NCBI RefSeq assembly: GCF_029227915.1
Contig: NC_079886.1
Span: forward strand, 15,228,501 to 15,292,500
DNA from: Hydractinia symbiolongicarpus
Taxonomy: Eukaryota; Cnidaria; Hydrozoa; Anthoathecata; Hydractiniidae
DNA: 64,000 nt
Direction of reading: 5' to 3'
This document shows, in pieces, positions 1 through 64,000 of this stretch (the first letter of the stretch is position 1; each line of letters begins with the position of its first letter). Position numbers and translations under genes: made by a program. The notes under the pieces were generated by a model, which made no database searches, was not told the origin of the DNA, and saw only the letters and a list, made by a program, of their open reading frames with translations.

Positions 1-13
1 TAAAAAAACTTAC

Positions 14-1853
14 GGTGGTGAGGTTGGCTTACTGTCTGAATCAACAGAGTGAGTGTCTGATGCACCATAGGAAGATACTAAATTTATAAGAAACATGACT
101 TAAACTGCCTAAGTATACAATAATACAAACTTTGTAAATGCCACCATATGGATGCTGTCAGTTATAAGATTTTTCATAAAAGCCTTACAGGCCTTGCTAT
201 GAGTCGCAAGCAATTGCTCGCGCTTGCGTAGTGCTCACGTAAATGCTCGTTACCCGAGCATTCTATTGCTCACGTAAATATTAACATTTTGAGATAAGTG
301 TAAACGTTTTTCTTAAGAATTGATTGACCTTTTAAGTGAAATTCCTGCACGAACGCTCAACCTGAAACTGAAAAGATATTTGGTGTGATTATTTTCCACC
401 CATCGTGCAACAGTTCACTCGCCATTTTGTAAAACGCGTGCGATACGGCCATTAAGGTTAATCTTTGTTGCGCATTCATTTTGCAGTAAAAAGTGGGGGA
501 TGTTTTAAATTGTGAACCCCAAACACAATGATCGAGCGTCTACTGGTGTAGCGCTCTCTCCATCTTAACTTCCTTTTCTACATGTCCGAAATAGTATGCA
601 TGACTATACTGTCGTTTTCATAAACTTAACATATATTTTAGGTCATCACAAGCAAATAGGAAAAAAATATGCTTCGTTTTCAAATTGAAAAAAATCTTTC
701 TCCGCGTGGTTTAAATAAAACTAATGAATAAAATCTCCTTTTAAAAGGTATACATGTCATGTACATAAAATGTATACAGGAAAAAAATTCATACAACCCG
801 TTGGTGTCGTTTTTAAAATTGTTTGAATAACAGTTGTGGCATAAAGAAAATAATCCATTAAATTTGGACCTGCTATGTTTTCCAATTGTTTCGTCAAATG
901 AAGAAATTATCTACAATTAAATCCATAATAAATTGTCTGTTCCACCTGTAAGTGCAGTTTTAAAGACTTGCGTCATCCTTGCTCCGTCGGCGTTCACCTC
1001 CGCATTAGTTAAGAGCCGCATGGCTGGATTTCTTGTGTAAGACCTGAGTACCAACGACGAAGGGGCCAGGCAAAAGAGATTTAGGTCTACGTATTTTTTT
1101 AACTAAGTCAGGAGTCGGTGAATTAGCTAGGATGGTCAGGTTGGCAATGAATAGGCTTGCTCGTGGATTTAAAGGACCATGACTATTCAATAATTCTGAG
1201 ACCTAAAAGTGTCTGACCAAGACGGAAATCTATCGGACGTTTTAACCGACGAAAGTTCGAAACGAGCTACGGACATGTTCGACCAAACTGGAAATGTGGC
1301 GGACGTTTTATTCACATGCCTGAAACGATTTAGGTGTGCCAAGGCGCACGCCTCTCCTGAAAAAGATGCCCTGAGAGACTAAATGTAAAGTTCTTTGCTC
1401 GCGTGGACACTCTGACGCAGGCAATTAATTGCTCGAGAGGTTATTTGCTCATGGCAAGGCCTGCCTTAAAGATGTTATGACGATAAAAACTTGTGGTAAT
1501 AATAAGTCATACTTTAAGGTAATGAAAATCTTAAACATTACGAATACATAACAATCTAACTAACCTGAAGGGGTAGAGGGTAAATCAAAATCTTTTAAAA
1601 TGTTATCAATTTCATTTGTAGTACTGGCAGTGTCACTGAATGTTGAAGATGCTGTTTCACCCAATGGCATTTTAGTGGCAATTGGACTGGAACCAGTCTT
1701 AAAAAGAAGAGCATAATTATAGTAAATGGATCTTAAAAAAAACTTTGAGTTTATAAATTGAACTATAGAGCAAGTTACCTTTTTACTTCTGGCAGCTCGA
1801 ATTTCTTCCAATCTTTTTTTTTTCCGTTCCAATTCTGCCTTTCTGTCTGCCAT
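14..1853 (-). CDS. DYNC1I: cytoplasmic dynein 1 intermediate chain, first three coding exons (partial)
   Basis: Dynein intermediate chain is the scaffold subunit of cytoplasmic dynein; its N-terminus binds dynactin p150Glued. The gene runs on the minus strand and leaves the window at the left edge. Exon 1 (1779-1853) starts MADRKAELERKKKRLEEIRA, a coiled-coil start nearly identical to the intermediate-chain N-terminus of flies and vertebrates. Its donor is GTAACT. The 81-bp intron 1 ends in a polypyrimidine tract plus AAG. Exon 2 (1565-1697) ends NEIDNILKDFDLPSTPSG before donor GTTAGT. Exon 3 (14-77), between acceptor TTTAG and donor GTAAGT, continues the phase exactly and gives a Ser/Asp/Pro-rich stretch, as in the linker that follows the p150-binding helix. 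The WD40 part lies outside the window. Exon joins are read by eye; the family call rests mainly on exon 1. Confidence 0.78.
530..1400 (+). repeat. dispersed repeat family A, copy 1 (inside dynein intron)
   Basis: This stretch recurs at 58485-59260 in the same orientation and at about 62985-63640 and 63684-64000 inverted. Shared landmarks are a CTTCCTTTTCTACATGTCCG block, the block AAGAAATTATCTACAATTAA and the block GCGTTCACCTCCGCATTAGT. It sits within the roughly 1.5-kb second intron of the dynein gene (78-1564). No protein-coding content is seen, so it may be a non-autonomous transposon or the UTR of a longer element. Upstream, 190-300 holds short GCTCACGTAAAT direct repeats. Confidence 0.7.
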
Positions 1854-2425
1854 TTTTTTATTTTAATCTAAATAATTAAATAAAAGTGAAGAGAGAAAAA
1901 TAGAGTGATTGCAAAAATGACTTGCTATCTCGATCAAATGAAATCCAGTTGTTTGGAACAAATATTACTTATATAATATAGCCAAAATCTTATTTGTTTA
2001 AATCGTTTATATATACCTGTCCTAAAACACCTAGTATTTGCAACAGCTAGTTTGAATATTCCGTATAAACGTTGTGCATACAAAATAATAATAGAAAAAA
2101 TAGGTTAAACTTCTGCATCCTTTAAATCAAAAATTATTTTCACAATAGCAAAAACAAATTCAGAATGGGAAAAAATTCTAAAAAATAATGGTGTTACATA
2201 TGTTGCACAAGAAGTGGAAACTTAGTATTATATTAAATAAAAAATTTAAAGGCACTTCAAAAAGTGTATAACCTTGCCACTATTCTTCTGTTTTTTAATC
2301 TATTTTTTTTTTTAATTTTGTTGTTATCATAAATCCTATGCTTTTTATTTTTCTAAAGCATAGATAAAAGAAGTTTTTTAAACATAACATGCAATTTCAA
2401 GACAGCATGTGAATATAGATAATCT
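1854..2425. other. intergenic, AT-rich
   Basis: This is the spacer between the dynein gene start and the 3' end of the epimerase gene, both transcribed leftward. It should contain the dynein promoter and 5' UTR and the epimerase 3' UTR. No recognisable element or ORF is seen. Confidence 0.5.
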
Positions 2426-2932
2426 TTATTCTTCTTCCAATTCAGTCAAAACTCCACCACAATCTTTTGGATGTAGAAAAACAACAGGTTTTCCATGAGC
2501 TCCAATTTTCGGTTCATTGTCAAGTACACGAATGCCATTTTCTTTTGCAGTTTTCATTGCTTTTCGCACATCACTTACATTAAGACAAATGTGATGTATA
2601 CCACCAGCTGGGTTCTTTTTTAAAAAACTCTCAATAGGACTCTTATCACCCAAAGGATATAAAAGTTCAATTTTTGTATCACCAAGCTCAACAAAAACAG
2701 TGTACACACCATGGTTGTGTTGAGGCTCTGGTTCACTAACCTTTGCACCCAACACGTCACGATACATCTTTGTTGACTTCTTCAAATCTGCTACTGCAAT
2801 AGCAACATGATTTAATTTCCCAAGTTTCCAAGTATTTGGTAAGCTTGTTGTAGTTGAAAAAAACTTCTGAGCTGTGCCACGATACTGCCTCAATATCAAA
2901 CTCAAGCAAGTTAATGACATATTTCTTATCAT
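2426..2932 (-). CDS. MCEE: methylmalonyl-CoA epimerase, mitochondrial
   Basis: The enzyme interconverts (2R)- and (2S)-methylmalonyl-CoA in propionyl-CoA catabolism (odd-chain fatty acids, Val, Ile, Met, Thr), upstream of the B12-dependent mutase, in the mitochondrial matrix. The 168-residue product matches the family length (about 176 in human). Residues 1-34 are Arg/Ser/Thr-rich with no acidic residue, as expected for a mitochondrial presequence. Two VOC (glyoxalase-fold) modules follow: LNHVAIAVADL from residue 40 and GGIHHICLNVSDV from 110. Expected metal ligands are present: His42, His114 and Glu164 in the C-terminal LTELEE motif. The gene reads as one exon. Met1 was chosen because it gives the full presequence; Met5 is an alternative. 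It appears intact and functional. Confidence 0.95.
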   Translation of the reverse strand: MIRNMSLTCLSLILRQYRGTAQKFFSTTTSLPNTWKLGKLNHVAIAVADLKKSTKMYRDVLGAKVSEPEPQHNHGVYTVFVELGDTKIELLYPLGDKSPIESFLKKNPAGGIHHICLNVSDVRKAMKTAKENGIRVLDNEPKIGAHGKPVVFLHPKDCGGVLTELEEE

Positions 2933-3087
2933 TCTTTCTAGACGAAAGGATACTTATGTTAAGGTTAAGGAGTGCCTTCCGTACTTATGCATCCAAGATA
3001 CCCAGAGGCTAGAACAGGAAATTTAAATTTTTACAAACAATTGATGCTTAATCCTATTCGGTCCAGGGGTTATCGAATATATTCTGT

Positions 3088-3215
3088 GTAAGAAGAGTTA
3101 CATTATACAGTAGTTAGAAAAGGACAGTGAAGCAGGAATATTTAGAAAGAAATGATATAAAAATTGTTAGGTGGATGTTTAAGAGACATAAAGCTTTTAG
3201 ATGAGCTAAAAAGCA
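3088..3215 (+). mobile_element. LINE 3' fragment (same family as 55930-58480)
   Basis: The bases from GTAAGAAGAGTTACATTATA onward align along their length with the 3' part of the LINE near 58022-58160 (the segment encoding VRSVMLYGSETWAVKQ), but with many substitutions and small deletions. No reading frame survives. This is the oldest-looking of three copies of the family in the window. Confidence 0.6.
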
Positions 3216-5720
3216 AACTAGGGGGTTGTCTCAACGAATGTCTTCTTAATAACTTTTATTTCCTAAAAGCCACCGTATTTCGTTCACATAATATATGCGA
3301 AAACATCGTAGTGAAGCTTAAAATTGGCTGTACTTACTTCTAAAGAGCATCCTTGTTTCCATACAGAAGCATTTTGTGCCAAGTCGCAGAAAGCGCGGTG
3401 ACTTTTATCGCATATGCTGAAACCATCTTTATTTGGCTATTTTTTTAATCACATGCTGTTGCAAAGCATAAGTGGTGTACATAAAAGATATTCTTTGCTG
3501 CAAAATTGTAAAATACATAAGAAAAACATGTAACAACGTCCTTGTCATACTCATGCCTAAATGCCTCTAAGAAAAACATTATTGCTTTGTATTCCATTGA
3601 TTCGTGTATTATTTTGATCTTTACTCAGACAAACTTACATATTCTACGTCTAGAAGAAACAATGTATATGTGGCTTATCAATGGCTCATTTCAATACTTA
3701 GTTTTATTTATTTGACATTGCTTTCATCCGATTTTGGATAGCATTTCAATACAAAAAACGAATCCATGCAAGTTGTTGCTAGCCATTTAAAATAAAAATC
3801 TAATTAAAAATTCTTACATAATTCAAGTATACATTTTGATTGGCTGTTAAGTTGAAGAGCAAAATGTAGCTCACAAAAAGTAGACTCTGTTCATTTTTTT
3901 TATTGATCCAGCGCAAGCGAGTGGAATTATTATGATAATAAATATGTTAAGATTAACATTTATGACCTTGTTCATGACTAGGCACAAAATGCTGCTGTAT
4001 GAAAATCAACCTTAACAAATGTGTCTCTTCAAACTTTCTATATTGCAGTAATTTGTCCTAAAAATACGAGAAAATTTCCCTACGAAGCATAAAACTTCCT
4101 TCTAAAATGACAAGAAACTGTCTTTTTGTTTGAGCGTAAAACCCTGTAAAATAAGAAGGAAATGTTCCTTTAAAGATTAAAATATGCCCTCTACTTCCTT
4201 CTGGAATGACAAGAAAAAAATCCTTAATATATATTTAATATATTGTTGGAAACACGATGCCACGAAATTTAATGTCACAGTATTTCAAAAAGAAAGAAAA
4301 AAGATCCTATGTAGCTTAAAAATCGCTGTAATTCATTTAAATTAATTCATTGAAGCTTAAATATTGCTGTATTCGATCTATATACAGAAAAACCTCCCTG
4401 GTAAACATAAATATCGCTATAATTTTTTCAAAGAAAAGGTCCTTACCAAGCTAAAAACATGCTGTATGAGGTTCTAAAATGATGTGAAACCATGCCTACA
4501 AGACATAGTTGAAAGTAGTTGACACAAAAATGCCCTTTTGTTTTAAAAAATGGAGCAAAAATGCTGCAAACCAGTTATATTTTTTTTGCATAAGCATGTG
4601 CTATTTACGTGTGAATGTTCATTTAATTACTCAATTACTCATTTATTCTTTAACACCCTGAAAGGTATTTAAAAAGACCTTAAATGCTGAAACGAATTAT
4701 GCTGTGTAAAACCATACATAAACATAATGAAATGATTTTGAAAAGAATTTAGTTTTTAATAAAACTATTTGAAATCAAAAAATAATGAATGGATTTCCTC
4801 TAATGCTGTCAAACCAATGGTAAAATGTTCTTTAAAGATTGTTGTAATAAAGATGATTCAACTGTTTTAGCTAAGTTTAAAATATGTAATTAAAAAAGGG
4901 AGTTTTCTTATTATAAAAATGTTACAACACTACATAATGTATATATGAATTAAATTATAGCAAGTAAAGGTGATCGCTGGTGGTACACAAAATAAAAATA
5001 CAGAAACAATTTAAATGGCTAAACTAAAAGTTTAGCACATGTTAATTGGGGTTACAGAAGGAAAGGTGTGTCCCCATTGACTCCCTGTATAAGGCTAACC
5101 TAGTTCACTAGTGTTTTTGGTCATTCTGCATTATTAATTTTACAAATTTGTTGGTGACCTATATGACTAATAGTCACCACTATATTTATTTAACCTAAAC
5201 AATAGACTGCCTTAAGCTTGTTACTTAAAGCCATAGGTCCATACCACAAGCAGGGTGGGTATAAATATAGACTAGAACACAGTAAAAAAGCCTCTTGATA
5301 CTCTTGGAACAGTTCAGACGTTTGGCAAAACCTATTCAGAAAGTGGTTGCTTTTTAACATTGGTATGAAATTGCTCGATTTACCTCACACTTAATGGCAT
5401 CTAAAAAAGCAAAAAGCAAAGGTAAAGCTTTTTTACATATGATGAGCCTCATATTTTAGAACTGTTGACGAGTGGTCAGTGTTGGGCTTTGAAACTCTCA
5501 CTATGATTGCAATTCTGTAGCAGGCGATGAAGAAGACATCAGTTTCGTATAACATGGGTCCTCTTCAGGAACGAAGAAAAAATCTAAGCTAAATTTAAGA
5601 AGGAAAAGACTATGGCAAATGAACTTAAATCTTTTTGCGGAGCTAAGGCAGCGAGCGAAGCTGTTCCACCCAAATGAGGGCATTTTCGGCCATTTCAAAT
5701 CTTAACCCAAGTAGGGCAAA
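3216..5720. repeat. noncoding, repeat-rich; degenerate 70-80-bp tandem repeat
   Basis: No gene is supported here. Between about 3300 and 4870 a motif of the form AAGCTTAAAATTGCTGTA, then TTCTAAAATGACAAGAAAC, recurs at irregular 60-90-bp spacing with heavy divergence. The same motif reappears at 62440-62690, so it is a dispersed, tandemly organised repeat. The remainder (4870-5720) is AT-rich with nothing recognisable. Confidence 0.5.
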
Positions 5721-5754
5721 ACTATGCAAAGTAAAACATACGATGGCCCCTATG

Positions 5755-5890
5755 ATGGCTCACTTCTCTTTTTAATAAAAACACTTCTCTTCTTAGTCAA
5801 AACACTTCTCTTCTTAGTTAAAACACTTCTCTACTTTCCTCTGAAATCTTCTCTTCCAATGGAAACACTTCTCTTCCAAAGTGAGAAACA
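5755..5890 (+). repeat. ACACTTCTCTTCT minisatellite, copy 1
   Basis: Units of about 21-23 bp built on ACACTTCTCTTCTTAGT repeat about five times. An ORF crosses the array, but only because the repeat lacks stops; it reads as repetitive LLFLVKT and is not a gene. The same unit occurs inverted at 24020-24095, with a similar GATGGCTCAC flank at both places. Confidence 0.75.
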
Positions 5891-6337
5891 CTGTTCTTCC
5901 ATGAACTCAAAAAATTCCCAGACCCAATTCCGGTCCGGAATATTGATTGAGCTAGATTTCGCTAACTCACGTTTTTTGAATAAATGACCGACCCGTCACC
6001 TCCAGGTTTTTGCGTTTTTCATATATTAGGGAGACGAGAATGAATAAATGACGTATCCGTTTAAGGCGATCGTTTATCTTTTTTAATACGCACGTTCTTA
6101 TAAGAATACCAAAATCTTAACCAGGCTGGCCATTATTTCTTTATTGTTCTAAACAAAATACTTATTGTTGATTTCCGCCGCGTAAGGCGGATCTTTAAAA
6201 TCGCCTTGGAAGATAGAGAGATAGGGACCACCTAGAGCCTGGACGCGCGGTGTCCAGGATAAAGTATTTACCTGGGCTTAGAAATTGTTCAATTTCTTTA
6301 AAGCCAATAGAGATGCGTTATTTACGGTGGCCCACAA

Positions 6338-6470
6338 GTGTCACGGCAAAACAAGAAAGTTCACGGTAAAATAAAAAACCTCACGGCAAAACAAGAAAGT
6401 TCACGGCAAAACAAGAAAGCTCTTATGGCAAAATAAAAAAACCCGCGGTGCAAACGAATAAAGCTTAGGC
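6338..6470 (+). repeat. CACGGCAAAACAAGAAAGTT minisatellite
   Basis: A 20-21-bp unit, CACGGCAAAACAAGAAAGTT, is repeated about five to six times with substitutions, just left of the large KDZ transposon. No coding potential is seen. Confidence 0.75.
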
Positions 6471-6543
6471 ACGAAAGCTCGGGGTCATGGCAAAATAATA
6501 ATCGAGACAAAAAAGGAAGACAAGAAAACAACTTCTTCAGGTC

Positions 6544-6551
6544 AAGCCAGG
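6544..6551. repeat. target-site duplication, left (AAGCCAGG)
   Basis: This 8-bp sequence directly abuts the left inverted terminus and is identical to 16437-16444 at the right terminus. The identity fixes both element boundaries. Confidence 0.85.
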
Positions 6552-6714
6552 GGCAACGACTTCATTTAGCACCGGGCTAAGTGGTCCCGACACACGATGT
6601 ACAACATAACTAACAACCTTCATACTTTATCGACATACAAAACCGACAGACGTTCAGTCATACTTCTCCAACCAAATGGACCCGACAAATGAAACCGCAT
6701 TATCCGACATCCTC

Positions 6715-7490
6715 TCTATATAACAAATACATATTTTTTCTGTCAATAATCCATAACCAACGTAATATCGCATAATACTGCATAATACTGCATAATACCT
6801 TCATAATTCATAAAAAATACATAAATTTTCTGTCGATGGCCATACCAACGTAATATCGCATAATACTGCATAATACCTTCCTAATACTCTCTGTCGCTAC
6901 GTAACAAATACATATTTTTTCTGTTAATAATCCATAACCAACGTAATATCGCATAATACTGCATAATACTGCATAATTCCTTCATAATCCATAAAAGATA
7001 CATAATTTTTCTGTTGATGGCCATACCAACGTAATATCGCATAATACTGCATAATACCTTCATAATACTCTCTGTCGCTTCATAAAAACTACATATTTTT
7101 TCTGCCGATGGCCATAACCAACGTAATATCACATAATACTGCATAATACTGCATAATACCTTCATAATTCATAAAAAATACATAAATTTTCTGTCGATGG
7201 CCATACCAACGTAATATTGCATAATACTGCATAATACCTTCATAATACTCTCTGTCGCTGCGTAACAAATACATAATTTTTTTGTCAAAAATCCATAACC
7301 AACGTAATATCGCATAATACTGCAGAATACCTTCATAATTCATAAAAAGTACATAAATTTTCTGTCGATGGTCATACCAACGTAATATCGCATAATACTG
7401 CATAATACCTTCATAATAATCTTTGTCGCTTCATAAAAACTACATATTTTTTCTGTCAATCGGCCATAACCAACGTAATATTCCACAATA
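6715..7490 (-). repeat. left-arm satellite array of the KDZ transposon
   Basis: About nine half-units of 80-100 bp alternate between two versions. Each carries CCAACGTAATATCGCATAAT followed by one to three copies of the decamer ACTGCATAAT, then CCTTCATAAT. ORFs spelling repeated MQYYAILRWYGH are by-products of the repeat and not proteins. Confidence 0.9.
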
Positions 7491-7499
7491 TTTCGCATA

Positions 7500-8489
7500 A
7501 CTGCCATTTACGGAAAGCTGTTTTTATGAAGTAGACAAAGTTTGGGGTTGGATACACATCCATACACAAACAGAAGCGATATTTCGCTCAAATAGCCTTT
7601 TGCAAAAAGACATATTAACGGCCTTATTGCAGGCTAAACAAAGAGACGTTTTTGTACAATATATTGAACAGGCGGTAGTGTTCTATGCCCATCGATATTT
7701 TGGACTAATACCCCCCCGCGAAATTACATATCACAAGTCCTAAAAAATGCCAATCTGAGGCAAGGCATTATACTATAAATTTACCAGGCTTTGCTGTTAT
7801 GTACTTATCCGTACAGCGGTAGAAACAAGTGTCCTCCCTGAAAATGACGCATCAAAAGCGCTAAAACAGGCCAATCAATCCAAATACATTACTTGTGTTT
7901 TTATTTCAGACCATGCAAAAGTGTAAATTCTATCTCTTTTTTTCGGTGCAGTATTTCAATAGTATAGCTTGATTAGTTCTTAAACCAAATAAATCTCTTA
8001 GATGCATAAAAATTTAAATATTCCAATGATTTTTGTCCGACTGAAGAAGCTGCTGCCGTAGAGAAGCTATATCACATTAAAGATTAGAGCCGTTTACGAT
8101 GAAATTATTCCCTTGTTTGTAGTTAAAATTTCACATGTCATAACTTTTTATCGGCAAAGGCTGAAATTCTGTAGAAGGCATGTCAGTAATATAACGTATC
8201 ATTAGGAAAAAGAAAAAATACTTTTTTAACAGATATGGAAGAATTCCAAATTAAAAGTCAAAACTGATATTTACATGGAACAAGGATGTTCCAAAAAGGC
8301 ATAAGTATAAAAATTATCTCATTTAAAGAGTCTCCGTAGATTTGATATTCCATTGAAGTTAGGATCAGAGTACAAAAGCTGAAAATAGTTCTAAATAATG
8401 TAATTTTTATTGGCTTTTGTTAAAAAATCATATGGTGAGTTGATAAGTCTGTCTTTGTTTTCTGAAAGCTTTTTGTATTTTTATATATT
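7500..8489. other. transposon interior, left of transposase; noncoding
   Basis: This is unique AT-rich sequence between the left satellite arm and the first readable transposase segment. No protein segment was recognised. It may contain the promoter or decayed 5' exons of the transposase. Confidence 0.5.
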
Positions 8490-10020
8490 TTTACATGTTA
8501 AGTTAAATATGCTGTTGGTATTATTGATCCTCTAAAAATTTGCGCTGGTTATGAAATAGGTTGGGAGTTTACAGAGGCCGTGAATAAGGAAAAAATTACT
8601 TTCAGGGGTGTTATAAAAATAATGGAAGCTCGATTTTGTCGCCGTGTTCTAAATGAACAATTCATGTCAGTTCCATTATTCATAGCATAGTAGTTGGGTT
8701 GAGCGTCTCACATGGATATTGATTTCCGGAAAACATGCGTAGAATGTGATGGGAAACCTAACGTGCTTTCATGTGACGGTAGGAACAATGGAATGGGGTT
8801 CAAGAATGCATTTGTAGAACCAATAGGAATCCTGCAAGCAGACGAAGTTATTTCTTCTTGTTTTAGAAGGCTTGGCAGTTGCTTTATAACTCAAAAACTG
8901 ACAATAATAGGAAATTATATCGTCCTCTTCGTAGCTTATTGTACGTACTAAAAGTAGATCTCAGAAAAAAATCGAATAGGTGACGATGCATTATGTTTCC
9001 ATTAGGAGCAATCACACACACATTTGTCATCGATGTCCGTTGGTCTTTACTGCCGCTTGATATCTGATAATACCAACATAAATGAAAAAAAAGCAATAGC
9101 GTCCGTTTTTAAACAGTTGTCCAACGATTCTTGTGTTGATACTCTTATACCATTCCGTGCAGTAAACATTATTATAGATTTGGGATTTGCATGTCAAGTA
9201 GGTAGGGGGACTCGCTCGTCTGTACTGGAATTTTGTTACCAGCAACAATTCTATCAAAAGGTTGCAGATGTAATTATTAAGTCTTCAGAACACTGTCTAA
9301 ATTGTCTTCCACGCAACGATGTGATTAATTTACCTTTGTACCCAGCATATTTTGTGAAAACAATTCATTCCTTTAAAATACAACCAGAGCAGTTATTTGA
9401 AGGTTCTTACAATCCAGCTGAGTTTGGCCTTTGTTTTTTATTCTTCAAATTATGGCAAAAAAATTCGGCAAGTTAGGATTCGGCAAGTTTCTGCCGACTC
9501 CAGCAACTCAAGCAAATACGACGACGTCCCTATTAAAGTTTGTCAAAAGTCATTTCTACAAGTGAGCAAGCAAGACATGAAGTTTGTGTTCTTTTGGTTC
9601 TACCCAATACATGGCCACTGCTGTGGATTTCACGTCATACCTAGTATTGAATCCGAAAAGATGCACCTGCTTCTTTTTATATACATCTAGAAGAGGCCCC
9701 ATAAGATATGTTCTATGATCATGCGTGCATTTTAAGCGAATACGTCAAGAACAGAAAATCAAGATTCTACCAACACACGCGCCTTTTCATGATGTTTTCA
9801 CGAGTAGACTTTACCACTGCATTTTACTTAAATTCCATCCTTTTTTCGCGAGCGTGGTTACGTCGATTTGTGAATAGCTTCATCCTTTAGATAAAAAGTT
9901 CAGTTAGATTGATGAGCCAAGCACATTTCTTGTTCTATCTGCAATTTTTCATTCACCAATGGAACAAATCGAAAGAATATAGTTTCAGAAAACGACACAG
10001 AATTGCGTGTCTGGGGAACG
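8490..10020 (+). pseudogene. KDZ-family transposase relic
   Basis: Segments in one main frame (8490-8690, 8712-8951, 9024-9476, 9700-10000) plus a middle stretch in another frame (about 9477-9655) give recognisable family landmarks in order. They are: a helical N-terminal stretch; a cysteine pair followed by a PNVLSCDG strand (CVECDGKPNVLSCDGR, about 8733-8790); FVFFWFYPIHGHCCGFHVIP (9584-9643), matching the family strand with an HG/GF core; APxDMFYDHACILSEYVKNR (about 9693-9750), the acidic YDxxC catalytic strand; and the downstream helix MSQAHFLFYLQFFIHQWNK (9912-9968). At least four stops (near 8688, 8949, 9700, 9888) and two compensating frame changes destroy it. This is a family-level call by motif order, not by alignment. 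Confidence 0.72.
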
Positions 10021-10309
10021 ACAACTGATTAAATCAACGGCAAGTATTTGGCAATTTTACGTAGAATTTAAAATATACGCTTCTCTACGAACTTCTGTCA
10101 TTGTTTTACTCGCCTTCCTCGGTTAAATACGAAGTGAAAAAATTTAGTTTCCTCAAAAAATTATTTTTTCCTAAATTCTAATTAAAACACCATTGAGTAA
10201 AAATATAAACTGTATGTATTAAATTTCCGTATGCCACAGCTCAGGTCAAAATCTAAATAAACTAACTTATATTTTAAGTTAAAAACATCAACGAAAAATT
10301 TTTGGTCTA

Positions 10310-10495
10310 AACAAAGTGCGCATTACGAATGATAATATGGTCTAGTATTCGATTCGGATCTTTTTCTTCGAAAAATTTATTTTCAGTCTCTAAATTCAAC
10401 GAAACAAGACAAACAGAGTGCGCATTACGAATGATATCACGGTGTAGTATTCGATTCGGAACTTTTTCTTCTAAATATTTGCTTTCAGTCAACGA
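10310..10495. repeat. 100-bp tandem duplication inside KDZ transposon
   Basis: Two adjacent copies of about 95 bp share GTGCGCATTACGAATGAT, GTAGTATTCGATTCGGA and CAACGAAACAAG. Short ORFs on both strands here are a consequence of the duplication. Confidence 0.75.
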
Positions 10496-10849
10496 AACAA
10501 GGCAAACGAGTGGAAAATTTCTTTTTAACCCTTAGAGTACTGTTTTTTGAAAATGCCTAACTTACAAATTAAAGCTAATCTGGTGTGTCGTAGATTACTT
10601 GTTCAATTAGAGAAATCGATCTAAAACGTATTTCAAGCGGCCTAACCTGGTGTACATGGATGGCTTCTTGATCTGGAAATTCTCTCTCTGTTTTGCAATC
10701 GCCTAGTTTACAAATATAAGCTGCTTTCATGTGTATAGATTGCTCTTGTCTAAAATCGGGCTAATGTCGCGTGTATGGATCTTGATTTGGAAATTTTCTT
10801 CTTAGTTTTGTAAATGCTTAATTTACAAAATTGAGCTAATCACATCTGC

Positions 10850-11340
10850 ATGGATTAATTTCTTTCTTAAGTTTTCTTTGCAAAAGGTCAAAGTTGTTAT
10901 ATCAGGCTAATCTTATATGTATGGTTTGCTTTCTAATACGGGTAAATTGTCTCCTAAATGTTTTTTTTCAAAGATCGAATTTCCTAAAAAGACCGAATTT
11001 AATGTGTATGGATTGCTTCGTAATACGGGTAAATTGTGTCCCCAATTCTGTTTTCAAAATTCGAATTTACTAAAACAACTGAATTTTATATGTATGGATT
11101 GCTTCTTAATACCGGTAAATTATCTCCCTAAATGTTTTTTCTAAAGAACAAATTTACTAAAAGAACTGAATATCATGATTTGCTTCTATGGATTGCTTCT
11201 TAATGCGGGTAAATTATCTCCCCAAACGTGTTTTTTTCAAAGACCAAATTTACTGAAACAATGTGTATGGATTGCTTTTAAATACGGGAAATTCATCCCT
11301 AAGCTTTTTGTGTGGTTAATCAAAACAAGCTGAACTATGG
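10850..11340. repeat. 90-100-bp tandem repeat inside KDZ transposon
   Basis: About five diverged copies share TGTATGGATTGCTTCTTAAT, ACGGGTAAATTGTCTCCC, then AAGANCGAATTTACTAAAA. They lie between the transposase relic and the larger satellite field. Confidence 0.75.
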
Positions 11341-12814
11341 ATTTGTTCCCTTTTGGAAGCTTTTCCCAATATGCAAAAAAATATTACAAACGTTTTACAC
11401 AACGACACAAAATGAAAAATATTCAAAAGGAAGTCGAACGGAAAAATATTTTTTAGGCCCTAATTTTTACTTGTCTATTGGATTTTAACTTTATGATTGC
11501 AAAAGCTAAGGTCTGGTTGACAAATTGTCTATCTATCAATAATTTCATATTTTAAATTTAACAGAACCACCATGAATTCGTCATGCTTGCTGTGAATCTA
11601 GGTTATCGCGACTTTTAGTTTCTTCACTAAAGATAAAATAAGTAAAAATGGAACAAATCTTATTCGTTAATACGAAAGGGTTTCTTGAGATTGATAACAA
11701 CGAACATTCGAGCATTTTTCTAACATGAAAACAGTTAATATGTTCGGACTAACCTTCACTTGTTGTAAGGATTCTTTGTTCTCTAATGCTTTCACCATCG
11801 TTTCTGTCGGCAATATCTTTTGTCTGTTCTCTATAAACCATAAAAAAAGCACAACATAGCAATTAAATTGTTATATCCAATTAATTATTTTCTGTCACGT
11901 TAATTTTTGGACTTTTTAACTGAAAGTAATAGTACGTGCAACCCACTACACAACATTACTTTCATATTTTTTTCAAATCAAACCTCAAATCAAATTTCAA
12001 ATCTCAAATCAAATTTAATAAAAACTTACCATTGGCTGCCTAACCCAGTATTTTCCTTTTGGCATTACAGCATTTATCTAAACAAAATTACTTAAATAGT
12101 TATGTGAATGTTTTACAAAGATTTTCCTAAAAAAAATAAGTTTCCTCAATTAATTATTTTTTAACATAAAAAATAAATGAATGGTAAACATTTATCTTTT
12201 TAATTTAAACTACCACATGAAAAAACCGTCACAAAAGTATTTCCTTATGTTGAGATATCCAAAAGTAATCAAGACCATATATTTAATTATTAAGGTTGGT
12301 GCTTTGTAAATCAAAAACGCAATAACAAAAACCAATAATAATAAATATTACACAAGTTATGTATGCAGAATCATGTACATTTAGTGTAAGGTTTATCTAA
12401 ATATTTTAAAATTTAAAAAAAAAACTTAATCCGCGCCCTTTTTTAAAGCCTTGTATCTATATACTAATAATAAATTATATATAATTATAAACGTTACAAG
12501 TGACAAGAAAATAGCTAGCTAAACAGCAAAACTTCTGTTGTCCATCTTCTCTTTAATAATAGCCGTATTCTGTATATTCAAAATGGTTGTGCGCGGCTTT
12601 TATCAGAAAATTTTGGGAAAGCCCCGCAGAATCAGATTTTTACCAACGAAGGACGTCCGCAAAGAAATTCTGACAAAGTCGGCATTTGAATCATGATTTT
12701 TAATCGTCATGTGACAGATATCATCCATACCAAGTTTTATAATTTGTAACCTAACACAAGGGAAGTTATGAGGTTAGGGCACTAAATTATTGTGCTTGAG
12801 CATTTAATACTTTA
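11341..12814. other. transposon interior, noncoding
   Basis: AT-rich sequence without recognisable genes. A short TCAAATCTCAAATC-type direct repeat lies at 11975-12015. Confidence 0.45.
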
Positions 12815-15230
12815 TTTCGCGTTTGGTTACTTTCGCAGAATATCTCTTTAGTGATGTAGCTATGAATGGGTATCCGATTTGCCTTTTTGCAAAAGTAAAG
12901 ATTTACTTCAAATGGTCTGCTAGAACGTTATCTTCTTCGCGCGCGATATTTCTTAAAAGTATCTTTCTAGTGATGTATGCAAGGGTATATTCCACCTCTG
13001 CTTGTCTACTGTATCGTACATATATTTTATTTGTCTTGTTCTGCTAGGGCATCTAATATTTCAATGGAGCTAAAAATTCTCGCAAAATTTCCTTTTCATT
13101 GACTTATGAATGGGTCCAGCATTGCTCCTTTATTACTGCCCAGAAGATGGTTTTCCTTTGAATTTATTTGCTCTTTTAAAGGATCTAAGATTCTATATTG
13201 TGTAGTGTAAAACCTTGCCTTTGATTGGTCTGGTTTCGGACCTTTGATGTGTCATTACGCAAGAAGGTATTTGTCCAGAACATCGTATCTCTTGGTGTAT
13301 GGATGAGTATAGAACAATACCACTTGTTTAATGTATAGTATATCGTCTTCCCTCAGATTGTCATGTTTTAGGACATCTAATAATGTCAGTTCGAATGAAC
13401 ATAGAATCGCTTCTAATGAAGTACGAGTGGGTATAGCGCACTGCTGTCTGTTCAATGTATTGTTTGACGACTTCCCTAAGATCGACATGCTTTGAGACTT
13501 TTAATATGTCATTTCACGAGATGGCATTTGTCTATGATATTGTTTTTGGTGTTGTATCGATGGGTACAGAATACTAACTGCTGTTTAGCATCTATTATAA
13601 CATCTGCTTTTAGACTGACCTGTGTTATAATCTCCACAATAACATAATACATGTTATTCTGCGGGAACATATCTTTCTATTGGTGTATAGATATGTATTC
13701 AACCTCAGTGGTCTTATACTATAAAAATAACCGCGGGGGTTACAACCATTTTCTTTGATTGGACTGCTTTAGGACATCTAACATGCTATTCAGAGGAGTG
13801 TAATTGTGCAAGAGATTGTTTCTATAGATGAATCAATGGGTATAAAGCACTACTGCTTGTTAAGTGTATACTATAACGTCTGTCGTCAGATTAATATGTT
13901 TTTTCGCGAGAGGATATTTGTCCAGAATGCAGTTTTGGTATTTTGTCAAAATATCTGTTCTATTAGTAGATGGATTTGTATCCTACCTCAATACCTCTAT
14001 AGTGCAACGTGTTCCCTCAGATTGGTTTATATTGTAAAGCCTTCGCATTGATTGGTCTGCTTTAGGACTGTTGATGCGTCATTTCCAGGGAGGGTATTTC
14101 TCCATAAAATTGTTTCTATTTGTGTATGGATGTATTTCCAGTATAAGTGTTTGTGCAGGGTAAAGTATAAAATTTTCTCTTTGATTGGTCTTTTAAAATA
14201 TCTCAGATTTTATTTTGCACATACCTCAACTTCTAAAAGTGTTACCTCAAATGACGTATGGATGTGTGTCACATTTACAGACTTCTTTTAATTTTTCTGC
14301 TAGGATTTCGACCTTTACTTTCATCCAGGTTGTTTTTTAGCCATGTATTGTGGAATATCCCATTTACTTACTGGTTTAGGGAGGCTTTATTTGAATAGAT
14401 CTATTAGGTCATTTTTTAAATAGTCTTATCCAAGCTATCACTGTCGTCTCTATTGCATGCGCATAGGTATAGAACAAAACCACCTTTTTAGTGCATACTA
14501 TACATCTTTCCTCAAATCTAACAGCTTAAGACTTTTACTGTGTCATTTGCGAGGGGGTATTTGTCCAGAATATTGTTTCTATTGGTGCATAGATGTGCAC
14601 CCAACCTCACTGAATGTTTAATTTAAGGCGTAAAGTCTTCTCTTGATTGGCGTGCTTCATCTTTTCGCGGAAGGGTATTCGTCCAAAGTATAGTGTCTAT
14701 TTGTGAATGGATTGTTATCCAACATCAGTGTTGGTTTGGTTTATAGTGAATAGTTTTTCCTTCAATTGGTCTGCTTTGGGACTTTTGATGTGTCATTTTC
14801 TTGGAGAGTATTTAGCCCAAATATGACTTCTATTGGTGGATGGATGTGTATCCAACCTCAATATTTGTTCAATTACAGTGTAAAGTCTACACATTGATTA
14901 GTCTGCTTTAGAACTTTCATTTTTTTATATCGCGGTAAGGTACTTGTCCAAAATATAGTGTCTCTTTGTGTACTGACGTGTATCCAACATCAGTGTTTGT
15001 TTAGTTTAAAGCATAAAGTCTTCTCTTGATTGGAGTGCTTGAGGACTTTTAATGTAGGACTTTTGATGTATCATTTCGCAGAAGAGTATTTTGTCATAAT
15101 ATCATTTCTATTGGTAAATGTGTGTATACTCAACCTCAATTGTTGTTTTTTTCAATATGTGATCACTTTGCATTAATTGGTCTACTTTAGAAATTTTGAT
15201 ACGTCATTTCCAGGGAGAATACTTGTTTCT
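12815..15230. repeat. 125-145-bp degenerate satellite inside KDZ transposon
   Basis: A long tandem field carries recurring landmarks: GATTGGTCTGCTTTAGGACT, ATGTGTCATTTCGCG, GGTATTTGTCCAGAATAT, then TATTGGTGTATGGATGTGTA. At least fifteen units are recognisable with variable length. The field runs straight into the right inverted arm. No protein-coding sequence is seen. Confidence 0.8.
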
Positions 15231-15235
15231 ACTGC

Positions 15236-16270
15236 GGAATAATGTGGCATATTACGTTGGTTATAGCCTATCTACAAAAAAATGCATTTGTTATGTAGCG
15301 ATAGAGAGTATTATAAGGGCAATATGCAATATTATGCGATATTACGTTGGTTATGGATTATTGACAGAAAAATATGAATTTGTTATGGAACGATTGAGAG
15401 TATTATGAAGGTATTATGCTGTATTATGTGATATTACGTTGGCATGGCCATCAACAGAAAAATTATGTATCTTTTATGGATTATGAAGGTATTATGCAGT
15501 ATTATGAAGTATTATGCGATATTACGTTGGTTATGGATTATTAACAGAATAAATATGTATTTGTTACGTAGCGACAGAGAGTATTATGAAGGTATTATGC
15601 AGTATTATGCGATATTACGTTGGTATGGCCATCGACAGAAAATTTATGTGTTTTTTATGAATTATGAAGGTATTATGCAGTATTATGCAATATTATGTTG
15701 GTTATGGATTATTAACAGAAAAAATATGTATTTGTTACGTAGCGACAGAGAGTTATATGAAGGTATTATGCAGTATTATGCGATATTACGTTGGTATGTC
15801 CATCAACAGAAAAATTATGTATCTTTTATGTAACGACAGAGAGTATTATGAAGGTATTATGCCGTATTATGCGATATTGCGTTGATATGGCCATCGACAG
15901 AAAATTTATGTATTTTTTATGAATTATGAAGGTATTATGCGGTATTATGCAGTATTATGCGATATTACGTTGGCATGGCCATCAACAGAAAAATTATGTA
16001 TCTTTTATGGATTATGAAGGTATTATGCAGTATTATGCAGCATTATGCGATATTACGTTGGTTATGGATTATTAACAGAAAAAATATGTATTTGTTACGC
16101 AGCGACAGTGAGTATTATGAGGGTATTATGCAGTATTATGCGATATTACGTTGGTATGGCCATCGACAGAAAATTTATTTGTTTTTTTTGAATTATGAAG
16201 GTATTATGCAGTATTATGCGATAATACGTTGGTATGACCATCGACAGAAAAAATATGTATTTGTTATATA
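15236..16270 (+). repeat. right-arm satellite array of the KDZ transposon
   Basis: This is the inverted counterpart of 6715-7490. About eleven half-units carry ATTATGCGATATTACGTTGG and the ATTATGCAGT decamer. It is somewhat longer than the left arm, so unit number has changed since insertion. ORFs in it are repeat artefacts. Confidence 0.9.
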
Positions 16271-16436
16271 GAGAGGATGTCGGATAATGCGGTTTCATTT
16301 GTCGGGTCCATTTGGTTGGAGAAGTATGACTGAACGTCTGTCGGACTTTTAATATCGATAAAGTATGAAGGGTGCTAGTTATGTTGTACGTCGTGTGTCG
16401 GGACCACTTAGCCCGGTGCTAAATGAAGTCATTGCC

Positions 16437-16444
16437 AAGCCAGG
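16437..16444. repeat. target-site duplication, right (AAGCCAGG)
   Basis: This 8-bp sequence follows the right terminus (GAAGTCATTGCC) and is identical to 6544-6551. Confidence 0.85.
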
Positions 16445-16453
16445 TGCCAGCGC

Positions 16454-19400
16454 AGCAGACGACAGGCATGTTTTGCTGCAAATGTGGAATACTGGCTGCA
16501 GAAAAAAAGAAAGGAAAAGCATGTAAAAGAAGAGGATGTTACTATTTGTATTGGCTTGATGGAATGGCGGGAAAGCGAGTGTAAACTTAAAATCAAACGT
16601 GGAAAGAGAATTTCGTGCAAATTTTCAAACATGGATATGAGAATGGGTGTGTTAATAAAGACAGAAAATAAGTGGCGACAATATCATCCTTATTTTTACG
16701 ACAAAGAAGAGGAGTATTGTTTACTTTATGAGAGTGGGGAGAAAGTTACAACGATTCCTGGTTGTGAGGAGGATTTTATTTTACACAGATATCGAGAAGA
16801 AGTGGGAAAAGATTACAAAAGAATTGTTTTATACCTTTGCAAAGAAAATGACTTCATGATTACCAAGAAGTTGGACCAGTATGCAGGAAGTGATAGTGAT
16901 GAGCCACCATGTAAATTAAGCCAGCATTATGACCCATTTATTGGAGGAGATCAAAGTCAAAGACAAGACGGAATATTCCCATATGTGTCAAATTTTCAAA
17001 GTTCATCTGTCATGTCATGTAGATACAGTTTACTTAGATTTTAGCAAGGTATTTGACAAAGTGGACCACTTCATCTTAGTTGCTAAACTGAATCAACTTG
17101 GTATAAATGACAAACTGATAAAATGGATTAAATCATTCCTTAAAGACAGAATACAACATGTTTATGTCAATGGTGTAAAATCTATACCCGCTAACGTTGG
17201 ATCAGGGGTTCCACAGGGGTCTGTTGTTGGCACACTGCTTTTTCTAATCATGGTTGGTGATATCAATCAGAACTTAAAATATTCTTTAGCATCCAGCTTT
17301 GCAGACGACACACAAATTCTGAAAGAGATTAATGGCCTCATGGACACCTTTAAATTCCAAAGTGATCTAAATATAATATATAAGTGGACAACTGAAAATA
17401 ATATGAAGCTCAATGGGTGTAAGTTCGAGCACCTAAGTTATGGAAAGATTGAGTCTTTGAAACCACTCTCTGTATATCTAAGTAACACGTCAGGAAAGAC
17501 TAACAAAAAAATCACTGTGAAGGACTTAGGAGTTATAATGTCGAATGATTGCAAATTTAATAAGCATATCTCAAACCTTATATCAAAGGCAAACAGGATA
17601 ACTGGATGGATATTACGAACATTCGAGAGCAGAGAAAAAAACGTGATGTTGACTCTTTGGAAATCATTAGTTATTCCCCACCTTGACTATTGTTCCCAGT
17701 TATGGTCTCCACTAATGAAAGGACAAATACAAGCCATAGAAATGGTGCAAAGAACCTTTACTAGAAAAATCCTTGGAACTCAAAGTTTTTTGTACTGGGA
17801 CGTACTAAAAAGATTGAATCTGTATTCTCTGGAGAGAAGAAGGGAACGGTATGCCATAATTTACATCTGGAAAGTGATTGAAAAAATAGTACCAAACTTT
17901 GGTCAGGAAACTGAGAAAGGAGGCATCACATGGTACACGAATGATCGTTTGGGTCGGAAATGTGTTGTTCCTGTAGTGAAGAAAGGGCCATTTTATAAGA
18001 TTCGTTGTGCTAGCTTGGCCGTTCAAGGAGTACGATTGTTTACCAAAAGCAATACGCAACCTATCTGATTGCAGCATAGAGTCTTTCAAGTCGAAGTTGG
18101 ATTGCTTTCTTGCTACTGTTCCTGATGAGCCACTGTTACCAAATTATGTTCAGTTTCGAAAGGCCAACACGAACAGCATCATTGACATGATGAGCATTGG
18201 ACTCGCCGAGTTGGATGCGTGATCTCACAAAATCTAATTCAAAGTATTCAAAGTAAGTAAGTATATCAGTATCACCAGCAAGTAATAGCGCACTACTCCC
18301 AGAAAGTATGACATACATTTCACCAGAATTGTTATCAGGTATACGATGTTAATTCTTTCCGTATTCCAAGGCAACCATGTTTTTTTAAGATTAAAAGCTT
18401 AAAGCTACATTGCAATGTCTATATATAATTTTTCTGCAGCCTGTTATTGAATTATAAAAACTAGGTTTAATATGCAGTACACTGCACTTTTCCTGTTATG
18501 TTCTATAATTGTGTTTTATCTTGACATAATTGATTTGTTTTTAGATAATGTTCCATCCACAAGCAGAGACAATAATTCTTACAAGACTTTCTTATCCTTG
18601 TTTGATGATGAAGAAGAAGATGAATGTGAGAATGGAGCGATGCACCAAGCAATCGTTAATAGTTTGAAAGACTGTTTACCAGAGGAAAGTGCTTCAGTGA
18701 TATTATCAAAATATATTTCAGATAATTTTAATAAAAAAAATGAACATCCTGTAACTCTGACTGAAAATCGTCAATCTGTTTACAAGTCGACCCTGCGTGC
18801 TATACAACAGGATACTTTCTCCTTTGTTAAGACTATGGACATACATTTTTCAGGAGAACTTGGAGTAGATGAGGGAGGACCTCGAAGGGAATTTTTACGT
18901 CTTCTGATGACAGAAATAGCTCAGAGTCAATTATATGATATGAATATGAATTAGCTGGAAAACTGACTGCATGGAGCATTTTACAGGGTCCTGGTCTAAA
19001 TATATTATCTGTTGATTTATATTACCTAATGGCAGGACGTACATACGACAAGTACAATATCATACAACTCATTGAGCCGACCACACAGCACATACTTATG
19101 AGTTTATACACTTGTGATTCTGAGCAATAGTTTTGTAGTTTCAAAGAACAATGCAGTGATCATATATCCAATCTTGGATATCCAACAATTTACATGGCTA
19201 AATTTAAAGATAAGGACTATATCCTTAAATGTTTGTTAAGACAGATGTTTATATATCATATTCATGCAGAAATGGAACAATTTTTCTCTGGAATGGATTT
19301 TGTTGGTGGTCTTGGAGATTTAACAAAAGGGAATTCTAATGTTTTTAAAGATGTACTTGGTATCAAAGTGTCTCCTCTAATTTTAACAGAGTTTACATCT

Positions 19401-19751
19401 TTGTACAAAATTGAATTTTCAGAGGAAGGATCTAATAAAAGAAGGCAAGAAAACAACACAATTTATTATTATAAAATATATTTACAGGACTTGTTCGAAG
19501 GTAAAATAAATGATTTGATATTGGAGAACCTCCTAGCATTTATTACAGGAGCTGACAAAGTCCCACCTCTTGGATTCCCAAAACCAATCACATTAAATTT
19601 TTATGATTTTACAGATAATGTAAAACGATCACCATTTTCCTCTACATGTTCATTAACAATGAGTTTGCCCAGAGCTTGTAAAGATGACTCAGAGTTTGCA
19701 GAACTGCTTTCAAGATCAATGTTAGATAGCGTTGGTTTTGGAAAGTGTTAA
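16454..19751 (+). pseudogene. HECT-type ubiquitin ligase, G2E3-like, interrupted and broken
   Basis: Members of this animal family have an N-terminal ubiquitin-like region and a C-terminal HECT domain that transfers ubiquitin through a thioester cysteine. The N-terminal part (16484-about 17000) reads VTICIGLMEW...KIKRGKRISCK...YCLLYESGEKVTTIPG. It is followed by the LINE at 17010-18262, then a Ser-rich exon to 18340 (donor GTATAC), then an exon from 18545 (acceptor TTTAG) with the HECT start, including ELGVDEGGPRREFLRLL. A frame break with lost sequence occurs near 18945, a TAG stop lies at 19127-19129, and 19194-19751 encodes the rest, with the likely catalytic Cys in FSSTCSLTMSLP and a terminal GFGKC. 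The KDZ transposon lies immediately 5'. The gene is dead as it stands. Confidence 0.75.
17010..18262 (+). mobile_element. 5'-truncated non-LTR retrotransposon (CR1/L2-like RT) inside the HECT gene
   Basis: The reading frame encodes the reverse-transcriptase core from VDTVYLDFSKVFDKVDH onward, with SGVPQGSVVGTLLFLI and the catalytic FADDT box (17300-17315), and a C-terminal YCSQLWSP region. A single-base frame loss near 18035-18045 splits the C-terminus. The remaining ORF ends at 18222 and is followed by an (AAGT)n tail at 18248-18262, after which the host-gene reading resumes. The endonuclease and 5' RT are missing, as expected for target-primed 5' truncation. The clade call is tentative. Confidence 0.75.
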
Positions 19752-20014
19752 GACTATATATTGCGTATCTTCATCTTTTGTTATTGTTGGTAATTTTTGT
19801 TTTATACCAAGTTTCATAGAATCAACAGAGCATAAAAAAGGGTTTTATTGTAATTTACCTGTTACATATTAAGGTTTTGGTTGGAAAAAACTGAGATCTG
19901 TTATTACTTGCAGAGTTCCGTTTTTTACACGTATACGTTTTTATATTTACATTGTTTTTTCTGTATAATATTTTTGTTGTATAGAAACTTTGAACATCTT
20001 ACCTGTTCTCTTTA
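19752..20014. other. spacer, noncoding
   Basis: AT-rich spacer between the HECT pseudogene (plus) and the recombinase gene (minus), which converge here. Nothing else is seen. Confidence 0.5.
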
Positions 20015-21163
20015 TTATGGACCATACACTGCAACAACTATTAATCGGTTATATAAAACTAGGGCTTCATGATAATTTTCAGTGTCTGATATCTGCAGTA
20101 TTCTTTGAGCGTATTTAAAGTATACTTGATAATCTGTTTCTTTCTTGGTTATTGAAATGTATTGTGTCATCCTGTGTAACTCTTGGCGTGGTACTAACAA
20201 TTTTAGATTTTCTTCTCCTTCGCTACGAGATGGCAAAAAGTACAAAATATTTGGACGGCCTGAAACAGTATCAAAGCGAGATTTTCGTATTCTGTGAGTG
20301 TTCCATTGTTTTTTAACAACATCCAAATCCTTTTGAATTACCGCTGAAAAACAATACCACAAACATTCCGTATTAAGATCACTTGTCATGTCAATTGTTC
20401 CGTCTGTTTCAAGTTGGCGAAAAAAATTTCGCCACCAAGCACCACTTGTTTTGACGTAAAATGATCACCAGCTCTCGATTCTTTGCTTTCTTGGTGAAGG
20501 CACGTAGCTATGTGCATCTACGTCTTCCCAAAAATAAGCGTGTAAAGCAGCAGCTAAACTGTTTTCAGTTCTCAAATCGGTTACAAGCTTCACAGGACAA
20601 CCACCACAATTCTTCACATAATCTAAAAACAAGTTTGCTACGGTACGGGGACAGTTATTCGAGTGCACAACTTTAAGCCACAGAACCTTTCTGCTATAAC
20701 CATCTATCGCTCCATCTATTGGAAAACCGAAGGGTTTAAGCTTATCGTGGCCATCTACATGCCACGCATAGTCTGGACCAGGATTACTGTAAGTTCGTCT
20801 TTTGAGACGATGTTTTCGTCTTAATGCTGACCCTTCAGGATCGACTTCTTTTAGTAAATTTTGCACCAAACACCTAGGTACGTGTATTCCCTTTAGACGA
20901 AGTGAATGCCACACGGCTCTATATCCATTTGATGATTGAGGCCCAGTAATAGCCAGGATTTGATTACGCGCCCTTTGTAAAAGCTCATCAGGTAGATCTT
21001 CGCCTGATCGTCTGTGTAAATCATACATTTTAAGTGGACGTAAGAGCGTGCTGCGACTGATTTCGTAATCGTGGTAATCTTTTAAGAAATGTAAAATTTC
21101 ATCGTACTCATAACCATGTTCAAAGTAGTAAATTATCCAGCTTTGTTCATCAAACTCGGCCAT
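20015..21163 (-). pseudogene. integrase-core (DDE) recombinase, one in-frame TGA
   Basis: One continuous frame of 383 codons is interrupted only by TGA at 20465-20467. The N-terminal half has helix-turn-helix-like sequence (residues 1-60, ISRSTLLRPLKMYDL). The integrase core follows: YAWHVDGHDKL (first Asp, about residue 136), GAIDGYSRKVLWLKV, KLVTDLRTENS (second Asp, about 195) and RIESW (Glu, about 231), then the TGA where a second Trp would be expected. Downstream the frame continues NTHRIRKSR...GRPNILYF. D, D and E are all present. Such ORFs occur widely in cnidarian, fish and mollusc genomes as transposase-like or domesticated integrases; an IS3EU-type origin is possible but unproven. 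No terminal repeats were found. A LINE fragment abuts the start codon on the 5' side. Confidence 0.75.
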
Positions 21164-21166
21164 TTG

Positions 21167-21690
21167 AGTTACTTCCTTTGTTGACTAGCAGAGTCCTGTC
21201 AATTGAGGTAAAAGGTAGTATGAGGCCTGTGTAAGAAGTGTTATGTTGTACGGTAGTGAGACATGGGCAGTGAAGCAGGAAGTTCTTGACTGTTTAGAAA
21301 TGAATGATATGAGAATGGTTAGGTGGATGTGTAACGCCAGTCTGAGAGACGGAAAGAGTTCAGATGAGCTAAGAAGCAGGCTAAGTCTCCGTAGAATTAA
21401 AGATGTTATCCAGATAAGAAGATTGAATTGGTTGGGGCACTTGGAAAGAATGGAGGAGAATAATTGGGTAAGAAAGTGTAGAGACTTGATAGTTCCTGGG
21501 GCAAAGCCCAGAGGCAGACCGAGAAAGATCTGGCAGGAGGTTATAAGGACAGACTTGATACAGAAGAAGTTGAGTTTAGATCTAACACAGTCTAGATCAG
21601 ATTGGAAGAGGGTCATTCATATACCCCGTCCAACCCATGCTAGCATGGAAAACGGACGTTAAGCCGAGAATGATGATGATGAAAGACAGG
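21167..21690 (+). mobile_element. LINE 3' end, second copy
   Basis: From GAGTTACTTCCTTTGTTGAC onward this matches 57955-58480 with only a few differences, so it is a young 5'-truncated copy. It encodes the C-terminal domain (MLYGSETWAVKQ... to MENGR), ends ACGGACGTTAAGCCGAGA plus an (ATG)n tail, and has an open frame of 139 codons. It starts 3 bp outside the ATG of the minus-strand recombinase, so it displaced that gene's promoter. Confidence 0.9.
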
Positions 21691-24000
21691 AGAGAGGAAC
21701 TACATACATTCTAACAGATACTGATCAACAGAACATTGATATCCATTATAACCCAACAGGGGAGATGTTAAGACCTAATTGACATTTACATTCTTATTGT
21801 CCTTTTAGATTAAATATATTTCTGGTCTTACTACCTATATAAATAAGTGTCTCCTATTACTTATTGAACTTATCTGAATACTTTCCTGTTCAAGTAATCC
21901 TGCCTTTTTTTGCCATGGATTGTAAAAAATATTTCTGCTTTTTCAAAATTTGCATACATTATCTGTGAAAGAAATTTTTGTGGATCTTTTTTTTGCAGAA
22001 CTTTGGGCCAAATCCGGAAAAAATGTTCCACAGAAATTTTAGAAGTCAGTCAATAATCTGTCCAAAAAATTTCAGCTATCCGCAACAATTCTACCACAAA
22101 ATTTTTCATTTCTTCATATTTTGTTTTTCTTTAGGATCTAAGTTATTGAGTTCTATGTTGCTCATTTGTAAATGCCCTAACTTCTGAATACTATATTAGA
22201 CAAAATACTGATTCTGACTCTGCTAAAATAACTGAACTTTAGGCACCCAAAAATTAATACCGCACATTTCGTGAAAATGTTGTTATCTGCACAAATATAT
22301 TCTGCAAAATGAAGCATTTTGTACCACTCATCCACAAAAATAAGTTTCAGGAAAATTTATTGTGCAAATAATTTGTACCCTTGGCAAGTTAGGGTCTTAC
22401 AACAATTTTGAATGCATATTAAAAGTTGTAAAGGTTTGAGGTAAACCTACGTGTGTTTATACTTTTTATGCTTCATATTTCCCAACTTTGTCAAAAACTT
22501 GCTGAGTTTTGCTAAAAACAATACTACACTGAGGTTTTTTTACCCAAAATTAATCCCACATATCCAGCCTATATATCCTGCAATATTGGATTCCTGCTAA
22601 ACCCACCTTTATTTTGTAGGTTAAAACACTAATCCAGTGGTGAAGTAATAATAGAGTAAATATGGTATTCTTGGTCACTGTTGAATATAACATTTTAGGC
22701 TGGTTTAAGAACTTTCACAACAAATTAAAATATTTATGAAACTGCCAAAATTTGTCTTTGCAAACTTTACACGCAGGTTTTCTTCTTGGAAAGATAGACA
22801 TCACAACTATTTAGCGTTTCACAGTATCACCTGATTTTTTTATAAAACTTCATAAAATGGTGAAAAATGTTATTTTGCATTTATACCTGTCATCTTTAAA
22901 TATATAGGACACAGAATAATATCACATTAATGTGCTAAGAATACTTCGAGTTCTTCATATATGTTTTTTTTAGTATTTTTTTTCTTTTTTAGGTCAGTCA
23001 TAATCTAACACAGCCATCATCAGCATTTTCAAAAAATGTTGACAGAGTAAACTGCAAGCATTAAATTGTGAAAATGAACCATCACTAAACCTAATGTATA
23101 TTTATATAATTTATTCTAGTCTTATTTTGGTTAATAGTATTTACTTCACATTATTTTTCTGGAAAACTCGACTTCTATGGTTTTCATTGTCAATTTAACA
23201 GAATTTGTATCATGAAATTTTTAGAATTTTCCAGGTAGATCCCCAGTTTTTATACTTTTTTAGAACTATGTGTAAATTTGTATATTTTTGTTATTTATTC
23301 AGATGTAATTAAATTAAAGTATATATAAATTGCGTTATTTTTCGCCCATATTTAATACTTTTCAGGTCAGGTTATTTTAACCTGTTTTTTTATATAAGAA
23401 CAATGTTATAACAACATAACAACATGAACCTCAGACTCAAAATCCCAGACTCGAATCATTGTTTTTACAACAACTAAAACTACTCAAGAAATGAAATAGT
23501 CAAAAAGCCTCAAAAGCGGTTAAGTCACATAATTTTGCGCAATCAATCATTTATCCTGTTTTTAAATTAGAAATTTCAACGTTAGGTCGATCATTAAACG
23601 TTTTGCTCTGAGAAAAGTTTCTCTTGACAAGGCGGAAATCTTTAAGCCTTAAGGCTTCTTGTTTTAATCTAAAATCCTAGCCTGACATTTTTGAAAGGAA
23701 ATGTGCTTTGCTTGGTTGACACCACCATGATTTTGAGAACTCTCGGTAGCCATCTATTTTGCTATTTATTGTGTCTCTTGATAAATAAATTATTTCTTTG
23801 CTACTGATCTGAATTGATTCGTGATATTATTTTATTCATGCACATGCTTCGGGACCTGCTACAATATTTTAATAATAATATTTTTATTCGTAAATTGAGC
23901 ACGTGTTAGCCAAGTATGCTTCTTGCGAAAAGTGAAAAAAATTATACAGACCACGGGTGTAAAATTGCGGACCAGATTTTTAAAATTACTTGTGAAGAGA
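21691..24000. other. noncoding, AT-rich
   Basis: No ORF with protein-like composition and no clear terminal repeats were found. Short motifs such as CCACAGAAATTTT and CCGCACATTTCGTGAAAAT (22020-22370) suggest degenerate tandem or MITE sequence, but no boundaries could be set. Confidence 0.4.
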
Positions 24001-24004
24001 AAGT

Positions 24005-24100
24005 TTGGGGTCACATGCAGAGAAGTGTTAAGTGCAGAAGAGAAGTGTCAAAATGCAGAAGAGAAGTGTGAGAATGCAGAAGAGAACTGTTTTTAAATTG
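24005..24100 (-). repeat. ACACTTCTCTTCT minisatellite, copy 2 (inverted)
   Basis: Four units of GCAGAAGAGAAGTGTNA are the reverse complement of the 5755-5890 array. A GAGCCATCG flank matches the other copy's CGATGGCCC/GATGGCTC flank, so this is a mobile repeat and not a local expansion. Confidence 0.75.
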
Positions 24101-25180
24101 GAAGAAACGTGAGCCATCGTAAAAACACATTCTTTTATCAGTTGAAACTGCATTCCTTGCGTCTTAAAATAACTTACTACTTAACTATTTTCATGCCTTA
24201 ATTTAACAAAAATTTGCTCTTATAAACACATATTTAACCAAAATTTAAACTTTTAATCTACAACTATTTCAGTAAAAGTATGCCCAGAATAGAGTTTGCA
24301 TTGTAATATTTACGATTTTCGACTAACTTTGGGCAGGAGTAAAAGCCACCCAAAGTATGGCATTTAAATATTAACGATTTTCGATCGACTTTGTTGGTTG
24401 TACAATGTAGGTTGTACAATGTAGGCTGTAAGTGACTGACTAAATTTGATCTTTTTGAAATGGCTTCTATCTAAATAGAGTATCTTTTTGTAATATATTA
24501 AAATACATAATACTATGTAGGTACTTAATAAATATAAACGTGTCTTACTGATAGCTATATAAATATAATACGAATATATATATATGAAATATATGTACAT
24601 GAAAGTAAAAAAATACCTGTAGTACAAATTGCATTATTAAATCGATTTTGGTGTAAGACTTACGCTTCCCCTCCTCAGATTTTAACCACTATTCAAGCTT
24701 TCCTTTGTTCTCGTGTGTGTTCATGTTAGTTGATTAAACGAGTGGGAAACTTTCAGAAAACGTCTACATGTGAACAGAAATTGACTAACTTCGATCTCTC
24801 TTTTCTGAGCTTCTGTCAACCCATTTGAAGGAATATACCTGGGCACTAGTTTACAAATTATGCAGGGAAGTAAAAACAGATTTTGGCCAGCCAGTATTTG
24901 CGGTACATTTGATTCCTTTCCTAAAAAAAAATCACGCAAAACACTATGCTCAAAGTAAGATTTATGTCAATGCGCATATTTAATAGGTTCTAAAGCGTTA
25001 CGAATAAAGGCTGCTAGTTTATTAGGAGTGTCCTTTTTTAGTTTTTTTTTTTAAATTATTCAAACGTATTATTTTCCTGTACGTGAGAAAAAAAAACCCT
25101 CTTTGACTGGGCCTAATTTGGTTTAATAGCACAAAGCTGACCAAAAGGCATTTTTTTGCAACAGTGTTTTTTTTATAGGG
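24101..25180. other. noncoding
   Basis: AT-rich sequence. A short repeat of ATTTACGATTTTCGACTAACTT and ATTAACGATTTTCGATCGAC is at 24308 and 24368. No gene is supported; the 24364-24627 and 24721-24939 minus-strand ORFs have no family character. Confidence 0.4.
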
Positions 25181-25505
25181 TATGAACGCAAACAGAGCCT
25201 TACAATTTACAGCAGCGGTTCGTGGCCTTCATGTATTTCAAAACACGTGGAAACCAACTGAAAACGAAACTTTGATTTGCTTGCATGAAACTGGAAATGA
25301 GTATGATCCTTTTAATATTAAAACATGCCAGGTTGATAAATAAAGGAAAATAGTTGGACACTTACCTAGGGAGTTCTCGCGTGCTACAAAATTCCTACTC
25401 GATCGAGGTGGAACCGTTAATACAAAACTGATTGAGACGCATTATAGAAAATCGCCTTTATTCCATGGAGGACTTGAAATTCCTTGCATGGTGACTGTGT
25501 CTCAA
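25181..25505 (+). pseudogene. HIRAN-domain protein fragment, paralogue of 36719-37369
   Basis: From ATG 25181 the frame reads LQFTAAVRGLHVFQNTWKP, later VGHLPREFSRATKFLLDRGG and GGLEIPCMVTV, colinear with the first 110 residues of the intact HIRAN gene at 36719-37369. A TAA interrupts it at about 25341. Similarity stops abruptly after MVTVSQA (about 25505), before the linker and PIP-box region. No transposase or transposon ends were found around it, so it is a lone 5' fragment. Confidence 0.75.
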
Positions 25506-25552
25506 GCTAATTTTTGTTTTTGTTGAACCATGATGGTGCAATCACTCACCCT

Positions 25553-26100
25553 TAGGGGCCTCATCCATACTCACATTGCCACGAGAAACGTCCAATGGAC
25601 TTTCAAAGACACCAACCCACCTTGAGAAACGTCCACTCATGGCAGTTATTTTTCCAAAAAAAGAAACCTATCCTACAAAGGTGAAAAGCCTTTTCCGCGG
25701 TTCGTTGGTGGTCCGTGTTAGGGCGAAATAGCCTGTCCCTTCACCTTGCATTGAATATACTAGTCGTTAGCCCGTGGAAAAATCCACGGGTTCGCCCGTC
25801 CTTTTTATACCGCACTGCATGCGTCTCGCTACTTGCGCAGCTAAGCTACCATTTTGTGTGACAGACGGACAGACAGACGACGGCTATTATTAAGCGAGTT
25901 TTGTGAAGATCAACGTTCACGTGAAGAACACACTTTATTCACGTGTCTTTAGAGTGAAGTCCAACTCTTCATCGCTCGTTGATTGTAGTGGGCAAAAACG
26001 TAGTTTCGAATTGCCACGAAAGAAACGTCCATTGCACTTTAAAGGCACCCACAAACGTCCATTGGACGTTTCTCATGGCAATGTGAGTATGGATGTATCC
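25553..26100. mobile_element. inverted-repeat element, about 550 bp
   Basis: The left end, CATCCATACTCACATTGCCA, is matched by the reverse complement of 26075-26098, and the similarity continues through GAGAAACGTCCAATGGAC on both sides. CTTA precedes the left end and follows the right end and may be the target duplication. A copy of repeat family B (hairpin CCCGTGGAAAAATCCACGGG at 25770) lies inside. No coding sequence is seen. Confidence 0.6.
25755..25900 (+). repeat. repeat family B, 5' landmark (hairpin)
   Basis: ACTAGTCGTTAGCCCGTGG followed by a hairpin (CCCGTGGAAAAATCCACGGG). The same start occurs at 30225, 31321 and 51384. Family B copies end in a CTCCGTATTATTATA segment that readily expands into (TTA)n. 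Confidence 0.55.
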
Positions 26101-26104
26101 CTTA

Positions 26105-27569
26105 CACATAGCTACACACAGACAGACAAACAGAGCATATACCTATATACCTTCTTTTTTAAAATACTGTGATTACTATTCAGTTTCCCAAATTGGAGAC
26201 AAATATGCACTAGCTACATAAAACAGTAAAATCAGCTGATTCCTTTTTTATAGGAATTTCCTAACCTTCTGATGTATCAAGTTCCAAGTCATCACTACAA
26301 TTTGCTTTCCCTTCTTCCTGTTCCACTTCCATCAACTACCTTTCATTGTAAAATACTGCAAGATTACTATTCAATTTGTAACAAATTGGAGACCACTCAC
26401 TAACAAACTAAAATCAGCTAATTCCTTTTTTATTTTTTCACCGCCACTAGCGCACCATTTTCATAAATTTTACGTACGCTATGTAACATAATATAATAAG
26501 CCAATAGAATTCTTTGCATTTATGTTGGCGAGAAATACCTCTTCCCCCTCTCACTCAGTCAGTCAAAAATCAAATAGCTATGGCCCGCAACCCTCCCCAT
26601 CTGACTTTAGGGGCATGTGACGTCAAAATCGTGATTTGGCGGGTTTTGGTCAAAATCGCGAAATTTAATTCCCGCGAAAAATCCAAATGTGCCTCATCCG
26701 CGAAATAATTTTTTGGTGGTACAGCTATAGCGGCTTGACTTCTTTCGCGTACCGCTCCGAGCACAGCATCTATGCGCAATCTTTGTTGTCACTTTTATGC
26801 TTGTTTAGCAAAGTAATTTTCAGAAAGTAATTTTCGCAAAGTAGACATCTAATCTATGCTTTGAGAAAGCGATCGTTTAACTATAATTTGAACCATAACA
26901 TGTGCATTAACGAATGGTGCTTTGCACGAGCACGAATGATGACATAAACCCTCGTGAATTGTGCATTCGTCTCTTTTCATTTTTCCATTTTAGTAACTAT
27001 TATGTTTCCAAGGAGTATTGGCTATTCATGAATCCTATAACACAGCAGTTAGTCGATCTTTTTCCCTTCTTTCGCTTTGCTAGCCTTGAGTTTTTCTGCA
27101 CTAATTTTTCGTTACCTCCAATTCTGCGCACGCATCTTTTTAGAGATATGCATATTTTACATGGCTAGCCTCACAAATATCGAAGGATATATCCTGTCTA
27201 TTATTTCCAGGAAGGGCCATGAGAGTATTAATCCTAGAGTATTTAATGCTCTTTTTGAGCTATGCAGACCCAATTGGGCCCGCGCTCTACTGGACAACTC
27301 CCGGCAACATCCAACGGCCCACATAATGTGCCATCTCCCCAATTTCCCTCACATGGCTTGGGTTAACCCGGGGCTATGGTAACATTCACTCGCCCATGTT
27401 GAATCGCCGTCAAGGGGTACATAGTTTTATCATATATAATCCTTCAGGATAATGCCATGTCTAACAGCTGATCAAATCTCAAATTGGGATTTATAGAGTT
27501 TTGAAAGTTTCTAAGTTAAGATTTCTTAAAAATATTATTTGGTGTACTATACAATAGATTTTTTGACAG
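26105..27569. other. noncoding
   Basis: AT-rich flank, then a slightly GC-richer patch (26440-27400) with several short ORFs on both strands and no recognisable domain. TCCCGCGAAA and CCGCGAAATAA motifs occur at 26670-26710. No gene is supported. Confidence 0.4.
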
Positions 27570-27943
27570 GTGTTTTGAAAGTGAAGTATTTAAAGGGTTT
27601 TTAAAGGCTGAAGGAGAAAGATTATTGGGCCCATTAGTAGCAGAATCACCTGTGCTAGACATAATGTATACAAAAATATATGTTGACTGGGATGTTAATG
27701 CAACATACTATCGCCGTAATGATGAAAAAACACGTAAGAAATTTATTAAAATCATGTCATTATAAAATTATTTCTCATTCTGACTAAAAACTGTTACAGT
27801 ATTGTTTTAAAAACATCATTCATGAATAAACTCTGAAGTGATAGTAATATTATATATATTGTATTTTGAAATACTTGAAAAGATTTAAATTTGATCTTTA
27901 AATGAATCATAAGAATTGAAACAAAAAGCAAGCTAAAAAAGCT

Positions 27944-28017
27944 TTGAAGAGATAGCAGGTTCGAATCTTGCCTCTCATAACAAGAGAGTACCTTAATGGT
28001 AAAGCGCTTCAATTCAG
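27944..28017 (+). ncRNA. circularly permuted tRNA-like sequence
   Basis: Read in order, 27944-27979 forms the 3' half of a tRNA. It has the anticodon-stem strand TGAAG (27945-27949), five variable bases, a perfect T-arm (GCAGG, loop TTCGAAT, CTTGC; 27955-27971), the acceptor strand CTCTCAT and a discriminator A. After two bases comes a 5' half: acceptor strand AAGAGAG (27982-27988; six of seven pairs with CTCTCAT), T8-A9, a D-arm with loop AATGGTA (three of four stem pairs), G26 and the anticodon-stem strand CTTCA (28007-28011; pairs fully with TGAAG), then ATTCAG, giving U33 and anticodon UCA. Both halves fit cloverleaf numbering, but in reversed order. It lies in an intron of the unidentified gene. 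It could be a relic of tandem tRNA-like copies. Confidence 0.4.
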
Positions 28018-28271
28018 CCTTCTGTAATAACCTGTCTGCTCTATGCATAAAAGTACAACTGAAATAAAAAAATCTCTCACCAAAGTTTTTTCTATAAATG
28101 ATTATGTTCAAACATGTTTATGGATATGGATAATTCACATGGTAATGGATAATTCACCTTTTAGTGAAACGAAAACCGCAATATGGAAAGATCTTTAACA
28201 ACATTGTTAAAGATTACAAGGGCTCAATCAACAATACTCTGCCTATTGCATATATTCAACTTAAAAATACA

Positions 28272-29074
28272 ATGGATCTGTTCTGCCCAATTTTAGGACG
28301 CCGCCCAATCTTTGGACATAAAATTGCCCAGTCTTAAGACTGCCCAGCCAGTCTTAAGACTGGGCAGGGCGTCACAAGATTGGGCAAAAGACCATGTTAG
28401 GCCCATCTTTGGCGCCTTTTAGATTAAGGAAGGAATGCACCGCACGAGCTCTGTTCTTTGCGACTCCCAACAAACATTCTCAGGCACATTAAAATATCAT
28501 ATTTTGGGTACTGTTGAATTGACCCGGCCCGTTTTTGGACACAGTAGAGTGAAAATCGTAGCTAGAGCAGGTTTTACACATTTAGCATTTATATACAGCT
28601 TGTAGTAGTGGCTGAATTTTAAAAATAAAATGTTTATATTTATGAAGAATCAGAAAAATCTTATTCAACCATATTATTAGTTAGCTAGATGTTAATTTCA
28701 TTGGATCAGATGTTTAGCCAGCTAGCGACCTGTAGCCAGCTAGCTAATATCATAGTCTATAGAAGAAAAACCTTATAGACTATGCTAAAATGGTTGAGTA
28801 GTTTTAATTTTTTATACATAAAATACATGGTATATATAAATTTTTGGCTTTTGATTTTCCAAGAAAAGTTTCAATTTAAAGTTCCTATTAAGAGGTAAAT
28901 TCTAAAAATTTTATTGTTCTGTTTGTCTTCCACAATTGTTCTAAGATTGGGCATGTACGTCCATAGATTGGGCAGTCCAGTCTTAAGACTGGTCACCAAT
29001 TTGTCACTGTCGGAAGATTGACCTGGCCAGTCTTAAGACAAGGCGCATTCCAAGATTGGCAGAACAGGTCAATC
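28272..29074. mobile_element. MITE, about 0.8 kb, with CCAGTCTTAAGACTGG palindromes
   Basis: Left end GATCTGTTCTGCCCAAT and right end (reverse complement) GACCTGTTCTGCCAAT form terminal inverted repeats. Subterminally both ends carry the perfect palindrome CCAGTCTTAAGACTGG and CCCAATCTTTGGAC-type repeats. It contains no ORF. It interrupts a coding exon of the unidentified gene. The target duplication is unclear (possibly AAT). Confidence 0.75.
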
Positions 29075-29429
29075 GATACTGGGCTACATTGTGTACATTC
29101 AGTGGAATTCATCCAATTCCAGAAGTAAAGATTTGAACGAACTCAAGTGAGTATTAAAATATTACTACGGACATGAATATTTTCAGTCAAGCTATTTTCA
29201 TATGATGGATAAAAGATGTGTATTTAGTGTATTTAGCCTGTATCATCCATTAAAAAAATATAGCTGAGGGTGCATTTTTGCTGAGGTCAAATTTCACTAT
29301 TCTCACTAGTTTTATATTCAACTTGATTTTCAGTATTGTAATGACTTTGAAGTATTTGATATTATTTTTTAGCTATTTTAATCTTAATGGACTTGGTTAT
29401 ATAACACCTTGGGAATCAGCCATCAAATA

Positions 29430-29750
29430 TGACTTCTGGATCAAAAACACACGATAGCATTGCAAGATGTGTATCAGAATACAAAAATCAGACAGCTCTA
29501 ACCTTGAGGGAACAGTTTGATGTTATCAGTTGTCTTCCTAATTATCACCACTCACTGGATGTCTATGCGAAGTCATGGTGTGAAAATGGAAGAGTATTTT
29601 TTTAAACATGGCAAATCTCCAAGAAGCCAAATCATGAGGGAGATTATAGAGCCTGAGGACGAGTTTTGTGAGGATACAATTGTTACTGTAATGCAAATAT
29701 TTTGCAGTAACAAATTTCATCTTTACAATGTTGATTCCATCATTCCGTAA
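29430..29750 (+). other. protein-like open segments, unassigned
   Basis: Two overlapping frames look protein-like: 29430-29604 (QTALTLREQFDVISCLPNYHH) and 29585-29750 (KMEEYFFKHGKSPRSQIMRE, then IIEPEDEFCEDTIVTVMQIF). They may be shifted parts of one decayed ORF, possibly of the retroelement whose relic follows. No family is recognised. Confidence 0.3.
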
Positions 29751-29756
29751 GGGTAT

Positions 29757-30085
29757 TTAACCCATTCGCTTTGACATACCTCAATCAGAAACTGCCCAAT
29801 GCATTCAAATCGAATGAAAACATCAAGAAACGTACATATGGACAAAGAGTGCTAGAAGTAGAACACGGATTATTTACACCGCTGATTTTCACACCATATG
29901 GGGGATCCAGTCGATAGACAGAACATTTTATCTCCACTCTGTCGCATAAAGTAGCGGAAAAAAAGAAATCTGAAATAAAGTACCGTTACAAACTGGCATC
30001 GGACGAAATTATCATTTTGTTTACTGCGTTCAGCAATACTCTGTATTCAAGGATCAAGAAATACAAAACGAAGGTTAATAAAAGT
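29757..30085 (+). pseudogene. retroelement-associated C-terminal ORF relic
   Basis: The frame reads FNPFALTYLNQKLPNAF, then KKRTYGQRVLEVEHGLFTP, then LIFTPYGGSSR followed by a TAG, then ISTLSHKVAEKKKSEIKYRY. The order (RRxYxQRVxEVEHxxFTPLV...GG) is that of the segment commonly found downstream of reverse transcriptases in fish and cnidarian retroelements. No RT core was found next to it, so it is a truncated fragment. Confidence 0.5.
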
Positions 30086-30224
30086 AGATGTTGATTGTCA
30101 ATACTACGCACAATCGCCTGTACTATATCAGTCTGGGAAACGGAGAACTTTGTTTTGCTGTTTAGCTAGTTATTTCTTTGTCACTTGCAAAGTTTATAAT
30201 TATTTAATATAAAATTATTATATA

Positions 30225-30300
30225 GACTATTCGATAAAGCCCGTGGGAAAATCCACTGAGGCAGGATAAAAAAGAAAAAAAAGCGTTATTTGAAATTTGA
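30225..30300 (+). repeat. repeat family B, 5' landmark
   Basis: ATTATATAGACTATTCGATAAAGCCCGTGGGAAAATCCAC at this site matches the start of family B copies at 25755, 31321 and 51384. The 3' boundary is not determined. Sequence 30300-31205 is noncoding; 51600-51660 shares a stretch with 30370-30440 (AATCAAANTAATGTATAG). Confidence 0.5.
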
Positions 30301-31208
30301 TGACGTTAGCAACCCATCCAAAAAAACTAATTTAGAACCTTGCTTTCACGTTGCTTTCATTGTGTAGAGCTGAAAGCGCTAATCAAAGTAATGTATAGGA
30401 TCATATGTTCTCGACAAACGCCTAAGGAGATACATGGGTTTAAAAAATGTTATCGACGGCAATGGCCCGCCAAAAAACACAATTTTTTATTAGAAATTTG
30501 TATACCTGTTACCTGTTTTAGGTGCACTGTAATGTATTCATAATCTTCCGTTCAACTTGGTATACGCCTTCAATTATCCAGAAGACCAAGTTGACATTTT
30601 TAACAAATTTTTAACAATTTTCCCTTAAATGATATTAGCTACCCTGAATGGTCACATGTACTAGTCTACTACTATTTTTCATTGAGCACCATAGGCAGGC
30701 TCCTACAGTATTCATTAAAACCCAGTCCAACTTTGCCTCTGTTTATAACTGTTTTAGTACTTACCGGGTTTTAATGCAAACTGTAAAAAACATGAATTTC
30801 AGTATTTATGTTAGTGATTTATATGACTAGATTTATATGACTATGTTTTATAAGATCTGCACAATCAATAAGATTATTGACTACCTACTTTATCAGAATC
30901 TCTCTTTTTTCCAAGTCACTATTTTCTCTATATTTTATCATTCCTAATCCGCCAGTTTTGTTTTTGTTTCGCATTTTCAACAACTCGTTTTAGAACATAT
31001 AGCTAGTATGTTTCACATAATTATCCATCTTACTACTACTTGATCTCTTCTATAATTCTCTTTCTAATGCTTTTGTGAAACATACTATATTATGAACTGG
31101 CTTTCGTTTTTGTTGTTTTTTTGTGTGTTTTTTATTCATATATTAACCTTTATGCACATACGAATATCATATGTTATTTCAGGAGAAGAGCCATTTTGTA
31201 CAATTATG

Positions 31209-31223
31209 TAGCTGAAATAAACC

Positions 31224-31320
<97 letters not shown>
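31209..31320. repeat. (TTA)n microsatellite, about 37 units
   Basis: Uninterrupted TTA/TAT repeat of about 111 bp, directly abutting a family B copy that starts CTAGTCGATAAGGCCCGTGG at 31321. Long homopolymer ORFs (poly-Tyr, poly-Ile, poly-Asn) across it are artefacts. Confidence 0.95.
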
Positions 31321-31321
<1 letters not shown>

Positions 31322-31500
31322 TAGTCGATAAGGCCCGTGGAGAAATCCACTTAGGCAGAAGGACAATGGAAAAATAGGTTCTTTTAGATGTTTTTCTGAC
31401 GTCAGCAGTGTATATACAAAAAAATGTTCTTAAAATCTTACACAAAATGTCAAATATCAAATCACATTAAATCCTCCACACAAATCTTACACAAAATAAA
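31321..31500 (+). repeat. repeat family B copy, 5' part
   Basis: Starts CTAGTCGATAAGGCCCGTGG, then AAATCCACTTAGGCAGAAGG and CTGACGTCAGCAGTG, closely matching 51386-51480. The CTGACGTCAG palindrome contains a CRE-like TGACGTCA core. No ORF. Confidence 0.65.
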
Positions 31501-31544
31501 AAAGAACAGCTTGCAAGGTGTAAAATCTAGTTGATAAAAAGTTA

Positions 31545-31645
31545 CAACAACGACACTCACAACATCGACACTCACAACACTAAACTCACAAAACCGACAG
31601 TAAGAAGACCGACAGTTACAACACCAACAGTCACAACACGGATAA
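31545..31645 (+). repeat. 15-16-bp minisatellite (ACAACACCGACAGTC)
   Basis: About seven imperfect units of ACAACAYCGACASTCAC. The ORF across it (TKPTVRRPTVTTPTVTT) follows from the repeat and is not a gene. Confidence 0.7.
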
Positions 31646-33237
31646 TAACAATTTTAAAAATAACGCATCTCAAATATTTACATCTTATAAGTGATTATGT
31701 TGAAAACCCTCAGTATTTTATTCTGAAGTGTCAAAAAGGAGGCCTCCAAGAGTTAGCAAAAATAAGTTTTTTACACATTTTAAATATTGTTTTTCCCTTA
31801 CGCTTATACAAAAATATGAAAAAGCCGTAGTTTAAAAAACATAAAATTTAAATCTGGAAAAGTCAGTCATTTTAGTTGCATTACCATCCTCTCCCACAAA
31901 AATTTACACAAATTGTAAAAATTAACAGGTTAAGAACACAAAAAAATTTTCCTTTGTATGATGATCAGTAGTTAACCTTTACCAACCATTTTAAACGTGA
32001 ATGTCAAAAATAAATAAGGAGTAAATTTGAATCAACAAAGATATTACTTTTGGAAAACAGAGTGTATATACGGTCCGTCCTCACACAAGTTAACACAAAA
32101 TGTAAAACAGATTGGTTTTTGAGGAGCACATCCAAATCAACAAAAATCAGTTCATTTAGCATGTTCTATATTGCTATTGCCCATAAATCTTCCACAAAAA
32201 GGTTATGAAACACATCAAATTATAGAAAAATCAGGCATTTCATAAAATATAAAAAACAAAAAAGTTATTTCATCATCACCAAACACAGTTATATATTACC
32301 ACAATTATAAAATTCTTAACAAAAACGTGAAACCATGGAATTTTCTTCCAGCAAAAATGACATCACATACAGTTTAGTTCTCCCCAACAAAAGTTTATAA
32401 TACGAACTATGAAAAAGCCATTAGCTTACACAACAGCCTTTAGTGGAGGCCAATTCTACAAAATTTGTGCTTTCAGTATATTGCATGTGGTCTTTTTCCC
32501 ACAAAAGTTTACAGAAAATTTTAAAAAACAGCAGTTTGCAACACAAACAAAAACACGAACAACCTTCCCGAACCGAACGACTCTCATAAATTAAAATAAA
32601 GTCAAAAACCCATGTAAATTTCCAATCAAATGTCTAGCTACACCCCCCTGTAAAAATAACCTGGCATTTTACATGTAGGCTGACGAAAGTTAAACAGGAT
32701 GTCAGAAACAAAACAATAAAAAATAATTAACACACAAGCTTTAAATTTTGGAAAAAAAGTATTTCACTTTTCATATTGCACATGGTCCCTTTGTAAAGTT
32801 TACAGGAAATGCGAAAAGAAATATAAAATACATCTGCAAAAGTTCAAGTCTTTAAAGATTTTGTAGGTAGGTAGCTAGCTAGCTTGTTACATCATAATTC
32901 GTGCTCATAAAAGAAAAGAAGTTTGGAAACTAAGGTAGCTAGCTATAGATAATTAAAAAAGAGGAATAACAATATAAGTCATAGGTTAGAGCTAGCCGAT
33001 GGAGGACAACATTAGCTAGCTAACAGTAGCTAAGACCCCCAGTTAAATATACTTAAACTGGGAACACTTAGCTAAAACTAAAGCTAGCTATTTATGCTTA
33101 GTAAAACACATATAAAGAGAAACAATAGTAATGTAAAAATAATAACATTACAGTGATCAGTAAGTTCAACAAACCAAAGTTTTCCGTTTGTTAGTCAGCT
33201 AACAGCTTTATGTAGCATTTTGAATTTTAGGACAAAC
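31646..33237. repeat. noncoding; degenerate long-period repeat
   Basis: A motif of the form CCNACAAAAGTTTACACAAAATGTAAAA recurs roughly every 100-170 bp between 31480 and 32860 with heavy divergence. 32870-33090 is enriched in GCTAGCTA. No gene is supported. Confidence 0.45.
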
Positions 33238-35851
33238 ACATTAGTTACGCACCAGGCACGGTCATTTACGGCAGGAAAAAAAGTGTGCGCATGCGCCATT
33301 ATTTGTTATCAAATTTTTTGCCGCAAGCGATTCATAATGGCCACCATCGCACGTGCTTTAAATTTCCCTTAAAAACAAACGTTTTTCGAGCCTCTGCGGT
33401 AGAGATAATCTCTTAAAAAGATTTTATTTTAGTAGAGCAGGCCTTGGACTATACAAAAACTCTGGATTCCACTACCCGATCACTTTCACTTTTGTTTGGA
33501 GGAGACAGAAAGAATAGCAATGTTTTGATCATAAAATTTTATATGTTGGTGGAAAATGAAGATATTTGCCTTCCAACGCAAAGTCATGCTTTAAGACATG
33601 TTTTTCCTGAAAGCTGATAGCCTATTTTATCAAATAAAACCAGTGGTTTGTGGCTGCCACTTTTTTTCTGAAAGAAACTGGTCCTTGGAAATGACCTTTC
33701 ACAAGACTTCATAAATCGGTAAATATCATTATTTTAAATGAGAATTGTGCACTCAATAAGATAAATATAAGCAATAAACCAGTGTTAGATGTGAAAAATG
33801 TTGTAATCTAGTTAAGACATTACAATATTTAATGGCTTCTCACACATTCCTAAGAAAAAATCGCAAAAACACTTTGTTCAGAATGAATAGTCTACGCAAC
33901 CATGATTCCAAAATTGTCACTCGTGCCTCGATATGCTCACGCAAGTGAGAATTATGTTAAAATTAAATATTACTTGTCACCTATTTAGGTGACGATAGTA
34001 AAATCTGCAATAATTTAATGAAGATATTCTTTCACAAAAAACGCAAAAAAAAAGTTATTTTTTTTAAGATGGATGTGGTAACAATTTGTTTTGTAACGTT
34101 TCTTTTTTATTCACATCCTGTTTTAACATCGTTAAAATCTTAGTCAAACAATACCACGTTTTCGTCCGCCATATTCTTTTTCCTGTGGCGTCGATGGCTG
34201 AAATCCATTATTTAAAACAACAAATATTGCCACACAAGGTTTGGGCCATAAGTTGCCAATGTGCGATGCAAATAAGACGATAATTGGTCAAAATTGTCTG
34301 CAAAGTGGACATATTTGATTCACATAAAAATTGTAGTGCGAAACGCAATGATTTCGACGTATTTACAACAGAAAGTTTTTGTTCGCCTAGTTAGACTACG
34401 GGTAGCGTAATTAAACTACATCATATCTTGTTTAGTATTTTATCTCTAACTTGTAAAATAAAATTTAGAAACAGTGTGAACATGCCAACCTGGGCGTTGG
34501 CGAAAGCTTGCTGAAAGATATATTTGGATATGTCGTAGATTTTGTCGTTCTTATTTTTTAACATCTTAAAAAACTGCTCTACCAACTAAACTACATCATG
34601 TCGCCTAACTAAATGACTCGCCTAATTAGGTCATGTCGTCTAATTAGGTGTTTACCCTGACTGTTTACAGTTCCCCAAAAGGGGTTAGGGGTTAGTTAGG
34701 GGTTTATTAATAGTTCTGCTAAAAATAATTTTTCGCAGCGAAGGTTTGTTTGTTAATGAAAAACCTCATACAAAAAAAAATCGATAATATTTTTCTATAA
34801 TATGTATATAATTAACAAAACAACAAGTAACACTAAACCAGAGATGCTCCTGTGCATTTATTTGGACAGCATATCTGTTCGTACCCTGGAAAAAAATTTT
34901 GACTTATATAATTGAGGCTTAGCCGAGTTTGTGGTGTCTGATAAATCATGAAAAATTTATGTTTATCTCACCAAAAAAAGTTTCATCAGAAAAAAGTCAG
35001 GGATTTCACAGGAATATGTTAAACATTAACTCACATGTCTGTACATTTTTATGCACACTTTGCTATCATTTTACATGCTTTTTTATGAGAGCCTCAGGTT
35101 TTTTTAAAAGATAAGAGCTTTTTGTAGCGCCCTGTCGTCTGCTCAATCATTGTTTTCCAAACCAAAAATAACCTAGCCTGCGGTTGTGGTAAACTCTGGA
35201 GCTATCCACAATCACCCAGAACCAGCTGGAATCTGTTAGAATGACCTAGGAACAGACCGAATTAACACGAACCAATCAGTCATTTGAAAAAAATATAAAC
35301 AACTAGGAAAAAACGCTGGTGTATATAGTGCCTTAATAATTGGCTCCATATCGAACGTGTATTCCATAGACTTTAAAGGGAAAGACTCCTGTTAGGTAGA
35401 AGACCTTCCAAGCCAAAATTAAGAAATCGAAAAGGAGGACATTTAGTAAGAAGATGGGAATTATGAACCTTTTTCGTACAAAAAAATACATTTTATAATG
35501 GGGATTTGAAAAAGAAACTTTTTGTTTTTCGGGAAGTCGGCTGTACGAGGTTTGTGCCTTTGGTCCATTGAACGTTGACGGCTGGTCCGTTAAATTATTG
35601 AATTATAAAAGATTGAAAACGATTGCCACACATTGCACACGCACGCTTCGTGGTTTTGGGTGATTCTGGTAGCTTATATTGTACTTTCTGTTTGTTCACA
35701 TTTTAGGGCACCAGTGCCAAATTGTTCTATGATACAAAACATGTTGGCACGATTTCATTGAAGTAATTTTGACCCAACAATTCACAATTTCAAGCGTCAT
35801 TCAAACGTGATTTGCATGTGAAGATTTGTTGACAGAGGCGGTTAAAAAAAA

Positions 35852-35963
35852 AGATGGAACAATGATGAAACAGAGGAGCTTGCCGATTTGCTCGATTACC
35901 ACTTTTTGTTGGATGTGTTTGAAATAAGAATGTATTCGTTAAATACAGATTATGAATTGAAAT
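35852..35963 (+). pseudogene. possible MADF/Myb-like domain start (fragment)
   Basis: The frame KKRWNNDETEELADLLDYHF then LLDVFEIRMYSLNTDYELK resembles the first helices of the MADF/SANT-type domain found in Harbinger-associated proteins. It ends at a stop after 38 codons with no continuation found. Weak. Confidence 0.3.
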
Positions 35964-36402
35964 AAAAAATACTTGTAATAGCCTAATTTGTAAACTATTT
36001 TTATATAATTCAGATTGACTTTCGTGGTGAAAAATCTCACGATTAAGGAATGGTCTAGGCTGAAATGTCTAAAAATGTGTAAATTGTTAGCTTTCGTTTA
36101 ACACATATATAACTGTACAATTTTTTTTCATTTGCAATCAGTTGCTAGTCTAACAACAACAACAATAATGATAAATATTTAAAGTGTTTCTAGCCCAGAA
36201 AATCACAAAAACCTATTGTTAGTGGATTATTTCCATTGGGGTCCACTGAGTCTGAGTGAAGCTAGCTTTCTCACATTTACCAACCTTAGAGCTAGCTAAG
36301 GTTACAGATCAGATGAATTATTTTTTTCCTTTTAAAATTTAATTTTAGAAGTATAATATCGTTTGTTCTTTGTTTATTAGCGTCTATTTTACATTTCTAA
36401 TA

Positions 36403-36612
36403 CCTTAAGGGAACTTATTTTGGCGGGAACTAATTTTGGCGGATTTGGCGGATTGGGGCAAAATCCGCCAAAATTAGTTCCCGCCAAAATTAAATATTTT
36501 ACTCACCCGCCAAAATTAGTTCCCGCCAAAATTAAAAAAAATCGCCACCCGCCAAAATAAGTTCCCGCCAAAATTAAAAATTTCGTTGATCCGCCAAAAT
36601 AAGTTCCCCTTA
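36403..36612. repeat. left terminus plus subterminal array of the pogo-like element
   Basis: 36403-36446 is the terminal repeat reading inward. From 36466 the sequence runs in the opposite sense: three units of about 43 bp carry CCGCCAAAATTAGTTCCCGC and CAAAATTAAA, ending CCGCCAAAATAAGTTCCCCTTAA. That is the layout of the right terminus, so the left end appears to contain an extra, nested copy of right-end sequence. GTTCCCGCCAAAA occurs three times, plus once inverted. Confidence 0.85.
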
Positions 36613-36718
36613 AAAAATCGACAAAAATCAACTTTTTTTCAATTTTTTATATCTTTTAGAAATATACCTTTGCGCTAGAAATATTATGTCATAATAAACC
36701 TCTAATACAAGATAATTT

Positions 36719-37369
36719 TTAATCAATATTTATGATTTCTAAGTCCTTGCTTGACGATGGTGACGACTTTTTAGGTTTGTTGTTAACTTTTTGCCTTTTT
36801 GGGGCTGGTGCAGCTGAGGTGTTTCCAAAAAAGTTTCGAATATCTTTTTGCTTTTTCGTCTCTTTGCTTTGGCTTTTGGCTGTATTTTTTTTACGCTTTG
36901 GTCTCTCTTCGGTTGGAACCACGACATCTAAAATAACTGCAATATGTAAGAACGAACCAAGAATCAATTCCTCTTTCGGCTCTGTATACAAGGCTTCTAC
37001 AAGTTGTTGGTATCTTGCAAGAACCAAAAGATTGTTTACTGTCCCTGGTAAAGTAACAGTTATTTTACAGGGGATCTCCAAGCCTCCTTGAACGAGAGGT
37101 GATCTTCGATAGTGTACACTTGTCAACGTGGATTTCATAGACGCTCCTCTGTCCAGAAGAAATTTTGTAACCCTTGAGATTTCTTTGGGTAAATGGCCAA
37201 CTGGTTTGTCATTTCCGAATTCACAAACTTTGATTGCAAATCTATCGAAAACATTGTTGTTCTCATGAAAGCAGTCCAGTGATTGATTTTCCTCAGGTTT
37301 CCAATAAGTTTTATAATAATGGAATCCTCTGACAGCAGCTGTAAACTCGAACGTCTTGTTGTAAGCCAT
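36719..37369 (-). CDS. HIRAN-domain protein with PIP box, encoded by pogo-like transposon
   Basis: A 216-residue single-exon ORF. Residues about 7-110 form a HIRAN-like domain: FTAAVRGFHYYKTYWKP, VFDRFAIKV, then VGHLPKEISRVTKFLLDRG. HIRAN domains (as in HLTF/Rad5) bind DNA 3' ends at stalled forks. Residues 110-150 are a second conserved block (LEIPCKITVTLPG, LVEALYTEPKEELILGSFLH). The C-terminal tail is basic with KRKK and PKRQK nuclear-localisation-like clusters. QKDIRNFF (174-181) fits the PCNA-interacting PIP box QxxIxxFF exactly. The protein ends DLEIINID, a hydrophobic/acidic end resembling a SUMO-interaction motif. The role is inferred: recruiting transposition to replication forks. 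It is divergent from the transposase and inside the same terminal repeats. A broken paralogue is at 25181. Confidence 0.85.
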   Translation of the reverse strand: MAYNKTFEFTAAVRGFHYYKTYWKPEENQSLDCFHENNNVFDRFAIKVCEFGNDKPVGHLPKEISRVTKFLLDRGASMKSTLTSVHYRRSPLVQGGLEIPCKITVTLPGTVNNLLVLARYQQLVEALYTEPKEELILGSFLHIAVILDVVVPTEERPKRKKNTAKSQSKETKKQKDIRNFFGNTSAAPAPKRQKVNNKPKKSSPSSSKDLEIINID

Positions 37370-37724
37370 ATGGACGTCTTTTCTTTTCTAGCTCTGATGA
37401 AAAACAAAAATGTCAATCGATCGATTTTTTAATTGCCTAGCATGAAAATAGAACGTTTTTGTTCTATTTGTCAGTGTAGACCGAACTTTCCCAATTAAAT
37501 AGAATGTTTTTGTTCGATTGGTTAGTCTAAACGGGCCTTAGCGAAGAAAAAAAGAATGTTTTTGTTCGATTGGGTAGTCTAAACGGGCCTTAGCCAAGAA
37601 AAAAAGAATGTTTTTGTTCGATTTTTAGTGTAAATATAGGCCAAGTGAATGGAATGTTTATGTTCGAGTAAATATACAGGATACAGATAACTTACGTTTC
37701 CTTTTTTATCTCCCGGCTTTCAAA
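37370..37724. promoter_or_regulatory. divergent promoter region with 50-60-bp tandem repeat
   Basis: The spacer between the two start codons contains about four to five copies (37447-37670) of GAATGTTTTTGTTCGATTGG, TAGTCTAAACGGGCCTTAG, then CGAAGAAAAAAA. The two central copies are nearly identical and the outer ones diverged. Its position between divergent genes suggests a shared promoter or transposase-binding array. No clear TATA box was identified. Confidence 0.6.
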
Positions 37725-39565
37725 ATGTCTTACATCAGGAAGTTAGCTAAATTACAAGAGAAAGAAGCTCAACAAAGGGCCGCTGAAAAGGAAAAAACTT
37801 CAGACGAAACACCTTCAAACAGTTCTAGGGAACAAAGTAAGTATTTCTCTTTGATGTTTTTTTTTGTTATACCTACCTGCGAAGAAGTTTCTTTCTTTGT
37901 TTGAAAATTTTTAATTTTTGGTCAAAATTCGCAATTACATAGTGGTTCGTTTTATTCATTTTAGGCCCACAACCAACTGACTTCCAGCAAGAATCATCCC
38001 TTGGTTCGTTAGACTACGAAGCTGTTACAGACGCGACTGAAAATGTTAAATCCAGTGGCAAAAAATCATACAACCGTTGGTCAGAAAAAGAAAGATTTGA
38101 TATCGGAAAATATGTTGCGATTCATGGTGGTGCGGCTGCAATCACAAAGTTTCAAACCAAAGACAGGCCGTTAAGTGAGAGTACAGCTCGAAGATTTGGC
38201 AATCTTTACAAAAAAGAGCTGAAAGATTCAACCCGAGAAAAACGTAGCGTGGTAACCAAATTTGTTCCTTTGAAACGCGGTAGACCTCTGTTCCTTGGCA
38301 GTCTAGATGAGATGGTACAAAGATTTTTAATTGCACTGAGAAATCGAGGAGGTGTTGTTTCAAGAACAGTTGCAACCGCTGCAGCGAAAGCTCTAATATC
38401 ACGAAACCCTCAATTTGAGTTGGGGCATATTAAAATTGATAACAGTTGGGCAAAAAGCCTCTTCAAGAGAATGGGTTTCAAGAAAAGAATGAAAACGACC
38501 TCCAAAGTTGAAATCACTGAAGGAGCCAAAAAGGAGTGCGAATTACTATTTCTTCACGATATTGTTTCGACCATCGAACAACACAGCATCCCTCACCAAC
38601 TTGTTATGAATCTGGACCAGACACCTCTTAAGTTTGTTCCAAGAATGAATCACACCATGGCGAAAAAGGGTTCATCGTCCGTCCCTATCGTTGGATCTTC
38701 CGACAAAAGATGCCTTACTGGTACCTTTATTATTACGCTTGATGGTTCTTTTCTGCCAATGCAACTGATATATGGGGGGAAAACAAATCAAAGCCTCCCA
38801 AAGTTTGAATTCCCCGAATCGTTCTCACTAAGCGTTAATCCCAAACACTACAGCAATACACAAGAATCCATCAAAGTCATCAAAGAGATCGTTCTAAAGC
38901 ACGTTGAAGACCAGAGGAAGAAGTTAAATAACCCAAAGCAAGCTGCTCTTCTAATATTCGATGTCTTTCGAGGACAAATTACTGAGGAAGTTACCGAATT
39001 GCTGAAGAAGAACAACATCTTCCTGGTTTTGGTTCCAAGTAACATGACACATATATTCCAGCCCTTGGATCTTACTGTGAATAATCATTGCAAGCAATTC
39101 ATGAGAAATTTGTTCACTGAATGGTATTCAAAACAGATCGAGAAAGAGCTATCCCTTAACAAAAAGATCGAAGATATAAATATTCAATTAAAGCTGACCA
39201 CCATCAAGCCTCTTCATGCAAGTTGGCTCCTCCAGTTTTATAACCATATCACTTCGGCAGATGGCCGTGAAGTCGTTTTGAATGGGTGGAAAGCATCTGG
39301 AATTTACGACGCAGTTCGCATGGGATCCACTTCACTTGAATCCCTTGACCCTTTTCAAGATCTATCACCGCTGCCAGAAAGCAATAGTGTAATTACTCAG
39401 CCCATAACCGACATAATCAATGCGCCAGATTTATTAAAGGATAGCTTCATCAACGTGCGAGTCGAAAATGACGATGACAAAGAAGAGGAGTACACGCGTG
39501 ACGAGGATGACATAGACTTTAGTCGGAATGCATTTGACATTATCATAGACGATGAAGAAGAGTAG
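37725..39565 (+). CDS. pogo/Tigger-like DDE transposase, two exons, intact
   Basis: Exon 1 (37725-37836, donor GTAAGT) and exon 2 (37965-39565, acceptor TCATTTTAG) join in phase to 570 codons without a stop. The N-terminus has a Lys/Glu-rich start, then a pipsqueak-type HTH (about 60-110: RWSEKERFDIGKYVAIHGG, STARRFGNLY). Next come a CENP-B-type HTH (150-215: VSRTVATAAAKALI, WAKSLFKRMGFKKRM) and the DDE_1 catalytic core. Catalytic residues are Asp255 (MNLDQTPLKF), Asp370 (LLIFDVFRGQ) and Asp406 (QPLDLTVNNH), giving DD35D. The C-terminus is strongly acidic (EEEYTRDEDDIDF, DDEEE). Length fits Tigger-like transposases. It binds and cuts the element ends, acting in the nucleus. A 128-bp intron near the start is the only interruption. 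Confidence 0.92.
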
Positions 39566-39660
39566 ATTTTTAGTATTTGTTTTAAAATTCTTTGCTTTGT
39601 AATGCTTATTTCTACATCTTTACCAAAGAAAATTTTCGTTGAAATTTGAAAAAATCCTTC

Positions 39661-39879
39661 ACTCGCCAAAATTAGTTCCCGCCAAAATTAAAAAATCCGC
39701 TGACCCGCCAAAATAAGTTCCCGCCAAAATTAAAAAAAACCGCCACCCGCCAAAATAAGTTCCCGCCAAAATTAAAAATTTCGTTGATCCGCCAAAATTA
39801 GTTCCCGCCAAAATTAAATTTTTTTTAGATTTCCTTCGTCCGCCAAAATTAGTTCCCGCCAAAATAAGTTCCCTTAAGG
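39661..39879. repeat. right terminus and subterminal array of the pogo-like element
   Basis: Five units of 40-45 bp contain CGCCAAAATTAGTTCCCGCC and AAAATTAAA, ending in the true terminus AAGTTCCCTTAAGG. ORFs spelling NLILAGTNFGG are repeat artefacts. Confidence 0.9.
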
Positions 39880-39881
39880 TA

Positions 39882-40834
39882 GTTGTCAACCATTTTTTTT
39901 GTGAAAACGAAAGTGAAATGTATGGTGTAGAAAAGCTCAAAATTTTAGTAGTAAAAAAAGTGGCAGCTACTACCTAATACGATGGAACGCTCGATAAGGG
40001 ATACATGCAAACAGGAAAAGTAATTTTTAGGCAAAACCTTGCGTCAGAATGTTGTACAAGAGTGCTCCTGTACTGGTAAATTGTGAACTAGCCATCTGGG
40101 CTTTTGTTGGACCTTGCCGTCTGTTTAGGCTGCCCCGGTGGCAACCAAAGGCGAAATAGTAATCTATGGTCATCCTTCTTTAGTTTTAAAAGGAAAAAAT
40201 GTTAAATTTTCTTTTATTGGGCAACTAAAACAAGATAATAGAGAGTGAGGTCAATATCGATGACGTCATAATCTTATGCCGTAGGCGCTTTTTTTAAAAA
40301 AAATTTTGGCGCATGCGCACACTTTATTTCCTTAAAATCGCGGTTTTGAACGACCGTGCAGGGGATACATTAATTATGCAACAAAAACATAAACAAATAT
40401 GGTGGCTAGGTTTGTTTTTAAAAAAGCGCTAAAATATGAAACTTCAAGAATTTGAGGCTTTTCTTGGAAAATGCGAGTCTGCTTGCTCCAGTGACATAAA
40501 AACTAAACGTCTAAAAACATCAAAGTTCTTACTATTTGTGATTTCAAATCCACTTCAACTTCTAGCTTCTATTTTCTTCTTCTAACTTTACTACTTTACT
40601 TCTAGCTCTAGCTACCACCTCTCACTTCCTTTCTTGGACTTTTCTTTCTCTGAATTACTTTTTGCAATTTTTCAAGACGAAGGGGCTGTTTTCTTGTTGT
40701 TGCTTTTGTGTCGAGGGTTACCATTTTTCGGGGGTTAGCCGTTAAAATTTTTTCAGCAAATCAAGTTGCTTCATTTAGATCACGTGATGTAAACAAAGTA
40801 AACCCGCTGGCAAAATGGATATAACGTTTTCGGA
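39882..40834. other. noncoding
   Basis: Right flank of the pogo element. It includes the inverted GTGTGCGCATGCGCC segment described for 33252-40366 (about 40304-40361). No gene is supported. Confidence 0.4.
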
Positions 40835-40925
40835 GACTTCAAAGGAAATTTCGGCTACATCAAAGGAAAATGAACACATCCACTTTGCCTGTCACAGACA
40901 GACGGACACACTCTCCGTATTATTA
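40835..40925 (+). repeat. repeat family B, 3' end
   Basis: CATCAAAGGAAAATGAACAC, then ATCCACTTTGCCTGTCACAG, then CTCTCCGTATTATTATAAGAGA. The same 3' end occurs at 51300-51384 and 51815-51875. It passes directly into the long (TTA)n tract. Confidence 0.7.
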
Positions 40926-41165
<240 letters not shown>

Positions 41166-41300
41166 TTATTAGTAGTACTATTCTAACATTAGTAGTACTA
41201 TTCTAACATAGTAGTACTATTCTACCTTTTAGTAGTACTATTCTAACAGAGTAGTATTATTCTATCAGCAGGACTATTCTAACATAAAGTAGTATTATTC
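41166..41300 (+). repeat. 20-bp minisatellite TAGTAGTACTATTCTAACAT
   Basis: Six to seven imperfect units, with the GTAGTAC palindromic core kept in most. Confidence 0.85.
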
Positions 41301-44151
41301 TAACCTGTTGTGATAATAAGACCTCTCCGTCATCCATTTCAAAAGGGTAACTTTGACAGATTGTGAAGTACAAAATTGTGCCCTGAATTGTTTCTGGATC
41401 TGACTTAATGTCTGCTTTCGACATAATTTGGAATAGTAAACAAAAAAATGTGTTTTTTTCAACTAAGTATCGCTTTAGGCACTAATTGGTCGAAATATTT
41501 GAAAATGATTTTTTAGACAAAGATTAGCATAGCAAAAAAAAAGTATGCCGAACATGATGATGGCAATAAAAACTCATTTTTTGTGACCTAAGTACCGCTT
41601 TCAGCAAAGTTTAAAAATCATTTTTCTTTTTTTCACAAATTATGCAGGAAACATAAACACAACAGACCTATATAAGTGTCACCTATCTTGAATTGTGATG
41701 TGTGGTTCTAATAGACCATTGTACTTATTCAGGTATTAGTTTTCAGGAGGTCACAGGAACACTGTTTGAAAAGAAAATTTTGTTTTTAAACATAGCAGTT
41801 GTAGGCTCTTTATTGGATGAATAGTTTGCGATTTATGGACTTTTTCACGGAGAATAAACTTCGTTATTTGGTGGGAAAATGGCGAAAAACAATGCGGCAG
41901 ACAAATGAATTGCATAGAAGAAAGGGCTGGCGGTGCAATTTTTTTTTTTTTTAGTCTGATAAACCAACTTTTTTTTCTAAAAAGTTCTTTATCGTTACTA
42001 TTTGAATAGTATGTGACGCAAACTGACCTGGACCTAAATGTGGAAAGAACTTATTGTTTCCTTTCGTAAGTAAGTCTTGTACGCAGTTGAGCAAATGAGT
42101 ATTTTTCCAGCAATTCGGAACCTTCCAAGCTTTCTAAAACTTTATACTCTGTAATTGGCCTAAATCTTATTATTTTAGCACATTTGCTTGCAACTCCTTA
42201 ATGTCACTACTTGAAAATATCTTTCTTCATGTATTGGATTTTTTCGCCTCGACCTCGCTGTCGGATAAGGTGTCATCGAAGTTACTTCTATTATTTCTCT
42301 TCCAGAATGTTTGGTATGGTGAAAATCTACATCACTTACATCGTTGGCGTTATCGTCGGATTCAGTGTTTAGATCAAAGTATGTCTATAATATCTAATGT
42401 GTTTAAACAGAGGATGACACCTTTCCTGCACAGACAATTTATAATAAATTCTTTGTACGATGTTTCGACGTCTTTTTGGATACACTTTTTTACACACATT
42501 TGATTTTGCCATGCATTTTAGGCGAAAGGAATCGAGTGCTAAGAACTTCACAACTTTAGTAAAGGAGATCACTTTGTATTTTTCAATGCATATTAAACAC
42601 AATCGTTGAACATACAAAACATACATATCGTATCACCTTTCCATTTATTTTACGTCAATGCAAGCTCTACCTAGCATACTTAAGGATTAGCTAACCCAAC
42701 AACCCTGAATTTCTTAGTAGCTCATTTTTTTTATTTTGGAATTCAAGGTTAAAAAACTCCCTGGGGCGTTAATGTTTTTCTGCAGTCACACCCATTTACG
42801 ACCAAAAATACACGAAATATCTCATTAAAAAATTGAATCAACCTTTTCGGACGTTTTGTCTGGCACCTGAGTAAATCGATAAATAGTGATTAAATAGTTG
42901 AATGTCATTAAAGTATCAAAATAATACTTTATTTGAATAATTTTAAACAAATATTGATAAAAATATCTGTCGAACAATAGATCTTCTTTTTAAAAATATG
43001 CTGACGTCAGCAAGAAGTAATGCTGATAGGAATCATTTAAGGCATGGATTATAATTTTCATATGACAGACATAATTTATACCAAGTGCGCGAGTCAAAAA
43101 ACGCAAAATCAAGGGAAAAAACTTTAGCGAATGACACCCTTCACTTATTTTCGCGGCAAAAACTTTCGCGATCTGTCATTTCTATAATTTTTTCGTGAGA
43201 ATTACCTTTTGCGATGGGCGGTGGTGTCGACAGCATTTCTCCTATTTTTGTTTCTTGTCTTTCAGTGAAGTACATGTTTCTACAAAAGAAATTAGCTACA
43301 CAGCAAAAAAAATTCGTGAGGATTAACTTTCGCGAATAGGCTGTGTCAACATATTTTGCGGGAATAAACTTTCGCGATTGGGGCCATAAATTTCTTTCGC
43401 TAAAGTTACTTTCGTTGAAGTAACATCATTTCTGCTTAGAAATAAATTACTAGATCTAAATTTTAACATTCTGTTTAAAGTTTCTGACAGCTAAATTAAA
43501 GTTGCTTAACAACATATCTTCGTTTTTTCATATTTCGTATTCTGATTTTTGGGTAAAATCCGAAAAAATCCTGTTAACCACGTGTGAAAACTTTCTAGAA
43601 TGATTTTTGTTAACAAAAGAAAGTTATGTTGTTAGGCACAAGTTTCAAGTATCATCGTAGCGAAAGTTATTATATTTTACGGATCTTGAGGACCTCATAG
43701 AAATTTCGGGGTATTTAATATTTAAGGCTCTGGGAGGTATGTGACCTAAATATTTGGTAGGCAGGTGTCTAATAGATAAATACGAAAACTCATAAAGTAT
43801 CATAGCTATGCTACATAGCAAAAAAAAGAGGGGGAAAGGGTGGGGGGGCGGTGGTTGTCAGGGAGCGAACCGAATAGTGTTAATCCCAAAACTGACTGAA
43901 ATGACACAAACAGCCATGCGAATACCTAAAAACTATTCTGAATGCTTACTTGATTGAATGAAGTTTTTTTTCTTAAGAAATATTCATTGATAGTTAGTTC
44001 TAAATATCACGTTGTCTTCAAACAGGGCTCTGTAACAAAAAAGGATAAAAATTCATATAACTGATATAGAAAACGTAGCCCAACCTCGTCCCCAGGACTA
44101 TTTGCTTCTCAACGGCGCTGCGCTTTCTGATAGTTCTAGCTAGCTAGCTAT
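41301..44151. other. noncoding; AACTTTCGCGA repeats
   Basis: No gene is supported. Between 43090 and 43430 the motif AACTTTCGCGA and variants (ACTTTAGCGAA, ATTTTCGCGG, TTTGCGGGAATAAAC) recurs about eight times in both orientations, as in degenerate MITEs. The rest is AT-rich. Confidence 0.4.
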
Positions 44152-44632
44152 ACTCACCATAATTCCACATAATGTGCCTCGTCTATCACACAAGCCACAA
44201 CATTTTCCTCATAAATTTTTGATCGTAATATCTTCCTTCCCTGATCTGATAACAGTGACTCTGGATGTGCAAATAAAATTTTACATTTGCCTGCAACAAC
44301 GCTTTTGAAATTTTAAAAACAGAATTTGATGCATCATTCAAATCTTCCTCAAACAAGGGTTCGTATCTCTGGCTATTAGCTTGGTCTTCGAGTTGTAAGA
44401 AACCACATTCAATGCCTACTTTACTTAAATTTACTAACTGATCTTGAATAATTGATGTTAAAGGACAGACAACAAGTACAATATTGCCTGCCTTTCGTTC
44501 TGGAACAAAGTCGGGTAAAAGTTGATAAATTAACGATTTACCAAACCCAGTAGGCAAAACAGCTATAACGTAGTGTCCTTCTCCTAAATACTCGAAACAT
44601 TGAACTTGTTTTGGTTTCAAAATAAATTTCAA
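44152..44632 (-). pseudogene. RecQ-like DEAD/DEAH helicase exon, one frameshift
   Basis: On the minus strand, motif 0/Q-like (LKPKQVQCFEYL), motif I Walker A (VLPTGFGKSLIYQLLP) and motif Ia (VVCPLTSIIQDQL) appear in the frame from 44632. A single-base loss near 44300 moves the remainder (KILFAHPESLLSDQGR, then CVIDEAHYVELW with the DEAH box) to another frame, which ends in a clean donor GTGAGT at 44151. RecQ-family helicases unwind DNA 3'-5'; stand-alone copies like this are common in cnidarian genomes. The first codon is not an ATG, so an upstream exon is expected. Downstream exons were not found; probably a relic. Confidence 0.7.
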
Positions 44633-44633
44633 A

Positions 44634-45537
44634 TTTCGAAAATATTATTCAGCCGCTTGAAAACACGTACCACATCTTCCCAGCCCATCGCCAAAATCGT
44701 AAATATGCAGAATTTGCATAAATTAAAAATGAACCAGAATCTGATTCATTTGATGCCCACGTGACCAGCCTGTGCCAGCGCCTTTTCGACGCCACGGTAA
44801 AAGGTGCTGGGGTCGAGCTTGAACCTAGCCGCAAAATAGCGCTAGCTGGTCACGTGGCATTGTAACTTAGATTGTCGATTATTCTCCTGTCTCTGAACTC
44901 ATCTGCAAAATAAGCTACACCTCCATTGCATAGCTTAACAGAGAAATATTACTGTACAAACTTTCGATTTTTTGAGTAGTATTATTCTAACATTAGAGAT
45001 AAATGCGTCGCAGCAGGTACCTGTAAGGAAAAATAATATAAAAAAAAGTTTATCATTATACAGCTGCAGTCATGTTACTTCTATTTCCAACATTATTTTT
45101 TAATTATTTTACTATATTTCAACGTAGGAAGAATTTTCGCTGAAATGTTGAAACTTGCTTCCGTGATTTTGAGCATCGAGTAAGCTGAGATATGTTTTAC
45201 TTGAATTTTCGGCAAATTGAAAAATAATAACAATAAAACAAAAGAGACTCCAAATCTTTATTGTAGTGTTAAAGGACATTTAAAACTTACCCCAAAAAAT
45301 ATAATCTGAGTGTGAAAGGGATTATGGGTAAGAATTTATTGCCAATTTAATGTAGTAGTACTATTCTAACATGGTATTAATTTTTTAGCGTTTAAATAAA
45401 TTTTAGACAAATTCGTTTGGTATATGAAATAAACAACTTATAAGTACACCATATATGAAAGGTTACAACTTTTAATCAAATAGAAAGAAAATTATGGCAA
45501 TTTAAATTTCATGATAGAATAGTACTACTCAATAAAT
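44634..45537. other. noncoding
   Basis: Contains an ORF (44649-44834 minus) without family character and isolated AGTAGTACTATTCTAACAT units at 44975 and 45350. Nothing else is seen. Confidence 0.4.
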
Positions 45538-45540
45538 ATA

Positions 45541-45617
<77 letters not shown>
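45538..45617. repeat. (TTA)n microsatellite, about 26 units
   Basis: About 78 bp of ATT/TTA repeats immediately right of the inverted AGAATAGTACTACTC end. Confidence 0.95.
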
Positions 45618-45618
<1 letters not shown>

Positions 45619-46017
45619 GTCTTTCAAGAGTGGTTAAAATTTTAATTGTCGGCGTGAACAAAAATATATAAATAAGTTGTCGGTGATGCACGTTTAGAGA
45701 TAGGGAAATGTTCCTTCTAGCACAGTCGCGCACGCGCACGCACAGACGTCACAGCAAGTCTCTGATAATTCAGTACCCTCCAGTACCATGCAGTGCATAT
45801 GCGGTGTTGAGTAGGGGTAAGTCCTAATAATGCGGTGCTGAGTAGGGTAAAGTTCCTAGTGAGTGATGACGTCATTAAACCATACAAATAGGAGTAAAAT
45901 TCTAGCACAGGGGGGAATTCCCTAAAAATCAACGCATGCGCAGTAAAGATGTGAATAACTGTGTTAGTCGAGCAGAATGAAATCCTCTGTCAAAGTAAAA
46001 TTCTATACAATAAAGAA
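45618..46017. other. left flank of the virus-like block
   Basis: Noncoding. It contains CGCACGCGCACGCACAGACGTCAC and three diverged copies of a GTGCTGAGTAGGGTAAGTTCCTA unit (45810-45870). The left terminus of the viral element probably lies here, but no inverted match to the right side was found. Confidence 0.4.
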
Positions 46018-46338
46018 ATGAATACATACACCGTGAAAAAATTACGTGATATTGCGAAAACCCGTGGCTTAACCAGGTATTACTACATACGCAAGGCTGA
46101 ATTGATTTTTGTATTGGATGAAGTACCACGGAGGTACAAATGGAGGCTACCTAAGCAACCAGCTAAACCTATAACGCCTGAGGATATGGACGTCTTCGAG
46201 AGACAGGAGATGGCGAAGGCCCGTCCAACTATCGGGGGTAAAATCAGGGAATGGCACAACTGGTTATTTACCCCCATCCGAGATGGATCTTTTCGAGAAA
46301 CAGGAACTGTCGAAAAATCGTTCTGTTGTAAGGAATAA
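46018..46338 (+). pseudogene. SAP/Rho-N-like N-terminal segment of viral polymerase-region protein
   Basis: ATG 46018 opens YTVKKLRDIAKTRGLTRYYY, a helix-turn-helix of the SAP/Rho-N type used for nucleic-acid binding. It is followed by a Pro-rich linker and MDVFERQEMAKARP (about 46188-46225). The frame then drifts off homology near 46283, where the next ORF repeats the same sequence in another frame. It is broken by that duplication. Confidence 0.5.
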
Positions 46339-46516
46339 GATGCAGGGATGGTATATATGGCTTGTGGACGCTGTTCCAAAGCCTATAAAAGAGGGGGTCA
46401 AGAGAACCTATACAGCTTTTAAACGTAGGGTGAGGGATGCCTATAACAGGGCAGCGAACACAAGACCCACGCTTCATGACGAGGTAGAAAAAGAGACCGA
46501 GAAAGACTATATATAG
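46283..46516 (+). pseudogene. frame-shifted internal duplicate of the preceding segment
   Basis: Starts MDLFEKQELSKNRSVV, a diverged repeat of MDVFERQEMAKARPTI about 95 bp upstream, followed by WLVDAVPKPIKEGVKR and a charged tail. It ends at TAG 46514-46516. The frame beyond the stop continues with similarity (next entry), so the stop is an interruption and not a natural end. Confidence 0.5.
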
Positions 46517-47920
46517 GACATCCAAAATCTATATGAACAGCCGGGGCAAGATTTTACACCTCAGGAACATAAACATGCCATCCGCAGGACCTTCCGAAGT
46601 TTCCGAATTAACGGCATAGGAGGAGCAGACGTCGACGGGCATATAGGAATGGTGAGACCCAACGTGAAGACCTTGGTTGAGGGGCAGGGATACCAGGACT
46701 AAAATAGGCACGTACCAACTGGCTGGTGTACCTATAGTACCTTTGCCTATGGGGATGTACCAGATCTCCTAACAGTATACAGGGGTGAGGACTGCGTCAC
46801 CCGATTCGTTAACCACCTAGAGGATGAAGTGAAAAGACTATACTATACGTACCCGTAGCAGGACAGGACTACACGACAAGCATAATGAGTTGCCGTTCCT
46901 ACCCGAACGCACGGTGGTCCACAAAGTCGAGAAATTGGTGCCAAACTTGGAGGACAAGCGTAGATATGTGGTCCATATAAGGGCCCTTCATGAGGCTATA
47001 AAACATGGGCTTAAATTGAAGAGAGGGCGCAGGGTGATCCGGTTTAAGCAGAAGGCGTGGTTGAAGTGGTACATCGATCACAACACGGGCATGAGAACAG
47101 GGACCAGAAACGAGTTCGAGAAGGACTTCTATAAGCTTATGAATTTACGCGTGTTTGGCAAGACCATGGAAAACATAAGAAATCATCGCAATATTCAGCT
47201 GGTGACAAACGAGGACAGGTATACGAAACTCGTGAGGAAGCCAAATTTCAAGGGCGAAAGCCGGTTTAGCAAGCACCTAGCAGGTGTAAAGATGGGTAAA
47301 ACAGAGGTCAAGATGAACAAGCCCGTATACATTGGTCAGGCTATATTGGATATGTCAAAGCTGGTCATGAACGAATTCCATTACGATTTCATGCACTCAA
47401 AAATATGGTAGCAAGCTGCATGGACACAGACGGCTTCGTTTACCATATAAGAACAGAGGACTTTTATAGAGATATCGCGCAGGATGTTGAGACACGCTTC
47501 GATACAAGTGCCTATAATCCAGATGATAACCGGCCTCTCCCTGTAGGGAAGAACAAGAAGGTCTTGGGTCTTATGAAGGATGAGTTAAATGGGAAAATTA
47601 TGACCGAATTCATCACCCTGAGGGCCAAGCTATATGCCTACAAGAGCCTTACAAAAAAGGGCGGTGATCGCAAAGCCAAGGGCGTCAAAAGATGTGTGAC
47701 TAAAAAATCCATCACCTTCGACGACTATCAGCGGTGTCTGGAAGAGGGCGTTGACGTCTACAAGAGCCAGGTATTGATCCAAAACAAGAGGCATGAAATA
47801 TACACCCAGGAGGTGAACAAGCTAGCACTAAACAGGGAGGATGATAAGAGGCTCGTGCAACGCGATCAAATTACAACACTTGCCAGTGGCCATTACCGTC
47901 TGGCGTCTACCCGGGTATAA
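46517..47920 (+). pseudogene. protein-primed family-B DNA polymerase remnants
   Basis: The polymerase of Polinton-type elements replicates the linear viral genome. Remnants in order: 46517-46858, an N-terminal region with HKHAIRRTFRSFRINGIGG and, after a TAA, TGWCTYSTFAYGDVPD. Then comes a loss of the exonuclease and most of the core. At 46890-47411 lie the palm/TPR2-like segment (FEKDFYKLMN, RVFGKTMENIR) and KPVYIGQAILDMSK. At 47405-47920, in another frame, is the catalytic-Asp motif C as MDTDG (altered from the usual DTDS) and TEDFYRDIA. Breaks are a TAA at 46699-46701, a TAG at 46856-46858, a frameshift at 46860-46890 and one at about 47400. Non-functional. Confidence 0.75.
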
Positions 47921-48262
47921 ATGGAGATGTGTTTGTATATTGCTATACTTCTACCCTATGCCATGATCGCTTACATACTTTTTCGTTATAAACGACTACT
48001 AATAAAGATGTCCGATATTGCAAGGGTCTTTGACAATGCCTCCACAGAATACGAACAGATAGAGAAACCTATCGATAAACGCCAGGTTTTGAAAGAGGTC
48101 CTAAGGAAAGGTAAAGGGCACCTTGATGAATTGCGTCGAGATATTGAAGAGGATATAATCCGAGACTCTATGACAGATCTCAGTATTCTGGTGTACTGTA
48201 CCATTGGGAGGTGTTTAACGCCCATCTTGGTGGCAGGTCATACCGCGAGACACATGGGTTAA
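47921..48262 (+). CDS. small virus-block membrane protein
   Basis: The ATG follows the previous stop without a gap (TAAATG). The 113-residue product has one N-terminal hydrophobic segment (YIAILLPYAMIAYILF, about residues 6-21), then a basic cluster (RYKRLLIK) and a long charged helical region (KEVLRKGKGHLDELRRDIEED). The last 30 residues may be out of frame, because a Gly-rich shift appears near 48180. Probably a membrane-anchored virion or accessory protein. No family is recognised. Confidence 0.5.
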   Translation: MEMCLYIAILLPYAMIAYILFRYKRLLIKMSDIARVFDNASTEYEQIEKPIDKRQVLKEVLRKGKGHLDELRRDIEEDIIRDSMTDLSILVYCTIGRCLTPILVAGHTARHMG

Positions 48263-48263
48263 A

Positions 48264-48665
48264 AGAAGGAACAGGAGGCGGAAACGGTGCTATAATAAAA
48301 TCAGTGAAGAAGAACAAAAGCAAGAAGAAAGAGCCATTACAAAACCACCAAAGCATCCGGGGCGTGTGGTCCAAGGACACAAGTTGGCGGCACTGATGAA
48401 GAAGAGGAAGGAAGAAATGAAACAACAAGAGGCTACTGTAGAGCCCACAGTCAAAACCTCTTCTGCGACCAGTTTCGTACAGTCGATGGGTGTATACATG
48501 TACGGCACAGGGACCCTGGCCGTGCGTGCCATAAGAGTAGGCGTTTGGTATATGTTTGGCAGGGGTGGAAATGAATCTAACAAGCCAGCAACCCAGAGCC
48601 CCAACAGGGCAAAACCCGGCCAAATATCGATATTTTTAAGATGCAATGAATTTTTCAAAAAATGA
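48264..48665 (+). pseudogene. Lys-rich small membrane protein, virus block
   Basis: The frame reads KPPKHPGRVVQGHKLAALMK, then KRKEEMKQQE, and ends with a hydrophobic stretch (YMYGTGTLAVRAIRVGVWYMF) before TGA at 48663. The start is unclear: no in-frame ATG lies at a sensible place, and the upstream frame overlaps the preceding gene. A basic head plus one membrane span is typical of small proteins in this block; the function is unknown. Confidence 0.4.
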
Positions 48666-48675
48666 CACTTAGTAA

Positions 48676-48852
48676 ATGACTACAAGCAAGCATATGGATG
48701 ACAGCAATATGGCCCCGAAGCAGACGGTGGTCATTGATTCCCTCTGGGAGTCCGTCACACTTGTCTCGTATACAATTCTTATAGCTATGTGGGCAAATAA
48801 GGCTCTGGGAGTTTCTACACCCGGGGCTAGGTGGACCTGGAGGACGGCCTGA
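48676..48852 (+). pseudogene. small membrane protein with frame-shifted tail
   Basis: ATG 48676 sits in the AGTAAATG context shared with other genes of the block. Its 58 residues include a membrane-like segment (VTLVSYTILIAMWA). After about 48825 a second frame continues plausibly (LEDGLKLSGYMTAAILFDEY) to TAG 48942-48944, so one base has probably been lost. Family unknown. Confidence 0.4.
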
Positions 48853-48989
48853 AGCTTTCAGGCTATATGACGGCGGCGATTCTATTCGATGAATACGCTA
48901 TTAAGCAAGGGTGGTACAAAAAGTCACTGATACCTCCAAAATAGACCACTCGATAATATTTCTCTTTGTCCCCTAGGGAAAATAGCAAT

Positions 48990-49160
48990 ATGGAGGAGGC
49001 CAAAAAGTGTTCCAAGTGTTTAAAATCTCTTACTTTAAACCAGTTCAAAATCAAACGAGACGGTCAGCCAACGAGTACATGCATTTCCTGTCTTGATAAA
49101 AAGAAACTGTCAAAGGTCGCAAGGGCCGTACATCTATACAACCTCTGCATGAGCTCATAA
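48990..49160 (+). CDS. zinc-ribbon protein 1, virus block
   Basis: ATG 48990 gives 56 residues with two CxxC knuckles (CSKCLKSLTLNQF, then CISCLDKKK), a compact zinc ribbon followed by basic residues. It is a diverged paralogue of the gene at 49329. The upstream in-frame TTG at 48966 is not a credible start. Likely nucleic-acid or protein binding; the role is unknown. Confidence 0.55.
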   Translation: MEEAKKCSKCLKSLTLNQFKIKRDGQPTSTCISCLDKKKLSKVARAVHLYNLCMSS

Positions 49161-49162
49161 TT

Positions 49163-49348
49163 ATGTTGCGGGATCATATTCAAGCCCAGTTCAATGAGGT
49201 TTATGCATGGGAGAACTTCGAATTATATACACATCATAAGACACCATTCAGGTACCAGGAGACAGGGAGGTCTCCAACACTCGCTGATGTTGCCAAGGCA
49301 CTGCACAAGACGTATACCGCAATAGTAAATGGAGATCAAACGTTGTAG
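49163..49348 (+). CDS. small ORF between zinc-ribbon genes
   Basis: ATG 49163 lies two bases after the preceding stop. The product has 61 residues (HIQAQFNEVYAWENFELYTH, then TLADVAKALHKTYTAIVNG). It overlaps the next gene by 20 bp. It could be the shifted C-terminal part of the preceding zinc-ribbon gene; the equivalent region of the second zinc-ribbon gene is in one frame. Function unknown. Confidence 0.4.
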   Translation: MLRDHIQAQFNEVYAWENFELYTHHKTPFRYQETGRSPTLADVAKALHKTYTAIVNGDQTL

Positions 49349-49676
49349 AGGATGCAGGCACGTTATAACGCCTAAAAAATTTAAAATCAGGGGCAATGGC
49401 CGAACCAAGAGCTGTATGGATTGCCTGGATAAAGCAAAAGCGAGGCGGGGTGTCAAAAAGAAAGACATCAAGGACGTTGAATATGAAGTAGACCCTGTCA
49501 ATATTGACAAGGAAATTAGAGGTCTTAAACAGGATGAGAATTACCTACTTCTCTATACCTTACTGGCATACAAGATTATACCCCAGTACACCGAACTCAT
49601 CGGAGATAGCACGGAGAAGGCACTGCTCATCAAGAGGTACCGCAAGGTGTGTTGCGATGCTTGCAAGGAAAGTTAA
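49329..49676 (+). CDS. zinc-ribbon protein 2, virus block
   Basis: ATG 49329 in the context AGTAAATG. The product has 115 residues: CRGCRHVITPKKF then CMDCLDKAKARR (zinc ribbon, residues 5-45), an acidic linker (VEYEVDPVNIDKE), a helical part and a final CCDAC. It is a paralogue of 48990-49160. The stop overlaps the next start codon as TAATG. It appears intact. Confidence 0.6.
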   Translation: MEIKRCRGCRHVITPKKFKIRGNGRTKSCMDCLDKAKARRGVKKKDIKDVEYEVDPVNIDKEIRGLKQDENYLLLYTLLAYKIIPQYTELIGDSTEKALLIKRYRKVCCDACKES

Positions 49677-49834
49677 TGTATACTCCACTACCCCTCGAAT
49701 ACAAGACCCAAAATACCAAGCACTGCCCTGCCTGCCGTGGGCCTTTAGTGATCAATCACGGCGGTGTATGGATTTGTTCTGCATGTGCCGCGCTATACCC
49801 CAAAATTCACGACAGGAAGTGGTCAAACTATTAG
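49676..49834 (+). CDS. zinc-ribbon protein 3, virus block
   Basis: ATG 49676 overlaps the previous stop by one base. The product has 52 residues with a classical zinc ribbon: CPACRGPLVINHGGVWICSAC, a TFIIS-like CxxC-16-CxxC arrangement. I preferred this ATG to the GTG at 49649. Such small ribbons in large DNA viruses are often transcription-related; no more can be said here. Confidence 0.6.
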   Translation: MYTPLPLEYKTQNTKHCPACRGPLVINHGGVWICSACAALYPKIHDRKWSNY

Positions 49835-49837
49835 TAA

Positions 49838-50411
49838 ATGGACATTATTAAGGAGCCCCATACAGCAATCTTCACAGGCCCGACGTCTTGTGGGAAAACA
49901 CAGCGTGTCCTGAACCTACTGGAAAATGAGTATAAGAAGCACTTCCACAATATCGTGATACTATTTCCTACCCTGAAATGGAATAAAACATACCTTGGGA
50001 GGGCCTCACTTTGGAAAGACCCTATGTATTTCTGATAGACCCCGGGAATGAGCTGTTTGAATGGATGCAGAAATTGTCGTCGTTACTGGCGGCCGAGAAC
50101 ACGTTGTTTGTGATTGACGACGTCATAGCCGACGAGGGCCTCGATAAGCGCCGACAATCCCTACTTGAATTGGCTATTTCGGTTTGTGGCTCTTAACGCA
50201 GTCGTATACTGCTCTCCCTAAAAATCTGAGGAGGCAAAAGAAGACCCTGTTTTTGTGGTACCCTAATGAACGCAGTGACATGAAGATGATAGACGAGGAA
50301 ACCAACATGATCTCCGATTGGGATGACATCAAGGCTGATCTGAAAAAATCCAAGCATCCATGCCTGTATGTGAGACTGGAACATCCCAGGACTTGGAAAA
50401 TCCTCGAATGA
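49838..50411 (+). pseudogene. A32-like genome-packaging ATPase, two frameshifts
   Basis: The HerA/FtsK-type ATPase pumps viral DNA into capsids. The first frame (49838-50035) has Walker A FTGPTSCGKT and ILFPTLKWNKTY. The second (50011-50196) has LFEWMQKLSSLL and Walker B TLFVIDDVIADE. The third (50184-50411) has LLTQSYTALPKNLRRQKK with the sensor Gln, then LFLWYPNERSD and KSKHPCLYVRLEHPRTWK. Two frame changes (about 50010-50030 and 50180-50196) break it, yet all motifs remain, so decay is recent relative to the polymerase. ATG 49838 is preceded by TTAGTAA, as in other genes of the block. Confidence 0.8.
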
Positions 50412-50451
50412 CCACGATGAAAACCTCTGGCTAAGCATTGGTATATAGAAA

Positions 50452-51095
50452 ATGTCTTCACAGCTCGCCTTATTCGACGCAATACCTGCAGGAGCCATTG
50501 AGACTTTGTTCTATAAGCAAAATCAGCCCCTGTTCAAGCGTGCCGATCTCGAGAGATTGTTATGTATTCCAAATGCTAGGCAGTATGGTCTTGATCGCAA
50601 TATGACAATATCAAGAGTAGAAATAGAGAGTATACCGGGCCAAGAGGGCGACTACACCCGGTCGGGTATGCTAGGGGGAGGGAAGAACAGGCATGATGTG
50701 TTTGTCACGCTAAGCGGGGCGCCTGAAATTACGCACCGTTCTAGAAAAACCAAAGCAGTGAATGGCTAGCTCAAAAAGGTGTTGAAAAATTACAGGATGA
50801 ACTCAAGGAGTAGCGTCAAGCCCTTGAGGAGAAGGATAATACTCTGGTCTTTCTCAACGATGAAATTGAGGACAGAGATAGTCAGCTCATGGCGTTGGAG
50901 GATGAAATTGAGGAGCTAAAGCAACGTGCCGTGCCCCACCTGGAGGATCCTGGAAAGGATAATAGTATGGTGATTATCGAGAAGAACAACGATGATCCCT
51001 TCCAATACCTTGCCATTTGTGGTCAACAGGGGTATGTAGCTCAAAAAATACGGAATAAGCTTGTTGACTACCCCAAGGGTGAGATTGTGGTTTGA
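50452..51095 (+). pseudogene. BRO/MSV199-like DNA-binding protein, broken
   Basis: The first frame (50452-50769) has an N-terminal domain: QPLFKRADLERLLCIPN, ISRVEIESIPGQ, then KNRHDVFVTLSG. A TAG at 50767-50769 and a frame change follow, then a coiled-coil region. 50889-51095 reads IEELKQRAVPHLEDPGKD, then DDPFQYLAICGQQGYVAQKI and NKLVDYPKGEIVV. The architecture (MSV199/BRO head, coiled coil, DUF3627-like end) occurs in iridoviruses, poxviruses and Polinton-like elements; the usual role is DNA binding or host interference. Confidence 0.55.
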
Positions 51096-51269
51096 GAAAA
51101 TTACCCAAATTGGTCCTAGGTGGTCTCTAGTTACCAACGCGGTGAAAAATCATTAACGTCACCATCTTGTTTCCAAGTTATTTGGCTTCTAAGTTTTGGG
51201 TGCACTGTAATGGCTTCATTAATTTAATATAGGAGATTGACGTTAAAGTAGTGTTATTGACGTCACGAC

Positions 51270-51384
51270 GTAACGTTAGAAAATTTAACATATTAGACAT
51301 GCATTTTTCGGCAAAATCAAAGGAAAATGAACACATCCACTTTGCCTGTTACATACACACAGACTCTCCGTATTATTATACGAG
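51270..51384 (+). repeat. repeat family B, 3' end
   Basis: AAAATCAAAGGAAAATGAAC, ACATCCACTTTGCCTGTTAC, then CTCCGTATTATTATACGAG, matching 40835-40925. The next family B copy starts immediately after, so two copies are head to tail. Confidence 0.7.
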
Positions 51385-51875
51385 ACTAGTCGATAAGGCT
51401 CGTGGAGTAATCCACTTAGGCAGAAGGACAATGGAAAAATAGGTTGTTTGAGATTTTTTGCTGACGTCAGCAGTGCAAATTCAAAATAAATAAATGGAGA
51501 AACTTGTTTTCATGTTTCCTGCATTGCGTAGAGCTTACACTACTGATCAAGAAAATGTATATAATCGTGTGGTTTTGATGAGCGATTAATGAAATATAAG
51601 GGTTTAAAACGCTGATCAAAATAATGTATAGTATCGTATGTTTTTGACAAACGCATAAGGAGATATAAGGGTTTAAAAATTTTGCTGACGTCAACAAAGT
51701 CCCTACCAAAAGTTCCAAAAAAAATTTCTTCACAAATTCGTACACATGTGCATTCATCGTATAGATCTTTTTTTTTCAGTTACTTCAAAGAAAGTTTCAG
51801 TAAGATTAAAGGAAAATGAGCATATCCACTTTGCCTGTTACAGACACACGGAACTGGCGTATTATTATATAGATG
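51385..51875 (+). repeat. repeat family B, near-complete copy
   Basis: Runs from CTAGTCGATAAGGCTCGTGG (51386) through CTGACGTCAGCAGTG (51459-51473) to a 3' end, AAAGGAAAATGAGCATATCC, then TTTGCCTGTTACAGACACAC and GGCGTATTATTATAT. Length about 490 bp. A second TGACGTCA-like site (GCTGACGTCAACAAAG) lies at 51683. No ORF. Likely a SINE or MITE; the terminal TATTATTATA explains the linked (TTA)n tracts elsewhere. Confidence 0.65.
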
Positions 51876-52284
51876 TTATACATGTGTGTTATGGATTTCG
51901 AGTTATTTCGTCGAACAAAACACACAAAATTGAAAAAAACATAAAAATTGGCGAAAGTATACCATCTTTCCAACCTTATGCCAACACCGCGCTAGTAGCT
52001 ACGGACTTGAAAATTGGTATGGGGGCCTGGAAACATGGTTCTATCGGCCAGTACCGTGCACCGTTCGTCTCCCAAAAATTTAAACTATTTAATTTTTAAG
52101 TTAGAGTCTTCCTTCCGTGCTAAAACCAGCTATTATTTCTTCAAGTACTTCTGGTTGGCTGTCATTTTCATCTTCTGGTTTCGGTTTTATTTTCATAGAG
52201 TAGTTTGACAAGAACTCAGCATAGCACATATGTTCCAACATAGAATATTTTCCTTTTTTTAAATTCTAAATCGGGTCTATCCAT
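51876..52284. other. noncoding
   Basis: No gene is supported. A 117-codon ORF at 51746-52099 crosses from family B into this region and has no family character. Confidence 0.4.
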
Positions 52285-52540
52285 TTATCTATTCAAGATA
52301 TTTCCTTTAAAAATATCCGTACTGTCTGGTGGCAAACTTGAAATTTCTTCTTTGTTATGACATACCCTATAACTCTTCTCAGGAATGTTACGGTTTGCAA
52401 ATACTACAACAGAAAATGTCTTTCGTAACCCTATTTCTGGCATTATAATAGCAACTGCTTCTTGAACTGACATTTCGCGATGATTTCGATACGCGTTTGC
52501 AAATGATTTCATTTGTAACAAGAAGCCCTGGGGGCTCTAA
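52270..52540 (-). pseudogene. Helitron/PIF1-helicase-associated ORF relic
   Basis: The minus-strand frame reads KSFANAYRNHREMSVQEAVA, then IIMPEIGLRKTFSVVVF, NIPEKSYRVC and SLPPDSTDIFKGNILNR followed by stops. The succession REMSVQEAV, MPE.xLRK, NxPEK.YR, PxxSTDIF is typical of the large ORFs preceding PIF1-like helicase domains in Helitron-type elements of cnidarians and fish. Only this short block survives, and no helicase motif or Helitron end was found. Confidence 0.5.
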
Positions 52541-54895
52541 GAATTTCCACGCGCTACCAAATTATTTGATGAAAACCTGCTAATTCGTTGTGTTATTGTG
52601 CCAAACATTCGAAGGGGTTTGGTGCATGAACCTCTGAAGATAAAGCACACCAGTGACATTATATCTTACAACAAACGCAAACAAAACGAAACGTGTCATA
52701 GTAAACTCACATTTTAAAAGAAATTGCTAACAAAAAATACAGCCTATCATTCATGGTTGAAAGTCTTGCGATTGAAACGTTTATGGTCTTAAACGGCATT
52801 AGTTGACAAAAAATCAAAATTTTGATGTGACCATCATTTTCAGCATACTTTTTTTATTAACTGTGTCAATTTTTGTCGAAAATAAAGCAGTTTTAATTTT
52901 TAGATAAATTTTGACCTGAAATGACATTTAGGTGACAAAAAATCAAACTTTTGTACCATCAACATTTTCAGCATACTTTATTTGTTAACTGTGCCAAATT
53001 TTGTCGAAAACAAATACCAATTTTGGCCTGAAGCGTCAATACTGGACTTCCCAGTAGTTAAGGAGCTTGGGTACGAAGCTTACATCTGTGACAGACCAAC
53101 GTGAAATCCCAGGGTCGATTTTTTCTCAAAAAATGCTCCGAAAGAAAAAAACGACGGTTTTAAAGAATTTCCTACGCCTTCGGGCGCGGAAATTCAATAA
53201 TAATGAATCACCAGTTTCTAAGCCTTGCGATGCAGCTTTTTTCATTGCCTCTGAAGATTCATCTTCAACTTTCGACAAATAAGCACACATGTAAGAAACT
53301 GCTTTATAATAATCAAGAACAGGTTAAATGTCTATGTTAGCTTCATACCCTGAATCCGCCATTGATGGTAGTAGCTTCATTTGGTTTTCTAGTGAACATC
53401 GGTAGCATCGTTAACCTCCAATATAAAATCTATACTATGACTTTGCTAGGTCTTTGCCGGGTGTTACATAACCAAAACAGGGTGTTTTTGATCTTTGTTG
53501 CATTGGCACCAAGGGCGCGCTGGGGCTGTAACCAACTTTACCCCAGGGTCGTTTTATTTTTAATGATGGCACATCGCGTGTAAAAGCTTCGCGGTAAATA
53601 TTGAGCTTCTGGAAAAGCACAGCATAAAGGTTTGTTTTCTGCTTTGGGTTCGAAAGATCAAGATCTCTGTATGATGTCATCTGCTGAAAGCAGTTCAAAA
53701 GCGTTTTGCCATCTGTATTTTAAAGGTTAGCCTCTGACAAGATTTCTGTACTGTTTCAATACACCATAATTAATTTAGTGATTTGACTTCCTCAGCAAAC
53801 GTCCAGTAAACTAATATAGATAGCAAGCTACAGGGAAAAGTGCACTAAATGTGGAGTTGCTATCATTATCTGGGTTTCACTCCTTTGCTTGTAAGATGGT
53901 GAAATGTGGTGGATTTTTCCTGCAACGTTTTATTGATTTGTTAACTACTGTAAAACATTGCACCATCATATCTATTTATTAGTTATAAACCAAGAAAAGA
54001 TATTGAGTGGTTGCTGGAATTCTTACCATCTTAGAACCAACTTGCCTAATTTTAAACACAAAAATACTGTTTCTATAACAAGACATATGGTATACGTAAA
54101 CAATCTATCGAATAAAGTTCATATACAAAAAGCTGTCTATCAGACTGATTTCTGTTACGAAGTTAGACACGACATATTTTGCTATCCAGATAGGCAATAA
54201 AATTTGTTACACATTACAAAGTTATTTTTGAAAATTGATTTGTGAGATCTTGAACGAAAATTCATCAAAAGCATAGTCTATAAAAAAATGTTGAAAGTGA
54301 AGCTCAGAAGAGGAACGCAGAAAGTTGATGGTCGATGAAAGGCTAGTTAGTGTTAGTGATTTAAACCTAGCCCTACCATACGTAGACCCTATCAATGTAG
54401 GTTTCCTTGGCGTTGCGCAGCAGTGTAGCGAGTCTATAGGGTAAACCAACCTCGTTTCCAGGGAATTTTGTCTCTTTTTGGTATTGCGACAGCAAGATGA
54501 ATTTCGTTGCCAGCTTGATGTCAGGAAGACAAATAACCCTGAGATCGAGGTTGTAGTGTAGGCTACTGTGGTCTGACATTAATCAACAAACAACAAAATT
54601 GCATTGGGCAGATCAGTTTGTTTGTCCCTCCTCCCAGCATATGAAAGAGTAGATAAAAATTTGCTAAAATGATGGTACATGTTCTTTCAATAACAGTCCC
54701 TGTCCTGCGTGATAATATATTATAAGGTTAATCCGCCCAGCGTTAGCAGAGAAGGAAGATATTTACAAAAAGATACAGATGTACTTATATATTTATAGTC
54801 AAATCTTAAATATCTTAAATTTCATAGTTTTTAGTCATGTATAAATCTTAAACCAATGTCGCAGGTAAAAAAAACATTTACGGATATCACTACAC
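52541..54895. other. noncoding; a few unassigned open segments
   Basis: A near-tandem duplication of about 125 bp (TGACAAAAAATCAAANTTTT, CATTTTCAGCATACTTT, AACTGTGYCAAATTTTGTCG) lies at 52803-53025. Two minus-strand segments look mildly protein-like: 53100-53280 (EDESSEAMKKAASQGLETGD) and 53500-53710 (LLNCFQQMTSYRDLDLSNPK). I do not recognise them and they have no supported splice links. Confidence 0.35.
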
Positions 54896-54897
54896 TA

Positions 54898-55810
54898 CTG
54901 TGAAAAGGTTTGTTAACATCGTGGTTCGTGTTTATTTCATGTTACGCACGAACCACGATAGCCCACGATGCGTATTTTTTTAACAATCGTGGACCTCCCG
55001 ATCATGTTTCGTGGACTACACAAACGAAAATTAAATATTACATCGTGGCTTCCACGATGATAAGTTCTAATGTAAAACAACAAAGACCGTTAGTTCATCA
55101 ATTAAATCAAAAACTGACGGCAAAAAAATAAATTAACACTTGTTGTTTTAATTCGTTGTCATAAAGCTACCTACATAATAGATTTTAATCTTTCATGAAT
55201 TAAAATGCGATGTAAAAAAACATTTCTATCGCCGCTCTTCGTTCTTAAACTTTTAAAATGTGATCTAAAAAAACATTTCTATCGCCGCTTTTCGTTTATA
55301 AACTTTTAAAATGCGATTTAAAAACATTTCTATTGCCGCTTTTTGTTTATAAACTTTTAAAATGCGATCTAAAAAAAACATTTCTATCGCCGCTTTTCCT
55401 TTTTAAACTTTTAAAATGCGATCTAAAAAAGCATTTCTATCGGCGCAGACAAATTTAACTTTTCTAGACAAATGACATTTGGTAAAAATACAATCGCGTC
55501 CACAACGAAAAAAGTATACACCAAGCAAAAACTACGAATATGCTTTTTTAGCTTGATAAAACCTGAAACAAACAAACTTTAATAAAGACTTTTTTGAAAA
55601 GAAAAAAAAATTAAATATACTGGTTATAAAAATCGTGGAGCTCGCAAAAATAATCGTGTGACACACGATCCTTTGTGGAGATAATAATATTAGTGTGGTG
55701 GCCACGATAGAATGTTTGAATGTTTATTATACATAAAGACCACGATTTTATCGTGGTTCGTGTGCACCACGCTCGTTACACGCACACGATGTTAACAAAG
55801 CTTTTCACAG
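54898..55810. mobile_element. MITE with TA target duplication (913 bp)
   Basis: Terminal inverted repeats CTGTGAAAAGSTTTGTTAAC then ATCGTG, flanked on both sides by TA (54896-54897, 55811-55812), as for Tc1/mariner-type elements. Subterminal CGTGG/CCACG-rich palindromic segments such as CGAACCACGAT recur at both ends. The centre holds a tandem repeat (55197-55440). No transposase. Confidence 0.85.
55197..55440. repeat. 50-57-bp tandem repeat inside the MITE
   Basis: Five copies of TTTTAAAATGCGATCTAAAA followed by AACATTTCTATCGCCGCTTT and a variable TTCGTTTATAAAC segment. Confidence 0.9.
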
Positions 55811-55929
55811 TACTGTACATTACAAGAAAAAATATTTAAGAAATTGATATGCTAAAACTTTGTTTCTTTCTTATGGAAGTTTAAGTGCAACAAAGTATTG
55901 TTGAAGTATTATTTTTCTCGGATTACTTT

Positions 55930-58480
55930 TAAACATTTGGGGAATGGCAACGGACATGGTGGTTTGCAACACATCATTCAGTAAGAGACAGAGTAGGCTG
56001 ATAACATATGAGTCAGGTGGTTGTAAGACACAGATAGATTACTTTTTGGTTAGAAAGTCAGACAAGAAAGTGGTGAAGGACGTGAAAGTTATATCGGGGG
56101 AAGATTGTGTTTCCCAGCATAGGTTGCTGGTTTGTGATATTATCTTGAAGAGTGTCAAAGAAGCCAAGGGAAAGTACATGCCCCGTCGAAAAGTCTGGAA
56201 GCTGAAGGAAGAGATTGTAGCAAGACAATTTAGTGCAAAAGTTCAGCAATTAGCCTACAATAGTCAATGTGATAGTGACAATGTTGAAAGTACTTGGACT
56301 ACTTTGAAGAATTGTCTTCTAGAACCTTCTGATGATACCTGTGGGTGGACGAAAGGACCAGCTAGACATAGACAGACCTGGTGGTGGAATAATGAGGTTG
56401 ACTAGTGTATAAAGGAAAAGAGAAAACTTTGGAAAGAGTGGAAGTCAGGTGGTAGTAAAAATATTTACTTAGAAGCTAAGCGTCGCGCCCGTACAGCAGT
56501 GTATAAGGCAAAATCAGAAGCAGAGAGAAACAGATTTGCAGATGTGTTAAGAAGGGAAGACCAGCACAATGAGGTATTCAAGATAGCAAAGCAAATGAAG
56601 AAGACTAATCAAGATATTGTAGGTGAGAAGTGTATACGTAATGATGAAGGTGTTTTGGTTAGCACAGAGGAGGAGAAAAGGGTAGCTTGGAAGAATCATT
56701 ATCAGAGGTTGCTTAACACTGAGTTTGATTGGGACGAGGATAATTTGTCTGATGATGATGTCGTAGAAGGGCCAGCTATGCAGATCAAGACAGAATGGGT
56801 AGTGGAGGCTATTAGGAAATTGAAGATTGGCAAGGCTGCATGAGTATCAGGTATTGTTGCAGAGATGGTAAAAGCATCTGGATATATTGGAGTTGAGCTT
56901 ATTACAAGTCTTGCTAACCAGATTATAAAGGATGGTGCTATTCCGAGTGAGTGGCAGTCGAGTGTAATAGTGAATTGTTTCAAGGGCAAGGGTGATGCAT
57001 TAGAAAGGGGTAACTATAGAGGTTTGAAGTTGGTTGATCAAGTAATGAAAGTTATTGAAACAGTGATTGATAAGTTACTTAGAGAAAGAATTGATATAGA
57101 TAAGATGCAATTTGGTTTTGTTCCAGGGCGTGGCACTACAGATGCAATATTTTTACTCAGACAGCTTCAGGAAAAGTATTTAGGAAAGAGAAAGAATCTC
57201 TATTTTGCCTTTGTAGATTTAGAGAAAGCTTTTGATAGAGTGCCACGTAAAGTTATTTGGTGGGCTATGAGAAAATTAGGTGTGGATGAGTGGCTAGTTA
57301 CGATGGTTCAGTCTATGTACAGCAATGCTAGAAGTCGTGTCAGGATTAACGATTCACTTAGTGATGAATTTAGTGTAAATGTTGGTGTACATCAGGGTTC
57401 TGTACTTAGTCCTTTGTTGTTTATTCTAGTCTTAGAAGCGCTGTTGATGGAGTTCAGAACAGGTTGTCCATGGGAGTTATTGTATGCAGATGATTTGGTT
57501 CTCATAGCAGAGTCGATGGAAGAATTAGTTGAAAAGTTTGAGAAGTGGAAGAAAGGACTAGAAGAGAAAGGGATGAAGGTAAACACAGCAAAGTCTAAAG
57601 TCATGATTAGTAGCATTGCAGCCAAGTGTGACATTGTAGTTGGAAAGTGGCCTTGTGGAGTTTGCAGGAAAGGGGTTGGTAGTAACTCAATTTTTTGTCA
57701 GACTTGCAAGCATTGGGTACATAAGAAGTGCAGTAGTATTAGTGGAAGGTTAAGAGCTGGCATACAATTTGTATGCAAGCGTTGCAAAGGTGAGATTATA
57801 GAGAATGAAGTATTTCCAGCTTTAATGATGTACAACAGTGGCTCGTTAGAGATAGTTAAGAACTTCTGTTACTTAGGTGATATGTTGGGCAGTGAAGGGG
57901 GTGTTTGAAGAAGTGTTACTTGCAGGATAGGTTCTGCTTGGAAAAAGTTTAGAGAGTTACTTCCTTTATTGACTAGCAGAGTCCTGTCAATTGAGGTAAA
58001 AGGCAGGTTGTATGAGGCCTGTGTAAGAAGTGTTATGTTGTACGGTAGTGAGACATGGGCAGTGAAGCAGGAAGATCTTGACCGTTTAGAAAGGAATGAT
58101 ATGAGAATGGTTAGGTGGATGTGTAATGCCAGTCTGAGAGACAGAAAAAGTTCAGATGAGCTAAGAAGCAGGCTAAGTCTCCGTAGAATTAAAGATGTTA
58201 TCCAGATAAGAAGATTGAATTGGCTGGGGCACTTGGAAAGAATGGAGGAGGATAATTGGGTAAGAAAGTGTAGAGACTTGATAGTTCCTGGGGCAAAGCC
58301 CAGAGGCAGACCGAGAAAGACTTGGCAGGAGGTTATAAGGACAGACTTGATAGAGAGGAAGTTGAGTTTAGATCTAACACAGTCTAGATCAGATTGGAAG
58401 AGGGTCATTAATATACCCCGTCCAACCCATGCTAGGATGGAAAACGGACGTTAAGCCGAGAATGATGATGATGATGAAAC
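55930..58480 (+). mobile_element. non-LTR retrotransposon, nearly full ORF with three in-frame stops
   Basis: A single frame from 55944 to 58454 encodes, in order: the C-terminal half of an EEP endonuclease (GGCKTQIDYFLVRKSD, then SQHRLLVCDI); a Lys-rich linker; reverse transcriptase (FKGKGDALERGNYRGLKLVD, FGFVPGRGTTDAIF, FVDLEKAFDRVPR, VHQGSVLSPLLF, YADDLVLIAES with the catalytic YADD at about 57485); a PHD/zinc-finger-like CGVCRKGVGSNSIFC...CKHWVHKKC...CKRC (57655-57790); and the C-terminal thumb-like domain ending MENGR. Stops are TAG 56403, TGA 56841 and TGA 57906; there is no frameshift. It ends with an (ATG)n tail. The 5' end is truncated within the endonuclease. Clade uncertain. Confidence 0.88.
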
Positions 58481-58484
58481 ATGA

Positions 58485-59260
58485 TGATCGAGCGTTTATG
58501 TATAGCGACTCTCTCAATCTTAACTTCCTTTTCTACATGTCCGAAATAGTATGCATCACTATACTGTCATTTTCATAAGTTTATTGTTTATTTTTCAGGT
58601 CATCACAAACAAACAGGCAAAAATATGCTTCAATTGGGTTTTGTTTTTAAAATTGCTTGAATATAAATAACACTTGCACCATAAAAAAAACTAAATTAAA
58701 TTCAGACCTGCTATGGTTTTTAAATGTTTTGTCAAATGAAGAAATTATCTACAATTAAATCCGTGATAAAATGTCTGTTGACAGCGTTCACCTCCGCATT
58801 AGTTAAGAACCGCATGGTTGGATTTCTTTTGTAAGACCAGGTTACAAAGGGGCCAGGCAAAAGAGGTTTATGTCTACGTAGTTCTTTTAACTAAGTCAGG
58901 AATCGGTGAATTAGTTAACATGGTCAGGTTAGCTATGAATAGGCTTTCTCATGGATTAAAAGGACCAGGACTATTTAATAATTCTGAGATTTAAAAGTGT
59001 CAGACCAAGGCAGAAGTTTATGTATTGTAAAAGTTTGAAACGAGCTACGAAGATGTCTGACCAGACTGGAAATGTGGCGGACATTTTGTCTGACGGGTGT
59101 CCAAAAATTATTTCGAGGGCTGCCATCGCATGCTACAAAATGGATTTTATAGGTTGATTTTCAAAACTTAATATTTATTTTTCAGGCGTGCAATTAATCA
59201 CACGCCTTAAACAATTTAGGCATGTCCCAAGCCGTGCGCGTACGATCGCACGCCTCTCCT
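58485..59260 (+). repeat. dispersed repeat family A, copy 2
   Basis: Matches 530-1400 block for block, from GATCGAGCGT and CTTCCTTTTCTACATGTCCG to TCGCACGCCTCTCCT at its end. It begins right at the (ATG)n tail of the LINE. Confidence 0.75.
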
Positions 59261-59907
59261 TATTTCTTAATGCGAATTTCGTACTTAAAAATACACGTAT
59301 TTCTTAATACAAATTCCATATTTTTTGAAAATACGAAATACGGTTTTTAAAAAAATACGCATATTTTTGAACACGCAATTCGTATTTTCGAAAATACGAA
59401 ATACGGAATTCTGTTGTTTTAAAAATACGAATTGAAAATAGAAGCGGGCGATTTTCCTAGAGAGCATCACATTTATAAATATTAAGTAAATTCAAGAAAA
59501 ACCAGGTTAAAATTGTTTTTATTTCGAGCTTGATATGGTTCATGTTTTCTTCTTTCAAGAACTGTTTTAACTGTTTTAAAGTTATCTTGTATTCTCGTAT
59601 TTCGTCACTCCATTTCTTTCTTTTGTGTTGTTGTACCCAGTTTTGTTCGTTGCAGTCGTCGGCCCTCTGATGTTTGTGGAAGTCTTCTTTGGAAAGCATC
59701 TATCGTTTCTGCCTCAGATAATGTGAGTGTCAGATATTGTGAGTGATACAAAGATTAATAAACTCAAAATCCTCCGCGGAAAAGGGTCTATATGCTATGT
59801 CAAGCTGGCTCGGAATGCCAAAATATTTAAGCGCTAGACACAAGTCTAATTTAGGGCAAAAAGTTTATAAAAAAAGTAAAAACAAGGGACGGTAGAAGAC
59901 ACAAGCT
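59261..59907. repeat. noncoding; AAAATACGAAATACG repeats
   Basis: 59270-59450 is a degenerate array of AAAATACGAAATACGG and AAAATACGTATT-like words in both orientations. 59451-59907 has no supported gene; an 80-codon minus-strand ORF (59457-59699) is Lys/Glu-rich but unassigned. Confidence 0.4.
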
Positions 59908-60123
59908 ATGCCGTTTTGCGTTGCCGTTAACTGCAATAACCAGACAGAAAACAACAAGGAAGTGTTCTTTCATAGTTATCCAAAGGACCAAAAAGTTTTT
60001 AAACAATGGGAAGCTGCAATAGGTCACACTGAATTACCTAAGTCTGGAAGGCTTTGTTCTGCTCATTTTGAACCTACTTGTTTTGAGGGAGCTGTGGATT
60101 TAAAAAAAAGGGCTTCGTGGTAA
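59908..60123 (+). pseudogene. THAP-type zinc finger, single domain
   Basis: ATG 59908 opens MPFCVAVNCNNQ. The C2CH ligands are in place: C4, C9, C49 and H52 (GRLCSAHFEP). The FFHSYPKD strand, the invariant-type Trp (QWEAAIG) and a Pro (ELPKSG) are also present. THAP domains bind DNA and are found in P-element transposases and many animal regulators. The ORF ends shortly after the finger at a poly-A run (DLKKRASW stop), where a single base may have been lost. No second exon was found. It is either a first exon or a transposon fragment. Confidence 0.7.
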
Positions 60124-60144
60124 CCAAATCTCGCTTGGCACCTC

Positions 60145-60324
60145 ATTACGACAGGCTCTTATGTGTGGTTGCTCCTGAACATTTTCTTCTTCCTTACTGC
60201 TGCAATCGGCCCAGCCATCGTCCGAGTCATCAGAAACCATGAGTGGCTCGAAAAGATACGGTAAAATCTCCTCTGATGTTTTTGTGGTTGAAGAAGAAGA
60301 CGAAGTAGAACATGCTTCTGCCAT
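60145..60324 (-). pseudogene. acidic Ser-rich N-terminal fragment, ILPYLFEP motif
   Basis: The minus-strand ATG at 60324 gives MAEACSTSSSSSTTKTSEEI, then LPYLFEPLMVSDDSDDGW. Short proteins with an (I/L)xPYxFEP motif followed by an acidic stretch precede cysteine-rich P2X7-C-terminus-like domains in many cnidarian and fish proteins. Here the similarity ends near 60150, and the frame runs into the antisense of the THAP fragment. It looks like a truncated first exon, tail to tail with the THAP fragment. Confidence 0.4.
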
Positions 60325-62409
60325 TTTAATATTTTTTTTCTGCTAAACTCAGTTATTCGCTGCCGTGCATTATTGTAATTTCTGTTCTGGTGGAATGGCT
60401 AACTTGGGTTATACTTTCTTATTACATCACACGTCTTTGAAGAGTGGAACTAAAGCGGCAAGAAGGCAACAAAATGGCAGGGAATTTGGAAAAATTTGTG
60501 AGAGTTTTGTGAGCTTTTTATTTACTTTTGTATTAGATATTTACTAAATTCATAATTCTTGGCGTATTTTGATTTCAATAACGAACTATTGTTTGGGACG
60601 CAGGAATCCCTTTAAATAAAGCTATAAAATTATGGGGTAGTAAAAGCTTAAAATATCACATTTAGAAAATTAAACATTAGATACAATACTACCTATCAAA
60701 TTTACTAGATACTACTACTACTACAGTACAGTCCGTTACAACACCTTTTTCTGCAAGTCGGAAGCCCTTTAATCTTTTGTTTATCGTAATTATTTTAATG
60801 ATCTTTGCGAGAGCTATGTTGCGAGTAATATAACAAAAGTTTAACGATAAAACAATACTGTAATTATTTTCTCATAACATCAAGTTTTATTATTAAAACT
60901 TATTGAAAATAAAATCCCCTTAGGTATAGCGCAAGTAATGAAATTTAATGATTTGTTAACTACCTGTTTTGGCAGTCTAGTCAATGAAGAGGCTAGGCAT
61001 GCAACACTTTGCATGCCCAAAAGTGTTTCTATGTTGTCAAGGCGTGCGATTCTTATTTCTTTAATTACTAACTCTACAATGGAGGAGGGTGTTACGACAA
61101 GCATATTTTCTGTGTACGATATTATTTTGTTGCAAAAAAATTTTAATAATTCACTCCCTTTTAAAAAATTGAATAAATTTGTTCCATTCTTTTGAATTAG
61201 TAAAATAGTTATGCAGCAAGAAAAGTTTTCTGTGCTGTTTTGAAAATTATGCGACAAGAATTATTCTTTGCTATTTCAAAAGTTATACAGAATATGGTGT
61301 TGTTTTGAAAGTTATACAGTAGTTTAAGATTATTTTGTTTGGAAATTTATACAACAGCAAATTATTCTCCTTTCGGTTATGAAAAAAAAATTAAAAGTTA
61401 ATTTTTCGTGCAGTCTTATAAAAACATCTATATCCCACATGTGCAAAATTTTTTAAGGAATTTTGTATGGGCAAAAATTATGTTGTATCATAACAGAGGA
61501 AGGTGTTACGAGAAACCTATTCTGTGATGTTGTTTCCTATAAAGCAGACTATTTAAGCAATAGTCAGAAGTATTACATTTTAGCTAGCATACGTATTTCA
61601 CCATTATATAATGTATGATATATTATAATAACCATAACGAAGGAGGGAGTTATGACGATAACACGTATCTTCCTTTTTTCTCGAGTTTTTTCAGATCGGC
61701 GTCACGATTACTGATCCAAATTACAGTTTTACAAAAAATTTAAAGCAATGTATGTAATAAACGATGTATTGAAATTGTGTTCTGAAAATAGAAGATATTT
61801 TAAATCTTCTTTCAAAATAAAATTAAGATAGTACAGTAAAGTTTATTTTTATATTTTAATTACTTTTGTTTACAAATTCTATAGACTTTGCACCAAATGT
61901 ATTATCAACGTTGTCACACGTAGGTTATTGTTATTTGTACAATAAGTTTCCCTGATCTTTTCAATTTCTCGCGGTGTAATTATTTTTTCTAAAAGACAAT
62001 AGTCTATTATGAAAGTAATTATTTATGCAAGTTGCGTGTATGCAGAAGCTTACAATTGGACTGTACTCTAGGCTAAAAGAAAAGAAATAAATTTTGACAC
62101 TGTAATAAGAATCATGGCAAATTAACCCTTGTAACTAGATTTTTTCTCCAGAAAATATTGTAAATGCAAATTTTTAATCCAATACAATTTAATACAATTT
62201 ATTGGCAAAAATGTGCACGTTTTTTTCCGCATGGGATTATATATGTTTAATACATTTGTCCCATATTAGTTACAAAAACTCCTGCTTTACTACACTGATT
62301 TTTTTTGTATGCTGAAAAAGTTGACTTGATTAAATTCTCAGCTTTTACACTGACCACCAAGAATCGAATGTTTATTTTAAGTGCTATAAAGGTGTTAAAA
62401 TCTTAGTGT
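60325..62409. other. noncoding, AT-rich
   Basis: Contains overlapping ORFs at 60880-61257 (minus) and 60938-61195 (plus), neither with a recognisable family. From 61200 to 61340 a GTTATRCAGNANAARNTT unit recurs about four times. No gene is supported. Confidence 0.4.
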
Positions 62410-62700
62410 TTCTGTCTTAACATGAAAAAAAAATCTGTATGTGGTTATAAAGTTACACTAGCTTGGCCATGTGTAGCTTAAAAATCACTGTATTTTGTTC
62501 TAAAATGACGAAAACACAGCCTTACAAAGCTTTAAAATCTTGCTCTTTTGTTCCACAATGACATTACGAGCCTGTACGGGGCTTCGATATTTGCGTTTTC
62601 TTCTGAAATGACTAAAACCTGACCGTTTGAAGCACAAACTTCACCATATTTCATTATAATGTTATGAAAACTCAACCGTTTTAAGCTTACCAGTAAAAGT
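62410..62700. repeat. 70-80-bp tandem repeat, second site
   Basis: Units with GCTTAAAAATCACTGTATTT, TTCTAAAATGACGAAAAC and CAGCCTTACAAAGC repeat three to four times. They match the degenerate array at 3300-4870. Confidence 0.6.
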
Positions 62701-62984
62701 ATAAATATTATTTGGTAATAAAGGTAATTTTAATGGTATAACGGTATTACTAATATTACCGAAAATATAGGTAGTTACTGTTTTCCCTAAAATCGTCACA
62801 TTACAGTTGTTATCAAAAATGCCTTTTATGCTTATTTTATCTTTCTTCAAAAGACGACCATATCGGCGCTTCAAATAAAAGTTTTAAACCTGACGATTGT
62901 AAGATTGTTAGTTTTAAAATCCTGGTAAATATAATTTTCTAAGAAACTTTATAATCATCCACCTCATGAATTATCATTTTTGTT

Positions 62985-63640
62985 GTATCGTAAAGAAATC
63001 AACCAATGAAAGCCTATTCAAAGCCAACCTGTACTTCCTGGCTAATCCACTGACTCTTGAATCAGATAAAGAATTACTTAGACTGAGATATTATTAAACA
63101 GCCCCCTTTATAGTTGATAACTGCGGATCACATCTGATACCTAGCCTTGCGATCCTTCACTGATGCAGAGGTGAACTCCAATGGGACACGAATAAAACAA
63201 CTCTGCATAGTGTGCACTGGCAAGCGGAACAGGCAGGATATATTAGGTATTCCATTTAAAATTTTTTTTCAATTTTGAAACTTAAATATGTTCCATGTAA
63301 GATGCAGAAGTTGCATAAACTATCTCGTTTTAAGAAGGGGCAACTACAATACAGGCTTGGACAGGAGTAAAAGCTCTGGCCTGCAGGCCATCACACACCT
63401 AAAATCTTTTGGCACATGCAACAGACCGCATGCCATAAAGTGAAGTTAGGCATGCATAGTACACGCCTTAAATACTTGCGTGCTTCCTTTTTTTCTATCA
63501 TTTAAAAACTGTACGGAAGTGGGACCTCTGAATTTCTTTATCTCGCAATTGATGCAAGACTTTAGCTATTTTAAGAGGTGGGAGACCTACAGAAGTGTGG
63601 TGAACCCCAAACACCATCGCTACTTAGTAATCACTTGATG
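62985..63640 (-). repeat. dispersed repeat family A, copy 3 (partial, diverged)
   Basis: Inverted relative to copies 1 and 2. Shared blocks include AAAGCCAACCTG, ACTGACTCTTGAATCAG, GCAGAGGTGAACTCCAAT and GGACACGAATAAAACAACTC, with intervening divergence. Confidence 0.55.
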
Positions 63641-63683
63641 GTCAATCATCAGCTGTGACACTTGGTCGAACACTCCCATTTGC

Positions 63684-64000
63684 TTAGATCTCAGATTTCT
63701 TGAATAGTACTGGTCCTTTTAATCCAGGAGTTACCCTATTCATAGCCAACCTGATCCTAGCTAATGCACCGACTCCTGACTTAGTTAAAAAAACTACGTA
63801 GACATGAATCTCTATTGCTTTGCCTATTTGTCGTTGGTAACCAGGTCGTACACAAGAAATCCAGTCATGTGGTTGGTAACTAATGCAGAGGTGAACGCCG
63901 ATGGAGCACGGATGAAGCAAGTCTGCAAAACTGCACTTACAGGCGGAATAGACATTTTATCATGGATTTAATTGTAGATAATTTCTTCATTTGACAAAAT
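63684..64000 (-). repeat. dispersed repeat family A, copy 4 (runs off the window)
   Basis: Inverted copy with GGTCCTTTTAATCC, CACCGACTCCTGACTTAGTT, GCAGAGGTGAACGCCGATGG and, at the right edge, TTAATTGTAGATAATTTCTT. It closely matches 890-1190 read in reverse. Confidence 0.8.

Follow-up and report, generated by a model that had tools for sequence, protein, structure and literature searches.

A HIRAN-domain protein with PCNA-type motifs is a recurrent, co-inherited partner of pogo transposases in Hydractinia symbiolongicarpus

Background

Why does a pogo transposon of the hydroid Hydractinia symbiolongicarpus carry, beside its transposase, a second intact gene encoding a HIRAN-domain protein with PCNA-type motifs, and is this gene a functional partner or a passenger? 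Members of the pogo superfamily (Tigger, pogoR, Passer, Lemi, Fot/Fot-like and Mover, within IS630-Tc1-mariner) display a DDxD triad with a spacing of 29-59, and are described with one or two ORFs, which encode transposases, in the available text of PMC7386202. Passer has a single ORF and its fish transposases alone mobilise in HeLa cells, according to the available part of PMC9976928, and HIRAN is therefore dispensable for single-gene pogo elements. The Passer element of Clytia is given in PMC9976928 a length of 2,888 bp and a transposase of 475 aa. A link with the replication clamp has been reported for this group, as the first-pass annotation of the locus pointed out. The Drosophila pogo transposase binds PCNA by two-hybrid, through a motif conserved in Tigger and Lemi1, the relevance of which, like the reason why pogo-type transposases carry PCNA motifs, is called unclear in the sections available of PMC5371812. 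The same source reports that the bacterial beta clamp is bound by Tn7 and IS transposases, with a proposed role in clamp-linked target choice.

Results and discussion

An intact two-gene pogo element

The element (3,477 bp) lies at positions 36403-39879 of the window, i.e. the whole 64,000-nucleotide stretch of H. symbiolongicarpus DNA analysed. It belongs to the pogo superfamily by its DDE_1 domain, DD35D triad, TA duplication and terminal inverted repeats (TIRs), features shared with the elements described in the available text of PMC7386202, from which it differs by a second, divergent HIRAN gene. The arrangement proposed by the first-pass annotation, two divergent genes within shared TIRs, was confirmed: the 41-bp left (36403..36443, + strand) and right (39839..39879, +) arms are perfect complements (100%) and are flanked by TA target-site duplications at 36401..36402 and 39880..39881. 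Between them, the spliced 570-residue transposase is encoded on the + strand by exon 1 (37725..37836) and exon 2 (37965..39565), with GT/AG splice sites and a match to the annotated 570-aa protein. Exon 2 carries the DDE_1 domain (E 3.4e-10, Pfam) and the DD35D triad (D370 and D406), and the HTH_Tnp_Tc5 match at the N-terminus (E 0.034) falls below the Pfam cut-off.

Head-to-head with the transposase, the - strand encodes the 216-residue HIRAN protein (36719..37369), identified by its open frame, Pfam, protein matches and predicted fold. Its HIRAN domain spans residues 8-86 (37112..37348, -; PF08797), followed by the PIP-box sequence QKDIRNFF at residues 174-181 (36827..36850, -) and the SIM-like C-terminal EIINID at residues 211-216 (36722..36739, -). 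The window-family transposase itself gave no match to the PIP pattern, the motif being located on the separate HIRAN protein. Tandem repeats of ~52 bp separate the divergent genes (37446..37652) and may act as a shared promoter. Subterminal 42-bp repeats border both ends (left, 36464..36608, +; right, 39662..39806, +), the left ones each containing CCGCCAAAATWAGTTCCC with the core TTCCCGCC. We take this core to resemble E2F sites, a reading for which our literature search returned no publication and which we keep as a lead; the nine TTCCCGCC sites arise from duplicated units and so are not nine independent events.

A recently active family with both genes retained

With 40 of 89 candidates scored, the census of the window family (family A) yielded at least 19 full-length copies in the genome, 13 of them identical across the 3,477 bp. 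Both the HIRAN and transposase frames are open in all 19, and TA flanks the eight full-length copies read (8/8). We interpret the window element as a two-gene DNA transposon with recent activity. The absence of HIRAN from other copies, envisaged by the first-pass annotation as a possible refutation, is contradicted by the full-length set. The scored candidates also include five internally deleted copies and a short one; HIRAN is still open in three of the five, and some copies without most of the transposase still retain the HIRAN gene.

HIRAN, a probably old companion of pogo transposases

Across the window lineage, a HIRAN match lies at most 4 kb from the transposase at 81 of 96 merged loci (extra pieces of loci already listed being left out), and every pair is divergent (81/81; same orientation 0, convergent 0). 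An earlier locus list gave 61 pairs out of 79, against 0.28 expected by random placement. One of the 15 unpaired transposase loci was read (L045), where neither a HIRAN-like open frame of at least 130 aa nor TIRs were found.

Two further pogo lineages, with transposase identities of 17-24%, also carry HIRAN. The 59 loci found for the most distant lineage initially served as a HIRAN-less control, a first count having given 0 divergent pairs, 1 convergent and 58 without any; reading 21 of them revealed HIRAN in 21, and the control therefore failed and turned into evidence for the pairing. The first count was made after the removal of 20 of 107 rows (6 second pieces and 14 from the lineage already counted). 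Restriction of HIRAN to the window lineage is ruled out by these 21 copies. At two loci of the most distant lineage (L083 and L092), the stretch examined includes only a C-terminal piece of HIRAN. Two of the 13 unpaired loci of family K were read.

HIRAN is present in all 11 families read, and its protein distances follow those of the transposase (r=0.866; 0 of 20,000 shuffles), copies inside one family not being independent. Chance and host-gene capture, the latter raised by the first-pass annotation, are ruled out by this recurrence and co-divergence. The purifying selection predicted for the HIRAN gene was recovered between families (omega ~0.10-0.13, a rough estimate at saturated dS) but not within a family, where omega is noisy and close to neutral, as expected after insertion. 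We read the HIRAN protein as a long-standing helper of pogo transposases that is inherited together with them, and not as a passenger; the recurrence of the pairing in many related elements makes the partnership look functional.

HIRAN fold and clamp-type motifs

The window protein matches Pfam PF08797 with 32.5 bits, for a curated cut-off of 24.7. The families B and E are also above this cut-off, the profile is the top hit below it in C, G, K and M72-74, and the family F protein had no Pfam match, in a scan covering families A-C, E-G, K and M72-74. The predicted structure of the window protein supports a HIRAN beta-barrel fold, as anticipated from its sequence. In HLTF, fork remodelling requires the HIRAN domain, which holds an ssDNA dinucleotide with the stacking tyrosines Y72 and Y93, according to the available text of PMC4666394. 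The likeness to the HLTF/Rad5 domain consists of the predicted fold and a weak sequence match; by contrast, the window protein stands alone, neither a helicase nor a RING having been seen. Beyond lineage A, the residues that align with the DNA pocket of HLTF are retained only in part, and those aligned to Y72 and Y93 vary between lineages.

QKDIRNFF fits the Qxx[ILM]xxF[FY] PIP pattern, and the exact PIP box and EIINID terminus noticed at the outset are both present. A PIP core occurs in 73 of 96 HIRAN tails (shuffled mean 0.89), a strict C-terminal SIM-like motif, by our own pattern of a hydrophobic core and an acidic neighbour, in 53/96 (shuffled mean 0.30), and both together in 44/96 (shuffled mean 0.00). 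Among homologues, DIRxFF and the I-x-I-D terminus are strongly conserved, and the PIP-box Q is found in 21 of 70. The DIRxFF motif presumably resembles the RFC1 N-terminus; a 26-residue tail query against PDB sequences gave no match. The comparison drawn initially with yeast Srs2 agrees with the layout in the available part of PMC6116012, a PIP-like box then a SIM: in both proteins a PCNA-type motif comes first and the extreme C-terminus is hydrophobic-acidic. They differ in that the Srs2 linker counts 6 residues, against a median of 25 (motif end to C-terminus) in pogo HIRAN tails, and in that the pogo protein is without helicase, its SUMO binding being putative. SUMO-PCNA recruits the anti-recombinases Srs2 or PARI (PMC6116012, available part).

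The placement of the motif shifts between families. Family K carries two canonical PIP boxes (QTKLFGYF and QSTISSYF) on the transposase N-terminus, in an inferred exon 1, in both copies read (2/2), and a K relative has one more. Families C and E hold degenerate versions only (DIRVMF and DIRDML), the transposase motif of families F and G is PIP-like by eye only and fits none of the patterns used, and families M72-74 have HIRAN with a PIP match on neither protein. The two-gene arrangement first noticed is therefore real but broader than proposed, since HIRAN accompanies pogo transposases repeatedly across the genome and other families have a PIP or PIP-like motif on the transposase. The suggested role as a replication-fork adaptor is in keeping with the conserved motifs but goes further than they show, and is weakened by a PIP box that is not universal and by HLTF pocket positions only partly retained beyond lineage A.

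Proposed tethering to the replication clamp and competing explanations

The best-supported reading, to which we give an even chance, is that the HIRAN protein of this recently active element is an adaptor tethering the transposition complex to replicating DNA via PCNA or SUMO-PCNA. Its barrel would contact DNA ends or fork-like DNA, the protein perhaps also touching the transposase, and its unstructured tail, with the PIP box and terminal SIM-like motif, would dock on PCNA or SUMO-PCNA. Such docking would hold the complex on replicating DNA, and the element would gain copies by moving in S phase, the sister chromatid serving as template for donor-gap repair. PCNA, SUMO and DNA binding are all putative here. 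We more tentatively consider, and rather doubt, a wider reading in which HIRAN is the ancestral second gene of the pogo superfamily, lost in the well-studied single-gene elements, and a movable PCNA-docking module belongs to the pair, located either on the HIRAN tail or on the transposase N-terminus, depending on the family. In this reading, the Srs2-like tail of the window lineage would recognise SUMO-PCNA and link both transposition and gap repair to replication forks.

A somewhat unlikely alternative is that HIRAN assists the transpososome in general as a DNA-binding co-factor, binding element DNA or cleaved ends and recruiting the transposase, much as Harbinger elements use a second, Myb-like protein. 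The tail would then help to stabilise the protein or keep it in the nucleus, with targeting to PCNA secondary. Retention of HIRAN in the 11 families read, when the PIP box is not kept in M72-74, C and E, suits such a role, as do the open HIRAN frames in 3/5 family A deletion copies and a co-divergence that fits direct contact of both proteins, yet it leaves unexplained why DIRxFF and the terminus are so strongly conserved at their positions and why PIP boxes turn up on the K transposase. We find it improbable that the tail serves anti-silencing, sequestering PCNA or SUMO and blocking chromatin assembly or repair-linked repression in the manner of the VANC proteins of plant VANDAL elements: a PIP box and SIM-like tail could compete for both partners, and HIRAN persists in some copies without most of the transposase, but strict head-to-head co-inheritance over very divergent lineages and the K transposase PIP boxes point to the transposition complex. 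Very unlikely, finally, is a post-cleavage factor acting on copy number rather than on targeting, which would bind donor-gap 3' ends and steer repair via PCNA to sister copying, for although the HLTF precedent, the five internal deletion derivatives (expected leftovers of incomplete gap repair) and a tail that could displace Srs2 or PARI from SUMO-PCNA are consistent with it, internal deletions are also common in many single-gene transposons.

Comparison with other elements and hosts

To our knowledge, no HIRAN protein accompanies the beta-clamp-binding transposases of Tn7 and IS elements, which resemble the tethering reading by their proposed clamp-linked target choice and differ in being bacterial and in using a clamp distinct from PCNA. 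The Drosophila pogo transposase shares a PCNA motif within a pogo element and carries it itself, whereas the window family has it on a separate protein. This contrast recurs between Hydractinia families: some have the motif on a conserved partner and another has it on the transposase, so that nature has set up an experiment in which simple mutants could show why PCNA motifs are there. Should HIRAN prove to be an old partner, the one-gene picture of such transposons would lack a component, and the single-gene forms might be derived ones. Hydractinia is kept in laboratories, and its young element, of which 13 copies are identical, offers a practical test object.

Neither PMC7386202 nor PMC7325037 uses the words HIRAN, PCNA or 'accessory' in its main text, and no printed description of a HIRAN-pogo pairing was found in the mostly open-access literature covered (Repbase being outside this scope), in agreement with the first-pass annotation. 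Because scans of viral contigs and of genome contigs outside Hydractinia returned no DNA context for the pairing, the case for other hosts consists only of protein matches and equal-size contigs, nine of which, outside the Hydractinia genome, are common to HIRAN and transposase matches against 1.1 expected.

Structure and copies of the two-gene element

The two-gene element is real and one of many, and the pairing of its genes constitutes the strong result of this analysis. As the first-pass annotation had described, two intact divergent genes lie within one pair of terminal inverted repeats (TIRs): the element (window 36403-39879), bounded by perfect 41-bp TIRs with TA at either side, carries a 216-aa HIRAN protein gene on the minus strand and, on the plus strand, a 570-aa transposase gene spliced from two exons. 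The annotated Hydractinia symbiolongicarpus protein LOC130640840 matches this transposase with about 2 residues differing, and is a separate copy of the family rather than the window copy. Elsewhere in the window, a fragment of a second HIRAN gene of the same kind, with a stop within its frame, was observed at 25182-25520 (plus strand), as was a leucine-dominated 100-aa open frame derived from a simple repeat (40870-41172).

A whole-genome DNA search of the window's own assembly (480.9 Mb) recovered at least 19 full-length copies of the window's family (family A), at least 13 of them identical across all 3,477 bp, these counts being lower bounds as 40 of 89 candidates were scored. The first-pass annotation had proposed searching the genome for copies with both genes inside the same TIRs, and both the HIRAN and transposase frames were open in 19/19 full-length copies, with TA at both ends in the eight of eight that were read. 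Copy identity, open frames and flanking TA therefore indicate that the element is young and was mobilised as a two-gene unit. Transposase sequence was missing from every one of the internally deleted copies (at least 5), of which three of five kept HIRAN intact and two had it cut; one short copy consisted of the ends and little else. In family B, little or none of the transposase remained in three copies (L031, L032, L038) whose HIRAN frame was still open, a set biased by its recovery with a HIRAN query.

Breadth of the HIRAN-transposase pairing

Using one homologous HIRAN protein and one homologous transposase as queries in the same genome, and with part of the candidates scored, we obtained at least 150 HIRAN and at least 79 transposase rows, in which HIRAN lay within 4 kb of the transposase in 61/79, head-to-head each time (0.28 under random placement). 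After a second pair of searches was merged, 81 of 96 transposase loci were paired, 81 divergently and 0 in any other orientation. Because single families contribute many of these loci (19 for A and 7 for B), they are non-independent, and the family count is preferable: 11 families were read directly, namely A, B (L039), C (L040), E (L043), F (L041), G (L042), I (L046), K (L068, L076) and M72, M73 and M74 (L072-L074), plus a K relative with truncated HIRAN (L075). This recurrence contradicts the view of HIRAN as a host gene captured only at the window.

The K and M transposases share 17-24% identity with those of lineage A-I (trimmed alignment). By the earlier HIRAN list, 15/28 K loci were paired divergently, and M-type loci gave 0/59 divergent and one convergent. 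When M-type loci were read directly, HIRAN was found in 3/3 and then 18/18, head-to-head throughout, against 0 matches in the reversed sequences; in two of the 18, a C-terminal piece alone was visible, at the border of the fetched stretch. Among the 13/28 K loci unpaired by the list, both of two read (L076, L075) have HIRAN or a remnant. Of the 15/96 unpaired transposase loci, one that was read (L045) had no HIRAN-like open frame of at least 130 aa, and another had a HIRAN match about 7 kb off (C4:26109776 and C4:26118162).

When the window alone was searched by tblastn, the M73, M74, K, F and G proteins matched its HIRAN gene (E 1e-8 to 1e-19) and M72 gave no match; M72 and M73 are 62% identical. 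In a Pfam scan of A, B, C, E, F, G, K and M72-74, HIRAN was above cut-off in A, B and E, the top match yet under cut-off in C, G, K and M72-74, and absent in F. By eye, the HIRAN-like protein of family F (L041 2361-3131), without PIP match, has an extra Cys-rich, zinc-finger-like N-terminus, for which no Pfam match was found.

Co-inheritance, selection and other assemblies

HIRAN and transposase distances across the 11 families are correlated (r=0.866; 0/20,000 label shuffles as high), which favours long co-inheritance over repeated capture of HIRAN. For HIRAN, omega (dN/dS) is 0.10-0.13 when the copies of E are compared with L060, a related copy, a rough value since dS exceeds 2. Within families it is scattered from about 0.1 to 2.5, with few changes.

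In other assemblies, HIRAN matches (140 contig sizes) and transposase matches (119) have 9 sizes in common, 8 of them >2,500 bp, against jittered means of 1.1 (all) and 0.76 (>2,500 bp) and maxima of 6 and 5 in 5,000 runs; given this excess, pairs very probably exist there. According to PMC9976928, the Passer element of the hydrozoan Clytia measures 2,888 bp and its transposase 475 aa, against element lengths of 1,755-2,388 bp in eight fish, annelid and frog rows; conjecturally, the Clytia surplus would fit an unnoticed HIRAN gene. The fish Passer transposase is active by itself (PMC9976928), which clearly limits any claim that HIRAN is required.

PIP and SIM-like motifs

Tails were sampled from 140 homologues (the best 120 of 826 plus 20 more among the best 120 of 1,361), 114 having a tail by the anchor used and 96 a tail of at least 45 residues. 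The putative PCNA-binding (PIP) box and SIM-like end reported at first pass proved to be real conserved sequence features: among the matches listed, the PIP core occurs in 73/96 tails (shuffled mean 0.89), a strict SIM-like C-terminus in 53/96 (0.30) and both together in 44/96 (0.00), the canonical Q being retained in 21/70 only and the motif end lying a median of 25 residues (6-36) from the C-terminus. PIP boxes without Q can be functional, according to PMC6116012, which also states that the six residues separating PIP from SIM in Srs2 are too few for reaching both sites simultaneously. The spacing in HIRAN tails may be long enough.

The PIP is found on the HIRAN tails of A, B, I and three copies from another family (L062-L064), and is degenerate in C and E; F and G tails did not match the PIP patterns. 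In K, the transposase exon 1 deduced from a GTAAGT donor, a TTTTCAG acceptor and the kept frame reads MSTQTKLFGYF...RQSTISSYF...DDDVVYLG, with two canonical PIP boxes, the same in two copies, and the K relative has QTKIQNYF at the equivalent position (splice provisional). The G transposase start (MAKVRDLRDFYK) and MALFKYFKK in F transposases are PIP-like by eye, outside the patterns used. Strict matches expected by shuffling are 0.002-0.05 per sequence. The docking function may thus be read as portable, held by either HIRAN or the transposase. No PIP was found on either protein in M72-74, which shows that this predicted docking would not be obligatory. On motif evidence, PCNA tethering would be the best mechanism. 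Lineage A transposases also end in a conserved RNAFDxIIDDE-like, hydrophobic and acidic, SIM-like C-terminus (alignment A2), 17/30 by strict pattern.

Repeats within the element

Four ~52-bp repeats lie between the divergent genes (window 37446-37652), a possible bidirectional promoter. Nine exact copies of TTTGGCGGGAA (other-strand core TTCCCGCC) occur at window 36409-36608 and 39662-39873, and none elsewhere in the window; we take these sites to resemble E2F sites. TTT[CG]GCGGGAA occurs four times in family B and three times in family C, and families E and I carry TTCGCG arrays. The TTTGGCGGGAA repeats could possibly be S-phase promoter or transposase sites.
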